Below are positions 1 through 64,000 of a stretch of 64,000 nt of DNA, piece after piece. The notes below the pieces were generated by a model, which saw only the letters and a program-made list of their open reading frames with translations, did not search any database and was not told the origin of the DNA. Source of the DNA: Deltaproteobacteria bacterium (lineage in GTDB: Bacteria; Desulfobacterota; Syntrophia; Syntrophales; UBA5619); the NCBI GenBank assembly GCA_021372415.1, contig JAJFUM010000225.1, positions 1 through 64,000 of the forward strand, read 5' to 3'. A program made the translations under genes and the position numbers. Numbering within the stretch: the first letter of the stretch is position 1; every line of letters starts with the position of its first letter.

Positions 1-224
<224 letters not shown>

Positions 225-285
225 GAACATGGGGCGGGGACGGACAAAGCCCCGCCGCTTGGCTCAATATTAGGAGATATCATCC

Positions 286-4470
<4,185 letters not shown>

Positions 4471-4532
4471 TACTAAATCGATCTTTTGTTGCACCGGTTA
4501 AATTTCAGGCCTGAGAAAGGGCTGGAGGGGTA

Positions 4533-4904
4533 ATGCCTACAATAAATCAATTGGTTCGGAAGGGGAGGACGAGGATCGGCAGGAAGGCGGCGACGCCCGC
4601 GTTGGCCCATTCCCCTCAGCGGCGTGGGGTCTGTGTCAGGGTCTACACCTCTACGCCCAAGAAACCCAATTCCGCCTTGCGCAAGGTGGCCAGGGTCCGG
4701 CTGACCAGCGGTTATGAAGTGACGTCCTATATCCCTGGGGTCGGGCATAACCTCCAGGAGCATTCCGTTGTCCTGGTTCGGGGCGGTCGTGTCAAGGATC
4801 TCCCGGGCGTCCGGTACCACATCATCAGGGGGACGCTCGATGCCGTAGGCGTACAGGACAGGAAACAGGGAAGGTCAAAATACGGGGCTAAACGGCCGAG
4901 TTAA
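4533..4904 (+). CDS. rpsL: 30S ribosomal protein S12
   Basis: Universal uS12, 123 aa, which forms part of the decoding centre of the small subunit and monitors codon-anticodon pairing. The [10 protein letters not shown] segment at residues 42-51 and the [10 protein letters not shown] segment near residue 90 are both present. Lysines occupy the positions linked to streptomycin sensitivity (43/44 and 88), so no resistance substitution is visible. The gene follows rpoC after 62 bases and precedes rpsG by 14, the standard str-operon order. The start is ATG with a GGAGGGG-like site just upstream. Identification is unambiguous. Confidence 0.98.
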
Positions 4905-4918
4905 GCGGGGAAAAAGTC

Positions 4919-5389
4919 ATGCCGAGGAGAAGAGAAGTCGCGAAAAGGGAGATTCTACCCGACCCGAAGTACAACAACCGGTTGGTGGCGAGATTCATCA
5001 ACAGCCTTCTGAAAAGGGGCAAAAAGAGCACCGCGGAATCCATCCTGTACGGGGCCTTCGACATCATTCAGGATCGTATCAAAGAGACGCCCGTGGATGT
5101 CTTTGAAAAGGCCGTCAACAACGTGAAACCTGTCATCGAGGTCAAGTCACGGCGTGTGGGGGGGTCGACCTACCAGGTTCCGACCGAGGTGATTCCGTCC
5201 CGCAGGGTGGCCCTGGGTATCCGATGGTTGATCACGCATGCCCGTGAGCGTTCCGAGAAGACCATGAAGGAAAAACTGGCCGCAGAACTGATCGATGCAG
5301 CCAACAACCGGGGCGGGGCCATCAAGAAAAGAGAGGCCGTGCATAAGATGGCGGAGGCGAACAAGGCGTTTGCCCACTATAGATTCTAA
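4919..5389 (+). CDS. rpsG: 30S ribosomal protein S7
   Basis: uS7, 156 aa, which nucleates assembly of the 3' major domain of 16S rRNA and contacts the E-site tRNA. The N-terminal MPRRREV start, the basic loop and the conserved [11 protein letters not shown] beta-hairpin region are visible. The ATG lies 14 bases after rpsL, with an AGCGGGG-type site between them. In most bacteria fusA follows directly; here 208 non-coding bases follow and then tuf. In E. coli S7 is the translational repressor of this operon, but I cannot identify an equivalent binding site from sequence alone. Confidence 0.98.
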
Positions 5390-5597
5390 GGTTCATCGTG
5401 GAAGCCGGCGTCGAACCGGCCTGGGATTTTTCCCGAGGAAAACGGGGATTGGCGGGACCTTCGAATGTTCCGTCGTCCTTCCGATCGCAGGAAAAATCTC
5501 GTTGGATGCGGAAGCGCGATTGGTCGACATGACGGACTGACAAAACTGAGACAGTGAAGATAACAAACGAACCATTCAAAGTCTAAGGAGGTTGGAG
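5390..5597. other. Non-coding gap between rpsG and tuf
   Basis: This 208-base stretch occupies the place where fusA (elongation factor G) normally sits. I see no remnant of fusA coding sequence in any frame. It contains a short inverted repeat (GCCGG ... CCGGC near 5405-5430) followed a few bases later by five T residues, which could be a weak terminator. An AAGGAGG ribosome site for tuf lies at its end (5585-5591). No convincing promoter was found. Confidence 0.5.
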
Positions 5598-6791
5598 ATG
5601 GCTAAGAAAAAATTTGAAAGGACGAAGCCGCATCTAAATATTGGCACCATCGGTCACGTCGATCATGGGAAGACCACATTGACCGCCGCGATCACGAAGC
5701 ACTTGGCCTCTAAAGGATTTGCCGAATTCAGACCTTTTGATTCCATCGACAACGCTCCCGAAGAGAAGGAAAGGGGCGTGACCATCAACATCTCCCATGT
5801 GGAATATCAGACAGAAAAGCGCCACTATGCCCACGTCGATTGTCCGGGCCATGCCGACTATATCAAGAACATGATCTCCGGTGCCGCGCACATGGACGGC
5901 ACGATTCTCGTCGTCGCCGCCTCCGACGGCCCTATGCCCCAGACCCGGGAGCACATCCTGCTGGCCCGTCAGGTCCAGGTCCCCTGCATTGTGGTCTACC
6001 TGAACAAGGTGGACCTCGTGGACGATCCGGAGCTGCTGGACCTGGTGGAACTCGAACTTCGGGAACTCCTGACGACCTATGAATTTCCGGGCGACGATAT
6101 CCCCATCATCCGGGGTTCGGCACTGAAGGCCCTTGAGGCGGACGATCCCAACGCCCCCGATGCGAAATCCATCTGGGAACTCATGGAGGCGGTTGATACC
6201 TATATCCCCGAGCCGGTTCGCGACCTGGACAAGCCGTTCCTGATGCCGGTGGGGGATGTGTTCACCATCTCCGGCCGGGGGACCGTCGTGACCGGTCGTG
6301 TCGATCGCGGCATCGTCAGGACGGGTGACGAAGTCGAGATTATCGGGATCCGGCCGACCTTCAAGACCGTCTGCACCGGGGTGGAGATGTTCCGCAAGAC
6401 GCTCGACGAGGGGCGCGCTGGCGACGACGTCGCGATCCTGCTCCGCGGCACGAAGCGCGAAGAGGTGGACAGGGGACAGGTCGTGGCCAAGCCCGGTTCG
6501 ATCACCCCTCACACCAAGTTCAAGGCCCAGGTCTACGTTCTGACCAAAGAGGAAGGCGGGCGTCATACCCCCTTCTTCAACGGCTATCGTCCCCAGTTCT
6601 ACTTCCGGACCACGGACGTGACCGGTGTGGCGAACCTGCCGGAAGGCGTGGAGATGGTCATGCCTGGGGACAATGTCGAGTTGGAAGTGACCCTGATTAC
6701 GCCAATCGCCATGGAGGAACAGCTCCGCTTCGCCATTCGTGAAGGTGGACGGACCGTTGGCGCGGGTGTGGTCAGCAAGATTATCGAATAG
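5598..6791 (+). CDS. tuf: Elongation factor Tu
   Basis: EF-Tu, 397 aa, the GTPase that brings aminoacyl-tRNA to the ribosome. The GTPase domain holds the P-loop GHVDHGKT (residues 19-26), the DCPGH G3 motif near 82, NKVD near 137 and a GSALKALE G5 region, followed by the two beta-barrel domains. I chose ATG 5598 because the AAGGAGG site at 5585-5591 sits six bases ahead and the protein then begins [12 protein letters not shown]; an in-frame TTG two codons earlier is less likely. The gene is in the str operon, but without fusA in front. It leads into the S10 operon with only 29 bases before rpsJ. Confidence 0.98.
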
Positions 6792-6820
6792 TCGAACCAC
6801 AGAATCGGGTTGAAGAGACC

Positions 6821-7129
6821 ATGAAAGATCAGAAGATAAGAATTCGTCTGAAGGCTTACGATTACAAGCTGCTGGACCGCTCGGTGGAGGATATCGTCGA
6901 GACGGCCAAGAGGACCGGAGCCCGCGTGGCCGGCCCGATCCCGCTGCCGACCGAGATCAACAAGTACTGTGTCAACCGGTCGCCGCATGTGGACAAGAAG
7001 TCGAGGGAGCAGTTCGAGATCCGGACACACAAGCGGCTGATCGACCTGGTCGAACCGACGCAGGCGACGGTGGATGCCCTGATGAAACTTGATCTGTCGG
7101 CGGGTGTGGACGTGGAGATCAAACTGTAG
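6821..7129 (+). CDS. rpsJ: 30S ribosomal protein S10
   Basis: uS10, 102 aa, first gene of the S10 cluster. It binds the 3' domain of 16S rRNA and, as NusE, takes part in transcription antitermination with NusB. The [14 protein letters not shown] start, the PLPT loop and the [13 protein letters not shown] segment are typical. It begins with ATG 29 bases after tuf, so it probably shares the upstream transcript. Length and sequence fit the family throughout and nothing unusual was seen. Confidence 0.98.
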
Positions 7130-7182
7130 GTGAACGATCCAAGCCTTGATGACGGATTTTTATTCTGGATAAGAAGAGAAAG

Positions 7183-7815
7183 ATGATGACAAAAGGACTG
7201 ATCGGCAAGAAACTGGGGATGACCCAGGTGTTCTCTGACGAGGGGGTTTCCGTTCCCGTGACGGTCATCGAGGTCGAACCGTCCGTGATCGTCCAGAAGA
7301 AGACCAAGGAGACGGACGGATACGACGCACTGCAACTGGGTTACGGGCGTATCAAGCAGAAGAGCGTCTCCAAGCCCCTCCAGGGACACTTCAAGAAGGC
7401 GGACAAAGGTTTTTTCCGGATCCTCCGGGAATTCAGGATGGATGTGGAGGGCGCCGAGCCGGGTCAGGAGTTTAACGCCGAGATGTTTGAGCCTGGCGAT
7501 TATGTGGATATCGTCGGGACCACCAAGGGCAAAGGATTTGCCGGCGTCGTCAAGCGCCACGGATTCGGCGGCGGTCGGGCGACCCATGGTTCCATGTTCC
7601 ACAGGGCCCCCGGTTCCATCGGGGCGAGCGCCGATCCGTCCAGGGTCTTCAAGGGGACGAGGCTTCCGGGTCATATGGGGAGCGAAAGGAAGACGGTGCA
7701 GAACCTGCTGGTGTGGGCGGTCAGGCCTGAGATGAACGTGATCCTGGTCCGGGGGGCCGTGCCGGGCAGTAGGAAGGGCTACGTGCTGATCAAACAGGCG
7801 GTCAAGAAGGGCTGA
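7183..7815 (+). CDS. rplC: 50S ribosomal protein L3
   Basis: uL3, 210 aa, an early-assembling 23S rRNA-binding protein whose extended loop reaches towards the peptidyl-transferase centre. The [14 protein letters not shown]-terminus and the loop region [14 protein letters not shown], with its rRNA-contacting basic residues, are clear. Two adjacent ATG codons (7183 and 7186) follow a GAAGAGAAAG purine run; either could be used, and the second gives the more typical MTKGLIGKK start. It precedes rplD by about 25 bases within the S10 operon. Confidence 0.97.
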
Positions 7816-7840
7816 TAAGCCAGGTTATAAGGTGGTTAAG

Positions 7841-8464
7841 ATGCCAGTAGCAGGTGTGTACGACATTGACAACAATAAGGTCTCCGAGGTCGAGCTGAGC
7901 GATTCCGTCTTCGGCGCATCGGTGAACGAGGATGCCATCTACGCGGTCGTCCGGATGCGGATGGCGGCCCGCCGCAGCGGCACAGCCTCCACCAAGGGAC
8001 GAAGCGATGTCCGGGGCGGCGGCAAGAAGCCTTGGCGTCAGAAGGGGACCGGCCGGGCCAGAGTGGGGCACTCGCGTTCACCGATCTGGAGAGGCGGTGG
8101 AATCATCTTTGGGCCCACGCCGCGCAGTTATGCGTTCAAATTGCCCAGGAAGGTGCGAAAAACGGCGCTGATCTCCGCATTGAGCATGAAGTTCAAGGAA
8201 GACAAGATGGTCATCCTGAAGGACTTCCCGATGGAAGCCATCAAGACCAAAAGGTTCCAAGAGGTGATCGACCGTTTTGGATTCAAGAAGGCGTTGTTCG
8301 TCATCGACGAATCCAGACCCAACCTGGAGATGTCGTCGCGCAACATCCAGGATGTCAAGATGGTCAGATCGGAAGGGATCAATGTCTACGATCTGCTGAA
8401 GTATGACCATGTGGTGCTTCTCGAACCCTCTATTAAGAAGATTGAAGGGGCGTTGATATCATAA
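7841..8464 (+). CDS. rplD: 50S ribosomal protein L4
   Basis: uL4, 207 aa, which binds domain I of 23S rRNA and lines the nascent-peptide exit tunnel through a long loop. The tunnel loop is recognisable from GGKKPWRQKGTGRARVG. I place the start at ATG 7841, where an AAGGTGG site (7829-7835) is five bases upstream; a GTG three codons earlier is in frame but overlaps that site. The TAA stop overlaps the rplW ATG by one base, implying translational coupling. In E. coli L4 also represses the S10 operon; no leader equivalent was identified here. Confidence 0.97.
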   Translation: MPVAGVYDIDNNKVSEVELSDSVFGASVNEDAIYAVVRMRMAARRSGTASTKGRSDVRGGGKKPWRQKGTGRARVGHSRSPIWRGGGIIFGPTPRSYAFKLPRKVRKTALISALSMKFKEDKMVILKDFPMEAIKTKRFQEVIDRFGFKKALFVIDESRPNLEMSSRNIQDVKMVRSEGINVYDLLKYDHVVLLEPSIKKIEGALIS

Positions 8465-8751
8465 TGGAACTGCATCAGATCATTAAAAGGACGTTGATCA
8501 CCGAGAAGAGTACGATCGCCAGGGACGCGGCCAATCAGTATAATTTCGAGGTTCACGACCGCGCCAACAAGATCGAGATCGGCCGGGCCGTGGAGAAGCT
8601 CTTCAAGGTGAAGGTGTTGAGCGTTCGGGTCATGAATGTCCCGGGCAAGAAGAAGAGGACCGGCAGGACGATCGGACGGCGGAGCTCCTGGAGGAAGGCC
8701 GTGGTAACCCTCGCTCCCGGGAACCGCATCGAAACCATGGAAGGCGCATAA
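8464..8751 (+). CDS. rplW: 50S ribosomal protein L23
   Basis: uL23, 95 aa, located at the polypeptide tunnel exit, where it forms the docking site for trigger factor and the signal recognition particle. The IIKRTLITEKST motif at the N-terminus and the central loop of positively charged residues (GKKKRTGRTIGRR) are typical. Its ATG shares one base with the rplD stop codon, the usual tight coupling in the S10 cluster. rplB follows after 48 bases. The length is standard. Confidence 0.97.
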   Translation: MELHQIIKRTLITEKSTIARDAANQYNFEVHDRANKIEIGRAVEKLFKVKVLSVRVMNVPGKKKRTGRTIGRRSSWRKAVVTLAPGNRIETMEGA

Positions 8752-8799
8752 CCGGGCTCCGAGTCCAGACCGAGAGCCATCAATGAGGGAATAAAGGGG

Positions 8800-9621
8800 A
8801 TGGGAATTAGAAAGTACAAACCGACATCGCCGGGGAGAAGGTTTCAGACCTGTTCGGATTTTGAAGAGTTGACGGGGAAGTCGCCCGAGAAGAGACTTCT
8901 GACTCCTCTGAAGAGAACCGGCGGCCGCAACTGCTATGGGCGGCTGACGAGCCGTCACATCGGCGGCGGGCACAAGAGGCGATACCGGCTGATCGATTTC
9001 AGGCGGGACAAGGACGATATCCGGGCCCGTGTCTCCTCGATCGAGTACGACCCGAATCGGTCGTCGCGGATCGCCCTCTTGAATTACATCGACGGTGAGA
9101 AACGGTACATCATCGCCCCTGCGAAGGTTGTCGTGGGAGATGTCGTAGAGAGCGGTGAAAAGGCGGACATCAAGCCGGGCAACACCGTGCCCCTGAAGAA
9201 TATCCCTCTGGGCACCCTGATCCACAATCTGGAACTCAAGGTGGGCAAGGGCGGCCAACTGATCCGTTCGGCCGGTGCCTACGGGCAGCTCATGGCCAAG
9301 GAGGAGGGGTATGCGCAGGTCCGCCTTCCCTCCGGCGAGGTGCGCAAGGTGTTCATGGAATGCAAGGCCACGATCGGGCAGGTGGGCAATATCGACCATG
9401 AAAACCTGAGTATCGGAAAGGCCGGGAGGTCGCGCTGGCTGGGCAGAAGGCCCAAGGTCAGGGGCGTCGTGATGAATCCCGTCGATCACCCGATGGGCGG
9501 TGGCGAGGGGAAATCGTCCGGTGGGCGCCATCCCTGCACCCCCTGGGGGGTGCCGACCAAGGGGCACAAGACGCGGACGAACAAGAGGACCGATAAATAT
9601 ATCGTGAAGAGAAGAGGTTAA
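8800..9621 (+). CDS. rplB: 50S ribosomal protein L2
   Basis: uL2, 273 aa, one of the most conserved ribosomal proteins. It is needed for subunit association and lies close to the peptidyl-transferase centre. The protein shows the N-terminal basic tail, the [15 protein letters not shown] segment, and the C-terminal region with [13 protein letters not shown], which contains the functionally important His. The ATG at 8800 follows an AAAGGGG site. It is flanked by rplW and rpsS as expected and ends only three bases before the rpsS start. Confidence 0.98.
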
Positions 9622-9624
9622 AAG

Positions 9625-9906
9625 GTGGCACGTTCAATTAAGAAGGGTGCGTATATCGAGGAAAGGCTTCTTGAGAAGGTCAGAAGGCAGGAGGCTACGG
9701 GGAGCAAGACGGTCATCAAAACCTGGTCGCGCCGTTCCACCATCACCCCCGAATTGATCGGACAAACCTTTGCGGTCCACAATGGCAAGAAGTTCATCCC
9801 GGTCTTTGTGACAGAGAACATGGTGGGTCACAAACTGGGGGAATTCTCTCCCACGAGGACCTTCTACAGCCATGCCGGCGACCGGAAGACGAAATTGCGC
9901 AAATAG
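9625..9906 (+). CDS. rpsS: 30S ribosomal protein S19
   Basis: uS19, 93 aa, in the head of the small subunit near the A-site finger of 23S rRNA. The [15 protein letters not shown] start, the [22 protein letters not shown] core and the [10 protein letters not shown]-terminal segment are all present. The start is GTG at 9625, three bases after the rplB stop. An AAAGGTGG purine run overlaps the start, so initiation is likely coupled to rplB translation. Nothing departs from the family pattern. Confidence 0.97.
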
Positions 9907-9958
9907 GCCCGGGCGGGATTGGGCGGGGATAGACCCCATCGGTACTTTGGAGTCAGTT

Positions 9959-10291
9959 ATGGAAGCAAGAGCAGTCGCAAAGTATATTCGGATGTCACCC
10001 CAGAAGGTGAGACTGGTGGTGGATCTGGTCAGAGGGAAAAGGGTCGGGGAGGCCCAGAAGATCCTCCTCTATACCCATAAGTATGCAGCCGATCCCGTCA
10101 GCAAGGTGCTCAATTCAGCGCTGGCCAATGCCAAGCAGAATCCGAGCATTGACGAAAACATCCTGTACGTCAAGGAGATCTACGTCGATCAGGGTCCCTC
10201 CCTGAAGCGATGGAGGGCGAGGGCCCAGGGAAGGGCCGCATCGATCAAGAAGCGGATGAGCCATATTACCGTGGTCCTGGACGAAGCGTAA
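9959..10291 (+). CDS. rplV: 50S ribosomal protein L22
   Basis: uL22, 110 aa, which contacts all 23S rRNA domains and sends a hairpin into the exit tunnel. The [20 protein letters not shown] start and the tunnel hairpin around [15 protein letters not shown] are typical. I chose ATG 9959, preceded by TTGGAG at 9947-9951, because an upstream in-frame extension to 9872 overlaps rpsS and has no family counterpart. The gene is followed 20 bases later by rpsC. Confidence 0.97.
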
Positions 10292-10310
10292 TACTTGAGG
10301 AGGTGTCAGA

Positions 10311-10958
10311 TTGGGGCAGAAGGTTAACCCGATCGGGTTGAGGTTGGGTGGCATCAAGACGTGGCGTTCGCAGTGGTATTCTGAGAAGAACTACAGCGAA
10401 CTGCTTCATGAGGACATCAAGATCAGGAAATACCTCAAGGAGAAGCTGTACCACGCAGGGATCTCCAGGATCGAGATCGAAAGGGCCGCCAGCAAGGCCA
10501 AGGTAAACATCCATGCGGCCCGCCCCGGGATCATCATCGGGAAGAAGGGATCCGAGATCGAGAAATTGAAGAAGGACCTCGAGGCGATCACCAAGAGCGA
10601 GGTCATCATCAATATCCTCGAGGTTCGCAAGCCCGAGATCGATGCCCAACTGGTGGCCGAGAATGTGGCGCAGCAACTCGAAAGGCGTGTCGCCTTCCGC
10701 AGGGCCATGAAGAAATGCGTCACCGCCGCCATGAAATTTGGCGCCAAGGGGATTCGGGTGAACTGCGGCGGCCGTCTCGGCGGGGCCGAAATGGCCAGGT
10801 CCGAATGGTATCGGGAAGGGCGGGTGCCCCTCCACACCCTCAGGGCCGACATCGACTGTGGATTCACGGAGGCCAAAACCGCCTATGGCCTGATCGGCGT
10901 GAAGGTTCTGATCTTTCACGGCGAGGTTCTGCCCGGCAAGCGGGAAGCGGCGAAATAG
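10311..10958 (+). CDS. rpsC: 30S ribosomal protein S3
   Basis: uS3, 215 aa, at the mRNA entry channel, where it contributes to helicase activity with S4 and S5. The [13 protein letters not shown]-terminus and the KH-type RNA-binding segment with [16 protein letters not shown] are clear. The start is TTG at 10311, with a GAGGAGG site eight bases upstream; no ATG is available nearby, so the unusual start codon is well supported. Length is normal for proteobacteria outside the gamma class. Confidence 0.97.
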
Positions 10959-11019
10959 GTTAACGCGGGCCGGCGCCTCGGTTCGTGAGGAGTAACGGTA
11001 AGCACAGGGGTATTGAACG

Positions 11020-11442
11020 ATGTTAATGCCGAAGAGGGTTAAATTCAGAAAGTTGCAGAGAGGCCGGATGAGCGGCAAAGCCACGCGCGGCAATACCGTG
11101 GCCTTCGGGGAATATGCGCTGCAGGCGGCGGAGTGTGGCTGGATCACGGCCAGGCAGATCGAGGCGGCTCGTGTCGCGATGACCCGGCATATCAAGAGGG
11201 GTGGGAAGATCTGGATCCGCATCTTCCCCCACAAGTCTGTGACCAAAAAACCCGCCGAAACCCGTATGGGAAAGGGAAAGGGCGCTCCGGAAGAATGGGT
11301 GGCGGTGATCAAGCCTGGAGTCGTCCTCTACGAGATCGAGGGGGTTTCGAAGGAGATCGCCAAAGAGGCTTTCACTCTGGCTTCCCACAAGCTTCCCATC
11401 GGCACGAAGTTTCTTTCAAGGGAGATGTCTGATGAAAATTAA
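11020..11442 (+). CDS. rplP: 50S ribosomal protein L16
   Basis: uL16, 140 aa, positioned between the peptidyl-transferase centre and the A-site tRNA elbow. The [17 protein letters not shown] start and the [26 protein letters not shown] central region are diagnostic, including the [14 protein letters not shown] stretch. Its 3' end overlaps the rpmC start by 11 bases, implying coupled translation. The 61-base gap after rpsC is slightly larger than usual for this cluster but contains no recognisable element. Confidence 0.97.
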
Positions 11443-11623
11443 GGAGATCAGAGATCTTAGCGTCGATGAACTGCAGCAGAAGAACCGGGAACTGGTGGAG
11501 GAGCTCTTCAAACTGCGTTTGCGTCACGCCTCCGGACAACTGGAATCGCCGGCCACGCTGGGCCACGTTCGCAGGGATATTGCAAGGATCAAGACGGTCC
11601 TCGTCGAGAAGGAGGTAAAGTAG
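11432..11623 (+). CDS. rpmC: 50S ribosomal protein L29
   Basis: uL29, 63 aa, a small helical-hairpin protein next to L23 at the tunnel exit. The [29 protein letters not shown] pattern and the C-terminal [12 protein letters not shown] helix are typical. The ATG lies inside the end of rplP (11-base overlap), and the TAG stop shares one base with the rpsQ GTG. Both overlaps point to translational coupling across the three genes. Confidence 0.96.
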
Positions 11624-11880
11624 TGGAACAGCGCGGCAACAAGATCGTCATCAAGGGCGTCGTGGTCAGTAACAAGATGGACAAGACGATCGTGGTCAGG
11701 GCGGAGCGGCTCGTGAGGCATCCGGACTTCCATAAGTACATCAGGCGGTACGTTAAATATAAGGCCCACGACAGCCAGAACAGCTGCAAGGTCGGTGACA
11801 GGGTTCTCATCATCGAGTCCCGTCCGCTGAGCAAAGACAAACGCTGGCGGATGTTGGAGATACTGGATAAGGCAAAGTAG
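11623..11880 (+). CDS. rpsQ: 30S ribosomal protein S17
   Basis: uS17, 85 aa, a beta-barrel (OB-fold) protein binding the 5' domain of 16S rRNA. The [32 protein letters not shown] segment, split across the barrel strands, is diagnostic. The C-terminus contains the conserved [18 protein letters not shown] region. It starts with GTG at 11623, overlapping the rpmC stop by one base. An AGGAGGTAAAG site at the end of rpmC (about 11609-11619) precedes it. Confidence 0.97.
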
Positions 11881-11964
11881 ATCGCGAGACGGCGCCGGGG
11901 GTGGTTCACGGCGGGGCCGTATCGGTCCGCTGGCATCGAACCGCGGGCGCAATGGGGTGTTCAT

Positions 11965-12333
11965 ATGATTCAGATGCAGACCGTGCTCAATGTCGCGGAC
12001 AATTCAGGTGCCAAAAAGGTCGCATGCATCAAGGTGCTGGGGGGCTCGAAGAGACGGTATGCCAGCCTTGGTGACGTCATTGTCATTGCCGTCAAGGAGG
12101 CTCTTCCGAATTCGAAGGTTAAAAAGGGCGACGTGATGAAGGCGGTCGTTGTCCGGACGGTGAAAGAGGTGAGGAGGCCGGACGGCTCCTATCTCAAGTT
12201 CGACGATAATTCGGCGGTGCTGATCTCGAATCAGATGGAACCGATCGGAACGCGTATCTTCGGGCCGGTGGCCAGGGAGCTCCGGGCCAAGCAGTTCATG
12301 AAGATCATATCGCTGGCGCCAGAGGTGTTATAG
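11965..12333 (+). CDS. rplN: 50S ribosomal protein L14
   Basis: uL14, 122 aa, at the subunit interface, forming an intersubunit bridge with 16S rRNA. The [19 protein letters not shown] start and the [14 protein letters not shown]-terminal segment are signature regions. The gene follows rpsQ after 84 bases, the junction between the S10-type and spc-type gene sets, but I see no terminator or promoter there, so the transcript probably continues. Confidence 0.98.
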
Positions 12334-12369
12334 GATTTTTTCGGACGGGGAACGACTGAGGTACATGCG

Positions 12370-12690
12370 ATGCGGGTAAAGAGATTGAAAAAAGGGGACA
12401 CCGTCAAGGTGATCGCCGGCAAAGAGAAGGGCAAGACTGGAAAGGTCCTGAACCTGATTGCCGATAAGGAGCGGGTTGTCATCGAGAAGGTCAACCTGAT
12501 CAAGCGGCACAAGAAGGCCGATGCCAAGGGCAAGGGCGGCATCGTCGAGAAGGAAGGGCCGATCCATCTGTCGAACGTGATGTATCTCTGCAGTAAATGC
12601 GGCACCGGGGTGAGGATCGGCTACAAGATCCTGGACGATGGGAAGAAGGCGCGGATCTGCGCAAAGTGTCACGAAACGTTGGACGCATAG
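12370..12690 (+). CDS. rplX: 50S ribosomal protein L24, zinc-ribbon form
   Basis: uL24, 106 aa, an assembly initiator of the large subunit that sits at the tunnel exit. The KOW domain is at residues 1-45 ([21 protein letters not shown]). The C-terminal third carries two CxxC pairs, Cys74/Cys77 and Cys97/Cys100, forming a probable zinc ribbon that many bacterial L24 proteins lack. The N-terminus has the usual [10 protein letters not shown] start. It lies 36 bases after rplN and 9 before rplE. Confidence 0.97.
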
Positions 12691-12699
12691 GCTGGAAAA

Positions 12700-13239
12700 A
12701 TGGCAAGACTTAAAGATTATTATAAGAAGGAAGTCGTTCCCGAACTCGTCAAGACCTTTGGCTACAAGAACCCCATGGAGGTTCCGAAGCTGGTCAAGAT
12801 CGTCGTCAACATGGGGCTGGGGGAAGCGATTCAGAATGTCAAGGTCCTGGACTCCGCGATGGACGAGATCACCCGGATCGTGGGTCAGAAACCTGTGATC
12901 ACCAAGGCCCGCAAATCCATCGCGACCTTCAAGCTCCGCCAGGGCATGTCCATCGGATGCTGTGTGACTCTCAGAAGGGAGCGGATGTACGAGTTCTTCG
13001 ATAGACTGATCACCGTGGCGTTGCCGCGGGTCCGGGACTTCCGAGGGATCCCCTCAAAATCCTTCGATGGCAGAGGGAATTTCTCCTTGGGACTCAAGGA
13101 GCAGATCATCTTCCCGGAGATCGAATATGACAAGGTCGAAAAGGTCAGGGGCATGAACATCGCGATCGTCACCACGGCGAAGACGGATGATGAGGCGAGG
13201 CAGCTCTTGAAGCTGATGGGGATGCCGTTCAGGAACTGA
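12700..13239 (+). CDS. rplE: 50S ribosomal protein L5
   Basis: uL5, 179 aa, which binds 5S rRNA and contacts the P-site tRNA. The [24 protein letters not shown] start, the [15 protein letters not shown] segment and the [18 protein letters not shown] region are typical. Spacing is tight, nine bases after rplX, and a short gap precedes the rpsN-type gene. Length and sequence conform to the family and no oddity was seen. Confidence 0.98.
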
Positions 13240-13270
13240 TCAAACAGGGTACAACACCGGAGGGTTGAGT

Positions 13271-13456
13271 GTGGCAAAGACATCCTTGATCGTGAAGTCC
13301 AACAGAAAACCGAAATTTTCGGTCAGGACCTACAATCGCTGTCCCATATGCGGCAGACCGAGGGCCTACTACCGAAAGTTTGATATGTGCAGGATATGCC
13401 TTAGAAATCTTTCCTTGAAGGGGGAGATTCCCGGCGTGATCAAATCGAGCTGGTAG
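13271..13456 (+). CDS. rpsN: 30S ribosomal protein S14, zinc-binding type
   Basis: uS14 of the short zinc-containing (type Z) form, 61 aa, near the 3' major domain of 16S rRNA. Four zinc ligands are visible as CPIC (Cys24, Cys27) and CRIC (Cys40, Cys43). I place the start at GTG 13271, giving [13 protein letters not shown], because a GGAGGG site at 13259-13264 sits six bases ahead. A TTG two codons earlier abuts that site and is less likely. The zinc-free paralogue is not present in this window. Confidence 0.96.
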
Positions 13457-13474
13457 CGTAGAGAAGGAGCAATT

Positions 13475-13876
13475 ATGGGGATGACCGATCCGATCGCAGA
13501 CATGCTCACCCGAATCCGAAACGGGAGTCGCGTCCGCTTCAAGAGCGTCGATGTGCTGAACTCGCGAATCAATCTCAATATGGCAAAGGTCTTGAAGAAG
13601 TCCGGCTATCTCAGCGGATACGATATCAAGAAGGATCAACACGGCCACGAGGTCTTGAGGCTCTATCTCAAGTACCCCGATTCGAAGAGGGCCGTGATCA
13701 CGAACATCCAGAGGGTCAGCAAGCCCGGCAGAAGGGTCTATGTGAAGAGCGAAAAGATCCCGCAGGTGCTCAATGGATACGGGATCGCCATCCTTTCCAC
13801 GTCCAAGGGCATCATGACGGATAAGGAAGCCAGGGAACAGAGCCTCGGGGGGGAACTTCTCTGCAACGTCTGGTGA
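13475..13876 (+). CDS. rpsH: 30S ribosomal protein S8
   Basis: uS8, 133 aa, a central-domain 16S rRNA binder that in E. coli also represses the spc operon. The MTDPIADMLTRIRNG start and the C-terminal STSKGIMTDKEAREQSLGGELLCNVW signature are clear. ATG 13475 has an AAGGAG site five bases upstream; ATG 13481 would give the more usual MTDPIADML start at a wider spacing. Either choice changes only two residues. rplF begins 36 bases downstream. Confidence 0.97.
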   Translation: MGMTDPIADMLTRIRNGSRVRFKSVDVLNSRINLNMAKVLKKSGYLSGYDIKKDQHGHEVLRLYLKYPDSKRAVITNIQRVSKPGRRVYVKSEKIPQVLNGYGIAILSTSKGIMTDKEAREQSLGGELLCNVW

Positions 13877-13911
13877 GATCAGACTCGCATTGGGAATCTG
13901 GAGATTGTACC

Positions 13912-14451
13912 ATGTCAAGAATCGGTAAAATGCCTGTGGCCATCCCGGCCGGCGTCAAAGTCAGCCAGGACCATGCCGTCATCAAGGTCGAAGGCCCCAA
14001 GGGGAAGCTTTCCATGGAGATCCCCAAAGGCGTCGATGTGGTCCTCGGTGATCGGGTCGTGGAGGTCAAGAGACCCTCGGACGGGAGAAAAGAAAGGTCC
14101 TACCATGGCCTGATCAGGACCTTGGTCGCCAATATGGTCAAGGGTGTCAGCAACGGATTTGAGAAGAACCTGGAGATATCCGGTGTCGGCTACCGTGCCG
14201 AGGTCGCCAGCAATACCCTCAAGCTGGTCGTTGGCTTTTCGGCGCCGGTCGAGTACGCCATCCCGGAGGGTATCCAGATCAAGGTCGACAAACAGGTCAA
14301 CATCTCGGTTTCCGGTATCGACAAACAACTGGTCGGCCGCGTGGCTGCGGAGATCCGCGGTCTGAAGAAACCGGAGCCGTACAAAGGCAAGGGCATCAAG
14401 TACGCGGGCGAGCAGATCAGGCGAAAGGTCGGCAAATCGGTAGGGGCCTAA
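13912..14451 (+). CDS. rplF: 50S ribosomal protein L6
   Basis: uL6, 179 aa, two related alpha/beta domains bound near the sarcin-ricin loop. The MSRIGKMPVAIPAGVKV start and the C-terminal PEPYKGKGIKYAGEQIRRKVGKS segment are diagnostic. ATG 13912 has a CTGGAG site about eight bases upstream; an in-frame extension to 13873 would overlap rpsH and lacks family support. rplR follows after 55 bases. Confidence 0.97.
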   Translation: MSRIGKMPVAIPAGVKVSQDHAVIKVEGPKGKLSMEIPKGVDVVLGDRVVEVKRPSDGRKERSYHGLIRTLVANMVKGVSNGFEKNLEISGVGYRAEVASNTLKLVVGFSAPVEYAIPEGIQIKVDKQVNISVSGIDKQLVGRVAAEIRGLKKPEPYKGKGIKYAGEQIRRKVGKSVGA

Positions 14452-14506
14452 GTTGAAGGTGTGTCCAGTTTTTCGATCGGATACATCCGGTGAATGAGGT
14501 AGAACA

Positions 14507-14872
14507 TTGGCAACGAAGCGAATCGAGAGGATCAGGGTCAAACGGAAGAAGAGAGTCAGGGGAAAGGTGCAGGGGACCGAGAACAGGCCCCGCATCTCCG
14601 TGTTCCGGTCTGCGGTCCACATCTATGTCCAGGCCATCGCCGATGATGCCGGCAAGACCCTGACCGAGGCCTCCACGCTTAGCAAGGAGCTGGCGTCTTC
14701 CCTGGAGGGGAAGAAGAAGATCGAGGCAGCCAGGGCTGTGGGAATGCTTCTGGCCAAACGCCTCAAGGAGATGGGGATCCAGGACGTCGTCTTTGACCGT
14801 GGCCGGTTTCTCTACCACGGCAGGATCAAGGCGCTTGCCGATGGCGCGAGGGAAGCGGGATTGAATTTTTAG
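14507..14872 (+). CDS. rplR: 50S ribosomal protein L18
   Basis: uL18, 121 aa, which carries 5S rRNA into the large subunit together with L5. The basic N-terminal tail, the [18 protein letters not shown] segment and the C-terminal [26 protein letters not shown] signature are present. The start is TTG at 14507, after a GAGGTAG purine run; no better ATG exists. It lies between rplF and rpsE as in nearly all bacteria. Confidence 0.97.
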
Positions 14873-14884
14873 AGGGCACGACCG

Positions 14885-15379
14885 TTGGAAACGAAGAATA
14901 TGGAAGAATTGGAACTTCTCGACAGGGTGATTGCGATCAACAGGACGGCCAAGGTGGTCAAGGGCGGAAGGCGGTTCCGGTTCAGCGCCGTCGTGGTGGT
15001 CGGCGACGGGAAAGGTTCCGTGGGTGCCGGTCTGGGAAAGGCCCATGAAGTGCCTGAGGCGATCCGCAAGGGGATGGAGCAGGCCAAGAAGGCCATGATC
15101 CGGGTGGCGATTGAGAACAGGACGATCCCCTACAGTGTGATCGGCCATTTTGGTGCGGGGAAGGTCCTCCTGAAGCCCGCCTCGGAAGGAACGGGGCTGA
15201 TCGCCGGCGGCGCGGTGAGGGCCGTTCTGGAGGTGGCCGGCGTACACAACATCCTGACGAAGTGTCTCGGTTCGCACAACCCGCACAACCTGGTCAAAGC
15301 AACCATCGAGGGTCTGGGGCAATTGCGCGCACCGGCGGACATCGCCGCAACGAGGGGCAAGGGCGTTCTCGAAAACTAG
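14885..15379 (+). CDS. rpsE: 30S ribosomal protein S5
   Basis: uS5, 164 aa, which with S3 and S4 shapes the mRNA entry site and affects translational accuracy. The double-stranded RNA-binding-like N-terminal domain contains [25 protein letters not shown], and the C-terminal domain contains [16 protein letters not shown]. The start is TTG at 14885, 12 bases after rplR, with a TAGAGGGC purine-rich site upstream. The non-ATG start is shared with several neighbours. Confidence 0.97.
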
Positions 15380-15396
15380 CGCGAGAGGGGTTGTTC

Positions 15397-15594
15397 GTGG
15401 AAAAGAAGCTTAAGATTACGTTGGTTAAAAGCTATATCGGCAGACCAGAGGCGCAGCGCAAGGTCCTTCGTGGCATGGGACTGATGAAGGTCAACAGGAC
15501 CGTGGTTTTGAAGGATACGCCTGAGATTCGCGGTATGATCCGGAAGGTGGATCACCTGGTGGCGGCCGTGGAAGTCGAGGGGAGCGCGAAATGA
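15397..15594 (+). CDS. rpmD: 50S ribosomal protein L30
   Basis: uL30, 65 aa, a small large-subunit protein contacting 23S and 5S rRNA. The [25 protein letters not shown] pattern (here given in part) and the [10 protein letters not shown]-like segment are typical. GTG 15397 is chosen because a GAGAGGGG site (15383-15390) is six bases upstream; the longer in-frame extension back to 15262 lies inside rpsE. Its TGA stop overlaps the rplO ATG (ATGA). Confidence 0.95.
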
Positions 15595-16034
15595 ATCTGG
15601 CAACACTGAAACCGCCTGAGGGTTCGAGGAAGAAGAGAAAAAGGGTTGGCCGGGGAGACGGTTCGGGCCATGGCGGGACGGCGGGAAAGGGTGCGAAGGG
15701 CCAGAACGCCCGTTCGGGGCACAGCGTCCGTCCCAATTTTGAAGGGGGGCAGATGCCCCTTTCCAGAAGGCTGCCCAAACGGGGCTTCAAGAATCCCATG
15801 CGGATGATCATCGAAACCGTCAACATCGACCAGTTGAAGCGGTTTTCGGAGGGATCCGTTGTAGACCGGGAACTGCTCTTGGCTGCCGGATTGGTCACCA
15901 GGAAAGCGGACGGGATCAAGATTCTTGGCAAAGGGGAGATCGGATATCCCCTTTCCCTGAAGGTGGATCGGGTCAGCCAGGGGGCGAGACAGAAGATCGA
16001 GGCCGCAGGCGGCAAGATTATCGAGGTAATCTGA
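15591..16034 (+). CDS. rplO: 50S ribosomal protein L15
   Basis: uL15, 147 aa, a late-assembly large-subunit protein. The N-terminal glycine- and basic-rich tail is characteristic ([30 protein letters not shown]), followed by the [17 protein letters not shown] segment. Its ATG overlaps the rpmD stop (ATGA) and its TGA stop is one base before the secY TTG, so all three genes look translationally coupled. Confidence 0.97.
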
Positions 16035-16035
16035 T

Positions 16036-17343
16036 TTGCTAGAGGGCTTAAAGAATATCTCCAAGATACCGGAACTCCAGAAAAGGATCCTCTTCAGCTT
16101 CCTTCTTCTGGCAGTGTACCGGATCGGTGCCCATGTTCCCACGCCCGGGATCGACACGGCAGCCCTGGCTGCCTTCTTCGAGCAGGCCAAGGGTTCCCTT
16201 CTGGGGCTTTTTGACATGTTTGCCGGAGGCGCGCTGAGCAACCTGTCGGTCTTCGCGCTGGGGATCATGCCGTACATCAGCGCGTCGATCATCCTCCAGC
16301 TCCTGACGGTGGCCGTGCCCCACCTGGAAAAGCTCTCCAAGGAAGGGGAGGCGGGCCGCAGGAAGATCACCCAGTATACCCGCTATGGGACGGTGATCCT
16401 GAGCCTCATCCAGGGATTCGGGATCGCCATCGGTCTGGAGAACATGGCCGGTCCCACCGGGGCATCCATTGTCATCAATACCGGCTGGGGATTCAGGCTG
16501 ATGACGATCATCACGCTCACAGCTGGAACGGCCTTCATCATGTGGCTCGGCGAGCAGATTACCGAAAAGGGGATCGGCAACGGGATCTCCCTGATCATCT
16601 TTGCCGGTATCGTCTGCAGGGGACCGCAGGCCATCATCAACACCTTCCGCCTCCTGTCTTCGGGAGAAATGGGCATTTTTTTCATCATCCTCCTGATCGT
16701 CCTGATGGTGGCGGTCGTCGGCGTGATCGTCTTCGTGGAGAGCGGCCAGAGGAGGATTCCCGTTCAGTATGCCAAGAGGGTTATCGGGCGGAAGATGTAC
16801 GGCGGGCAGACGACGCATCTTCCCCTGAAAGTCAATTCGGCCGGCGTCATCCCGCCCATTTTCGCCTCGTCGATCATCATGTTTCCGGCGACGATTGCGA
16901 ACTTCATCCCCCATCCCTGGATGAAAGTCGTCGCCAGTGCGATGATTCCGGGCCGGGTGGGCTATGAGCTCCTCTACGTGGCGTTTATCGTCTTCTTCTG
17001 TTTCTTCTATACGGCCGTGACCTTCAACCCCGTCGACGTGGCGGACAACATGAGGAAGTACGGAGGATACGTCCCCGGGATCCGACCCGGCAAGAAGACG
17101 GCAGACTATATCGATGAGGTCCTGACCAAGTTGACCTTCGGAGGGGCCATCTATGTCTCCGTGGTCTGCGTGCTTCCCAGCATTCTGATCAGTTATTTCA
17201 ATGTGCCCTTCTATTTCGGGGGAACCGCCCTCTTGATCGTTGTGGGTGTCGCCCTGGATACGGCGGGTCAGATCGAAACCCATCTGCTGACCCGGCAGTA
17301 TGAGGGGTTCATGAAGAAGGGCCGTATCGCTCGTAGACGTTGA
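16036..17343 (+). CDS. secY: Preprotein translocase channel subunit SecY
   Basis: SecY, 435 aa, the pore-forming subunit of the SecYEG protein-conducting channel in the inner membrane. Ten hydrophobic segments can be traced, and the plug and lateral-gate regions are recognisable. These include GIMPYISASIILQLL near residue 75 and the cytoplasmic loop with QRRIPVQYAKRVIGRKMYGG near 240, which contacts the ribosome and SecA. The start is TTG at 16036, directly after rplO. In many bacteria adk follows, but here the next gene is map. Confidence 0.98.
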   Translation: MLEGLKNISKIPELQKRILFSFLLLAVYRIGAHVPTPGIDTAALAAFFEQAKGSLLGLFDMFAGGALSNLSVFALGIMPYISASIILQLLTVAVPHLEKLSKEGEAGRRKITQYTRYGTVILSLIQGFGIAIGLENMAGPTGASIVINTGWGFRLMTIITLTAGTAFIMWLGEQITEKGIGNGISLIIFAGIVCRGPQAIINTFRLLSSGEMGIFFIILLIVLMVAVVGVIVFVESGQRRIPVQYAKRVIGRKMYGGQTTHLPLKVNSAGVIPPIFASSIIMFPATIANFIPHPWMKVVASAMIPGRVGYELLYVAFIVFFCFFYTAVTFNPVDVADNMRKYGGYVPGIRPGKKTADYIDEVLTKLTFGGAIYVSVVCVLPSILISYFNVPFYFGGTALLIVVGVALDTAGQIETHLLTRQYEGFMKKGRIARRR

Positions 17344-17381
17344 CGGATGCGTCCGCGGGCGGTAATGGTGGGATCATTGAC

Positions 17382-18131
17382 ATGGTTATCCTGAAGCTGC
17401 CTGATGAGATAGAGAAGCTGCGAACCGGCAATCTGATCGTCGCGGAGATCCTGGGCCAGCTGCGGGAAAGGGTCAGGCCGGGTGTCACGACTCGGGAGCT
17501 TGACGAACTGTCCGAGGCACTCTGCCGTAAGAAGCGGGTGAAACCGGCTTTCAAAGGATACCGCGGCTATCCCTTCGCCCTCTGTGCGTCGGTCAACAAG
17601 GAAGTGGTTCACGGGATGCCGTCCGACCGGCCGCTCCTGCCGGGGGACATCGTGAGCCTTGATTTCGGCGTGAACTACAAGGGCTATTTCGGGGATGCGG
17701 CGATCACCGTACCGGTTGGGACCGTGACCGCAGAGACCCAGAGGCTCCTAAGGGTGACCGAGGAGAGCCTTTACGACGGGATCGAAGAGGCCCGGGTGGG
17801 GAATCGCCTCGGCGATGTCTCCGCAGCCGTTCAGCGGAGGGTCGAGGACGCCGGTTTCTCGGTCGTCAGGGATTACGTAGGCCATGGGATCGGACGGAGC
17901 ATGCACGAGGATCCGCAGATTCCCAATTATGGCATGAGGGGCAGAGGGATTGAGCTCCGCTCGGGGATGGTTCTGGCGATCGAGCCGATGGTCAATGAGG
18001 GGAGCTGGCACGTAAAGGTCCTGCCCGACGGCTGGACCGTGGTCACGGAGGATGGGAAACTCTCCGCCCACTTCGAACATTCCGTGGCGATCACGGAAAA
18101 CGGACCGGATATCCTCAGCCGGATTCGGTGA
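17382..18131 (+). CDS. map: Methionine aminopeptidase, type I
   Basis: Removes the initiator methionine from new proteins; 249 aa. The five metal ligands of the pita-bread fold are present at Asp94, Asp105, His168, Glu201 and Glu232, with the substrate-contacting His78 as well. I chose ATG 17382, giving MVILKLPDEIEKLR, the normal family N-terminus; an in-frame extension to 17340 overlaps secY. The gene follows secY directly, adk being absent, and precedes infA by 54 bases. No N-terminal SH3-binding or zinc-finger extension is present. Confidence 0.97.
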   Translation: MVILKLPDEIEKLRTGNLIVAEILGQLRERVRPGVTTRELDELSEALCRKKRVKPAFKGYRGYPFALCASVNKEVVHGMPSDRPLLPGDIVSLDFGVNYKGYFGDAAITVPVGTVTAETQRLLRVTEESLYDGIEEARVGNRLGDVSAAVQRRVEDAGFSVVRDYVGHGIGRSMHEDPQIPNYGMRGRGIELRSGMVLAIEPMVNEGSWHVKVLPDGWTVVTEDGKLSAHFEHSVAITENGPDILSRIR

Positions 18132-18185
18132 GGTCTTCTCCCGAGAGGAGGAGACGGGGGGAGGTTCCGTTACAGAACGGACATT

Positions 18186-18404
18186 ATGGCGAAAGAGGAA
18201 GCAATTGAGGTTGAGGGCAAGGTGATAGAACCGTTGCCCAATGCCATGTTTCGTGTGGAGCTGGAAAACGGCCATCGCGTCCTGGCCCATATTTCCGGCA
18301 AGATGAGAATGCATTTCATCAAGATTCTGCCGGGCGACAAGGTGACGGTGGAGTTGTCCCCCTACGATCTGACGCGGGGGCGGATCGTCTATCGGACGAA
18401 ATAG
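18186..18404 (+). CDS. infA: Translation initiation factor IF-1
   Basis: IF-1, 72 aa, a single OB-fold that occupies the ribosomal A site during initiation and assists IF-2 and IF-3. The [29 protein letters not shown] pattern (shown here only in part as evidence of the fold) and the C-terminal [15 protein letters not shown] match the bacterial family over its full length. It lies between map and rpmJ, the usual spc-operon end. The ATG at 18186 has a weak upstream purine run. Confidence 0.97.
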
Positions 18405-18467
18405 CGAAGGCGGGCGGCCAATCGGCGGCCCGTGCCGTGCCTTTGCGGATTGAAGGAGTTGGGAAAA

Positions 18468-18581
18468 GTGAAAGTACGTTCTTCGGTCAAGAAAATTTGC
18501 GAGAAATGCAAGATCGTCAAAAGGCGCGGCGTCCTGCGTGTCATTTGCGAGAATCCGAAGCATAAGCAGCGCCAGGGATAA
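18468..18581 (+). CDS. rpmJ: 50S ribosomal protein L36
   Basis: bL36, 37 aa, the smallest ribosomal protein. The reading frame runs from GTG 18468 to TAA 18579-18581 and contains the zinc ligands Cys11, Cys14, Cys27 and His32 (pattern CxxC-x12-C-x4-H), so this is the zinc-binding form. A TGAAGGAG site at about 18451-18458 precedes the GTG. It sits between infA and rpsM, where L36 is expected. It is easily missed because of its length. Confidence 0.95.
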
Positions 18582-18608
18582 GGATTCTTTTTTTCAGGAG
18601 GTTGTCAG

Positions 18609-18977
18609 GTGGCAAGAATTGCGGGCGTGGATTTACCCAAGAATAAGAGGATGGAGATCGCTTTAACCTATATCTACGGGATAGGGCGGACCAAATCGCT
18701 GGAGATCCTTCGGGAAGCCGGTATCGACCCCAATACGAAGACGGACCAACTTGCGGATGCCGAGATAACCTCGATCAGGAACGTCATCGACAAGGAACTC
18801 AAGGTGGAAGGGGATTTGAGGAGGGATATCTCCATGTCCATCAAGAGGTTGATGGATGTCGGGACGTACCGCGGCCTCAGGCACCGCAAGGGCCTTCCCG
18901 TGAGAGGACAGAGAACCAGTACCAATGCCAGGACAAGAAAGGGACCGCGACGGTCGATCGCCGGCAAGAAGAAATAA
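18609..18977 (+). CDS. rpsM: 30S ribosomal protein S13
   Basis: uS13, 122 aa, in the small-subunit head, contacting the P-site tRNA and bridging to L5. The [20 protein letters not shown] start, helix-two-turn-helix region and basic C-terminal tail ([17 protein letters not shown]) are typical. The start is GTG at 18609 behind a strong CAGGAGG site (18596-18602). It begins the alpha-operon set rpsM-rpsK-rpsD-rpoA-rplQ. Confidence 0.97.
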
Positions 18978-19000
18978 CGGGTGAATGATCCGGAGGACCA

Positions 19001-19393
19001 ATGGCAAAGCCAGTCAGGAAAACAGGGAAGAAGAAAGAGAAGAAAAATATCTCCGAGGGGATCGCGCATATCCAGTCGACCTTCAACAATACGATCGTCA
19101 CGATCACCGATCTGAGCGGGAACGTCATCGCCTGGGCATCGGCGGGGATGCAGGGATTCAAGGGATCGCGCAAGAGCACCCCCTTTGCGGCACAGATGGC
19201 GGCGGAGGATGCCGTGAAGAAGGCCCGGGAGCACGGCTTGAGGACGGTTCAGGTCTATGTCAAAGGTCCGGGTTCCGGAAGGGAATCGGCGCTCCGATCG
19301 CTCCAGGTGGCCGGGCTGAAGATCAGTCTCATTCGGGATGTGACACCCATTCCCCACAACGGGTGTCGTCCGCCCAAGCGCAGACGGGTGTAA
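19001..19393 (+). CDS. rpsK: 30S ribosomal protein S11
   Basis: uS11, 130 aa, on the platform of the small subunit next to the E-site codon. The [19 protein letters not shown] segment and the C-terminal [18 protein letters not shown] signature are diagnostic. The N-terminal tail is lysine-rich. Its ATG follows a CGGAGGACC site within the 23-base gap after rpsM. rpsD follows after 83 bases. Confidence 0.98.
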
Positions 19394-19476
19394 ATGTCGG
19401 TTGACGATGGCGCTGCGGGTCGTCGACCAAGGGACCACGAATAACGGCTAATTGATCACGGATCAGGGAGGCTTTT

Positions 19477-20103
19477 TTGGCAAGATACAGAGAATCGGTG
19501 TGCAGGTTGTGCCGGAGAGAGGGCTTGAAGCTGTTTCTCAAAGGGGACAGGTGCTACAGCGAAAAATGCGCTTTTGAAAGGCGCGGGTATGCGCCGGGCG
19601 ACCACGGCCAACTTCGGAAGAAATTCTCCGATTACGGCGTTCAGTTGAGGGAGAAACAGAAACTCAAGAGGATGTACGGGCTTCTGGAGAAGCAGTTCCG
19701 GGGCTATTTCGAAAAGGCGGACCGGCAGAAGGGGATTACAGGAACCAATCTCCTGCTGTACCTGGAAAGACGACTGGACAACATGATCTTTCGGATGGGG
19801 TTTGCCAATTCCCGTACAGAGGCCAGACAACTGGTCCGACACAACCATTTCACCGTGAGTGGAAAACCGGTCAATATACCTTCCTATCTGATCAAACTTG
19901 GGGACGAGATTCAGGTCAGGGAGGGGAGCCGAAAGGTAGAGCGGATACTTGAGGCGATGGAAACCGTTGCCAGGCGGGGCGTGCCTCAATGGCTGGAACT
20001 TGATAAGGCAAACTTCAGGGGCGTCGTGAAGACGCTTCCCACGCGCGAAGAATTGACGATGCCGGTCCAGGAACAGCTGGTCGTTGAGCTTTATTCCAAG
20101 TAG
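19477..20103 (+). CDS. rpsD: 30S ribosomal protein S4, zinc-containing
   Basis: uS4, 208 aa, a primary 16S rRNA binder important for accuracy and, in E. coli, the repressor of the alpha operon. The N-terminal domain has Cys9, Cys12, Cys26 and Cys31 spaced as a zinc finger, which E. coli S4 lacks. The S4 RNA-binding domain near residues 95-155 includes [22 protein letters not shown]. The start is TTG at 19477 with a GGGAGG site upstream. It lies 38 bases before rpoA. Confidence 0.97.
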
Positions 20104-20141
20104 GAAAGATAACCGGGTATCCGAAGGGCAGGTAAAAACTT

Positions 20142-21167
20142 ATGCAGAGAAACTGGCGCAGTTTGATTCAACCAAAAAGAATCGATATCGATGAGGCAAC
20201 CCATACCCGCTTTTACGGGGAGTTCAGTTGCCAGCCGCTGGAACGCGGTTTCGGCATCACCTTGGGCAATGCGCTCAGAAGGATCCTCTTATCCTCGATT
20301 CAGGGTGCGGCCATCGTATCCGTGAAATTCGACGGCGTTCTCCATGAATTTTCCACGATCCCCGGGATCAAAGAGGACGTCACCGATATCATTCTGAACC
20401 TCAAAGGTGTGCGCCTGAAGCTTCATCAGGATGGCCCGCGGACCATCCGTATCGATACGAGCAAGGAGGGTGTGATCACCGCGGCCGACATCATCACCGA
20501 CGAGACAGTCGAAATCCTCAATCCGGATCAGTATATCGCCACGCTTGTCGGGGATGCATCCTTGAAGGCCGAGATGGTGGCCACGATGGGCAAGGGTTAT
20601 GTCGCCGCCAAAAAGGAACGGGATCCCGAGCAGCCCGAGGGGACCATCAACATTGATGCGATCTTTTCGCCGATCAAGAAGGTCAACTACACGATCACCT
20701 ATGCCCGGGTCGGACAGGTTGCCGACTATGACCGTCTGACGCTCGAGATCTGGACGGACGGGAGTGTCCTGCCGGAAGACGCCCTGGCTTACGCCGCCAA
20801 GATCCTCAAGGAGCAGCTGGATGTCTTCATCAATTTCTCCGAGGCGGAGGAAGAGGAGGCCGCACGTGAGATCGAGGAGAAGGAGGATGTGAACGACATC
20901 CTTCTTCGGCATGTGGATGATCTGGAACTCTCCGTCCGATCCGCGAACTGCCTCAAGAACGCCGGGATCAATCTGATCGGGGAATTGGTCCAGAAGACCG
21001 AGGCGGAGATGCTCACGACGAAGAATTTCGGAAGGAAATCACTGAACGAGATCAAGGAGATTCTCTCGGAATCCGGGCTTGGGTTCGGCATGAAGCTTGA
21101 TTTTCCCCCTTGGAACCGTGCCGAAAAGGCGGATGGGTCCGCTGGGGACGAGTCAGAGGCAGAGTAG
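20142..21167 (+). CDS. rpoA: RNA polymerase alpha subunit
   Basis: Alpha subunit, 341 aa. The N-terminal domain (about 1-235) dimerises and scaffolds beta and beta-prime; [19 protein letters not shown] near residue 30 is the hallmark. An acidic linker ([14 protein letters not shown]) leads to the C-terminal domain, whose [13 protein letters not shown] helix contains the Arg used for UP-element and activator contacts. The start is ATG 20142 with a GGCAGGT purine run upstream. It is co-directional with rpsD and rplQ. Confidence 0.98.
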
Positions 21168-21191
21168 AATTCGCTGGAAAGGACAGGTTCG

Positions 21192-21629
21192 ATGGGGCAG
21201 GGTAAATTCGGAAGCAAGCTGGGGAGAACGACGAGCCATCGGAAGGCCATGCTCAGGACGATGGTGACATCCTTATTGAAACACGAGAAGATCACCACCA
21301 CCGATCTCAAGGCGAAGGAACTCAGGAAGGTGGCGGAGAAGATGATCACCCTCGGAAAGAGGGGCGATCTCCATGCCAGGAGACAGGCCGCAGCCTGTGT
21401 CCGGGAGCGGGAGATGGTTGGGAAACTGTTCGGGGAGTTGTCGACCCGGTATAAGGACCGCTCCGGCGGTTACACGCGGATCCTGAAGACCGGCTTCCGT
21501 GCCGGCGACAATGCCCCCATGTCGATGATCGAGTTCGTCCGGGATGCCGAGGCCGAGAAGGCCAAGGAGAAGTCCAAGGAAAAGGCCAAGAAGAAGGCAC
21601 CGGCCAAGACACCGGCCTCCAAGAAGTAA
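21192..21629 (+). CDS. rplQ: 50S ribosomal protein L17
   Basis: bL17, 145 aa, last gene of the ribosomal superoperon. The core [24 protein letters not shown] region is typical. After the usual core of about 118 residues there is a low-complexity Lys/Ala/Glu tail ending in KTPASKK, an extension seen in some lineages. The start is ATG 21192, 24 bases after rpoA. A strong intrinsic terminator follows 11 bases past the stop codon and closes the operon. Confidence 0.97.
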
Positions 21630-21640
21630 ACGGATAATGC

Positions 21641-21670
21641 AGAGGGCGGGGAATCACCCCGCCCTCTTTC
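21641..21670 (+). terminator. Intrinsic terminator of the ribosomal superoperon
   Basis: A perfect 11-bp stem, AGAGGGCGGGG (21641-21651) with CCCCGCCCTCT (21657-21667), and a five-base loop are followed by a short T stretch. It lies just after rplQ. The high stem stability compensates for the short T run. Confidence 0.88.
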
Positions 21671-21699
21671 ATTCCCCCCCAATCCCCCCAATTCCCCTC

Positions 21700-21727
21700 T
21701 TGTATTTTTCATGAAAAACGTTATAGT
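21700..21727 (+). promoter_or_regulatory. Candidate sigma-70 promoter for the EF-Tu-like gene
   Basis: TTGTAT (21700-21705) and TATAGT (21722-21727) are separated by 16 bases. The pair lies between the superoperon terminator and the gene starting at 21793, so it could drive the EF-Tu-domain-like protein, folC and lptD. Confidence 0.5.
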
Positions 21728-21792
21728 CTCCCCCTTAATGATTCGAGGTGCCTGGATCTATCGGGAATCGTCATGCGGAAGGAGGAGCGGTC

Positions 21793-22053
21793 ATGGCCGA
21801 GCAGAGAATCGGGGAAGTCATGAAGTTTTTTGCCAAGCCGAGCGTCGCCGCCGTCAAGATCACGGCCGGAGAGATCAGGGTCGGGGATACCCTCAAGTTT
21901 ACGGGACACACCACCGATCTGACGATGTCGCTGGATTCCATGGAGGTCAACAATCAGAAAGTGCCGCAGGCGGTCGCCGGCGACTATATCGGAGTCAAGG
22001 TGCCGGACCGCGTCCGGCCCGGCGACGAGGTGTTCAAAGTCACGGCGGATTAG
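21793..22053 (+). CDS. EF-Tu domain-2-like small protein
   Basis: An 86-aa protein that looks like a stand-alone beta-barrel resembling domain 2 of translation GTPases. Visible features are a KITAGEIRVGDTLKFTGHTTDL stretch (quoted in part), then GDYIGVKVPDRVRPGDEVFKV near the C-terminus; no GTPase motifs are present. Similar mini proteins occur in anaerobic Deltaproteobacteria and are usually annotated only as translation-factor-like. ATG 21793 follows a GGAGGAG site (21781-21787), so an upstream in-frame extension to 21748 is unlikely. It is the first gene after the ribosomal terminator and precedes folC by 49 bases. Its function is unknown. Confidence 0.8.
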   Translation: MAEQRIGEVMKFFAKPSVAAVKITAGEIRVGDTLKFTGHTTDLTMSLDSMEVNNQKVPQAVAGDYIGVKVPDRVRPGDEVFKVTAD

Positions 22054-22102
22054 CCACGCAGCCGGTGGCGGGCCTGCAGGATTTTCGAGCAGTGGGATCC
22101 CC

Positions 22103-23404
22103 ATGACCTATTCTGATACGCTGGCGTACCTCTCAAGCCTCAACAAGATGGGGATCCGTCTCGGTCTCGAGCCGATTTGCCGGCTTTTGGAGCGTCTCGG
22201 CCATCCTCAGAAGGGTTATGCCTCTATTCTGATTGCCGGGACCAACGGCAAGGGTTCGGTGGCGGCCATGACGGCCTCGATCCTGAATGCCGGCGGGTTC
22301 AAAACGGGACTGTACACCTCTCCGGACCTGATCGAGTTCAGGGAAAGGATCCGGATCAACGGCGAGATGATCGATCCGGGAGAAGCAGCCGTCTGTGCGC
22401 AAGAGGTGAAGGCGGCGTTGGTCGAGGAAATGAGTTATTTTGAATTCCTCACCGCGATGGCCTTCCTTCATTTCCGCCGGCAGGGCATCGATATCGCCGT
22501 CCTGGAGGTCGGGATGGGGGGACGGCTCGACGCTACCAATGTGGTGGCCCCCCTCGTTTCGGTCATTACCAATATTTCCTTAGAACATCAAGAGTATCTC
22601 GGCAGAAGGTTGGAAGACATTGCGCGGGAGAAAGGCGGGATCATCAAAGCAAAGGGGGTCTGCCTTACCGCGGCCCGGCAACGGCCGGTCCTGGAAACCC
22701 TGCAGGGGATCTGCCGTGAAAAAGGGGCTACCCTCTACCGGCTCGGGAAGGAGTTCCACACAAGGACCCATCGGGACGGAACCTTTTCCTACCGGGGCAT
22801 CCAAAGACGCTGGGAAAGACTGGTCTGCCCGCTGGCGGGTCGTCATCAATACGCGAATGCGGCCTTGGCCCTAGGTGCCATCGAACGGATCGGCCATGCC
22901 GGGTTCAGTGTGAACGAGGAGGCCGTGGCCGAGGGGCTCAGGGGGACAAGATGGGAGGGCCGGTTGGAGCGCCTCCAGTCCGAACCGGTCTTGCTTGTGG
23001 ACGGCGCCCACAACCCGGCCGGCGCGGCGACCCTTCAGAGGGCGCTGAAAAGGGAGTATCCTTATCGCCGCCTCTGGTTGATCTTCGGCGTGCTCGGGGA
23101 CAAGGATTATCGGGCCATGGCCAGGAAACTCTTTCCCATGGCCGACCGGGTTGTCCTCACCCGTCCCGCGAGCGACAGGGCCCTGCCGCTGGAAACGTTG
23201 TTGCCACTGGCCCGAAACTTCCAGCGGAATGTGGAGGCCATCGAAAAACCGGGCGATGCGCTGCAATACGTCCTTTCCCGGGCTTCCGGGGAGGATATCG
23301 TCTGTGTCGCGGGTTCCCTGTACTTGGTGGGGGAGATCAAGAAGATCCATCAAAACGGCGTCCTGCCTGGGACCGCTGGATGCAATCGGGATGGGATGGG
23401 ATAA
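22103..23404 (+). CDS. folC: Folylpolyglutamate / dihydrofolate synthase
   Basis: An ATP-dependent Mur-ligase-family enzyme, 433 aa, that adds glutamate to folates and often also to dihydropteroate. The P-loop GTNGKGS is at residues 46-52, and the omega-loop, GRLDATNVV and HNPAGA motifs typical of FolC follow in order. The N-terminal GIRLGLEPI segment is also normal. The ATG is at 22103. The gene lies 49 bases after the EF-Tu-like protein and 19 before lptD, suggesting one transcription unit. Whether it has both activities cannot be decided from sequence. Confidence 0.94.
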   Translation: MTYSDTLAYLSSLNKMGIRLGLEPICRLLERLGHPQKGYASILIAGTNGKGSVAAMTASILNAGGFKTGLYTSPDLIEFRERIRINGEMIDPGEAAVCAQEVKAALVEEMSYFEFLTAMAFLHFRRQGIDIAVLEVGMGGRLDATNVVAPLVSVITNISLEHQEYLGRRLEDIAREKGGIIKAKGVCLTAARQRPVLETLQGICREKGATLYRLGKEFHTRTHRDGTFSYRGIQRRWERLVCPLAGRHQYANAALALGAIERIGHAGFSVNEEAVAEGLRGTRWEGRLERLQSEPVLLVDGAHNPAGAATLQRALKREYPYRRLWLIFGVLGDKDYRAMARKLFPMADRVVLTRPASDRALPLETLLPLARNFQRNVEAIEKPGDALQYVLSRASGEDIVCVAGSLYLVGEIKKIHQNGVLPGTAGCNRDGMG

Positions 23405-23423
23405 GGGGAAGAGGGATCGGTTC

Positions 23424-25616
23424 ATGTTGAAGTGGCGGGCAATTTTCGGTGTGTTGCTGGTCTTGGTTCCGCTCCTGGTCGCGTCTCCCGCCTTTCCGGC
23501 CGGCGAGAAGGGCGTTACCGAGGGGCCAGTCGACATCGAGGCGGACAGCATCTCCTATGACGGGGAACAGGACAGCGTCCACGCCTCTGGAAATGTTCTG
23601 ATCACGTTCACCGGCGGATATCTGAAGGCGGACCGGGCAACCATCTTCCGTGCCACCAACAAAGCCCTGGCCGAGGGCAACGTGTTTCTGAAGAGCGATC
23701 AGGATCTGCTCGAAGGCCGGAAGGTCCTTTTCGACACCGTGACCAAGATCGGTACGGTGGACGACGGCAAGATGTTTCTTGCCCAGAACCACTACTACAT
23801 CCGGGGAGAGAAGATCGAGAAGAAGGGCCCGGCGGACTACCGGCTGGAAAAAGGCACGATCACAACCTGCGACGGGGATAAGCCGGACTGGAGCATTGTG
23901 GGAAGCCAGATCGACCTGACCGTGGACGGTTACGGCACGATCAAGCACGGACGGCTGCGCGCCGGGGATTATCCGATTTTCTATACCCCCTACATGGTTT
24001 TCCCCGCCAAAACCCAACGCCAGTCCGGACTGCTCTTCCCCACCCTGACCTACTCCCGGGACAAGAACGGGATGGACATCGAATTGCCCTTCTACTGGGC
24101 CATCTCCGAGAGCACGGACGCCACCTTCTACCAGCGGTACATGTCTGAGCGCGGTTTCAAGGAAGGGGTGGAGTTCCGTTATTATCCGTCCCAGGATACC
24201 TTCGGGACCCTTTACTTCGACTTCCTCAACGACACGAAGCAGGTCAAGGAAACCGTCGGGTCGATCAGCCGTGACTGGCAGGAATCGCAGAAACGCTGGT
24301 CCTTCTACCTCAACCACGAGACGAACTTCAGTCCCACGTTCTCCATCCGGAGCGATATCCGCCGGGTTTCCGACCACTGGTATTTCAAGGACTTCTCCGC
24401 GAGCAACTACTACCTGAACAACTATGCCCCCAGCAGCACGAGCCCGTTCTCCCGCATCTCCTTCGTGGGGGACGAGAGCCTCGGGTCCCTGGAGTCCACG
24501 GTCCGTCTGACCAAGAACTGGTCCCTCTATAACCTGACGGCCGTTGCACGCTATACCGACGACCTCTCCTCGCAGACCAATGATGCCACCCTCCAGAAGT
24601 ATCCGGAGGTGATCCTGACGGGATTCAGGCAGCCCCTCTTCAGGGGCAGTCCGCTGCAGTACAATTTTTCGGCCACCTACGACAACTTCTACCGCCAGGA
24701 GGGACAGAAGGGTCATCTGTGGGAGGTTGCTCCGACCTTTTACTGGCCTTTGAAATGGGGGCCCTATCTTCAGGCGACACCACAGGTTGGATTCACGGGG
24801 AGCCTCTGGGAACGGACCGACAACCTGGAGGGCAGGGACAAAAATGGAGATCGGGAGGTGTTCCAGACAGGCGCCACCCTCTCTTCCGAGGTCAGCAGGG
24901 TCTTCAATGTCAATGCATTCGGGATTGATAAAATCCAGCATGCGATCAGGCCGGAGGTTACCTATACCTACATCCCCGAGGCCTCTCAGAGCTACCTTCC
25001 CGATTATATGTCCAGCATTTCAGCCGCGAACAGCCTCACCTATGCCCTGACCAACACGGTTACCTCCCGGTCAACAGGGCCTGATGGAAAGAAAACCTAC
25101 CGGGAGCTGATGCGATTGAAGCTTTATCAGACCTATGACATCATCGAAAGCCGCCGGGACGTGACGAGCGGGGCCGCCGACAACCGCCCCTTCAGCGACT
25201 TGGGCCTGGAGTTCGACCTCTCCCCGATCCCGCATCTGTCCATGGCGGCCCGGAACATTTACAGCGTCAATTCCGGCATCTGGAAACAGACCAACTACGA
25301 TCTGGCCGTTTCGGACAACCGGGGTGATTCCGCCACCCTAGGGTATCGGTATACCCAGGACAGCATCGAGGAGATCAATCTGGCGCTGAGGGCCACGGTG
25401 ACGTCCGCCCTGGATGTGGCCTATGTCCTGAGACGGAACCTTCTGGACCGGAAGACCATCGACGCCACCTATGGCATCCGGTACCGGAAGCAATGCTGGA
25501 TCTTTGAATTGAACCTCACCGACACATCGACCGACCGGGCGTTCATGTTCTATATCTCACTCTTGGGATTGGGAAGGACCGGCGGCGGGGTTTCCCTTTC
25601 GAAACCGGCACAATAG
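23424..25616 (+). CDS. lptD: LPS-assembly outer-membrane protein LptD
   Basis: LptD, 730 aa, the beta-barrel that inserts lipopolysaccharide into the outer leaflet of the outer membrane with LptE. A signal peptide occupies about residues 1-26 (a hydrophobic VLLVLVPLLVASPAFPA segment). Next comes an LptA-like beta-jellyroll domain (VDIEADSISYDGEQDSVHASG, in part) and a long barrel region rich in alternating aromatic and polar strands. ATG 23424 is chosen because the signal peptide begins there; a frame extension to 23151 lies within folC. Its presence shows a diderm, LPS-bearing envelope. It is slightly shorter than the E. coli protein. Confidence 0.92.
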   Translation: MLKWRAIFGVLLVLVPLLVASPAFPAGEKGVTEGPVDIEADSISYDGEQDSVHASGNVLITFTGGYLKADRATIFRATNKALAEGNVFLKSDQDLLEGRKVLFDTVTKIGTVDDGKMFLAQNHYYIRGEKIEKKGPADYRLEKGTITTCDGDKPDWSIVGSQIDLTVDGYGTIKHGRLRAGDYPIFYTPYMVFPAKTQRQSGLLFPTLTYSRDKNGMDIELPFYWAISESTDATFYQRYMSERGFKEGVEFRYYPSQDTFGTLYFDFLNDTKQVKETVGSISRDWQESQKRWSFYLNHETNFSPTFSIRSDIRRVSDHWYFKDFSASNYYLNNYAPSSTSPFSRISFVGDESLGSLESTVRLTKNWSLYNLTAVARYTDDLSSQTNDATLQKYPEVILTGFRQPLFRGSPLQYNFSATYDNFYRQEGQKGHLWEVAPTFYWPLKWGPYLQATPQVGFTGSLWERTDNLEGRDKNGDREVFQTGATLSSEVSRVFNVNAFGIDKIQHAIRPEVTYTYIPEASQSYLPDYMSSISAANSLTYALTNTVTSRSTGPDGKKTYRELMRLKLYQTYDIIESRRDVTSGAADNRPFSDLGLEFDLSPIPHLSMAARNIYSVNSGIWKQTNYDLAVSDNRGDSATLGYRYTQDSIEEINLALRATVTSALDVAYVLRRNLLDRKTIDATYGIRYRKQCWIFELNLTDTSTDRAFMFYISLLGLGRTGGGVSLSKPAQ

Positions 25617-25674
25617 GGACCCACAGGCCTTTAAGGGCCCGCCCCGTATTTTTGAATTCGGTACAGGTTTTTCC

Positions 25675-25703
25675 TTGACAAAATGGGCAAAATTGCGTAT
25701 CAA
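25675..25703 (+). promoter_or_regulatory. Sigma-70 promoter for rplM-rpsI
   Basis: TTGACA (25675-25680), a 17-base spacer and TATCAA (25698-25703) lie 36 bases upstream of the rplM ATG. The -35 box is perfect and the -10 box matches consensus at four of six positions. Confidence 0.65.
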
Positions 25704-25738
25704 CTCAGTTTCAAATTCATGAAACCTGTGGTGAACTT

Positions 25739-26167
25739 ATGAAGACGTATTACGCTAAACAGGAAGACGTTGCCCGCGATTGGTATCTTGTCGATGCCCA
25801 GGACAAGGTCCTCGGAAGGCTGGCGAGCGGGATCGCTCACCGTCTGAGGGGCAAGCACAAGGCCATTTACGCGCCTTATATGGACGCAGGCGATTTTGTG
25901 ATTGTGATCAATGCCGAGAAGATCAGCCTCACCGGCAAGAAATTGACGGACAAGGTCTATTACCACCATTCCGGGTATCCCGGTGGGCTGAAGGCCATGA
26001 CGGCGGGGAAGATGCTCAAAGAAAAACCCGAAGAATTGCTGCGGACGGCCGTAAAGGGGATGCTCCCGAAGAATACGTTGGGAAGGGCCATGCTGAAGAA
26101 ACTGAAGATCTACGCCGGAGGCGACCATCCGCATGAGGCACAATGCCCCCGTGTTCTTGATCTGTAA
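25739..26167 (+). CDS. rplM: 50S ribosomal protein L13
   Basis: uL13, 142 aa, an early-assembly 23S rRNA binder. The [17 protein letters not shown] segment, the [11 protein letters not shown] loop and the [19 protein letters not shown] region are diagnostic. ATG 25739 sits close behind a good -35/-10 promoter. The gene pairs with rpsI, as in most bacteria, away from the main ribosomal cluster. Confidence 0.98.
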
Positions 26168-26217
26168 GCTTCCCGGGGAGGGACATCTGGTCTGCTGAGA
26201 CTTTTGTGGAGAGGGAT

Positions 26218-26610
26218 ATGACGGAAAAACGGTTTTACGCAACAGGGAAGAGGAAAAGCGCCATTGCCAGGATTTACATGAAGGAGGGCACGGGTGTCCT
26301 TCAGGTGAACAAGCGCAATTTCGACGACTACTTCACAAGGGACAGCTTGAAGATGCTCATTCAGCAACCCTTAGAGATGACAGGGAAGAAGGGACAGTTC
26401 GACTTTTACATCAACGTCGAAGGGGGAGGCGTTGCCGGCCAGGCGGGAGCCATCAAGCACGGCATCTCCAAAGTCCTGGTGGAATACGACATGGAACTGC
26501 GCCCGGCTCTCAAAAAGGCCGGCTTCCTGACCCGCGATTCGCGGTGCAAGGAAAGGAAAAAATACGGTCAGCCGGGGGCCAGGAAACGGTTCCAGTTCTC
26601 AAAGAGATAA
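26218..26610 (+). CDS. rpsI: 30S ribosomal protein S9
   Basis: uS9, 130 aa, whose C-terminal tail reaches the P-site tRNA. The [17 protein letters not shown] start, the [18 protein letters not shown] centre and the terminal [16 protein letters not shown] with its tRNA-contacting Arg are present. I chose ATG 26218 with a GGAG site about six bases upstream; GTG 26206 is an in-frame alternative. A strong terminator follows eight bases after the stop, ending the rplM-rpsI unit. Confidence 0.97.
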
Positions 26611-26617
26611 CATCCCA

Positions 26618-26643
26618 GGGAGGCTGAAGCCTCCCTTTTTTTT
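26618..26643 (+). terminator. Intrinsic terminator after rpsI
   Basis: The stem GGGAGGCT (26618-26625) pairs with AGCCTCCC (26628-26635), in effect closing a TGAA tetraloop, and is followed by eight T residues (26636-26643). This is a textbook terminator. Confidence 0.95.
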
Positions 26644-26664
26644 CGAGACCGAGGAGACCATCGC

Positions 26665-27702
26665 GTGATCAAGGTTGCCATTTACGGGGGGAGCGGGTAC
26701 ACCGGACAGGAACTCCTAAGACTGCTCTTGGACCATCCGGGCGTTGAGGTGGTGGCCACGACCTCCCGGCGTTATGCCCGGACCCCGGTTGCAGAGGTCT
26801 ATCCCCAGTTCCTGGGCCTGACGGATCTGACTTTCACCGATGCCTCTCCAGAAACGGTGGCGGGATTGGCCGATCTGGTCTTCCTGGCCCTTCCGCACGG
26901 CGTTTCCATGGACATGGCTCCCGCCTTTGTCGGGACTGGACGGAAGGTCATCGATCTCAGCGCCGATTTCCGGATCCGGGATGCCGGGGTTTACGGGGCC
27001 TGGTACGGCCCGCACCGGGCGGTGGAGACGCTCCAGGGGACCGTCTACGGCCTTCCCGAGATCCACCGGGAAGAGATCCGCAGGGCCAGCTTTGTCGCCA
27101 ATCCGGGCTGCTATCCCACCAGCATCATCCTGGGGCTGGCGCCGGTCCTGAAGTCGCAATGGATCGATCCCGCCTCCGTCATCGCTGATTCCAAATCCGG
27201 AGTCAGTGGGGCCGGACGGGAACCTCAGATCGGTTCGCTTTTTTGCGAGGTCGACGGCGCCTTCAAGGCTTACAAGGTCGGAAATCATCGGCACACGCCC
27301 GAGATCGAGCAGGAGCTTAGCCTGCTGGCGGGCAGGGCGATGACGATCTCCTTCACGCCGCATCTCCTGCCTGTGAAGAGGGGGATCCTGAGCACGATCT
27401 ACGCAACCATCACCCATAAGGCGAGTCTTGAGGAAGTGACGTCCCTCTATCAGGACTATTACCGGGAGGAGCCCTTTGTCCGGATCTGCCGCGCCGGCCA
27501 GGTTCCCAATCTCTCCTCCGTCGTCGGTTCGAATTTCTGTGACATCGGGGTGACTGTCGATAAGAGGACCGGACGGCTCATCGTGGTGTCGGTGATCGAC
27601 AATCTGATCAAAGGGGCCTCGGGGCAGGCGATCCAGAACATGAATCTCATGTCGGGCCTCGATGAAAAGACCGGCCTTCCCGTTGTCGCCCTGTTCCCAT
27701 AG
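26665..27702 (+). CDS. argC: N-acetyl-gamma-glutamyl-phosphate reductase
   Basis: The NADPH-dependent third step of arginine biosynthesis, 345 aa. The Rossmann nucleotide-binding segment VAIYGGSGYTGQELLRLL starts at residue 4. The catalytic cysteine is Cys149 in the NPGCYPTS motif, and the later HRHTPEIEQ segment carries the conserved His. The start is GTG at 26665, with a GAGGAGA site seven bases upstream. It follows the rpsI terminator and precedes cysS by 17 bases, so argC, cysS and the desulfurase gene may be co-transcribed. No other arg genes are nearby. Confidence 0.95.
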   Translation: MIKVAIYGGSGYTGQELLRLLLDHPGVEVVATTSRRYARTPVAEVYPQFLGLTDLTFTDASPETVAGLADLVFLALPHGVSMDMAPAFVGTGRKVIDLSADFRIRDAGVYGAWYGPHRAVETLQGTVYGLPEIHREEIRRASFVANPGCYPTSIILGLAPVLKSQWIDPASVIADSKSGVSGAGREPQIGSLFCEVDGAFKAYKVGNHRHTPEIEQELSLLAGRAMTISFTPHLLPVKRGILSTIYATITHKASLEEVTSLYQDYYREEPFVRICRAGQVPNLSSVVGSNFCDIGVTVDKRTGRLIVVSVIDNLIKGASGQAIQNMNLMSGLDEKTGLPVVALFP

Positions 27703-27719
27703 CCTGTCTGGAGGATTCG

Positions 27720-29183
27720 ATGTCCCTGAGGGTGTACAATACCCAGTCCAGGAAAAAGGAGGAGTTCGTTCCCCTTCGCGAGGGGAAAGCCGGCCTCTAT
27801 GCCTGCGGGATCACGGCTTACGACTTCTGCCATATTGGCCATGCGCGCTCGGCAGTGGTCTTCGATGTGATTACCCGGTATCTGCGCTACTGCGGTTATG
27901 AGGTGACCTACGTCAAGAACTTCACGGACGTCGACGACAAGATCATCGATCGCGCCCGTCGTGAAAAGAAGGGAATCGCCGAGATCGCGGAGCGCTTTAT
28001 TACCGAGCACGACCGGGACATGGCGGCCCTCAATGTATCCCCTCCCACCCAGAGTCCCAGGGCCACGGCACACATCGATGGGATGATCGATCTGGTAAGG
28101 ACGCTGATCGCCAAAGGGCTCGCCTACGAGATGGGCGGGGACGTCTATTTTGCCGTTGAGAAGTTTCCGTCCTATGGCAAGCTCTCCGGCCGCAATCTCC
28201 AAGACATGATGGCCGGGGCCCGGATCGACGTGAACGACAGGAAACGCAATCCCTATGACTTCGCCCTCTGGAAGGCCAGCAAAGAGGGAGAACCCTTCTG
28301 GGAAAGCCCCTGGGGTCGAGGCCGCCCCGGCTGGCATCTGGAATGCTCCGTGATGAGCCAGCACTATCTCGGTCCGGCTTTCGATATCCATGGAGGCGGC
28401 GAAGACCTGATCTTCCCCCACCATGAAAATGAGGTGGCCCAGTCGGAAGGGGCGACAGGCGTGCCTCTGGCCCGGTATTGGATCCATAACGGATTTGTCC
28501 GGGTCAATGACGAGAAGATGTCCAAGTCCCTCGGGAACTTCTTCACCATCCGGGATGTCCTTAAGCAGTACCATCCGGAGGTGCTCCGGCTTTTCCTTCT
28601 GCAGAGCCATTACCGCAGTCCCGTGGATTTTTCCGATGCCGCTCTGGCCGAATCCAGGCAGGGGTTGAACCGCTTCTATGCGGTCCTCGATGCGATCGAG
28701 GCTCTGAATCCTGACGCTCCTCCCGACGGAGAGGCGACGCTCTCGGCGAGAGACCGGGAATGGATCGCCCAGATCGAAACGCTCCCGGAGCGGTTCCGGG
28801 AGGCGATGGACGATGATTTCAACACGGCCCGAGCGATCGGGTATCTCTTTGATGCGGTCCGCCTGATCAATACCGCCCTGGCCTCAAGGAAGGAACCCGT
28901 CTCCCCGGAGGTCCTGAAACGGAGTGGCCAAATCCTCAAGGAGGTCGGGTCGGTCCTGGGATTCTTCCGGGAGTCGTCTGAAACCTATTTGAGGCTGGAT
29001 CGGGAACGCGAGGCGGCCAAACGCGGGCTGTTTCCTGCCGAGATCGAGGCTCGGATCGCCGAACGGAGGGCCGCCCGCGAGGCGAAGGCCTGGCAAGAGG
29101 CCGATGCAATCCGCAAGGAATTGGCCGACCGGGGGGTGATCCTCCAGGACGGGCCGGCGGCGACGACCTGGTCGATTCCTTAG
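27720..29183 (+). CDS. cysS: Cysteinyl-tRNA synthetase
   Basis: Class I synthetase charging tRNA-Cys, 487 aa, a normal length. The zinc ligand Cys29 precedes the HIGH motif at residues 38-41, and the KMSKS motif is at 266-270. The HHENEVAQSE segment supplies other zinc-site residues. The start is ATG 27720 after a CTGGAGG site. It is followed by a cysteine desulfurase gene after only three bases, a pairing that links cysteine use in translation and sulfur transfer. Confidence 0.97.
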   Translation: MSLRVYNTQSRKKEEFVPLREGKAGLYACGITAYDFCHIGHARSAVVFDVITRYLRYCGYEVTYVKNFTDVDDKIIDRARREKKGIAEIAERFITEHDRDMAALNVSPPTQSPRATAHIDGMIDLVRTLIAKGLAYEMGGDVYFAVEKFPSYGKLSGRNLQDMMAGARIDVNDRKRNPYDFALWKASKEGEPFWESPWGRGRPGWHLECSVMSQHYLGPAFDIHGGGEDLIFPHHENEVAQSEGATGVPLARYWIHNGFVRVNDEKMSKSLGNFFTIRDVLKQYHPEVLRLFLLQSHYRSPVDFSDAALAESRQGLNRFYAVLDAIEALNPDAPPDGEATLSARDREWIAQIETLPERFREAMDDDFNTARAIGYLFDAVRLINTALASRKEPVSPEVLKRSGQILKEVGSVLGFFRESSETYLRLDREREAAKRGLFPAEIEARIAERRAAREAKAWQEADAIRKELADRGVILQDGPAATTWSIP

Positions 29184-29186
29184 CCC

Positions 29187-30326
29187 ATGGAAACCATCTA
29201 TCTCGATCACAGTGCGACGACGCCTGTCCACCCGGAGGTCCTCGGGGCGATGATGACCTATTTCGGGCATCACTTCGGCAATGCCTCCAGCATCCACCGC
29301 GAGGGGCGCTTCGCCCGGGAGGCCGTGGAGGCGGCTCGGTTTCAGGTAGCGGCGCTGATCGGGGCCGATCCGGCGGAGATCGTCTTCACCGGCGGGGGGA
29401 CGGAGGCCGACAACCTGGCGATCCTTGGATCGGCCTTTGCCGAACAGGCCGGACGGAACCACATCATCACCACGGCGATCGAGCACCATGCCGTGGAAAA
29501 CGCCTGCCGCCATCTCGAAAGCCAGGGGTTTGAGGTGACATGGCTCCCCGTTGACGGCCAGGGGCGGGTGAGCCCGGAATCCGTCGAGAAGGCCATCACG
29601 GCAAAGACCTTCCTCATCACCGTCATGCACGCCAACAACGAAATAGGGACCGTCGAGCCGCTTCAAGAGATCGGTGCGATCTCCCGATCGAAGGGGATCC
29701 TCCTGCACACCGATGCTGTCCAGAGCGTCGGCAAGATCCCCGTCCGGGTCGATGAACTCGGGGTCGATCTTCTCTCGCTGGCCGGCCACAAGATCTACGG
29801 TCCGAAGGGGACGGGAGCCCTTTACGTCCGCAGGGGAACGGTGCTCAAGCCAATCACCTTCGGCGGCCACCAGGAAGGGGGGATGCGTCACGGTACCGAG
29901 AACATTCCCGGCGTGGTGGGCCTTGGGAAGGCCTGCCAGATCGCTTTGCGGGACCTGGATACCCAGAGAGCCCATCTGGAAGGGCTCCGTGACCTCCTCC
30001 TAACGAAAATCTGCGAAGGGATCCCCGATGCCCATGTGAACGGCCACCCGAACGGGCGACTGCCGCACCTGCTGAGTGTTTCCTTTGCCGGGATCTCCGG
30101 CGAGGCGTTGGTCCGGGAGTTGGATCTTCGCGGAGTCGCCGTTTCCGCCGGTTCTGCCTGTACGGCGGGATCGACGAAGATTTCCCACGTCCTGGCCGCC
30201 CTGGGGATGGAGGAAGCCCTGGCCGTGGGGACCCTTCGTTTCAGCATGGGACGGGACAACACGCCGGCCGAGGTCTTGCAGGCCGCTTCGCTCCTGAAGA
30301 GACTCGTCAACAGGCGGCGGATGTAA
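29187..30326 (+). CDS. Cysteine desulfurase, NifS/IscS type
   Basis: A pyridoxal-phosphate enzyme, 379 aa, that removes sulfur from cysteine for Fe-S clusters or tRNA thiolation. The PLP lysine is Lys202 in the LAGHKIYGPKG motif, and the mobile catalytic loop has Cys325 in GSACTAG. The N-terminal IYLDHSATTPVHPEV segment is typical of the group I (NifS/IscS) class. No scaffold gene (iscU or nifU) or mnmA is visible beside it, so the acceptor is unclear and I leave the symbol blank. Its ATG is three bases after cysS. Confidence 0.92.
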   Translation: METIYLDHSATTPVHPEVLGAMMTYFGHHFGNASSIHREGRFAREAVEAARFQVAALIGADPAEIVFTGGGTEADNLAILGSAFAEQAGRNHIITTAIEHHAVENACRHLESQGFEVTWLPVDGQGRVSPESVEKAITAKTFLITVMHANNEIGTVEPLQEIGAISRSKGILLHTDAVQSVGKIPVRVDELGVDLLSLAGHKIYGPKGTGALYVRRGTVLKPITFGGHQEGGMRHGTENIPGVVGLGKACQIALRDLDTQRAHLEGLRDLLLTKICEGIPDAHVNGHPNGRLPHLLSVSFAGISGEALVRELDLRGVAVSAGSACTAGSTKISHVLAALGMEEALAVGTLRFSMGRDNTPAEVLQAASLLKRLVNRRRM

Positions 30327-30461
30327 TGTGCGGCCGTCCCACCGGTCCCGGAAATTTCCTCGCAATGGCACCCTTGAAATCCCTCCGAGCCTGACCTCAC
30401 GAAGTGCCGGAACGTGCCCCTCATTGATGGTTCCCGACCGTGGATCTGTGGGGTATGAGAG

Positions 30462-33416
30462 TCAGTATCCCGCGATACGGTTGCGTCCGCTTCCCTTGGC
30501 GGTGTACATCAGGGTGTCGGCATCCTTGATCAGGTCGTCGAGTGTTTCCATGTCGTCCGTGAGTGCAGCCACCCCGGCACTGATGGTGCAGCTGAGGTTG
30601 CTGACCCCGGCGATGGTTGTACAGTTGGATTCGATCACAAGCTGGATCCGCTCCGCGACCTGGAGTGCCGACTTTTGCGACGAGTCGGGCAGGAGGATGG
30701 CGAATTCCTCGCCGCCGTATCGGGCGGCGACATCCTCTCTTCGAAGGGCATTGACGATGTGGATGGCGATCTGACGGAGGACCTCGTCACCGAAGCTGTG
30801 GCCATAGGCGTCGTTGAACCGTTTGAAGTGGTCCACATCGATCATGATCGCGGAAAGGTCCCGATGGTGCCGGCGGGCGGCGTTGAACAGCCTCCCTCCG
30901 ATCTCATATAGGCTCCTTCGGTTGTTCAGGCCAGTGAGGCCGTCGATGCTGGCCTGATGGGCGTTCTCGGCCGCCTCTCGCGTCTTGTTTCTGAGCAGCA
31001 GGAGCGTTTTGATGCGCCCCATCAGCTCGTCCTTTTCGAAGGGTTTGATGATGTAGTCGTTGGCGCCGACCTGAAAAGCGGTGGCCACGTCTCCGGGCTG
31101 GCTTTTTGCCGTGAGGACCAACACGGGAAGCTCGTTGATCGGGTAGGAATTGCGGATGATTCGGCATACCTCGTATCCCGACATCCTGGGCATCATGATA
31201 TCGAGAAGAACCAGGTCGTAGTGGTTGCGCCTGATCTTGTCGATCGCCTCGATCCCATTCTCGGCGGTGTCAACGCGGTAATGCACGAGCGACAGATGGT
31301 TTTCGAGCACCTGGCGGTTCACCTGATCGTCATCGACGACCAGGATGGCGGCCGTTGCGTGGGGCCCGTCCCAACCGATTTGGGTTTTTTCGTTCCCCGG
31401 GGAATGCGGCGCGGTCATGACCGATTCGACCACTTCTCCGTCCCCGACGGCCGTCTCCCTGGCTGAGACGGTCTCTCCTTCGGGCGCCTTGACGAGGGTG
31501 AAACAGAATTTCGATCCCTTGCCGGGGTCTGATTCCACGCTTATTTCACCGTAGTGCAGCTCCACAAGCCTCTTGGTGATGGAAAGACCGAGACCCGTGC
31601 CGCCGTACTCCCGGGAAACGGAGGGATCCACCTGCTCGAAAGACTTGAAGATGCCTCCGATCCTGTCATGATGAATTCCGATCCCGGTGTCCTCCACGCA
31701 AATCTGGATATGATCCGTTTCCTCCCTCGCCGTCACCGTGATCGACCCCTGGGACGTAAATTTGATCGCATTACCAAGCAGGTTATAAAGGATCTGCTGC
31801 AGACGGTTTTCGTCCCCCCTGACCGGCGGCAGTCCCTCTGGGATGGCATTGATCATCAAGACCTCCCGATTCGACCGGGTTGTATCCAGGACCGTCATCA
31901 CCACCGAGACGACCTGCCGGATGTCGACGGCGTGGGCCTGCATACTGATGTCGTTGTGCTTGAGCTTTGAGTAATCGAGGATGTCGTTGACGAGGCTCGC
32001 GAGCCTCCGTCCGCTGGAAACGATCATCTCCAGGTTGTGGATGGTCTTGCGGGCCAGCGGGCCGGTCGCCCCTGCGATGAGAGATTCCGCAATCCCGATG
32101 ATGCCGTTGATCGGTGTCCGGAGTTCATGGGAGGTGTTGGCCAGAAAATCGTCCTTGAGTTTGTCCAAGGCCTGGAGCCTCTTCGTCAGCCCCTCTATGA
32201 TCCGCTGTTCCTGGGCGAAGCGGACGGCGAGCATCAGCGACTGGATGAGGATGAAAACACTGAACCACAGGGAAAGGCGATATCCGGTCTCGATGATCTG
32301 CAGGTAGTAGAGCATGTCGTTGTACATGCCCACATACAGGAACACCGATCCACCGAGGAACAGGTAGGAGAGCCGGTTGCCCCGGCGGGCGGATTGGGCC
32401 ATCCAGTACAGGACGATCAGCGAAGAGACAAGGACCACCGCGAGATAGTACTGAAAGACCCAGGCGTAGACGAAGGTCGGCAGGATCAGGACCATGACCA
32501 GATACAACGCCTGGAGTGCCAGAAGCGCGTGGACGGTCCTTTCGTGATACTGCTTGCCCTGGAGATAGTGGGCGAAAAGGAGGAAACTCATGCAGCACAT
32601 GGGGATCGTGAGCGTCACGATCCTGGATCCCACTTCGAAGGGGAGGGCAGGGAAGATGTCCATAATAACGGTCTCCCCGGAGAAGATTCCCCGGACGGCG
32701 ACGGCGATGCAGAACAGACCGAAGTGGAGGAGCGCCCTGTCCCGGTTTCTGAACGCAAACAGGAGGAGGTGATATCCCCCGATGAACAGACAGATGCCGG
32801 CCACGATAGCCTCGATGGTGAGGACGGCGTAACGTTTTCCGTACAGCTCTTGGGGGGAGCCGATCACGAAGCTCTGGCCGATGCCGGCATGGCCGTGTGC
32901 CTGGTTTCGGATCTGCAGAACGATATCGATCCTGTCCCCATCGGTTGAGAAGGTATAAAGGGTCGGTTTGAGATAGCGCACCGGAGCGTTCACCAGGGTG
33001 CCGTGCTGGTCGATGGGTTTCCCGTTGACCCAAAGTCTGAACTCGGTATAGATCTCCGGCGATTTAAGACTCAACTCTTTCCGGCTGCCGTCTGTCTTGA
33101 GGATGAGCCGATAGGTTGCCGAGCCTTTGGCAGGCAGATCGAGTCCCGCATACATTGTCCAGTACAGGGGCACTTTCTGATATCCCGTTGGGGGTGGCGT
33201 TCCCCGCGCAAAATCGTCCGGCCCCAATAGCCGATTCCAGTAAAATGCCCAGTCCCCTGCAAGCTTCACGTCACCGTCCCGGGTGAAGTCCCAGTCCCTG
33301 AGATCCATCACGCCATTGACGATGGCAGGGGGGGTCCGTCCATCTTCCGCCGGCGCGCATCCTGCAAGTGCGGCGACCAGGAGGATCAGTACAACGGATA
33401 AGTGAATCGTTTTCAA
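30462..33416 (-). CDS. 7TMR-DISM hybrid histidine kinase with GGDEF output
   Basis: A 984-aa signalling protein. Residues 1-20 form a lipoprotein-type signal peptide ending in LAGC (Cys20). Then come a periplasmic beta-rich DISM sensor (about 25-190), seven or so membrane segments (about 200-400), HisKA with phospho-acceptor His430 in SHELRTPINGI, and an ATPase domain (NLLGNAIKF, DTGIGI, GTGLGLSI). A receiver domain with Asp739 and a C-terminal GGDEF domain (GGEEF, 901-905) follow, the latter with an intact RxxD inhibitory site (892-895). It probably makes cyclic di-GMP in response to an outside ligand. It is convergent with the desulfurase gene and divergent from the HD-protein gene. Confidence 0.9.
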   Translation of the reverse strand: MKTIHLSVVLILLVAALAGCAPAEDGRTPPAIVNGVMDLRDWDFTRDGDVKLAGDWAFYWNRLLGPDDFARGTPPPTGYQKVPLYWTMYAGLDLPAKGSATYRLILKTDGSRKELSLKSPEIYTEFRLWVNGKPIDQHGTLVNAPVRYLKPTLYTFSTDGDRIDIVLQIRNQAHGHAGIGQSFVIGSPQELYGKRYAVLTIEAIVAGICLFIGGYHLLLFAFRNRDRALLHFGLFCIAVAVRGIFSGETVIMDIFPALPFEVGSRIVTLTIPMCCMSFLLFAHYLQGKQYHERTVHALLALQALYLVMVLILPTFVYAWVFQYYLAVVLVSSLIVLYWMAQSARRGNRLSYLFLGGSVFLYVGMYNDMLYYLQIIETGYRLSLWFSVFILIQSLMLAVRFAQEQRIIEGLTKRLQALDKLKDDFLANTSHELRTPINGIIGIAESLIAGATGPLARKTIHNLEMIVSSGRRLASLVNDILDYSKLKHNDISMQAHAVDIRQVVSVVMTVLDTTRSNREVLMINAIPEGLPPVRGDENRLQQILYNLLGNAIKFTSQGSITVTAREETDHIQICVEDTGIGIHHDRIGGIFKSFEQVDPSVSREYGGTGLGLSITKRLVELHYGEISVESDPGKGSKFCFTLVKAPEGETVSARETAVGDGEVVESVMTAPHSPGNEKTQIGWDGPHATAAILVVDDDQVNRQVLENHLSLVHYRVDTAENGIEAIDKIRRNHYDLVLLDIMMPRMSGYEVCRIIRNSYPINELPVLVLTAKSQPGDVATAFQVGANDYIIKPFEKDELMGRIKTLLLLRNKTREAAENAHQASIDGLTGLNNRRSLYEIGGRLFNAARRHHRDLSAIMIDVDHFKRFNDAYGHSFGDEVLRQIAIHIVNALRREDVAARYGGEEFAILLPDSSQKSALQVAERIQLVIESNCTTIAGVSNLSCTISAGVAALTDDMETLDDLIKDADTLMYTAKGSGRNRIAGY

Positions 33417-33472
33417 AAGGATCTGCCCCTCTTCTCCATGAAATTCCCTGGCAAATTGGTTCTTGATCTGTT

Positions 33473-34081
33473 ATGACACCCACCATGAAAGCCGAACGGA
33501 TCAAGGTTCCTTCCGAAAGAGACTGCCATCGGCTCATCTCGGAGATGGGGATGATGGAACACATCGTCGCCCATTCGCTCCAAGTCTGCCGGGTAGCCCT
33601 TTTCCTGACCGATCGGCTCGATCTCCCCAGCCTCAATCGGGAATTGATCCAGGCCGCGGCCCTTCTGCACGACATCACCAAGACCCGGAGTTTCAGGACC
33701 CAGGAGGCCCATGCCGAAACAGGGGAGCACCTGCTGGCCGGGCTTGGTTACCCGGAGGTCGGCCGCATCGTTGGCCAGCATGTCCGGTTGAACCACTATC
33801 GTGCCGAGGCCATTCCGACGGAGGCAGAGATCGTCAACTACGCGGACAAGCGGGTCCTCCATGACCGGATCGTGTCCCTCGGCGAACGGATGGCGTACAT
33901 CCTGGAGCGCTATGGTCAAGAGGCGGATCGAAGACGGTACATCCTCCTGCTCTGTGAGAAAACCCGGGAACTGGAAAAGCGCCTCTTCGGCAGGCTGCCC
34001 TTCGGCCCGGACGATCTCAACCGTTTGCTTGCCGAGGAGGTTCCTGGCCCGCCTGCATGCGGCCATGGGATTCCCGCCTGA
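33473..34081 (+). CDS. HD-domain metal-dependent phosphohydrolase
   Basis: A 202-aa HD-superfamily protein. His34 and the pair His66-Asp67 in LLHDITK, with downstream His residues in VGQHVRLNH, form the expected metal site. These enzymes hydrolyse phosphate esters or nucleotides, but the substrate cannot be predicted here. ATG 33473 or 33485 could be the start. The 3' end overlaps the oppositely directed ABC gene by 65 bases, and its last 20 or so residues are probably not part of the fold. It is divergent from the GGDEF hybrid kinase with a 56-base gap. Confidence 0.8.
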   Translation: MTPTMKAERIKVPSERDCHRLISEMGMMEHIVAHSLQVCRVALFLTDRLDLPSLNRELIQAAALLHDITKTRSFRTQEAHAETGEHLLAGLGYPEVGRIVGQHVRLNHYRAEAIPTEAEIVNYADKRVLHDRIVSLGERMAYILERYGQEADRRRYILLLCEKTRELEKRLFGRLPFGPDDLNRLLAEEVPGPPACGHGIPA

Positions 34082-35558
34082 ACTTCCGGCCGTCTTTCCC
34101 CAGCTTCAGGACATGCTGGATACAGGGGATCATCTCCGATTCATGGTGGGTGACATAGATCATCCCCGTGGAGGTCTGACGGCCGATTCCTTCCATCAGG
34201 GCCAGGACCATCTCCCGGTTTGTCCGATCCAGACCCTGGCAGGGTTCGTCGAGGATCAGAAGCTCCGGTGACTTGACCATCGCCCGGGCGACCAGGGTCA
34301 GGCGCTTCTCGCCGTAGGAGAGGCGGTTGAAGGATCTGTCCGCCCGCTCCGCCATGCCGATGCAGTCCAACCACTGGTCGGCAAGTTCCAACTGTTCAGG
34401 GCTTGCCTTCTTGTACAGACCGATGGAATCGAAGAATCCGGACAGGACCGCTTCCCGAACGGTGACCGGCTGACGGTATTGGACCTGGAGTTCCGGCGAG
34501 ACCAATCCGATCCTCCGCCGGATATCCCAGATGCTTTCCCCTTCTCCTCTCCTCTTTCCGAAGAGGATCACCTCATTGGCATAGACCTGAAGGTTGTCCC
34601 CGGTGATCAGCGCCAGGAGGGTCGATTTTCCGGAACCGTTGGGACCGACCACCGCCCATTTTTCACCGCGACGGACGCTCCAGGTCAGGTGGTCGAGAAC
34701 CGTGAGTTCCCCATAGGCCACATGGATGTTTCTCATATCCACCAGCAGGTCCGCATCTGTGGCCGCCACAGCGGTTGTTACCGGGATCGGCCGGGGAAGG
34801 GGCGGCAGGGTGTCGGCGGTCCGGGCGAAAGGCCGGATGGCTTCAGGCGTCAGGACCTCCTCCCGCAGTCCGGCATGGATCCCGCGGCCGTCACGGATGA
34901 TGAGGACGTGGGAGATCCCGGGGATGATCTCTTCCAGGCGCTGCGTGACGAGCAGGATCTGGGTCCCCCGGGCCATCAGTCCGGTAATGGCAGTGGCCAG
35001 CGATTCCCGGCTCGCGACGTCAAGGCCCGCAAAAGGCTCGTCGAGGATCAGAAGTTTGGGGGACTGCAACAGGGCGCGGGTGATCAGGATCTTCCGGATT
35101 TCGCCGTTCGAAAGGGCGCGGAGGCTCCGATTCAGCAGGGGACGAACCCCCATGACGTCGTTGAGGTCGTTCAGGGTTTCCCGGGCATCGTCGCCCAATC
35201 CCAGAGTTTCGGCGGCGGTAAGGGCGTGGCCCCTTCCCCCACTGAAAAAGCGGGCCTCCTCGAGGCGATCCTCGCGAAGGAGAAGCTCCTCCTGAAGCTC
35301 GAAGGAGAGGTACCCGATCCTCTCGCCTGAGGCCTCCGGGACATGGCGGATCATCTTGCCCCGGACATAGGGGACATCCCCTTTGACCGCCCTGGCCAGG
35401 ACCGATTTCCCGGAACCGTTCGGTCCCAGGATCGCCCAGTTCTGGCCATCGCGGATCTCCCAGGACGTGCCGGCCAGGAGCATGGTGTCTCCCTTGCGGA
35501 GCGTGATGCCTTCCATGGTGATGAGCGGGCTTCCCCCCACCGGGACAAGTGGATCCAA
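34017..35558 (-). CDS. ModF/PhrA-like protein with two ABC ATPase domains
   Basis: A 513-aa soluble protein with two ABC cassettes. Walker A GPNGSGKS appears twice (near residues 45 and 304). Signature sequences LSNGEIRK and LSYGEKRL and Walker B LLILDEPFAGLD and LLILDEPCQGLD complete both sites. No membrane segment is present and no permease gene is adjacent. The layout matches the E. coli ModF family, once linked to photorepair and molybdate but of uncertain role. It runs against the HD gene (65-base overlap) and away from the aminotransferase gene. Both ATP sites look active. Confidence 0.85.
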   Translation of the reverse strand: MDPLVPVGGSPLITMEGITLRKGDTMLLAGTSWEIRDGQNWAILGPNGSGKSVLARAVKGDVPYVRGKMIRHVPEASGERIGYLSFELQEELLLREDRLEEARFFSGGRGHALTAAETLGLGDDARETLNDLNDVMGVRPLLNRSLRALSNGEIRKILITRALLQSPKLLILDEPFAGLDVASRESLATAITGLMARGTQILLVTQRLEEIIPGISHVLIIRDGRGIHAGLREEVLTPEAIRPFARTADTLPPLPRPIPVTTAVAATDADLLVDMRNIHVAYGELTVLDHLTWSVRRGEKWAVVGPNGSGKSTLLALITGDNLQVYANEVILFGKRRGEGESIWDIRRRIGLVSPELQVQYRQPVTVREAVLSGFFDSIGLYKKASPEQLELADQWLDCIGMAERADRSFNRLSYGEKRLTLVARAMVKSPELLILDEPCQGLDRTNREMVLALMEGIGRQTSTGMIYVTHHESEMIPCIQHVLKLGKDGRKFRRESHGRMQAGQEPPRQANG

Positions 35559-35788
35559 TGGGTTGTAATCCTCCAGATCTTCTGTTAGAGTACGCCCCGC
35601 CAGCGGTGCCGGACGGACGCCGCCTATGGATAGCAGAAAATGTGAAAAAAGCCAGTATTTTCTTGGGGCTCATTCCGGGTGGAGGCGAGTGGAACCCGCC
35701 ATCGTTTCACTTTTCAATCGGCGATATTCTGGGAGAGGAGAGACCGGGCTCCTTTCCTTCTATGGGTAGGGGTTGGGGAGGTCAAGGC

Positions 35789-36706
35789 ATGTTAGAGGAA
35801 CGGATCGTGTATCTGGATGGGGGATACGTCCCCTGGGGCGAGGCGAAGATCCACATCATGTGTCACAGCCTCGGTCGGGGGTCGGCCATCTTCGAGGTGA
35901 TCGGATTTCATGATACCCAAATCGGTCCGGCGGTCTTCCGTCTGGACGAACATATCTTGCGCTTCCGGAAGACCGCCGCCCTCTTGGACATGGAGCTGCC
36001 CCTTCCCGCCGAGGCGATCTCGGAGGCGATTCTTGAAACGGTGCGACGCAACAAGCTCCGCCAGGGGACGATCAAGGTGATCGGCTACTATCCGGAGGTC
36101 GCCTTCGACATTCTCCCTCCGCAGAAGCGATTTCAGATCGCTGTGTTTGTCTACGACAAGCAGGAGGATATCGCCGATGCGCAGCCCCTTCCCGATGGGG
36201 GGGTGAGCGCCTGCCTCTCGCGGTGGTGCCGCCTTGACCCCCGGAGCGTTCCGATTGAGGCCAAGGTCGCGGCCAATTACCTCAACGGCATCATGGCACG
36301 GACGGAGGCCAGGAAACGGGGGTTTGATTTCGCCGTCATGCTCGACACGCAGGGCTTCATCGCCGAGGGAGGGACCGAATCGATCTTCCTGGTCCATCAG
36401 GGACGCCTCATGACGCCTTCGCTGGGGACGATCCTGAGCGGCATCAGCCGCAAATCCCTGCTTGAGTTGGCCGGGCAGACAGGCATGCCGACCATTGAAG
36501 GCCGCCTGGCTCCGGAGCTTCTGGACGAAGCCGAGGAAATCTTCCTGTCCTGTACGCCCACCAAACTCCTGCCGGTCCGTCGGATGGGTGAACGGGTCCT
36601 GACGGGCATTCCTGGTCCGGTGACCCGGAAGCTGGCTGAGCGGATGGCGTCCATCACTGCCGGGCGAGACGAGCCGTTCCGACGATGGCTCTTTCCTGTC
36701 GCCTGA
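35789..36706 (+). CDS. Class IV PLP aminotransferase (branched-chain type)
   Basis: A 305-aa fold-type IV enzyme. The PLP-binding lysine is Lys159 in IEAKVAANYLN and the PLP-ring glutamate is Glu193 in IAEGGTESIF. The N-terminal VYLDGGYVPWGEAKI region is typical of IlvE-like proteins. D-amino-acid aminotransferase and aminodeoxychorismate lyase are related alternatives that sequence alone does not exclude. I chose ATG 35789 with a GGGGAGG site eight bases ahead; the in-frame stretch back to 35549 overlaps the ABC gene start and is not protein-like. It is followed 21 bases later by a patatin gene. Confidence 0.87.
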   Translation: MLEERIVYLDGGYVPWGEAKIHIMCHSLGRGSAIFEVIGFHDTQIGPAVFRLDEHILRFRKTAALLDMELPLPAEAISEAILETVRRNKLRQGTIKVIGYYPEVAFDILPPQKRFQIAVFVYDKQEDIADAQPLPDGGVSACLSRWCRLDPRSVPIEAKVAANYLNGIMARTEARKRGFDFAVMLDTQGFIAEGGTESIFLVHQGRLMTPSLGTILSGISRKSLLELAGQTGMPTIEGRLAPELLDEAEEIFLSCTPTKLLPVRRMGERVLTGIPGPVTRKLAERMASITAGRDEPFRRWLFPVA

Positions 36707-36727
36707 GCTTTTCCCGGGAGAGGGGCG

Positions 36728-37603
36728 TTGAAAGACCCATTGGTCCATACGGCCCTGGTCGTCGAGGGAGGAGCGCTTCGGGGTGTATTCTCCACAGGCC
36801 TCCTCGACGGTCTTCTGGAAAGACAATTCAACCCCTTCGATTTCTTCATCGGCGTTTCCTCGGGGGCGTCCAACCTTGCCGCTTACCTGGCCGGGATGAT
36901 CGGCCGTAACAGCCGGATCTACATGGATTACTCGTTGAGGCCGGAATTCATTAACCTCTCCAGGTTTATCCGAGGTGGCCACCTGATCGATCTCGACTGG
37001 CTCTGGGAAACCACGATCCGTGAAATCCGTCTTGATCTGTCTGCGGTCTATGCCCATCGAAAGCCCTTCCTTGTTGTACTGACCGATGTACAGACAGGGG
37101 AGGCCCTCTATCATCCCACCAGCGCCGATGATCTGGAACATCTGCTCAAGGCATCGAGCGCGGTGCCGCTTCTGTACAGGGGGTATCCGCAAGTCGGGGG
37201 GCGTCCGATGACGGACGGCGGGGTAGCGGACGCGCTTCCGGTAGGGGAAGCCATCCGTCGCGGAGCACGTCGGATCATGGTCGTCCGATCAAGGAAGAAA
37301 GCATATGTCAAGAAGCGGGGTCCTGCGGAATATCTTTTGCGTTGGGCCGTCCGCCGTCACCCTTCGCTCAAACGGGCAATATCCAGGCGCGTGGAGGTTT
37401 ACAACCGTTCGGTGACGCTCATCCGCAATCCGCCCCCGGGGATTTCGATCGTCGAGGTCTGTCCGCCCGAGGACTTTCGGGTGACTCGTCTTGGTAAAGA
37501 CCTCAAGATTCTTCAGGAAGGTTATGATCAGGGCCGCTCCCTGGCAGGTGAAGCGATTGATCGATGGGAAGATCATCACCGGTTTCCCGGGACGGGAATC
37601 TGA
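36728..37603 (+). CDS. Patatin-like phospholipase (YjjU type)
   Basis: A 291-aa serine acyl hydrolase. The oxyanion glycine motif GGALRG is at residues 14-19, the nucleophile Ser44 lies in GVSSG (42-46), and the partner Asp163 lies in the TDGGVAD motif. The length and C-terminal region resemble the E. coli YjjU group, thought to act on lipids. The start is TTG at 36728 behind a GGGAGAGG site. No signal peptide is visible, so it is probably cytoplasmic or membrane-associated. It is co-directional with the aminotransferase gene. Confidence 0.88.
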   Translation: MKDPLVHTALVVEGGALRGVFSTGLLDGLLERQFNPFDFFIGVSSGASNLAAYLAGMIGRNSRIYMDYSLRPEFINLSRFIRGGHLIDLDWLWETTIREIRLDLSAVYAHRKPFLVVLTDVQTGEALYHPTSADDLEHLLKASSAVPLLYRGYPQVGGRPMTDGGVADALPVGEAIRRGARRIMVVRSRKKAYVKKRGPAEYLLRWAVRRHPSLKRAISRRVEVYNRSVTLIRNPPPGISIVEVCPPEDFRVTRLGKDLKILQEGYDQGRSLAGEAIDRWEDHHRFPGTGI

Positions 37604-37909
37604 GGGAGAGGCGCTTCCACCATGCACATGGATGAAGGGCAAGATGATCGACCGTCAGAAGCGGGAGGTATCCCCGGGGTCGGTTTCGCCTGGAGATGCA
37701 TTCCTATCTACTGTAAGCGGACATTTTCCGGTCCGGGTGGATTTTGTCCGATCAGGACGGACCACGGGGTATGGTCAACCTCAAGGGGCTGGAGGCAGTG
37801 ACGCAGTTTCCCCCGACACAAAAATGAGTCATCACCGGGATGGAAAACGGATTTTGACGGAGACGGATTCGTGTTATAGTGCGTGACAAAGCGGTCGGGA
37901 GGTGTCACT
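37604..37909. other. Intergenic region before the CoA-transferase gene
   Basis: About 306 bases without a credible gene. The only element I can support is the candidate promoter near its right end (37854-37880) and the GGGAGGT ribosome site at 37897-37903. No terminator for the patatin gene and no repeat was recognised. Confidence 0.5.
37854..37880 (+). promoter_or_regulatory. Candidate sigma-70 promoter for the CoA-transferase gene
   Basis: TTGACG (37854-37859) and TATAGT (37875-37880) with a 15-base spacer, slightly short. The predicted transcript begins about 23 bases before the GTG start at 37910, which excludes the longer reading frame starting at 37883. Confidence 0.55.
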
Positions 37910-39799
37910 GTGAAAATGGCGGCAGATCTCCTTGATGTCTGGCGGGGGCGTTATCCGGAAAAGTTCGTCACCCACGAAAAGGCCTTCGGACGCATCCGTC
38001 GCGGGAACCGGATCTTCATCAGCACGGGCTGCGGCGAACCCCAGTACCTGGTCCGCACCCTGATCGACTATGTTGAGTCCAACCCGACCGCCTTTTTCGA
38101 CGCCGAGGTCCTCCATGTCTGGACCTTGGGGGTGGCGCCTTATACCGATGTGAAGTTCAAGCAGAACTTCCGCCACAACTCCTTCTTTATCGGAAACACA
38201 ACCCGTGATGCGGTCAATCGGGGGTTGGCCGATTACTCCCCGATCTTCCTTTCCCAGGTCCCGGACCTCATCCGCCGGGGATTGGTGCCCATTGACGTGG
38301 CCCTGCTCCAGACTTCGCTGCCGGACAAGCACGGCTGCATGAGTCTCGGGATCAGCGTGGACATCGTCAAGGCGGCGGCCGAAATGGCCTCCCTCGTCAT
38401 CATCCAGGTGAACCGGGCGATGCCCAGGACCCACGGAGACGGGTTCATCCAGATCGAAAAGGCGGATTTTATCATTCCCTATGATGAACCCCTCCTGGAA
38501 TACGATGCCGGTGGGCGAAACCAGGGCATCCAACGGATCGGGAAATACGTTTCCCAACTCATCCAGGACGGGGACACCATCCAGATCGGCTATGGGATCA
38601 TCCCCGATGCCCTCTTCCTCAACTTGGCCGACAAGCGGCATCTGGGAGTCCACACCGAGTTGATTTCGGACGGGATTGTGGAACTGATGAAGCGGGGGGT
38701 CATCGACAACTCCCGAAAAACGATCAACCGCGGCAAGACCATCGCCACGTTTTGCATGGGGCACCGCGAGACCTATGATTACATCGACGACAACCCGCTT
38801 GTGGAGTTCCGGACCATCGACTATACGAATAACCCCCTCATCATCGCCCAGCATGAGAACATGACGGCGATCAACACCGGCCTGGAGATCGACCTTACCG
38901 GTCAGGCGACGGCGGAATCGATCGGCCGGACCTTCTACAGCGGGATCGGTGGACAGGCCGATTTCATGCGCGGTGCCGTCATGGCGAAAAACGGCAAGAC
39001 GATCCTGGCCATCCAGGCCACCGCCGAACAGGGACGGGTTTCGCGGATCGTTCCCTTCCTCGCCGAGGGGGCCGGGGCCTCGCTGATCCGCGGGGACATT
39101 CACTACGTGGTGACGGAATACGGAATCGCCTATCTGCACGGCAAGAACATCCGTGAGCGGGCGATGGCATTGATCGCCATCGCCCACCCTGACTTTCGTC
39201 CCTGGCTCATTGAGGAGGCCAGGAAGGCCGGGTTCATTTACCGGGATCAGGCCTTTATTCCGGGAAAAGGCGGGGAGTACCCAGAAGAATTGGAAACCTG
39301 CAAAACAACCAAGACCGGACTGGATGTCTTCCTGAGGCCCGTCAAGATCAGCGATGAGCCTCTGCTCAAGGAGTTTATCTACTCCCTGTCCGACCGGAGT
39401 CTCCACCGCCGTTTCATTACCCTCAGGAAGGATATGCCCCACGAACGGCTTCAGGAACTGGTTGTGATTGACTATACGAAGAAGATGTCCATCCTGGCCC
39501 TCATCCGTCAGGATCGGAAAGAGGTCATCGTCGGCATGGGGCAGTACGTCGTGATCGAGGCCACCCATACCGCCGACATCGCCTTTATGGTCCGGGACGA
39601 TCACCAGAACAGGGGGATTGGAACGGAGCTCCTTCACTACCTGACCTATCTGGCCAAGAGGCAGGGGCTTCTGGGGTTCACGGCGGCCGTCATTTCCGAC
39701 AACGAACCCATGCTGCATGTCTTTGAGAAGCTGGGCGCCGATATCGAAACAACAGTGGATACGGGGGTCCTCGAGCTTAAGATGACCTTCCGGGGGTAG
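37910..39799 (+). CDS. Acetyl-CoA hydrolase/transferase fused to a GNAT acetyltransferase
   Basis: A 629-aa protein. Residues 1 to about 430 form a family I CoA-transferase of the acetyl-CoA hydrolase / 4-hydroxybutyrate CoA-transferase type. The AQHENMTAINTG segment holds the probable catalytic Glu, followed by YSGIGGQADFMRGA. Residues from about 460 to the end form a GNAT domain with the acetyl-CoA-binding HQNRGIGTELLHYL motif. GTG 37910 is preferred for its GGGAGGT site six bases upstream and the promoter position. It likely moves CoA between short-chain acids; the GNAT part might acetylate the enzyme or a partner. A bidirectional terminator follows. Confidence 0.88.
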   Translation: MKMAADLLDVWRGRYPEKFVTHEKAFGRIRRGNRIFISTGCGEPQYLVRTLIDYVESNPTAFFDAEVLHVWTLGVAPYTDVKFKQNFRHNSFFIGNTTRDAVNRGLADYSPIFLSQVPDLIRRGLVPIDVALLQTSLPDKHGCMSLGISVDIVKAAAEMASLVIIQVNRAMPRTHGDGFIQIEKADFIIPYDEPLLEYDAGGRNQGIQRIGKYVSQLIQDGDTIQIGYGIIPDALFLNLADKRHLGVHTELISDGIVELMKRGVIDNSRKTINRGKTIATFCMGHRETYDYIDDNPLVEFRTIDYTNNPLIIAQHENMTAINTGLEIDLTGQATAESIGRTFYSGIGGQADFMRGAVMAKNGKTILAIQATAEQGRVSRIVPFLAEGAGASLIRGDIHYVVTEYGIAYLHGKNIRERAMALIAIAHPDFRPWLIEEARKAGFIYRDQAFIPGKGGEYPEELETCKTTKTGLDVFLRPVKISDEPLLKEFIYSLSDRSLHRRFITLRKDMPHERLQELVVIDYTKKMSILALIRQDRKEVIVGMGQYVVIEATHTADIAFMVRDDHQNRGIGTELLHYLTYLAKRQGLLGFTAAVISDNEPMLHVFEKLGADIETTVDTGVLELKMTFRG

Positions 39800-39808
39800 A
39801 TGACAAAC

Positions 39809-39842
39809 GAAAGGCCCCTGGAATGTTTTCCAGGGGCCTTTC
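39809..39842. terminator. Bidirectional intrinsic terminator
   Basis: A 15-bp perfect stem, GAAAGGCCCCTGGAA (39809-39823) with TTCCAGGGGCCTTTC (39828-39842), and a TGTT loop lie between the convergent CoA-transferase and metK genes. A/T tracts at both ends suit termination from either side. Confidence 0.88.
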
Positions 39843-39869
39843 AGTGAAAGGGATTTAATGAACAGCGGG

Positions 39870-41051
39870 TTACTTCCCGGCTTCCTTCTGCAGTTGTTTG
39901 GCCATGTCGGTCTTCTCCCAGGGGTAGTTGTCCAGAAAGAGCGTCCGCGGGATGCGGCGGTAAATGTCGCTGTTGAGCAGGTCGAAGCGCTGGATCATCC
40001 CTGCCGGGGTCAGGTCGAAGAGCTTCTCGATGATCTTCTCCAGTTTTTTGTCGGAAACCTTTCCCGTGCCGAAGGTATCCACGAAGATCGAGAAGGGTTT
40101 TGCGATTCCGATCGCATAGGCGAGTTGAACCGAACACTTCCTGGCCAGGCCCGCCGCAACGATATTCTTCGCGACATAGCGCGAACCAAAGGCCGCGGAG
40201 CAGTCAACCTTCTCAGGGGATTTGTTGACAACTGCGCCGCCGCCGAGTTGGGCCCCCGGATACCCCCCGTAACACTGAACCACCAGCTTCCGGCCGGTCA
40301 CGCCAGAATCGGCGGCACTGCATGAGTTGATGGCCTTCCATTCGCCGGTCGGGTTGAAGAGAAACTCGGTCTTTTTGTCCACGCAGTCCTTCAGACAGTC
40401 GAAGGCGATCTTCCGTGCTCTCTTTTCGATTGCGCAATGGTTCTTTCCTTTGGCGTAGCGATAGTCGATCGCGTTTGACATCAGGACCTTCACCACGCGG
40501 ACGGGTTTTCCGCTCTTTTCGTCGTAGTCCACGGAAACTTGCCCCTTTCCGTCCGGGGCAAACAGCGGGTCTCCGCAATTCTCAAAGGCCCTCATCAACC
40601 GGTTGACCAAGACATAGGTGAGCGGCAGGAGCTCCGGAGTTTCGTCGCAGGCAAAGCCATACATGATTCCCTGATCACCGGCACCGATCTCTTTGTATTT
40701 GCCGGCATCGGCCCGGGTCCCGATGTTGATGTCCGGTGACTGGGGGATGATGGCGTTGAGCACACCGAGGGAATTGCCGTTGAGGCCGACCGCCGAGTCA
40801 TTATAACCGAGACTCAGAACGGTTTCCCGGACGCACTTGTCCAGATCGATCCAGGCCCTTGTGCTGACCTCGCCGCCGATGACACAGAGCCCCTTGCCAA
40901 GAAAGACCTCAATGCCGCAGTGAGGCATTGTGCTGATGTCCATTCCCTTTTTGTGTTCGCGGTCCAATATGGCAGCGATGATATTGGCCGCGATCATGTC
41001 CGCGACAATGTCAGGATGTCCAACCTTTACGCTTTCAGATGAAATCTGCAT
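39870..41051 (-). CDS. metK: Divergent S-adenosylmethionine synthetase
   Basis: Makes S-adenosylmethionine from methionine and ATP; 393 aa. Family motifs are GHPD (11-14), GGEVSTRAWID, GAGDQGIMYG, ADSGVTGRK and GGGAVVNKSPEKVD. The substrate- and metal-contacting His, Asp, Glu and Lys residues that I can align are kept. Several near-invariant positions differ from the E. coli form: GHPDI for GHPDK, DCSAAF for DRSAAY and VVQCYGG for IVDTYGG. ATG 41051 is chosen over GTG 41057 because an AGGAGA site lies seven bases ahead. The gene has its own promoter, a SAM-II-like aptamer and a terminator upstream, which strongly supports the SAM-synthesis role. Confidence 0.88.
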   Translation of the reverse strand: MQISSESVKVGHPDIVADMIAANIIAAILDREHKKGMDISTMPHCGIEVFLGKGLCVIGGEVSTRAWIDLDKCVRETVLSLGYNDSAVGLNGNSLGVLNAIIPQSPDINIGTRADAGKYKEIGAGDQGIMYGFACDETPELLPLTYVLVNRLMRAFENCGDPLFAPDGKGQVSVDYDEKSGKPVRVVKVLMSNAIDYRYAKGKNHCAIEKRARKIAFDCLKDCVDKKTEFLFNPTGEWKAINSCSAADSGVTGRKLVVQCYGGYPGAQLGGGAVVNKSPEKVDCSAAFGSRYVAKNIVAAGLARKCSVQLAYAIGIAKPFSIFVDTFGTGKVSDKKLEKIIEKLFDLTPAGMIQRFDLLNSDIYRRIPRTLFLDNYPWEKTDMAKQLQKEAGK

Positions 41052-41131
41052 GCACACTCTCCTAATCGTGAAATTGTTATTCTCTTATGGATGTCACTCG
41101 TCATAGAGCGGTTCGCGTCAAAGTCCCGCAG

Positions 41132-41161
41132 AATAAAAAACCCACGCCAAAGCGCGGGTTT
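41132..41161 (-). terminator. Intrinsic terminator in the metK leader (attenuator)
   Basis: On the minus strand AAACCCGCGC (41161-41152) pairs with GCGTGGGTTT (41147-41138) around a TTTG loop, with one G-U pair, and runs into six T residues (41140-41135). On the plus strand the G-U becomes an A-C mismatch, so the hairpin favours the metK transcript. It lies 80 bases before the metK start and 13 bases after the aptamer, the position expected of a riboswitch expression platform. Confidence 0.78.
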
Positions 41162-41174
41162 GTGATTTTATTCC

Positions 41175-41225
41175 GGCACTTTAGCACATTTGTATAGCGG
41201 AGCAATTGACCTCTAAATTCCCGCT
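41175..41225 (-). ncRNA. SAM-II (SAM-alpha) riboswitch aptamer, candidate
   Basis: A compact H-type pseudoknot upstream of metK. The P1 stem is AGCGGG (41225-41220) with CCGCT (41200-41196), plus a possible closing G-U. The P1 loop contains AATTTAGAGG and ends in ATTGC. After P1 comes ATACAAATGT and then the conserved GCTAAA box (41185-41180), followed by GTGCC. Loop GGU (41211-41209) can pair with GCC (41177-41175), giving P2 in the register I recall for SAM-II. The UUU in the loop, UUGC before P1', AAAUGU and GCUAAA all match that class. The promoter places the RNA 5' end at about 41227, directly before P1. No covariance search was run. Confidence 0.8.
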
Positions 41226-41233
41226 GTCGCGCT

Positions 41234-41262
41234 GTCATAGGACATGGCATATGAAAAGTCAA
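41234..41262 (-). promoter_or_regulatory. Sigma-70 promoter of metK
   Basis: On the minus strand TTGACT (41262-41257), a 17-base spacer and TATGAC (41239-41234). Transcription would start near 41227, two bases before the aptamer stem, leaving a leader of about 175 bases ahead of metK. Confidence 0.7.
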
Positions 41263-41901
41263 GAGAATTGTAGAAACTCGATGAAAATGACGCCGGGGAT
41301 TCATCCGGGTCATGGCGCTGACATAGGAAACTTTCTGGTCCCACCCTCTTTATCGGTGAAATTGGCACAGGGCCTTACCGCTTGAGGAAGCCTGAGGTTG
41401 AATGGAGGCCTGGTCATGACTTTGTCCTTCTGCAATGTTCGTGCCTTTACTGAAATTCCGAGACGCTTTTCGGCGTAGATCGACAATGCTCAGAGAGATT
41501 GTAAAAACCGGGCCTCTATCCGTGACCTTTTCAGGGGATGGGTTCAAACCAGATCTTGTTCTTGCCGGAATGGGAGATAGTTTTAGGGGCTGTCAGAGTA
41601 AGAGGGCATGAATTGTGCTTCTTTTTCCGGTGGTGTTGTTTGCAATGGGAGGAAGTCCATGGATGCGAAAGCCCGGATGTTATGTTTATCTCGCTGATTC
41701 AGAGATAGTTATATCAATGGGTTCCATGAGGCTTGGGAATCGAATGGCTGTTCCGCATGAGCCACTGCCGGAAACAGAGGCGTCTCCCTCACTGGGTGGA
41801 CGTTAATTGGTCAAAGGCTTTGGGCTGCCAGGGTATCGAACAACATGGAGATTCTGAAACGGGATAGGGCAGATCTTCTTTTCGTGAGGTGAACGAATCT
41901 G
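41263..41901. other. Long intergenic region between metK promoter and the first CheX gene
   Basis: About 640 bases with no convincing gene in any frame; short open frames here lack ribosome sites and protein-like composition. A sequence resembling a sigma-28 -10 box (ACCGATAA) is on the minus strand near 41352-41359 with a poor -35. I see no repeat or mobile-element end. A promoter for the CheX-like gene should lie here but was not identified. Confidence 0.45.
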
Positions 41902-42747
41902 ATGGATGTAAAATTTATCAACCCATTTCTGCAGGGTACGGTGGAAGTCCTCAAAAAGATGACCTTTACAGTACCCCATCCGGGGAAAGTGTACCTGAAA
42001 GAGGATAACCTTGCCGCCGGTGATGTATCCGGTATCATTGGAATCACAGGTGATGCCGTCGGCTCGCTGGCGATCAGCTTCACCGAGAACTGCATCTGCC
42101 ATGTGGTGAGTCGCATGCTGGGGGAGACTTATGCCGAGGCCAACCAGGATGTCTTTGATGCCGTAGGGGAATTGACCAATATGATTTCAGGCGTTGCCAG
42201 GACCCATATGGAGAAGGATGGTATGAAGGTCTACGCGGCCATTCCTTCGGTGGTCTTTGGAAAAGACCATACCATCAACCACATCCTTGACAGTCCCAGC
42301 ATCGTTATCCCCTTCCATACGGAAAAGGGGGATTTTGTGGTCGATGTATGTATCAAGAAGACGGCGCGAGAGGCCAGGAACGTACAGGACTATCAGGTAG
42401 TAAATAGGAAAACCATTGCAGGTCCTGGTCCGGCGGTCGATCCGGTGAAAAATTCCGATGAGGATCAGCAACCCCCCCAAATGGACAGAAAGGAGTGGCT
42501 GAACAAGAAACTCAAGGAAATGGTGGCCGCCCGAGACGATATGGTCAAGGAACTCAGCGAAAAACCTTTCATGGAGCTATCAAAGAGGACGATGTTTAAA
42601 AAAAGGATTCCTTTCCTTGATGCCAAGATCAGACGGATAAAGCTGGACCTTGCCGCCATGGAAATGATTGCCAAGATTTCCCCCGAGGACATGGCCAATC
42701 CGAAACTCGTCCCGCATTACCAGCATTATGATAACAAGAAGAAGTAG
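41902..42747 (+). CDS. CheX-like CheY-phosphatase with a C-terminal extension
   Basis: 281 aa. Residues 1 to about 155 form a CheX domain beginning MDVKFINPFL. The phosphatase motif is DAVGELTNMISG, with Glu90 and Asn93 as the expected catalytic pair that dephosphorylates CheY. After a Pro-rich linker, residues 190-281 are a charged helical extension (RKEWLNKKLKEMVAARDDM) not found in ordinary CheX and of unknown role. The first 100 residues are closely related to the cheX at 54058, so the two are paralogues. ATG 41902 has a weak upstream purine-rich GTGAGG run. It is probably monocistronic or first in a unit with the response regulator at 43098. Confidence 0.82.
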   Translation: MDVKFINPFLQGTVEVLKKMTFTVPHPGKVYLKEDNLAAGDVSGIIGITGDAVGSLAISFTENCICHVVSRMLGETYAEANQDVFDAVGELTNMISGVARTHMEKDGMKVYAAIPSVVFGKDHTINHILDSPSIVIPFHTEKGDFVVDVCIKKTAREARNVQDYQVVNRKTIAGPGPAVDPVKNSDEDQQPPQMDRKEWLNKKLKEMVAARDDMVKELSEKPFMELSKRTMFKKRIPFLDAKIRRIKLDLAAMEMIAKISPEDMANPKLVPHYQHYDNKKK

Positions 42748-43097
42748 GGATGTGCCTCCCAGGCAAGGCCTGGCAGCATCGAGGCGGCGCTATTTGGGGA
42801 CGTTCATTATGGGTATTCCTTAGAGGCTGGAAGGTGCCATGGCCTGTTCGGGCATTGGATGTCAAGAAAGCGACAAGGAATGCTGAATATTTGTCATACG
42901 GGATGGCAGATCCGTGATGGCCTGAGTTCCCTGACGCCGGTTGACGCTTCGCCAAACTGAACAGGGTTCGAACAAAAAATAATTGAAATTTTTATTAAAT
43001 ATGGCAATATGCGACGCAAAAAGGTTCTTGAGGATGGTTCTGCCGGTAAATCGGGAGGGTGGACTTCCCCAATTACCCATTCGACAAGGAGGTTTGC
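42748..43097. other. Intergenic region before the response regulator at 43098
   Basis: About 350 bases without a gene. A perfect 6-bp inverted repeat with a three-base loop (CCAGGC/GCCTGG, about 42758-42772) lies soon after the CheX-like stop but has no T run. The right half is A/T-rich around 42975-43005. A GACGCAAA string near 43013 recalls the cyclic-di-GMP riboswitch core, but the rest of that fold is missing. Confidence 0.4.
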
Positions 43098-43484
43098 ATG
43101 GGCCGAAAGATGCTGGTCGTTGACGATGAGCGGTCCATTCGCGAGCTTTTTCAATCGACTTTCAGTGAGGCCGGATATGAGGTCTATCTGGCAGAACAGG
43201 GTGAGCAGGCGCTCCTGATACTGGAACAGAACGACATTGATCTGATCTTCCTGGATCTGAAGTTGTTCGGGATGAACGGAATCGAGTTGTGCCGGCAGAT
43301 TAAAAGAAGCAAGCCGATCTCTATCATATACGCGATTACGGGGTGGTCTGGTCTCTTTGAAGTCGAAGAATGCAGAGAAGCCGGTTTTGATGATTACTTC
43401 ACCAAACCGGTTTCCTTGGATCTGCTCATGCGCGCGGTAGAGGAAGCCTTCGCAAAATTGGATCGATGGAAGAAACGGTTCTAA
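43098..43484 (+). CDS. Single-domain response regulator
   Basis: A 128-aa CheY-like receiver. The acidic pocket VVDDE (Asp9, Asp10) and the phosphorylation site Asp53 in FLDLKLFGMNG are present, and the conserved Lys is in FTKPVS. No output domain follows. ATG 43098 is chosen for the AAGGAGG site five bases upstream. It is followed by a hybrid kinase whose start lies at or just past its stop, so the two form a pair. The partner kinase probably phosphorylates it, but this is inferred from position only. Confidence 0.87.
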   Translation: MGRKMLVVDDERSIRELFQSTFSEAGYEVYLAEQGEQALLILEQNDIDLIFLDLKLFGMNGIELCRQIKRSKPISIIYAITGWSGLFEVEECREAGFDDYFTKPVSLDLLMRAVEEAFAKLDRWKKRF

Positions 43485-43486
43485 GG

Positions 43487-45469
43487 ATGCATATCCAAAG
43501 ATCCAGTATAAAGGAAAATCGACCATTCATGGTTTCAGACGATCGAAATTGGACCAAAGCGGATCACGATCCGTCCGTTCCGAGGGAGGGGACCTCTCTC
43601 CCGGAAGCATCGGGGGAGATGTACCGCTCCATTTTCGAAAGGGCCAACCAGGCCATGGTGGTTGTGCAGGATGATCGGATAAGACTCTGCAATCAGAAAA
43701 CGGCCGAAATTCTTGGACTCCCCCTGGAGAAACTGCAGGATAGGCCGTTCTTGTCATTTATTTACCCTGAAGATCAGCAGGCCTTTCGGGAAAAGAGCCT
43801 GTCTGCCTCTGACGGCCCCTTCACTGCCGCTGTCTTCTCCGTTCGGTATATGGATGGCCAGGGGCGCCGTCGGTGGATGGAGGTCAATGCGGTCCACATC
43901 CCGTGGGAGGGCCGTAATGCAACATTGAACCTTCTCAGTGATATCACCGAACGAAAATCCCAGGGAAACAACGCAGGCGAAGCGGAGCAGAAATATCGCA
44001 CATTGGTAACGCAGGCCAGGGATGGGGTCGTCATCATTCAGGATGATCGGTTCTGTTTGGCCAATGCCGCCTTCTGCGAGATGTTGGGATACCAGGAGGC
44101 CGAGGTTGTCGGTAAGGCCGTTTCGGCGTTCATCGCCGATCGGGAGTGGCTTAAACTGAGTGAATGGCACCAGCGGAGGATGGAGGGAGAAATTCTGCCC
44201 AATGTCTATGAGGCCATCGGTAGACATAAAGAGGGGAGAGAGGTCATCCTCGAATTCAGCAGTAACCGTATGGATTATCTGGGACGGCCAGCCATGCAGG
44301 CGATCATCCGAAACGTTCCTGAACGCCGCAAGTTGGAATCTCAGCTCATCCAAGCCCAAAAGATGGAGGCCGTCGGTACGCTTGCCGGTGGAATCGCTCA
44401 TGAATTCAATAATCTCCTGATGGGCATCCAGGGTTACACCTCGCTGATGATGCTTGACCTGAACCCAGCCCACCCCCATTACAATAAATTGAAGTGCATT
44501 GAAGAACAGGTCCGCAATGGAGCCGAACTGACCCGCCAGTTGCTCGGGTTTGCCAGGGAAGGGAAATATGAAGTCAGACCGGTCGCCATGAACGAAGTCA
44601 TTCGAAAGACTTCGTCCATGTTTGGCAGGGCGAAGAAGGAAATCGAGATCACATGCCAATTTCAACAGGATCTCTGGCCTGTAGAGGTGGATCAGGAACA
44701 GATAGAGCAGGTGCTGCTGAACTTATATGCAAATGCTTGGCAGGCGATGCCTGGCGGTGGGAAGCTCCACCTTGAGACACAGAATATCACCTTGAATGAC
44801 TTGAGGGAAACGTCTTTCTATATCAATCCGGGTTCCTATGTGAAGGTATCGGTGAGAGATACGGGAGTGGGGATGGACGAAAGGACACGTGCCCGTATCT
44901 TTGAACCATTTTTCACAACCAAGGAAATGGGACGGGGAATAGGATTGGGACTGGCGGCGACTTACGGTATCATCAAGGGCCACGGGGGCTTTATCCAGGT
45001 GAGCAGTGAGAAGGGACAGGGAACGACCTTCGAGATATATCTGCCTGCCTCTACAAAGAATGTGGCACCGGTTCAGAACCCCGAACCGCTTGACGTGAAG
45101 GGTCATGAAACGATCATGATCGTGGATGATGAGGCAGTCATCATCGAGGTGATGCAGGAGGTCTTGGAAACGCTTGGTTATCGGGTCATCTGTGCCCGTT
45201 CCGGTAAGGAGGCGATTGCCCAATACCAGGAGAGAGGAAGGGAGATCAGCCTGGTCATCCTGGACATGATCATGCCGGACTTGGGGGGTGGGGAAACCTT
45301 CGACCATCTGAAGGCCATGGATCCATCGGTCAAGGTGATCCTCTCCAGCGGGTATAGCCTTATTGGGCAGGCCAAGCAGATCATGACCAGGGGGTGTAAC
45401 GGATTTATCCAGAAACCCTTCAGGATACAGGAAGTATCCCTGAAGATCCGGGAAGTTCTGGACTCCTAA
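43487..45469 (+). CDS. PAS-PAS hybrid histidine kinase
   Basis: About 660 aa, cytoplasmic, with no membrane segment. Two PAS domains (about 45-160 and 170-285) precede a HisKA domain with the phospho-acceptor His in [14 protein letters not shown] (about residue 305). An ATPase domain ([18 protein letters not shown]) and a C-terminal receiver ([18 protein letters not shown]) complete it. The HEFNNLL box marks the HPK4-type kinases common in Deltaproteobacteria. The start is uncertain: ATG 43466, 43487 and 43529 are in frame and none has a good ribosome site. The gene is convergent with the NtrC-family gene. Confidence 0.87.
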
Positions 45470-45485
45470 AGGAACGGGACGTATT

Positions 45486-45504
45486 GGCCGTGACCGGCCG
45501 TTTT
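45486..45504 (+). terminator. Possible terminator after the hybrid kinase
   Basis: A GGCCG / CGGCC stem (45486-45490 / 45495-45499) with a TGAC loop is followed by GTTTT. It is short but well placed in the 33-base gap between the convergent genes. Confidence 0.5.
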
Positions 45505-46909
45505 AGGCATCGTTACCCCAGGCGGAATCCCCCTCATGAAGATTGAAACGCTTCAGTTTCTCAACCAATGTCGTGCGATTCAACTGGAGGAGCTTTGCGG
45601 CCCTGTTTTTGACACCGCGACTTTTTCTTAAGGCCTGGAGCAGCAAGTCTTTTTCAAAACGGCTGACCATTTCATTGAAATTGATTCCTTCGCTTGGCAG
45701 ATCCATGTGGCTGTTGGAAAGCTCCGCATTGGTGTAATTGAGCAGCTTTGGAGGCAGATCACTGAGTTCGATGTCTCCCTTTTCTTTCATGACGACCAAC
45801 ATCTCCATCAGATTTTCCAGTTCCCTTACATTGCCCGGCCAGGGATAACGCATGATGCAATGGATGGCCTCGGGCGAAATCCGGGCGATGTTCTTCTTGG
45901 ACAATTGGTTGAACCTCTTTAGGAAATGGTGGGCTAGGATTTCGATATCCTTGTCCCGTTCGCGCAAAGGCGGCAGATGGACCGGGATGACGTTGATTCG
46001 GTAAAAGAGGTCTTCCCGGAATTTTTTCTCGATCACGGCTTTTTCGAGATTCTGGTTGGTCGCGGCAATGATTCGGACATCCACGCTGATTGTCTTCACC
46101 CCGCCGATGCGTTCGAAATCTCTTTCCTGAATGACTCGCAGGAGCTTGACCTGCAGTGCCGGGCTCATGTCCCCGATTTCATCCAAAAAAATCGTTCCAC
46201 CTTGGGCCAGTTCAAAACGACCGATCTTGGTGCGGATGGCGCCTGTAAACGCCCCTTTTTCGTGGCCGAACAGCTCGCTTTCCAGCAGCTCTTCGGGAAT
46301 AGCCCCGCAGTTCACGGGGATCAGGGGCTGATTCTTGCGATCACTGTTGAAGTGGATGGCCCGTGCCACCAGTTCCTTGCCCGTCCCGCTTTCACCATGG
46401 ATCAGGATGGTGCTATCGGAGGAGGATACCCTGCTGATCGTGTCGAATACCTTTTTCATGCAGTCGCTGTAACCGATCATCTTGCCGAAATCATGCTTGT
46501 CCTTGAGATGATCCTTTAAAACGACATTTTCTTCCTTGAGGCTTGCGAAAGACAGCGCCCTGGCGACGGTCAATTTTACAAGATCGTCCCGCAGAGGTTT
46601 TGTGATGTAATCAAAGGCTCCCAGCTTCATGGCATCAACGGCCGTGTTAACGGTTCCGTATCCGGTGATCATGATGACGATGTTGTCTGGATTCGTTTCC
46701 TTGGCGAACTTGAGAAGCTCCAATCCGTCTACGTTGGGCATTTTCAAGTCGGTGATGATCAGATTGAAACGTTGCTCAAGAAGTGCGTCCATGGCCTCTT
46801 TGCCATCCCCCACGGCCTTGACGTCATAGCCGCACAGAGATAACAATTCAGCGAGGTTTTCACGACTTAAGTCATTGTCTTCCGCAATCAGTATCTTGGC
46901 GTTCTTCAT
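45503..46909 (-). CDS. Sigma-54-dependent response regulator, NtrC/FlrC family
   Basis: 468 aa. The N-terminal receiver has Asp54 in ITDLKMP. The central AAA+ domain has Walker A GESGTGKE (172-179), the sigma-54-contacting GAFTGA loop (219-224) and a DEIGDM Walker B. The C-terminal Fis-type helix-turn-helix (NRAAKLLQLNRTTLVEKLKR) binds DNA. Next to chemotaxis and flagellar genes it is a good candidate for the flagellar FlrC/FlgR-type activator. It is divergent from cheR, which has a sigma-54-like promoter in the shared region. The ATG at 46909 is preceded by a GAGGG site. Confidence 0.92.
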   Translation of the reverse strand: MKNAKILIAEDNDLSRENLAELLSLCGYDVKAVGDGKEAMDALLEQRFNLIITDLKMPNVDGLELLKFAKETNPDNIVIMITGYGTVNTAVDAMKLGAFDYITKPLRDDLVKLTVARALSFASLKEENVVLKDHLKDKHDFGKMIGYSDCMKKVFDTISRVSSSDSTILIHGESGTGKELVARAIHFNSDRKNQPLIPVNCGAIPEELLESELFGHEKGAFTGAIRTKIGRFELAQGGTIFLDEIGDMSPALQVKLLRVIQERDFERIGGVKTISVDVRIIAATNQNLEKAVIEKKFREDLFYRINVIPVHLPPLRERDKDIEILAHHFLKRFNQLSKKNIARISPEAIHCIMRYPWPGNVRELENLMEMLVVMKEKGDIELSDLPPKLLNYTNAELSNSHMDLPSEGINFNEMVSRFEKDLLLQALRKSRGVKNRAAKLLQLNRTTLVEKLKRFNLHEGDSAWGNDA

Positions 46910-46970
46910 GTGAGGCCCTCATCCTTTTCCCGCAGGGGTGACGTTATGACGGTCGAACAAGGTGAGGATA

Positions 46971-46999
46971 TTTATACGACATGATCGTGAAAATAACAA
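46971..46999 (-). promoter_or_regulatory. Sigma-70 promoter of the NtrC-family gene
   Basis: On the minus strand TTGTTA (46999-46994), a 17-base spacer and TATAAA (46976-46971). The start of transcription would be about 55 bases before the ATG at 46909. Confidence 0.6.
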
Positions 47000-47134
47000 C
47001 AGGGTAATGTCAAAAATTTATCTTTTTCGTTATCCAAATGGCTGGGTAAGGGGATTTTAACGTCAAAGCTATGACTACGAGAACCCGTTTCGATGCATCC
47101 GCAGGCTGGTATCGTTGTAAAGGTTATTAAAAAA

Positions 47135-47146
47135 ACGATATATCGT
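47135..47146. promoter_or_regulatory. Palindrome upstream of the cheR sigma-54 box
   Basis: ACGATATATCGT is a perfect 12-bp palindrome lying 15 bases before the -24 element at 47162. It may be an operator or activator site, or part of the A/T-rich promoter upstream region. No protein can be assigned. Confidence 0.4.
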
Positions 47147-47161
47147 GATTTCTTTCTCATC

Positions 47162-47177
47162 TGGCACAAATATTGAT
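47162..47177 (+). promoter_or_regulatory. Sigma-54 promoter of cheR
   Basis: TGGCAC-N5-TTGAT matches the -24/-12 consensus TGGCAC-N5-TTGCW except that the -12 C is A. Transcription would begin near 47188, between the divergent sigma-54 activator gene and cheR. Confidence 0.6.
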
Positions 47178-47205
47178 TGGATTTCACGATAAATGGGTGT
47201 CCGTG

Positions 47206-48075
47206 ATGGGAGCAGCAAAGAAGGTTTCCGGTATTATGCGCGATAATATGTCAGTATATGAGTTGAGAGATATTGATTTCGAACGGATCAGCCGTCTTGT
47301 CTATGAACAGTGCGGGATCAACCTTCACGATGGGAAGAGGGAACTGGTCAAGGCGCGCCTTAGCAAGAGGCTCAGAGAAGGCAACTTTACCTCCTTCGGG
47401 GATTATTATCGTTATGTCGTGAGCGACGAAGGAACGGACGAATTGATTTCCATGATCGATTCGCTGTCCACGAATCTCACGTATTTTTTCCGGGAGGATA
47501 GCCACTTCCGGAAGCTCAGTGAAGTTCTGCCGGCTATGCTGTCGGGGGCGAGGCCGGGTGGCTCCTCTGCCAAACCGAAAATCTGGAGTGCCGGTTGCTC
47601 AACCGGGGAAGAACCGTATTCCATCGCCATGATCGTTTGCGAGTGCGCTGAAGAATTTCAGTCTGACATCAAAATCGTTGCAACGGATATCTCCACCCGG
47701 GTGTTGGGCTTGGCCAGCAAGGGGATCTTCTCCAAGGAAAAACTAAAAAATATATCTCCGGCCATGTTGCGAAAGTACTTCCAGATCGGGAGCGGTCCCT
47801 ATGAAGGTTCGTTCCGGATCAAAAAGCATGTCCGAGGGATGGTTGAGTTTTCCAGATTTAATCTGATGTCGACACCGCCTTCCAACTATGTATTCGACGT
47901 CATATTCTGCCGCAATGTGTTGATTTATTTCGACAAGGAAACGCAGGCCGCACTGGTGAGGCGATTCTATAACTGCCTTCAGAAAGGGGGATATTTCTTC
48001 GCCGGGCATTCTGAGAGCCTTACGGGATTGGACCATGAGTTCAAGTATATCGAACCGAGTATCTATCGAAAATGA
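47206..48075 (+). CDS. cheR: Chemotaxis protein methyltransferase CheR
   Basis: Methylates glutamates on chemoreceptors using SAM; about 289 aa. The N-terminal helical domain (FERISRLVYEQCGINL, ARLSKRLR) is followed by the SAM-binding domain with WSAGCSTGEEPYSIAM, then FDVIFCRNVLIYFD. ATG 47206 is used because a candidate sigma-54 promoter would start RNA near 47188, which excludes earlier starts; ATG 47236 and 47248 remain possible. cheD follows after 13 bases. Adaptation with CheB and CheD is implied by the shared cluster. Confidence 0.92.
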   Translation: MGAAKKVSGIMRDNMSVYELRDIDFERISRLVYEQCGINLHDGKRELVKARLSKRLREGNFTSFGDYYRYVVSDEGTDELISMIDSLSTNLTYFFREDSHFRKLSEVLPAMLSGARPGGSSAKPKIWSAGCSTGEEPYSIAMIVCECAEEFQSDIKIVATDISTRVLGLASKGIFSKEKLKNISPAMLRKYFQIGSGPYEGSFRIKKHVRGMVEFSRFNLMSTPPSNYVFDVIFCRNVLIYFDKETQAALVRRFYNCLQKGGYFFAGHSESLTGLDHEFKYIEPSIYRK

Positions 48076-48088
48076 AATATGAGTACTT

Positions 48089-48571
48089 ATGAGTGAGATT
48101 ATTGTGGGGATTTCAGATCTCAAGGTTAGCAATAATCCGGATGACGTCCTCATCACCTATGCACTTGGGTCCTGCATCAGTGTGGCCGTTTATGATCCTA
48201 AGGTGAAAGTGGGGGGGCTCCTGCATTTCATGCTTCCCGATTCGACGCTGGATGCTAACAAGGCCAAGGAAAAGGCCGCCATGTTTGCCGACACGGGGAT
48301 CCCGCTCCTGTTTAAATCCTGCTACGCCATCGGGGCCGAGAAGAAAAGGATGATCGTGAAGGTTGCCGGCGGGGCGAGCATCCTGGACGATGGGAATTAT
48401 TTTCGTATTGGTCAGAAGAACATCACGGCAATGAGAAAAATATTCTGGCACAACAACGTCTTGATCGATGCTGAAGATACCGGCAGGAACTGCAACCGCA
48501 CGGTGAGGCTCGAACTTGCCAACGGCCGATGCTTAGTCAAAAGTTCAGAGGGTACGGTAAAGGAACTATGA
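48089..48571 (+). CDS. cheD: Chemoreceptor glutamine deamidase CheD
   Basis: 160 aa. CheD deamidates receptor glutamines and binds CheC/CheX-type phosphatases. The catalytic pair Cys29 (in ALGSCIS) and His46 (in GGLLHFMLP) is present, as is the KVAGGASI segment. It lies between cheR and an HDOD gene, and its stop overlaps the next start (ATGA). The company of CheX-like phosphatases fits the known CheD-CheC feedback in other bacteria, though here the partner would be CheX-type. Confidence 0.93.
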   Translation: MSEIIVGISDLKVSNNPDDVLITYALGSCISVAVYDPKVKVGGLLHFMLPDSTLDANKAKEKAAMFADTGIPLLFKSCYAIGAEKKRMIVKVAGGASILDDGNYFRIGQKNITAMRKIFWHNNVLIDAEDTGRNCNRTVRLELANGRCLVKSSEGTVKEL

Positions 48572-49413
48572 TGATTGACCGGATCCTTAAATCGATTGAG
48601 AAGCTCCCGGCGTTTCCGGCAACGATCCAGAAGGTGACCGACCTTCTCCACAATGAAGATTATGCGGTGGCCGACCTGGTGAATGTGATCCGATACGATC
48701 AGGCGATTGCGGCAAACATCTTGAAGATAAGCAATTCGGCGTATTTTGGCGTTCGTCAGAAGATCAAGACGATTCAGGACGCAGTGGTGTATCTCGGGCA
48801 ACAGCAGTTGATCAGGGCGGTCCAGATGGCCGGTGTTACACGGTTCTATAAGAAGGGCAGTAAGGGATATCAGGCGCAGTCAAGCGACCTATGGGAGCAT
48901 TCCGTAGCCGTTGCCCTGATGTCTCAGATCCTTTCCCGGTTGATCCGGAAAAATGAGGATCCAGCCCTTTATACCGCAGCACTGCTGCATGATATCGGCA
49001 AGATCATCATGGGGGAATACGTTTACGACTCGTTTGAACAGATCATCAGTCGCGTGAGACAGGGGCAATGTTCCTTTCTGGAGGCGGAGGAGGAGATCCT
49101 TGGCATCAATCATGCGCAGGTTGGAGGGAAGGTCGCTGCCCATTGGAATTTTCCGGCTGAAATCAGAGATGCCATCGCCTATCACCATCGACCTGACCTG
49201 CTGACCGATGCGGACAAAACAAATGCCTGGTTCGTATACTTATCCGATCAAGCCTGCCTGATGTATGGGATTGACGGGGGGGTGGACGGACTTGCGTATA
49301 AAGGGCTGGAAGAAGGCATGAGGTTTTTTGACCTCAGGGCCATTGATCTGGAAAGGTGTTTCATCACGCTTCATGATGAGTTGGAAACGGCAAAGGACGT
49401 GATTTACACGTAG
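48568..49413 (+). CDS. HDOD-domain signalling protein
   Basis: 281 aa, HDOD domain (a HD-related fold lacking full catalysis) across about residues 5-200. It begins with the typical LPAFPATIQKVTDLL. An HD-like LLHDIGK and YHHRPD are visible, so some metal-binding residues persist. Such proteins act as regulators in motility and chemotaxis clusters. ATG 48568 overlaps the cheD stop (ATGA) and follows an AAAGGA site; ATG 48571 is equally possible. A frame extension to 48529 lies inside cheD. It is followed 18 bases later by a response regulator. Confidence 0.87.
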   Translation: MMIDRILKSIEKLPAFPATIQKVTDLLHNEDYAVADLVNVIRYDQAIAANILKISNSAYFGVRQKIKTIQDAVVYLGQQQLIRAVQMAGVTRFYKKGSKGYQAQSSDLWEHSVAVALMSQILSRLIRKNEDPALYTAALLHDIGKIIMGEYVYDSFEQIISRVRQGQCSFLEAEEEILGINHAQVGGKVAAHWNFPAEIRDAIAYHHRPDLLTDADKTNAWFVYLSDQACLMYGIDGGVDGLAYKGLEEGMRFFDLRAIDLERCFITLHDELETAKDVIYT

Positions 49414-49431
49414 GCCGATTAAGAGGAGATT

Positions 49432-49863
49432 ATGTCATTCAACGTTCTCATTGTGGATGATTCCGGTGCCATGCGGTCGGTTATCAAAAAGGTGATTGCC
49501 ATCTCGGGTTTCAAACTCGACCAGTGCATTGAAGCTGGCAATGGACGGGAAGCCTTGGAGAAGCTGAAGCAGAACTGGGTGGATGTGATCGTATCGGATA
49601 TCAATATGCCCGAAATGAACGGGCTGGAGTTATTGAAGGCCCTAAAGCAGGACCCTCTCTATCAAAATATCCCTACGATCGTCATTTCTACGGAAGGAAG
49701 CAGTGAAAGGATGCACGAAGCCTTGGAGGCAGGGGCAAAAGAATTCATTAAAAAACCCTTTCTGCCAGAGGACATCCGAAGGGTGCTCTATAATGTCATA
49801 GGAGTGGGATCAGATGGAGAATATCAAGAAGATCGGAGAGATGCTTCTTCCCTCGATTTTTGA
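49432..49863 (+). CDS. CheY-like response regulator
   Basis: A 143-aa receiver with Asp9/Asp10, phosphorylation site Asp56 in VSDINMPEMNG, Thr in VISTEG and Lys in FIKKPF. The last 20 or so residues are a poorly conserved tail. An AGAGGAG site precedes ATG 49432. The 3' end overlaps the next CheX-like gene by 50 bases in another frame. The pair looks like a regulator with its dedicated phosphatase, though this is inferred from position. Confidence 0.9.
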   Translation: MSFNVLIVDDSGAMRSVIKKVIAISGFKLDQCIEAGNGREALEKLKQNWVDVIVSDINMPEMNGLELLKALKQDPLYQNIPTIVISTEGSSERMHEALEAGAKEFIKKPFLPEDIRRVLYNVIGVGSDGEYQEDRRDASSLDF

Positions 49864-50269
49864 TGTATTTGAAAAGATGTTTTTTGTTTTTGCCGAACCC
49901 CTGAGGGAGGTGGAACAACCCCATCAGTTGCGGGCCGCAATCCATTTTGAAGGACCCTTCAAAGGGGAGATGCAGCTCCTTCTCTCCTCTGAACTGGCAA
50001 AAACCATGGCCAAGAACATGTTGAATCTTGAAGATGCGGAAGTAAACGATTCGATTATGGCGGACTGTGTTAAGGAGGCCATCAATATGATCTGTGGCAG
50101 CTTCCTTAGGAAGGTCGATCCTGTGCACGGGTCCCAGATGTCGATTCCGACATGCGATCGTCTATCCAATCACACCGATGATGGAAAGGGTGGAGATGGC
50201 AAAGGGGTAAGGTTGGCCTTTGCGACTGAATGCGGTCCCTTTGAGGTGATGGTGGCTACAGAAAAATAA
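49814..50269 (+). CDS. CheX-family phosphatase-like protein
   Basis: 151 aa. The sequence MADCVKEAINMICGSF contains the E-x-x-N phosphatase pair (Glu88, Asn91) in the position seen in CheX/CheC. The surrounding fold resembles CheX, but overall identity to the other two CheX copies is low. A glycine-rich loop lies near residue 130. It starts at ATG 49814, overlapping the upstream regulator by 50 bases, which suggests a coupled pair. It is followed by a 142-base gap before cheB. Confidence 0.75.
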   Translation: MENIKKIGEMLLPSIFDVFEKMFFVFAEPLREVEQPHQLRAAIHFEGPFKGEMQLLLSSELAKTMAKNMLNLEDAEVNDSIMADCVKEAINMICGSFLRKVDPVHGSQMSIPTCDRLSNHTDDGKGGDGKGVRLAFATECGPFEVMVATEK

Positions 50270-50352
50270 CTCTCTTTTATCGGTATAATACGATGGGCGT
50301 TTTGGCGGCAGCAAAGAATGGTGACTCCTTGAAACAGCGTGATCAATAACCG

Positions 50353-50386
50353 GGTCATGATCATGACCATCTTGGCTGGCCAAGAC
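50353..50386. promoter_or_regulatory. Tandem inverted repeats upstream of cheB
   Basis: A perfect 16-bp palindrome GGTCATGATCATGACC (50353-50368) is followed directly by CTTGGC TG GCCAAG (about 50371-50384). Both lie 25-60 bases before the cheB start. They lack a T run, so an operator or RNA hairpin is more likely than a terminator. No regulator can be named. Confidence 0.45.
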
Positions 50387-50399
50387 CCCTATAGCTTGA

Positions 50400-51440
<1,041 letters not shown>

Positions 51441-51442
51441 CT

Positions 51443-53638
51443 ATGGAATACGACGCGTTGATAAAGTCTATCGATGAACTGGCATCTGAACTGCTCTTTT
51501 TGGACAGTAGGGAAATTGATATCCCATCCTCGGGCAAATTCATGAACAGCCTGGAGGAAATCATCAAAGAAGCGGAGAGACTCCGTGTTGCACCGCTGGT
51601 TCAGATCGCTACCGGTCTGAACCAGATCCTGCAGAAAATGGTTTTTGATACATTGCCGGACAAGGGGCTTGGGTTCGGTACCTTTGAAAGCGGCATAGCC
51701 CTCATGCAGGAGATCGCAGGGACCCTTCAACGGAATGGAGAGTTCACGGGCGATATTCAGCCCTTTCTCGAAGCGACCGCCAACCTAACGGGTGTGCCCA
51801 TCCATTCGGAAACGCCGAAGAAGGAAGGTGCGCCACCGCCAGACCAAGAGCCTCAGGTCAGCAAGGCGCAGACTCAAGACCTGTCGCTGGTCAAGGATTT
51901 CATCGCAGAAGGGTTGGAATATATCGACGAGATTGAAGTCAACATCTTAAACCTCGAGCAGGATCCCGAAAATTCAGAATATATCAACGCGATCTTCAGG
52001 CCCTTCCACTCTATTAAAGGCGTGGCGAGCTTCCTTAATCTCGAGAACATCCGTCATCTGGCCCACAACCTGGAAAACCTTTTGGATAAGGCCAGAAACA
52101 ATGAGCTCACCGTGACACCGCCGTTGATCGATCTGATCTTGGATGGTGCAGATGTCCTCAAGACGATGATCCTGCAACTCAAGGATGAAATCGAAAACCG
52201 CCCCGTCAAACCGCTGAATGTCGATTTGGCTGCTTTGGCGGAGAGGATTCAGAATGCGGAAAAGCTGGGGGCCGACGATGTGCCCGACAAGAAGAAGTTG
52301 GGTGAGATTCTAGTCAACGACGGCGTCATTACAAACGACGATCTGGATCATGCGCTCAAAGTCGCACAAACACCGCCGCCCAAGAAGATCGGAGAGGCCC
52401 TGATCGACGAGGGCAAGGCGACCCCGAAGCAGGTGTCACAGGCGCTGAGGAAACAGTCGGAGAAGGCGGTCGATGCATCGACGTTGCGCGTTGATACTCG
52501 AAAATTGGACGACCTGATCGATATGGTCGGAGAACTGGTGATCACCCAATCGATGATCCAGCAGGATCTCAGCCAGCAGGTGAATGCCAACAAAAACCTG
52601 ATGAGGGACATCTCTCAATTCTTCAGAATCACCTCCAGCCTTCAGCGGACCTCCATGCGGCTGCGGATGATCCCCATCAAACAGACCTTTCAGCGGATGT
52701 CCCGATTGATTCGGGATCTGGCCAAGAATGAGGGGAAATCGGTCAATATCGAGTTGATCGGGGAAGAGACGGAGATCGACCGGAACATGGTGGACGAGAT
52801 CTACAATCCCCTGGTCCATATGGTCCGCAATGCCGTGGATCATGGCCTGGAGTCACCCGAAGACAGGGCCAAGGCCGGAAAACCGGAGAAGGGCTCGATT
52901 TGTCTGCGTGCCTATCATCGTGGCGGGAATATTGTCATCGAGATTTCTGATGACGGGCGGGGGCTAAACAAAGAAAAGATTGCCGATAAGGCACTTAGAA
53001 AAGGAGTCGTATCGAGCATTGAGGGATTGACAGATCAGGAAATCTACATGATGATTCTGCTGCCCGGGCTTTCTACGGCCGACAAAATCACGGACGTGTC
53101 AGGCCGCGGTGTCGGGATGGATGTGGTCAAACAGGCCGTAGAGAAGCTGAGGGGCAAGATCGAAATCGAAAGCAAATTGGGGATGGGGACCACATTTATA
53201 ACCAGTTTCCCATTGACATTGGCAATTATTGACGGGATGCTGGTCAAGGTGGGCCAAGAGATTTATGTCATCCCCACAACGGCCATCCGCAAGACATTGC
53301 GGCCTGCCAAGAAGGACTACAGCCAGGTGGTCGGCAAAGGCGAGGTCGTCAATGTCATGGGTCAGCTGCTGCCGCTGGTCCGTTTGTATGAGTTGTTTGG
53401 TATTGAACCCGAATACAATGAACCCTGGGATGCCATTGCAGTCGTGGTAGAAGGAGAAGGTCACGCCCAGTGTCTGCTCGTGGATAGAATCATCGGCAAG
53501 GCCGAGGTCGTCATCAAGAGCCTCGGTTCGGACCTGAAGAACATTAAGGGGGTTTCCGGTGGGGCGATCCTGGGAGATGGCCGGATCGGACTGATCTTGG
53601 ATACAGAAGGATTATTCGCACTGAATGAGAGGAAATAA
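51443..53638 (+). CDS. cheA: Chemotaxis histidine kinase CheA with an N-terminal extension
   Basis: 731 aa. Residues 1-115 are a helical domain without a recognisable phosphohistidine. The HPt (P1) domain follows, with His189 in FHSIKG. Residues 283-342 hold two copies of a repeat of the form LGEILVNDG...IGEALIDEG, as seen in some CheA and type II secretion proteins. The dimerisation helices begin near 347. The ATPase domain has NPLVHMVRNAVDHG, DDGRGL and GRGVGMDVVK, and the C-terminal CheW-like domain spans about 595-731. No separate P2 domain is evident. It phosphorylates CheY and CheB. Confidence 0.94.
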   Translation: MEYDALIKSIDELASELLFLDSREIDIPSSGKFMNSLEEIIKEAERLRVAPLVQIATGLNQILQKMVFDTLPDKGLGFGTFESGIALMQEIAGTLQRNGEFTGDIQPFLEATANLTGVPIHSETPKKEGAPPPDQEPQVSKAQTQDLSLVKDFIAEGLEYIDEIEVNILNLEQDPENSEYINAIFRPFHSIKGVASFLNLENIRHLAHNLENLLDKARNNELTVTPPLIDLILDGADVLKTMILQLKDEIENRPVKPLNVDLAALAERIQNAEKLGADDVPDKKKLGEILVNDGVITNDDLDHALKVAQTPPPKKIGEALIDEGKATPKQVSQALRKQSEKAVDASTLRVDTRKLDDLIDMVGELVITQSMIQQDLSQQVNANKNLMRDISQFFRITSSLQRTSMRLRMIPIKQTFQRMSRLIRDLAKNEGKSVNIELIGEETEIDRNMVDEIYNPLVHMVRNAVDHGLESPEDRAKAGKPEKGSICLRAYHRGGNIVIEISDDGRGLNKEKIADKALRKGVVSSIEGLTDQEIYMMILLPGLSTADKITDVSGRGVGMDVVKQAVEKLRGKIEIESKLGMGTTFITSFPLTLAIIDGMLVKVGQEIYVIPTTAIRKTLRPAKKDYSQVVGKGEVVNVMGQLLPLVRLYELFGIEPEYNEPWDAIAVVVEGEGHAQCLLVDRIIGKAEVVIKSLGSDLKNIKGVSGGAILGDGRIGLILDTEGLFALNERK

Positions 53639-53653
53639 CCGGAGGAGGGGTGC

Positions 53654-54034
53654 ATGGACAAACAGATTAAGGTATTAATTGTAGATGATTTTGCCACGAT
53701 GCGGAAGGTCGTCAGGAATCTTCTGAAGCAGATCGGGTACGAGAATATCGTGGAAGGAGAAGACGGGGTCAATGCATTGAAGATTCTCAAGTCCCAGAAG
53801 ATCGACCTGATCATCTCCGACTGGAATATGCCCAATATGACAGGGCTGGAATTATTGAAGGCTGTTCGGGCGGACGAATCGTTGAAGGCGACTCCTTTTC
53901 TGATGGTTACTGCTGAGGCCCTGCAGGATAACGTGATCGCCGCAGTCAAGGCAGGGGTCAGCAATTATATTGTCAAACCCTTCACTGCCGAAGTCCTGAA
54001 TGAAAAGATCAAGAAGATCCTGGAGAAACTGTAG
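53654..54034 (+). CDS. cheY: Chemotaxis regulator CheY
   Basis: 126 aa, full-length CheY. Asp11, Asp12, phosphorylation site Asp56 (SDWNMP), Thr86 and Lys108 (VKPF) are all present. It binds the flagellar switch when phosphorylated. It lies directly between cheA and cheX, 15 and 23 bases from its neighbours, so the kinase, messenger and phosphatase are produced from one transcript. This is the copy most likely to act on the motor. Confidence 0.94.
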
Positions 54035-54057
54035 AACAGCCAGAGAGAGGAGTCTTT

Positions 54058-54537
54058 ATGGATGTCCGATTTATCAACCCCTTCCTGGAAGGTACGATCA
54101 GCGTGTTAAAGACGATGGCCATGATCGAACCCAGGGCGGGAAAACCGTACTTGAAGGAAGGCAAACAGGCCAAGGGAGACGTATCCGCGATCATTGGATT
54201 GACGGGGTCGGCGCGCGGTTCTCTGGCCTTGAGTTTCAGCGAGGAGTCCATTCTTAAGATCATCTCCAATATGCTCGGAGAGAACCACGGCGAGATCAAC
54301 GGCGAGGTCAGGGATGCCGTGGGTGAGATCACCAATATGATTTCCGGTGTAGCCCGAAAGAAACTGGAGGCGGAGGGATTCAACATTGCAGCGGCCATCC
54401 CGACCGTCGTTTCCGGAAAGGACCACTCTTTCATCCACGTCCTCGGCGGGCCCTCCATCATCATCCCCTTTGAAACGGATAGCGGTCCCTTCTTTGTGGA
54501 TGTCTGTCTGAAGGATACGAGAAAGGAGAAGAATTAA
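54058..54537 (+). CDS. cheX: Chemotaxis phosphatase CheX
   Basis: 159 aa, CheX that dephosphorylates CheY-P. The catalytic pair is Glu90 and Asn93 in DAVGEITNMISGVARK. The first 100 residues closely match the CheX-like protein at 41902 (same MDVxFINPFL start and VGExTNMISGVAR core) but there is no C-terminal extension. An AGAGAGGAG site precedes the ATG. It ends the cheB-cheA-cheY-cheX unit, and a hairpin follows 25 bases after the stop. Confidence 0.9.
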   Translation: MDVRFINPFLEGTISVLKTMAMIEPRAGKPYLKEGKQAKGDVSAIIGLTGSARGSLALSFSEESILKIISNMLGENHGEINGEVRDAVGEITNMISGVARKKLEAEGFNIAAAIPTVVSGKDHSFIHVLGGPSIIIPFETDSGPFFVDVCLKDTRKEKN

Positions 54538-55181
54538 GGACCAGTCCTGGGCAACGTTTCTTGGCCCCCAATGGGGGCCTATGATTTAATCCCTCCTGGG
54601 ATTATCATGCGTCAACTCATCAATTTCCGCATTCCGAAGCCAGTCATGCAGAGGAACCCACGGGACGGGATTCATGTCGTCCGGGACCTTCTGTTGTGAA
54701 GGGAGGACAGGGGGATCTGTATCTGCAGATCGGTGAAATGAGTGGCGATCATTCCCTGTCGGCGATAAGGGCAGAATAAATCTGGCCCGGTGGGGAATTT
54801 AAAGCAGATTACCGCGGCAAATCGAGGTCCTCTGCAGGATATTGCTGTTGCACGGCCAAGGCTGCGGATCTCCATGGTGATCCTGATCGACTTTCTCGCC
54901 TCTTTGGTCAATCCCATCATCTTTTCCCCAATAATTTCTCATGGCATTTCAATGACAGACAGAGCGTCAACTCCTAGACCTTTTGTTGCGATTCGGATCA
55001 ACGGTTTTGTATTTTTAGCCTGGAGAATACACCGTGATGTTCGACATCCCTCATCAAGATGTCCTGTAGGGATGCGAATCAACAGCAGAATCCTGTGGGA
55101 TTGATGCGAAGGTGCTCGAGAATGGTATGTTAGTTGCAATTCCGGGTTAGGTCAAGGAATTGTCGACGAGGGTTGTCTGTG
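54538..55181. other. Long intergenic region between cheX and fliH
   Basis: About 640 bases with no credible gene; the short open frames have no ribosome sites and no conserved pattern. It begins with a GC hairpin (54563-54579). A GG-N10-GC spacing reminiscent of a sigma-54 promoter occurs near 54791-54805, but the flanking match is poor. I see no repeats, tRNA or insertion-sequence ends. Confidence 0.45.
54563..54579 (+). terminator. Possible terminator after cheX
   Basis: A 7-bp stem GGCCCCC (54563-54569) with GGGGGCC (54573-54579) and an AAT loop, followed by an A/T-rich stretch but no strong T run. It is placed to end the cheB-cheX operon. Confidence 0.5.
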
Positions 55182-55847
55182 ATGGATTTATCCAACCGTA
55201 AAGTGATCAAAGCAGGGGAAATAAAGCTTCTTTCCAAACCTGAAAGGGTGGGGGCCGCGCCTCCGGTGGTAAATCCCGCCCCATCAACGGATGAATGTGC
55301 GGCACTTAAGATGGAATTGGAGGCGTCTTTTGCGCAGAAGATTCAGATTGCAGAACGGGAAGCCCACGCAAGGGGGGTATCGGAAGGGATCAAAAAGGGG
55401 ATTGAAATCCAGAAGAACGAGCATCTCAAACCTCTGCAGGCCTTGAATGATCTGATCAAGGAACTTTCGGAGGTCAAAAAGAAGATGCTCGAGGAGGCGG
55501 AGGAACAGATCGTCGAGCTGTCGTTGGCTGTTGCCGAGAAGGTCATGCATCTGGAGGTGACCACGAACCGTGATGTCATCCAAGGTGTCCTCAGGGAGGC
55601 CATAAAGAATATCGTTGATCGGGAGAACATGAAAATCAGGCTCCATCCCGATGATTTTCGTTATATCATGGAGATAAAGTCAGACTTCATCAGGAGCTTC
55701 GATGGCATCAAGAATATCGTCTTTGAAGAGGATGTTTCCGTCGGCCGAGGCGGGGCGCTTATTGAAACCGTGTGCGGGGAAGTCGATGCGAGACTGGATC
55801 AACAGTACAACGAAGTAAAGACATCGATGCTTGCTCCCCATCGCTGA
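55182..55847 (+). CDS. fliH: Flagellar export regulator FliH
   Basis: 221 aa. FliH binds and regulates the FliI ATPase of the flagellar type III export apparatus. The central region is a charged coiled coil (EREAHARGVSEGIKKGIEIQ), followed by the FliH/YscL C-terminal domain with LAVAEKVMHLEV and a DVSVGRGGALIET end. ATG 55182 is chosen with a GAGGG site upstream; the frame extends further back without family support. It lies 32 bases before fliI, the standard order. Confidence 0.88.
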   Translation: MDLSNRKVIKAGEIKLLSKPERVGAAPPVVNPAPSTDECAALKMELEASFAQKIQIAEREAHARGVSEGIKKGIEIQKNEHLKPLQALNDLIKELSEVKKKMLEEAEEQIVELSLAVAEKVMHLEVTTNRDVIQGVLREAIKNIVDRENMKIRLHPDDFRYIMEIKSDFIRSFDGIKNIVFEEDVSVGRGGALIETVCGEVDARLDQQYNEVKTSMLAPHR

Positions 55848-55879
55848 CGATGGGGGATGGTCGAACGATGTAAGAAATC

Positions 55880-57190
55880 ATGATCGATTTTGCGAAATAT
55901 CACCGCTCGCTGGAGCAAATCAATCCGATCCGGGTTCACGGCAAGGTCAGTGAGATCATCGGATTGGTGGTTGAAGGTCACGGGCCGGCTGCCTCCATTG
56001 GGGAGGTATGTATGATTGCATCCGGCGGCCTGGAAAAACAGCTGCCGGCGGAAGTGGTCGGTTTCAAGAAAGGCAAAGTCCTCTTGATGCCTTTGCACAG
56101 CATGCAGGGGATAGGGCCGGGCTGCAAGATCATGTCTATGGGTCGTAAAGCCAGTGTGCATGTCGGGAAGAACCTTTTGGGGAGAGTGATTGACGGACTT
56201 GGCAATCCGATTGACAATCATGGGGCAATCGAATGTGAGAAAGAATACCCGATCTATGCGGACCCGATCAATCCACTCAAAAGAAGACGTATTGCTGAGC
56301 CGATGGATCTCGGTATCCGGGCGCTCAATGGGGTTTTGTGCTGCGGAAAAGGACAGAGGATGGGGATCTTTTCCGGCTCCGGGGTAGGCAAGAGCGTTTT
56401 GATGGGGATGATGGCCAGAAACACGAAGGCGGATGTCAATGTTATCGGGTTGATTGGGGAACGGGGAAGGGAGGTCAGAGAGTTTCTTGAAAAGAACCTC
56501 GGCGAGGAGGGGCTCTCGAGATCGGTGGTCGTCGTCGCCGGTTCGGACAGCCATCCCCTCATCCGCATGAGGGCTGCTTATGTGGCCACAACCATATCCG
56601 AGTATTTTCGAGATTTGGGAAATGATGTCCTGCTGATGGTCGATTCATTGACAAGGTTTGCCATGGCCCAAAGAGAGATAGGTCTTTCCGTAGGGGAACC
56701 GCCGGCGACGAAGGGCTATACCCCTTCCGTGTTCAGCCTTCTTCCTAAACTCCTCGAACGATCCGGGACCCTCGAAGGCCGGGGAAGCATCACCGGACTG
56801 TATACGGTTCTCGTCGAAGGGGATGATTTCAATGAACCCATATCGGATGCCTCCAGATCGATTCTCGACGGGCATATTTATCTGACCCGGGACCTGGCCA
56901 ACAAGAACCATTATCCGGCCATAGACATCCTCCAGAGCGTGAGCCGGGTGATGAATGACATCGTGGATGAGCAGCACCGTCAATTGGCGAAAAAGATCGT
57001 TAATGTGCTTGCCACTTACAAGAAAGCTGAAGACCTCATCAATATCGGTGCTTATGTCCAGGGAAGCAATCCCGATATCGATTATGCCATTGCCATGGTG
57101 GAGCGTGTCAATCGTTTCCTCAGACAGGACATTGGTGAAAAGATCGATTTTCAGGAGACGAAAAAACAGATGTTTTCATTATTTGAATAA
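55880..57190 (+). CDS. fliI: Flagellum-specific ATPase FliI
   Basis: 436 aa, the F1-beta-like ATPase energising flagellar protein export. The P-loop GSGVGKS begins at residue 166, followed by GLIGERGREVREF and the Walker B segment VLLMVDSLTRFAMAQREIGL. Its N-terminal domain also matches. The ATG is at 55880. The neighbours fliH and a FliL-like gene fit a flagellar unit. Length is normal. Confidence 0.96.
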   Translation: MIDFAKYHRSLEQINPIRVHGKVSEIIGLVVEGHGPAASIGEVCMIASGGLEKQLPAEVVGFKKGKVLLMPLHSMQGIGPGCKIMSMGRKASVHVGKNLLGRVIDGLGNPIDNHGAIECEKEYPIYADPINPLKRRRIAEPMDLGIRALNGVLCCGKGQRMGIFSGSGVGKSVLMGMMARNTKADVNVIGLIGERGREVREFLEKNLGEEGLSRSVVVVAGSDSHPLIRMRAAYVATTISEYFRDLGNDVLLMVDSLTRFAMAQREIGLSVGEPPATKGYTPSVFSLLPKLLERSGTLEGRGSITGLYTVLVEGDDFNEPISDASRSILDGHIYLTRDLANKNHYPAIDILQSVSRVMNDIVDEQHRQLAKKIVNVLATYKKAEDLINIGAYVQGSNPDIDYAIAMVERVNRFLRQDIGEKIDFQETKKQMFSLFE

Positions 57191-57237
57191 GGATGGCTAT
57201 CGGGCGTATCATTAATCTCCGATAGGGGTAATAAGGC

Positions 57238-57840
57238 ATGGCAAAAAAAGCGACGCTTGATGTCCTGGATATCCAGGTCGATGAGATAGCGGCGGAAAAA
57301 CAACAAGAGGACACCCTTGCCTTGGACAAGGAGGCAGAGGCCCCTGCCGGGCAGCAAGCCCCGCGGCGTCTGTTTGTCCTGTTGAAGCGCCTGCTTTTTC
57401 GTCCGATGGTCTGGATGCCCCTGTTGGGTTTGCTCGTGTTGGTGCCCCTTGTCATTATGGTTGTCTCCTTCCATGATGGGTCGGAAAAAAGTCGGGAGGT
57501 ATCCAAGGCGCCCTCCCCGAAGGTTCAGGCACCCACGCCGGGCGAATTCGTGGTCTTGGCGGGATTTGTTATCGATCTCAAGGATGATCGCGGTGCGGCC
57601 AAGGTTGTTTTCTGCGACGCCGTTTTGAATCTCGAGAAATCAGAAAAGACGGTCGCGGATCGAAACTGGGCTGACGGTCGAAATCTCATCTACATGAAGT
57701 TGAAGAAGAAAAAGCCCCATGAACTGTTGTCGCCTGAAGACAGAAACCGCCTCAAGATTGAACTTAGGGACGACCTCAATGGGCTTCTCGGCGCAAATTT
57801 AATAAAAAGTGTATATTTCACACGTTTTGAAATATTCTGA
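57238..57840 (+). CDS. FliL-like membrane protein
   Basis: 200 aa, single-pass membrane protein. A charged cytoplasmic N-terminus (about 1-55) is followed by one membrane helix (about residues 57-80, MVWMPLLGLLVLVPLVIMVV region) and a periplasmic domain. The C-terminus LKIELRDDLNGLLGA...VYFTRFEIF matches the end of FliL. FliL sits near the stator and affects torque or switching. The N-terminal region is longer than in E. coli FliL. It is 47 bases downstream of fliI and probably shares its transcript. Confidence 0.77.
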   Translation: MAKKATLDVLDIQVDEIAAEKQQEDTLALDKEAEAPAGQQAPRRLFVLLKRLLFRPMVWMPLLGLLVLVPLVIMVVSFHDGSEKSREVSKAPSPKVQAPTPGEFVVLAGFVIDLKDDRGAAKVVFCDAVLNLEKSEKTVADRNWADGRNLIYMKLKKKKPHELLSPEDRNRLKIELRDDLNGLLGANLIKSVYFTRFEIF

Positions 57841-57919
57841 TGGCTGACACACTCTTTGCCTGTCAATCCGCATGGCTTGAATCGATAGGACCGATGTTCG
57901 GAAAGGGGGAAGAATAGTG

Positions 57920-58705
57920 ATGGAGGGAGAAGAGATCTATCGTTTTCTGGAGAAGCAATTCATTGACACATTTCTCGGTGAACTCATTCCAGGAATCTTT
58001 CATAACTACGCCAATCCCCTCAATGGCATCATGGGACGATCGAACCTCATGCAGCGACGTCTCCTGGATTTTGTGAAAAAGATTGAGGCCCGTTATCCTG
58101 ATGTGGAAAGAGAACTGGGTGCAGACTATAAGAAGCTCATCGCCGATATCAATGCAATTAATAACGAATCCGACAAGTTCCACGATATGTTCCGCGCCTC
58201 TTCCGGAAAATTCTACGCAATCGCGAACCATGGGGTGGAGACGTTAAACCTTTCGAAGCTCATAGAAGCGGAAATGGGCTTCTCGGATTTCTATCTGGAT
58301 TTCAAACATAACGTGAAAAAGGACATCCGGCTCGATCTCGATGTCCCTGATATATCAGGCATAACGGGTTACTATTCCATGGCCCTTTGGATGTTGATCC
58401 GCTTGGCTATGAGTGGGCTGAGGGACTGCCGCGATAAGGTCTTTTCCTTAGAGACTGGGCATCAGGAAGGGATCGTTTTCATAAAGATATCTGGAATGGG
58501 CAGGGAATTGATGGCGGGGTGGAAGGAGGGGCTTGTCGATTCCCGCATCTCTCCGATGGATGGGACCGAGCGACACAATCTGTCCTGTGCACTCTTGCTT
58601 CTGAAACAGGGCAGTAAGGATGTGGGCCTTTCCTATGATGAGAATATCGAGACGCTGACCATCAGCGTTCCTTATCGCCATGCCAAGGAACAGCAGAGGA
58701 ACTAA
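57920..58705 (+). CDS. Probable histidine phosphotransferase with a degenerate kinase fold
   Basis: 261 aa, no membrane segment. His28 lies in GIFHNYANPLNGIMG, clearly an H-box, but the residue after His is Asn where active kinases have Glu or Asp. The C-terminal half looks like a worn ATPase domain with no recognisable N, G1 or G2 box. This combination suggests a phosphotransfer protein (as in ChpT or Spo0B) rather than a kinase. ATG 57920 follows an AAGGGGGA site. It lies among flagellar genes and could link CheA-like or PAS kinase phosphate to the NtrC-family regulator; that link is inference. Confidence 0.6.
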   Translation: MEGEEIYRFLEKQFIDTFLGELIPGIFHNYANPLNGIMGRSNLMQRRLLDFVKKIEARYPDVERELGADYKKLIADINAINNESDKFHDMFRASSGKFYAIANHGVETLNLSKLIEAEMGFSDFYLDFKHNVKKDIRLDLDVPDISGITGYYSMALWMLIRLAMSGLRDCRDKVFSLETGHQEGIVFIKISGMGRELMAGWKEGLVDSRISPMDGTERHNLSCALLLLKQGSKDVGLSYDENIETLTISVPYRHAKEQQRN

Positions 58706-58706
58706 T

Positions 58707-59174
58707 TTGAATTTCTTAACATATTACCAGCTCATCATCGATGTCGTCTTCTTTGTCACGATCCTGCTTTTGTTGCATCGTTTGAGCGGGAAGATTGCCA
58801 AGAGACGTTCAGCCGTCGATGCGTCCATGATGGACGAGTTTAAAGACGTTATGACGGAATCTCAAACCGTCACTCACCAGTTCGTTGAGGCAATAGAAGA
58901 GAATGTCCAGGCGTTGAATAGGCTCAGTCATCAGCTTGATGAAAAGGAAAAAAGACTGGTCACCCTTCTGGCGCAAGCCGATTCGGCCATCAAGTCCATG
59001 GAGGCCAAGAAGGAAAAACCGGAAGCGATCCCCCAGGTGGAGGGATACGAGGGGGTTGTAAAAATGGTTCAGCAGGGTCTGAGCCGTGAGGAGGTATCAA
59101 GACGAACGGGATTCTCCGAAGGGGAGATCAGTCTCGTGATGGAACTGGTCCGCGTTAGGAAAGAAAAAGGATAG
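58707..59174 (+). CDS. DUF2802-like membrane-anchored protein
   Basis: 155 aa. An N-terminal membrane helix (about residues 5-26, YQLIIDVVFFVTILLLLH) is followed by a coiled coil of about 80 residues. A C-terminal helix-turn-helix-like segment ends it (VKMVQQGLSREEVSRRTGFS). The layout resembles DUF2802 proteins found near chemotaxis and flagellar genes, whose function is unknown. TTG 58707 is chosen with a GAGGA site; the ORF extends upstream into the previous gene. The gene is directly downstream of the phosphotransferase-like gene. Confidence 0.65.
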   Translation: MNFLTYYQLIIDVVFFVTILLLLHRLSGKIAKRRSAVDASMMDEFKDVMTESQTVTHQFVEAIEENVQALNRLSHQLDEKEKRLVTLLAQADSAIKSMEAKKEKPEAIPQVEGYEGVVKMVQQGLSREEVSRRTGFSEGEISLVMELVRVRKEKG

Positions 59175-59235
59175 CCCATTCGCTCGCTGAGTCTACCTTA
59201 TTGCAATTCTTCTGAATTCTTTCTTTAAAAAAATC

Positions 59236-59263
59236 TAAAGTTTTGCCCCCATCTATCCGATAT
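59236..59263 (+). promoter_or_regulatory. Sigma-28-like promoter
   Basis: TAAAGTTT (59236-59243) is a perfect -35 for flagellar sigma-28, and TCCGATAT (59256-59263) matches the GCCGATAA -10 at six of eight positions. The spacer is 12 bases instead of 11. It lies about 30 bases upstream of the small gene at 59290. Confidence 0.5.
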
Positions 59264-59289
59264 TAAGAGCGGAGAGAATTCACCAAGGG

Positions 59290-59511
59290 ATGGGTGCAGT
59301 CATGACAATATCAGCTTATCAAGTGGACAATGTCATCAAGGCATACAGCAAGCAGAGCAAAAAAGTATTGCCTTCTGATAACTTGCGGGAGTCTACTCTG
59401 GACCGATACCGCGATGTTGTGACGTTGTCCGGCAACGATGATATGAAGACGGACGCATATCAGAAGATTTCCTATAGCCTGCTGGATGTCATCACGAAGG
59501 ATAAAACATAG
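59290..59511 (+). CDS. Small protein, possibly FlgM-like
   Basis: 73 codons counting from ATG 59290 to the stop; ATG 59302 (MTISAYQVDNVIKAYSKQSK) is an alternative start. The N-terminal helix and a DVVTLSGND segment faintly recall the anti-sigma-28 factor FlgM, but similarity is too low to assert. A sigma-28-like promoter directly upstream would fit, since flgM is often transcribed by sigma-28. The protein has no membrane segment. I regard the gene as probably real because of the promoter and location, with function unknown. Confidence 0.5.
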   Translation: MGAVMTISAYQVDNVIKAYSKQSKKVLPSDNLRESTLDRYRDVVTLSGNDDMKTDAYQKISYSLLDVITKDKT

Positions 59512-59607
59512 GGATATTCTTTAGTTTTGGGGATCGGATGAAAATGCCCAACAGAAGACAGGTTTGCCCCGGGGAATGGCGATTCGGGCAATGGTGGTAA
59601 CGATACA

Positions 59608-61092
59608 ATGATGCAAAACCTACAAGTGGAGGAAATCCCGAGACTCAATAAGCGAATTCTGGTCGTGGACGATTACCCGCCGACGAGGCAGCTGATTATC
59701 GATGCCTTGAATCAGGCGGGTTATTACGCCATCAGCGAGGCTGAAAACGGTCAGGAGGCACTGGATAAATGCGCCGAAAATCACTTTGAACTGGTCATCA
59801 GTGATGTCATGATGCCCGGCATGGGGGGGATGGAACTCCTCAACCGGCTCAGGGAAGTCAGCTCAGATACCTCCATCATCATTATTACCGCCCATCCGGC
59901 TGTTGAATTGGCCGTATCCGCCATGAAGAGAGGGGCCGTGGATTTCCTGAAGAAGCCCTTCAATATCGATGACTTCTTATTGAAAGTCCATATCCATCTG
60001 GATGAGAATGCGCGATACAAAAAGGAAATCAAAGCCCAATCTGGCATCAACGAAATCCAGATTAAGGATAAGATTAGGGAACTGTCCGTTCATGGGTACA
60101 TCTATGATTCCTTTGAGAGCATCGAAGGGGACAATGAGTATATATTCAACAAACTCGTTGATTTGTCCCTGAACGTGGTCGATGGGGAGGAGTGTGCTCT
60201 GCTTCTGTTTGATGAGGAAGAGGGCCTGTTCCGACCGAAAGTCATCAAGAGCCATGATCGCAAAATCTACGAATCCAGGACAATACCCGCCCTCAAGCAG
60301 ATCTTTCAGGAAGTGGTCACCAAGAGAAGGGCATTGATGATCCACTCATCGGAACATCAGGAAATTGCACCCTCCCTGATCTGTGCGCCCCTGATGATCC
60401 GGAATAACATCTTCGGGATTCTGTGCATCCGCAAGAAGATCAACCGGGAATCGTTTACCTCCAAGGACTTGAGTTATATCATCAATCTGACCAAGAGGGC
60501 TTCCCTCAACATTGAAAATCAGATGCTGTACGAGAGCATCTACAGCAATGTCCTGGATACATTCCGGTCACTTGTCGCCTCTGTTCAGGTCCGTGATCAT
60601 TATACGGAAGAGCATTGCTTGAGGGTGAGGGATCTTTCGGCCAAGATCGCCGAGGAGATGCAGTGCAGCGACAAGGAGATAGAATCCTTGAAAATTGCCG
60701 CCATTCTGCACGATGTTGGAAAGATCGCCATCCCCGATCATATCCTGCTGAAGCCGGGCCGATTGACCGCGGAAGAGTTTGCCGTCATTAGAACCCACTC
60801 TGAAGCCGGTGAAAAGATCCTCAGACCGATTCTCCTTTTTGATCAGGAGAGAAGGATCATTCTTCACCATCACGAGCGTTGGGATGGCAAGGGTTATCCT
60901 GCAGGCCTGAAGGGAGAGGAGAGCCCGTTCCTTTCCAGAATATTGATGGTTGCAGATTCTTTCGATGCCATGACCAATACCCGGCCCTACAGGCCGGCCA
61001 TGAACTTGGATTATGCCTGTGAGGAGTTGAGGAAGAATCGGGATCTGCAGTTCGACGGGAGGGTGGTCGACGCCTTCTTGAAACAGATCTGA
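59608..61092 (+). CDS. Response regulator with HD-GYP cyclic-di-GMP phosphodiesterase
   Basis: 494 aa. An N-terminal receiver with phosphorylation site Asp66 (ISDVMMPGMGG) is followed by a GAF-like middle (about 160-305). A C-terminal HD-GYP domain has His368-Asp369 in ILHDVGKIAIP and the GYP of GKGYPAGL at 429-431. The downstream HHHERW and VADSFDAMT motifs are intact, so it should degrade cyclic di-GMP, opposing the GGDEF protein at 30462. ATG 59608 or 59611 is the start. It is convergent with the SLT gene. Confidence 0.9.
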   Translation: MMQNLQVEEIPRLNKRILVVDDYPPTRQLIIDALNQAGYYAISEAENGQEALDKCAENHFELVISDVMMPGMGGMELLNRLREVSSDTSIIIITAHPAVELAVSAMKRGAVDFLKKPFNIDDFLLKVHIHLDENARYKKEIKAQSGINEIQIKDKIRELSVHGYIYDSFESIEGDNEYIFNKLVDLSLNVVDGEECALLLFDEEEGLFRPKVIKSHDRKIYESRTIPALKQIFQEVVTKRRALMIHSSEHQEIAPSLICAPLMIRNNIFGILCIRKKINRESFTSKDLSYIINLTKRASLNIENQMLYESIYSNVLDTFRSLVASVQVRDHYTEEHCLRVRDLSAKIAEEMQCSDKEIESLKIAAILHDVGKIAIPDHILLKPGRLTAEEFAVIRTHSEAGEKILRPILLFDQERRIILHHHERWDGKGYPAGLKGEESPFLSRILMVADSFDAMTNTRPYRPAMNLDYACEELRKNRDLQFDGRVVDAFLKQI

Positions 61093-61151
61093 TCGGCATG
61101 ATCGTGCTCTGACCGACAGGAGAATGCCGCCTCGGAAGCAACTAAGACCGA

Positions 61152-61913
61152 TCAGACCTTTTGTTGTTCGTAGTAGCGTGTCACCGCGCTGACGTAGTGT
61201 CTTGTCTCGGCCGGCATCTGGCCGGATTTCTTTTCTAGATTTCCCATCCCCCAATTATAGGCGGCCAGTGCAAGCGGCACGTTCCCGTCATACCTTTTCA
61301 AAAGCATCTTAAGATAACGGGTTCCAGCCCAGATGTTCTCGCTGGGGTTGTAGGCATTCTGGACCCCCAAATCCTTGGCCGTTTCGGGCATCAGTTGCAT
61401 CAATCCCATGGCCCCTTTGGGGGAGGTGCTGTTTGCTTTGAAATTGCTTTCAACCTTGATCACGCTCTTGATCAGATCCGGGTCGACATCATGGGCCTGG
61501 GCGGCCTGCTGAATGATCGTGTCAATGGAATTTGACGAGCCTGGAGAAAGAACGTCATGATGAGAAACGTCATTATTTTGAGTTTCGTGATAATTATTTG
61601 ACGATTCTGGCGTGGGAACGATGAGCCGGTCAATCAACCCCAGATATGCGGTCTCGACGTTTTCCCCCGAATCGAAGCTCAGGGCACGGATCAGGCGGGC
61701 ATCCATTTGTGCTTTTACATTATTAATGATGTCAATAAGTTGTTCCTTGGAAAGGGGAGGGACTCCGTTGGATTGCTCCTGGCCTTTCTCATCGAGGGTC
61801 TGGCTGAGGAGTTCCTTGAAGGAATAGGTTTGAGGCCGTGAATCCCCGACCAGGGTCATACGGTCGGTACGGACTCTGTTAATCGGCACAATGTGATTGA
61901 CTGGAATGGTCAA
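61152..61913 (-). CDS. SLT-family lytic transglycosylase
   Basis: 253 aa. The C-terminal SLT domain (about 135-250) has the catalytic Glu in VIKVESNFKANSTSPKGAMG, then GLMQLMPETA and ALAAYNWGMGN, typical of goose-type or SLT enzymes that cut peptidoglycan. The N-terminal 120 residues are low in similarity and have no signal peptide or membrane segment. It may therefore be exported through the flagellar apparatus to open the wall for the rod. Its position beside flagellar genes supports that, as inference. Confidence 0.8.
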   Translation of the reverse strand: MTIPVNHIVPINRVRTDRMTLVGDSRPQTYSFKELLSQTLDEKGQEQSNGVPPLSKEQLIDIINNVKAQMDARLIRALSFDSGENVETAYLGLIDRLIVPTPESSNNYHETQNNDVSHHDVLSPGSSNSIDTIIQQAAQAHDVDPDLIKSVIKVESNFKANSTSPKGAMGLMQLMPETAKDLGVQNAYNPSENIWAGTRYLKMLLKRYDGNVPLALAAYNWGMGNLEKKSGQMPAETRHYVSAVTRYYEQQKV

Positions 61914-62145
61914 GATCTTCCTCCTGAACGTATCAACAATAGAATATCAACTTCCATGCCAAGGGATGGGGAGCTATGTCGTATTCCCAGGGTGATGATA
62001 CTGTAGCTGCTTGTTTTTATGTGATATTCTATGATTACGGAGAGGCAGTTTCCATTCACCTCTGTTGGGCCGGAAGTTCGATGAACCCGTCTCCATTCAA
62101 AAAGGCCCCCATAAAGACAACCAATCATTAGGATAACTGAAATAG

Positions 62146-62160
62146 TGGCATGATATTCGC
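62146..62160 (+). promoter_or_regulatory. Sigma-54-like promoter for the TPR gene
   Basis: TGGCAT-N5-TCGC keeps the GG and GC doublets at the correct spacing for a -24/-12 promoter. Transcription would start near 62172, about 37 bases upstream of ATG 62209. Confidence 0.45.
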
Positions 62161-62208
62161 CTAGATGTTCAGGGTGAAGCCACCACCATGGTTTTCAGGA
62201 GTGTCGTC

Positions 62209-62934
62209 ATGCAGGGAGAGATCAAGAGAGAAGACGCCGGACGTCTGACGAAGAAGCTCTTGGAATGCCGGCTGCATCTTCAAAAGGAGAACGTCTATTC
62301 TTGCCTCGCGGGATTCCGGGATATCCTCGAAAAGATGCAGACAACCAGGATGCTTCCCGTGGACGAAAAACAGCTGCGGCAGGATATCAATGCCTTCCAG
62401 ACCGAGTTGGCTTCGTCGAGGGCCTTCCGTCATCTCTATGGTCCCGTCACATTCGCTGATGATGATATCGCCACAACGCTCGATTTCATGAAGCAACTGA
62501 TCCAGATCAAGGAAGAGGAGATCGTGGCTGCGATGGAAGCCCAGCAGCAGGATGCGACCATGGAAGGTGCATCCGATGATCTCCAGAAACGGGTTCAGGA
62601 AATCATGGTGCCCACGGAAAAGGGTGATTTCTCCACGGCCAGAAGCATGGCAGAGAAGGACGAGGAAGCGGCCGATGCCTTGATTGAACTCTACAATTCA
62701 ATGGGGATTCAATACCGAATCGCCAAAGAATTCGACAAGGCCGTCACAACCTTTAAAAAGGCCCTTTTTGTACGGCCCGACGATGAAGGCCTCTATTACA
62801 ATATGGCAAGGTCCTTTATCGAAGCGGGGGATTGGAAATCGGCGAGCAACACCATCGATGAGGGGTTAAAAAGCAACCCGGAATTTCAAGAAGGCATAAA
62901 ACTTCAAGCCTTTATACGAAAAAAACTTATCTAG
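62209..62934 (+). CDS. TPR-repeat protein
   Basis: 241 aa, helical. Residues 160-241 carry two or three tetratricopeptide-type repeats ([22 protein letters not shown], in part), preceded by a charged helical N-terminal half with no known domain. No signal peptide. ATG 62209 is chosen because a CAGGAG site (62196-62201) is seven bases upstream. It is followed 20 bases later by a TPR-glycosyltransferase gene, so the two probably act together. A sigma-54-like promoter lies upstream. Confidence 0.7.
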
Positions 62935-62954
62935 TCATCGTCAGGACCATTCCA

Positions 62955-64000
62955 ATGGATTTTGGTAAGAACAGATTGAAACAGCTGGACCGGATGTTGA
63001 AAAAGGATCCGGATGCCTATGAAACGAATATGCAGATGGGGCTTTTCTATCTGCGGCAGGAGGATATCTCGGCCGCCATCCCCTATTTGGAAAAGGCAGC
63101 GGCCAAGTCGAAGGAATCGAAGCTGCTGTTTGTATTAGCCAATGCCCATAAAGCACTCGGCCATCAAGAGGTATGTGAGTCCTACTTTAAACAGGCTGTG
63201 GCTATCGATCCCAATAATTTCGAATATCTGCACAATTATGGCCTTTTCCTCCATTCGGCCAATCGATTGGACGAGGCCATCGACCTCCTCGGCCGGGCCG
63301 TTCTCCTGAAACCTCAAAATTTCGAACTCTATAACGACATCGGTGTCCTCTGTTACCGACAGAAGAGATATGACGAGGCGGTCCGCCATCTCCTCAAAGC
63401 CATACAGATCAATGGACAATATACCATTGCCGTCGTGAATCTCGGTTATGTCTATCTGGCCATGAACCGCTTTGCCGATGTCCAAAAGCTTATCGACCAG
63501 ATGGACCCTTCCCAGGCCGAAGACGGTGAACTGATCGAATTGAAACGGCAGTTGGGGGTGACCTTGACCCAGAATGGTCACACATCCGTGGATACGGAGG
63601 CCGATCTGTCCTTTTCAGACCAGCTGTTTCAGATCAAGCCCTTGAAAATCATCAAGGGGTTTGGAGACACCAAACGGTTTGAACCGATTGCCTTGTCTGT
63701 GGTGGTTCCTGTTTACAACGAGGAAGAGAACATTCCCCTCTTGTACCAAAAACTGATCGCGGTCCTTAGCACGCTCAAAGAGGCCTACGAAATCGTCTTT
63801 ATCGATGACGGCAGCACCGACGGGAGTCGGCGTGCCCTTGCCGTCATCGCCGCCGAGGACACCCATGTCAAGGTGATCCATTTCCGCAGAAACTACGGCC
63901 AGACGGCTGCTTTGAATGCCGGGTTCAAATATGCCCGCGGCAGCGTCGTGGTGACCATGGACGGGGATCTCCAGAACGATCCGGCCGATATCCCGAGACT
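62955..64000 (+). CDS. TPR-glycosyltransferase family 2 fusion (partial)
   Basis: At least 348 codons from ATG 62955; the gene runs off the right edge. The N-terminal half (about 1-200) has several tetratricopeptide repeats. From about residue 245 there is a family 2 glycosyltransferase with [15 protein letters not shown], the metal/nucleotide motif DDGSTDGS and DGDLQNDP, resembling polyprenyl-phosphate sugar transferases (DPM1/GtrB type). Fused TPR repeats may recruit a protein substrate; flagellin glycosylation is plausible given the neighbours but unproven. No stop codon or membrane segment is seen in the visible part. Confidence 0.82.

Follow-up and report, generated by a model that had tools for sequence, protein, structure and literature searches.

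In SAM-II riboswitches as described, the promoter lies just ahead of P1 and terminators follow P2, and the hosts are mainly Alphaproteobacteria, with a few other proteobacteria and Bacteroides (PMC1273637). Control is mostly transcriptional, and the P2a helix commonly has 5 bp (PMC6061858); the residues that contact SAM in SAM-II and in its translational relative SAM-V are described in PMC6061858 and PMC11508383. The termination mechanism of SAM-II was called experimentally unestablished in a 2007 survey (PMC2258182), and an antiterminator for S. meliloti metA could not be predicted in a 2022 study (PMC9373788). Here we analyzed a metK leader on the minus strand of a 64,000-nucleotide stretch of a Deltaproteobacteria bacterium of the order Syntrophales (contig JAJFUM010000225.1, positions 1 to 64,000; hereafter the window). 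With a probability of about 90%, this leader is a SAM-II-class riboswitch in a variant, Syntrophales-specific form that serves as a transcriptional OFF switch for the sole SAM synthetase gene of its genome. Within the known class the element is a new lineage variant whose expression platform is unusually clear, and that platform, in which the binding box can act as an antiterminator strand, is what is new here.

The closest described system is the SAM_alpha (metA) element, Rfam family RF00521. Both have P1 and the pseudoknot P2, the AUUU loop strand, UUGC and GCUAAA, a promoter directly before P1, a terminator between P2 and the gene, and an association with SAM/methionine genes (PMC1273637). 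In contrast to RF00521, the present family scores under the gathering threshold in almost every copy, has a P2 of 3 bp and a J strand reading AAAUGU-GCUAAA, occurs in Syntrophales, mostly on metK, and carries an explicit, co-varying antiterminator drawn from the binding box. The features of the locus, in the order in which they are transcribed, are as follows.

41257-41262, minus strand: -35 box TTGACT, read from the sequence; the top promoter score within the upstream 70 nt, with a 17-nt spacer
41234-41239, minus strand: -10 box TATGAC, read from the sequence; RNA start expected near 41227
41220-41225, minus strand: P1 5' arm, AGCGGG
41214-41219, minus strand: loop AAUUUA, of which AUUU is invariant in alignment A1
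41209-41211, minus strand: 5' strand of the P2 pseudoknot, GGU, with compensatory changes against 41177-41175
41202-41205, minus strand: UUGC, putative SAM-binding core by SAM-II likeness; invariant
41196-41201, minus strand: P1 3' arm, UCCGCU
41186-41191, minus strand: AAAUGU joining strand, conserved in type A copies
41180-41185, minus strand: GCUAAA box, putative SAM-binding core by SAM-II likeness; invariant in A1 and aligned with the GCUAAA of RF00521 and RF01726
41176-41185, minus strand: antiterminator 5' strand, GCUAAAGUGC, overlapping the SAM-binding box and P2; from prefix folding, compensatory pairs and a partner-shuffle test
41175-41177, minus strand: 3' strand of the P2 pseudoknot, GCC, with compensatory changes
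41138-41161, minus strand: intrinsic terminator hairpin, AAACCCGCGC-UUUG-GCGUGGGUUU, from the sequence and compensatory changes; -16.7 kcal/mol
41146-41155, minus strand: antiterminator 3' strand, GCGCUUUGGC, taken from the 5' arm and loop of the terminator plus two bases of its 3' arm; from the same three tests
41057-41063, minus strand: Shine-Dalgarno-like AGGAGAG ahead of metK, read from the sequence
39870-41051, minus strand: metK, S-adenosylmethionine synthetase, 393 aa, from TIGR01034, Pfam and PDB matches; single copy

The expected RNA start lies two bases 5' of P1, and across copies -10-like boxes bunch 9-10 nt ahead of this helix. P1 consists of five Watson-Crick pairs and one G-U pair. 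Its loop AAUUUA would, by analogy with SAM-II and SAM-V structures, provide the third strand of the SAM-binding triplex (PMC6061858, PMC11508383). Thirteen bases separate the GCC of P2 from the terminator stem, whose arms (41161-41152 and 41147-41138) are followed by a U run to 41135; the ATG of metK, at 41051, is 80 bases beyond 41132. The first-pass annotation had read the promoter, P1, UUU in the loop, UUGC, AAAUGU, GCUAAA, GGU/GCC, the terminator and metK from the letters, and each base was found where it had placed it. When distant families are compared, the aptamer-terminator block alone aligns and its flanks do not; in one such family it is 95% identical across 58 nt. Order-wide conservation, this flank-free alignment and compensatory changes in P2, terminator and antiterminator indicate that the leader block is more than a chance arrangement.

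The gene behind the leader, which had been named as metK, is a true SAM synthetase. Its product scored 322 bits against TIGR01034 (cut-off 309), carries all three Pfam domains (N, M and C) and matches PDB MetK chains at about 1e-81, and no other SAM synthetase gene is present in the genome. The protein has GHPDI in place of the canonical GHPDK and exceeds the metK model by a narrow margin (322 versus 309 bits); judged by its sequence, it belongs to a divergent MetK clade. The SAM-I family (RF00162) had no match in this genome and matched in 2 of the 155 genomes of the order. One orthologous metK (L079; G027) lacks the SAM-II element and is preceded by a SAM-I riboswitch instead (56 bits, L079:2838-2933), so that two riboswitch classes have been exchanged on the same gene. 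The presence of SAM-I on an orthologous metK independently supports SAM feedback through a SAM-sensing leader on this gene.

When the whole window was compared with Rfam at gathering scores, no family was reached. The isolated aptamer (41240-41161), searched against 4227 Rfam families with E values up to 10, gave two matches, both to SAM-II: RF00521 at 12.9 bits (gathering threshold 36) and the long-loop family RF01726 at 11.0 bits. In the latter, the AUUGC and AUGCUAAAG core aligned along the full model, but the score was far under the 44-bit threshold. Two relatives, at loci L150 and L159, passed the RF00521 threshold (43.6 and 41.6 bits) and were also matched by our family model R1, a covariance model built from 37 Syntrophales copies (58.2 and 45.9 bits). 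At L159 both models matched the same element; at L150 they matched different members of a fused pair of aptamers, which adjoin and overlap slightly. Two serial elements at L030 scored 24.2 and 19.6 bits against RF00521. Since two copies pass the Rfam threshold, the family is tied to SAM-II, and membership is claimed for the family as a variant, through L150, L159 and the core features, rather than from the window's own score. The first-pass annotation had proposed SAM-II and a check by covariance models. The proposal is borne out by the restriction of matches to SAM-II families, by the relatives above threshold and by compensatory changes in P2; the check itself, taken literally, spoke against SAM-II for the window copy, which is well short of the threshold, and for SAM-II in the two relatives, which the family model also matched and which are above it. 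On this sequence evidence, we consider the sub-threshold score of the window to be outweighed.

The SAM-II core was invariant in the 37 diverse copies of alignment A1. The residues that contact SAM in the described structures, namely the loop UU, the UU of UUGC and the UAAA of GCUAAA, coincide with invariant columns of A1, and a P1 enclosing the AUUU/UUGC loop was present in all type A copies. Several lesser matches were set aside. RF00521 matches at L001-L003 in the window's own genome (12-14 bits) and an R1 match at C254 (18.5 bits) did not rise above chance level and were left out of the counts. Leaders without the element (e.g., L090, ATGTGCTAATTGC) were considered as degenerate SAM-II and rejected, as the motif reads as a promoter of the form TTGAAC-spacer-GCTAAT.

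A SAM-V riboswitch, or a separate class with a common binding core, would account for much of this anatomy, as the cores of SAM-V and SAM-II are almost exactly the same and the 3-bp P2 of the present element is closer to the very short, 2-bp P2a of SAM-V than to the typical 5-bp P2a of transcriptional SAM-II (PMC6061858). However, SAM-V is translational and has an extra helix, and its model (RF01826) matched neither the window nor any of 20 related loci at E values up to 10, whereas both SAM-II families matched. The terminator platform is of the usual SAM-II kind, and relatives pass the RF00521 threshold. We regard this assignment as very improbable.

It is very improbable that the element is a SAM-II-derived RNA that regulates metK in response to a changed ligand, such as S-adenosylhomocysteine, methylthioadenosine or another metabolite. 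Ligand-switching riboswitch variants do exist, a SAM aptamer variant that senses spermidine being mentioned in PMC10853860, and some relatives have AGUUA for AUUUA, a change adjoining a ligand-contact position. In the window, however, AUUUA, UUGC and GCUAAA, which are contact residues in SAM-II and SAM-V (PMC6061858, PMC11508383), are all kept, and the downstream genes encode SAM synthetases, for which SAM feedback would be the simplest logic.

That the leader is an ordinary attenuator, terminator or protein-binding site with a chance likeness to SAM-II is hardly credible: the best permissive Rfam match of the window was Leu_leader (25.7 bits) and the leader folded alone shows no unusual stability (z = -1.16, which is to be expected of a short pseudoknot that lies outside what the folding program can model), but Leu_leader requires 50 bits and, like the permissive matches to MicC, istR and OmrA-B, reflected the terminator hairpin and vanished once the terminator was left out, while the invariant core is shared by the diverse copies and the element follows metK over two metK clades.

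Base pairing was assessed in alignment A3, which comprises 31 type A elements. P1, P2 and the terminator were jointly 95.2% paired, as compared with 38-54% when the partners were slid, and the observed covariation score was matched by 0 of 500 shuffles; this covariation is clade-structured and the sequences are related, so that the number of independent events is lower than these counts imply. Within P2, 94.6% of cells were paired. Its outer pair occurred as G-C, G-U, A-U and U-A and its inner pair as U-G and U-A, although P2 has only 3 pairs and the outer one was broken in 4 of the 31 sequences. The terminator likewise showed compensatory changes. In P1, the central pairs are constant in type A, and within A3 no variation is seen at four of the six pairs. 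Between subtypes the arms read AGCGG, GGCGG or CAACGG, with whole-stem replacements (GGCGG/CCGCC and CAACGG/CCGUUG) and A-U exchanged for G-C. Compensatory change among relatives, which had been suggested for both P1 and P2, was therefore seen in P2, but not at these four P1 pairs within A3.

Two alternative folds are predicted downstream of P1. The strand GCUAAAGUGC (41185-41176) pairs with GCGCUUUGGC (41155-41146), with two more pairs past one mismatch. In prefix folding, this antiterminator was the best structure while the RNA end lay at 41150-41141 (-23.3 kcal/mol at 41141), and the terminator became best once its 3' arm was out (-24.6 kcal/mol at 41138 and -24.9 kcal/mol in full), so that both folds are energetically feasible. 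Both sides of the antiterminator have changed in other lineages, to AAAGCAC/GUGCUUU in Smithella-type leaders and AAAGGC/GCCUUU in another group; in the second element of L016 the strands are GCUAAAA/UUUUAGC, and in 14 of 31 sequences one pair is A-U in place of G-C. Type A antiterminators scored 16.1 on average with their own partners, whereas 300 partner shuffles averaged 13.6 and reached at most 14.45, a contrast that is inflated by relatedness to an unquantified degree. These averages include mis-drawn hairpins (L148A, L149A and L153) and rows in which automatic P1 finding failed (one L155 copy and the second copy of L158); none of these rows is used individually as evidence. The antiterminator is weakened in three copies (L009, L010 and L012).

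These observations suggest a mechanism. At low SAM, the emerging RNA would pair GCUAAAGUGC with GCGCUUUGGC, and the resulting antiterminator would block the terminator and allow metK to be transcribed. At high SAM, the ligand would bind the pseudoknot formed by P1, the AUUUA strand, UUGC, GCUAAA and GGU/GCC; this would lock the GCUAAA strand away, the terminator at 41161-41135 would form, and transcription would end some 80 nt short of metK. The GCUAAA box and a P2 strand are both part of the antiterminator strand, so SAM binding and antitermination would exclude each other, which would make the element a transcriptional OFF switch. That SAM is the ligand, and that it acts in this direction, is inferred from what is known of SAM-II (PMC1273637, PMC2258182), and by this analogy the leader most likely shuts metK off when SAM is plentiful. 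The co-varying antiterminator would offer a concrete account of how a SAM-II aptamer drives transcription termination.

Model R1 found the element in 84 of the 155 genomes of the order Syntrophales, as compared with 2 of 155 for RF00521 at its threshold. SAM-II feedback on SAM synthetase would thus extend across an order of syntrophic anaerobes in which Rfam finds two carriers, and current SAM-II models leave a large branch undetected. Among 395 genomes sampled evenly over the phylum, just 1 marginal match lay outside the order (E = 0.0017), under filters strict enough that weak copies outside the order could be missed. Among named genomes, 80 metK loci were nearly all titled Syntrophales, Syntrophaceae, Smithella or Deltaproteobacteria-type; window-type metK was carried by Syntrophus, Smithella, Syntrophaceae and other Deltaproteobacteria metagenome-assembled genomes, and the aptamer core was present in just 28 of 76 metK leaders. 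The first recognized gene downstream of 109 copies was window-type metK in 58, canonical metK in 22 and mtnA-metK in 2 (the mtnA identity was confirmed), so that 82 copies, about three quarters, lie ahead of mtnA-metK or of a metK from either of two sequence clades. Of the rest, 13 preceded an uncharacterized family of about 110 aa and 12 preceded other genes, and 2 were too short to tell.

The first-pass annotation had regarded SAM-II in a Deltaproteobacteria-type genome as of interest. The genome is of that type and the element is order-wide in Syntrophales, but the surprise is smaller than claimed because a 2005 paper had already described SAM-II beyond the Alphaproteobacteria (PMC1273637). 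No report linking SAM-II to Syntrophus, or to metK in Deltaproteobacteria, turned up in open-licence papers; an earlier description may exist elsewhere. The first-pass annotation did not mention an antiterminator, nor the spread of the element through the order, its tandem and fused arrangements or its presence on a phage contig.

Forty-four cases of tandem SAM-II have been reported (PMC9481103). The window holds a single copy; several Syntrophales loci hold two serial elements, each with its own terminator (L016:1422-1590 [L016/L043], L024:1502-1673, L030:1501-1681, L146:5604-5779, L148:3984-4161, L149:1378-1555, L151:5443-5611 and L158). At the seven loci given here with coordinates, the second element is of a different subtype (GGCGG...UUGCAGCCGCC...GCUAAACAGCC) and mostly precedes a short unknown protein, not metK. 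At L147:5399-5652 and L150:5202-5461, two SAM-II-like aptamers are joined without an intervening terminator and followed by one shared terminator, and both leaders also hold one more single aptamer-terminator unit. A two-aptamer arrangement with a shared platform is listed only for glycine and guanidine-II, and not for SAM-II, in the table of a tandem-riboswitch review (PMC9481103).

One copy lies on a viral contig (IMGVR_UViG_3300037104_001096 of IMG/VR; L214:1235-2662), on which the riboswitch precedes a canonical metK and a second copy then precedes an unknown gene. This contig carries genes for a terminase large subunit (440 bits) and an excisionase, and a unit matching it was also found in genomes G111 and G112 (L155 and L156). 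That phages can carry metK is known in general terms (136 phage records); no report combining riboswitch, phage and metK appeared in titles or abstracts of the open-licence literature.

The AGUUA variant of AUUUA, beside the SAM-contact uridines, was found at L146, L148, L149, L151, L155, L156, L157, L192-L195 and L197. Tentatively, the Syntrophales copies may form a distinct SAM-II subclass that uses its binding box as the switching strand, has evolved single, serial and fused forms (the last with a shared terminator and possibly cooperative), has been spread in part by phages with their own metK, and includes an AGUUA sub-lineage whose ligand preference may be altered.

The family of about 110 aa (MAI-V-F-TVVIRIETIEKKYPGG-) was found behind the element at L146, L148, L149, L151, L157 and L158. 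For the L158 member, a stretch of 90 residues had no match in Pfam; the family is possibly SAM-related.
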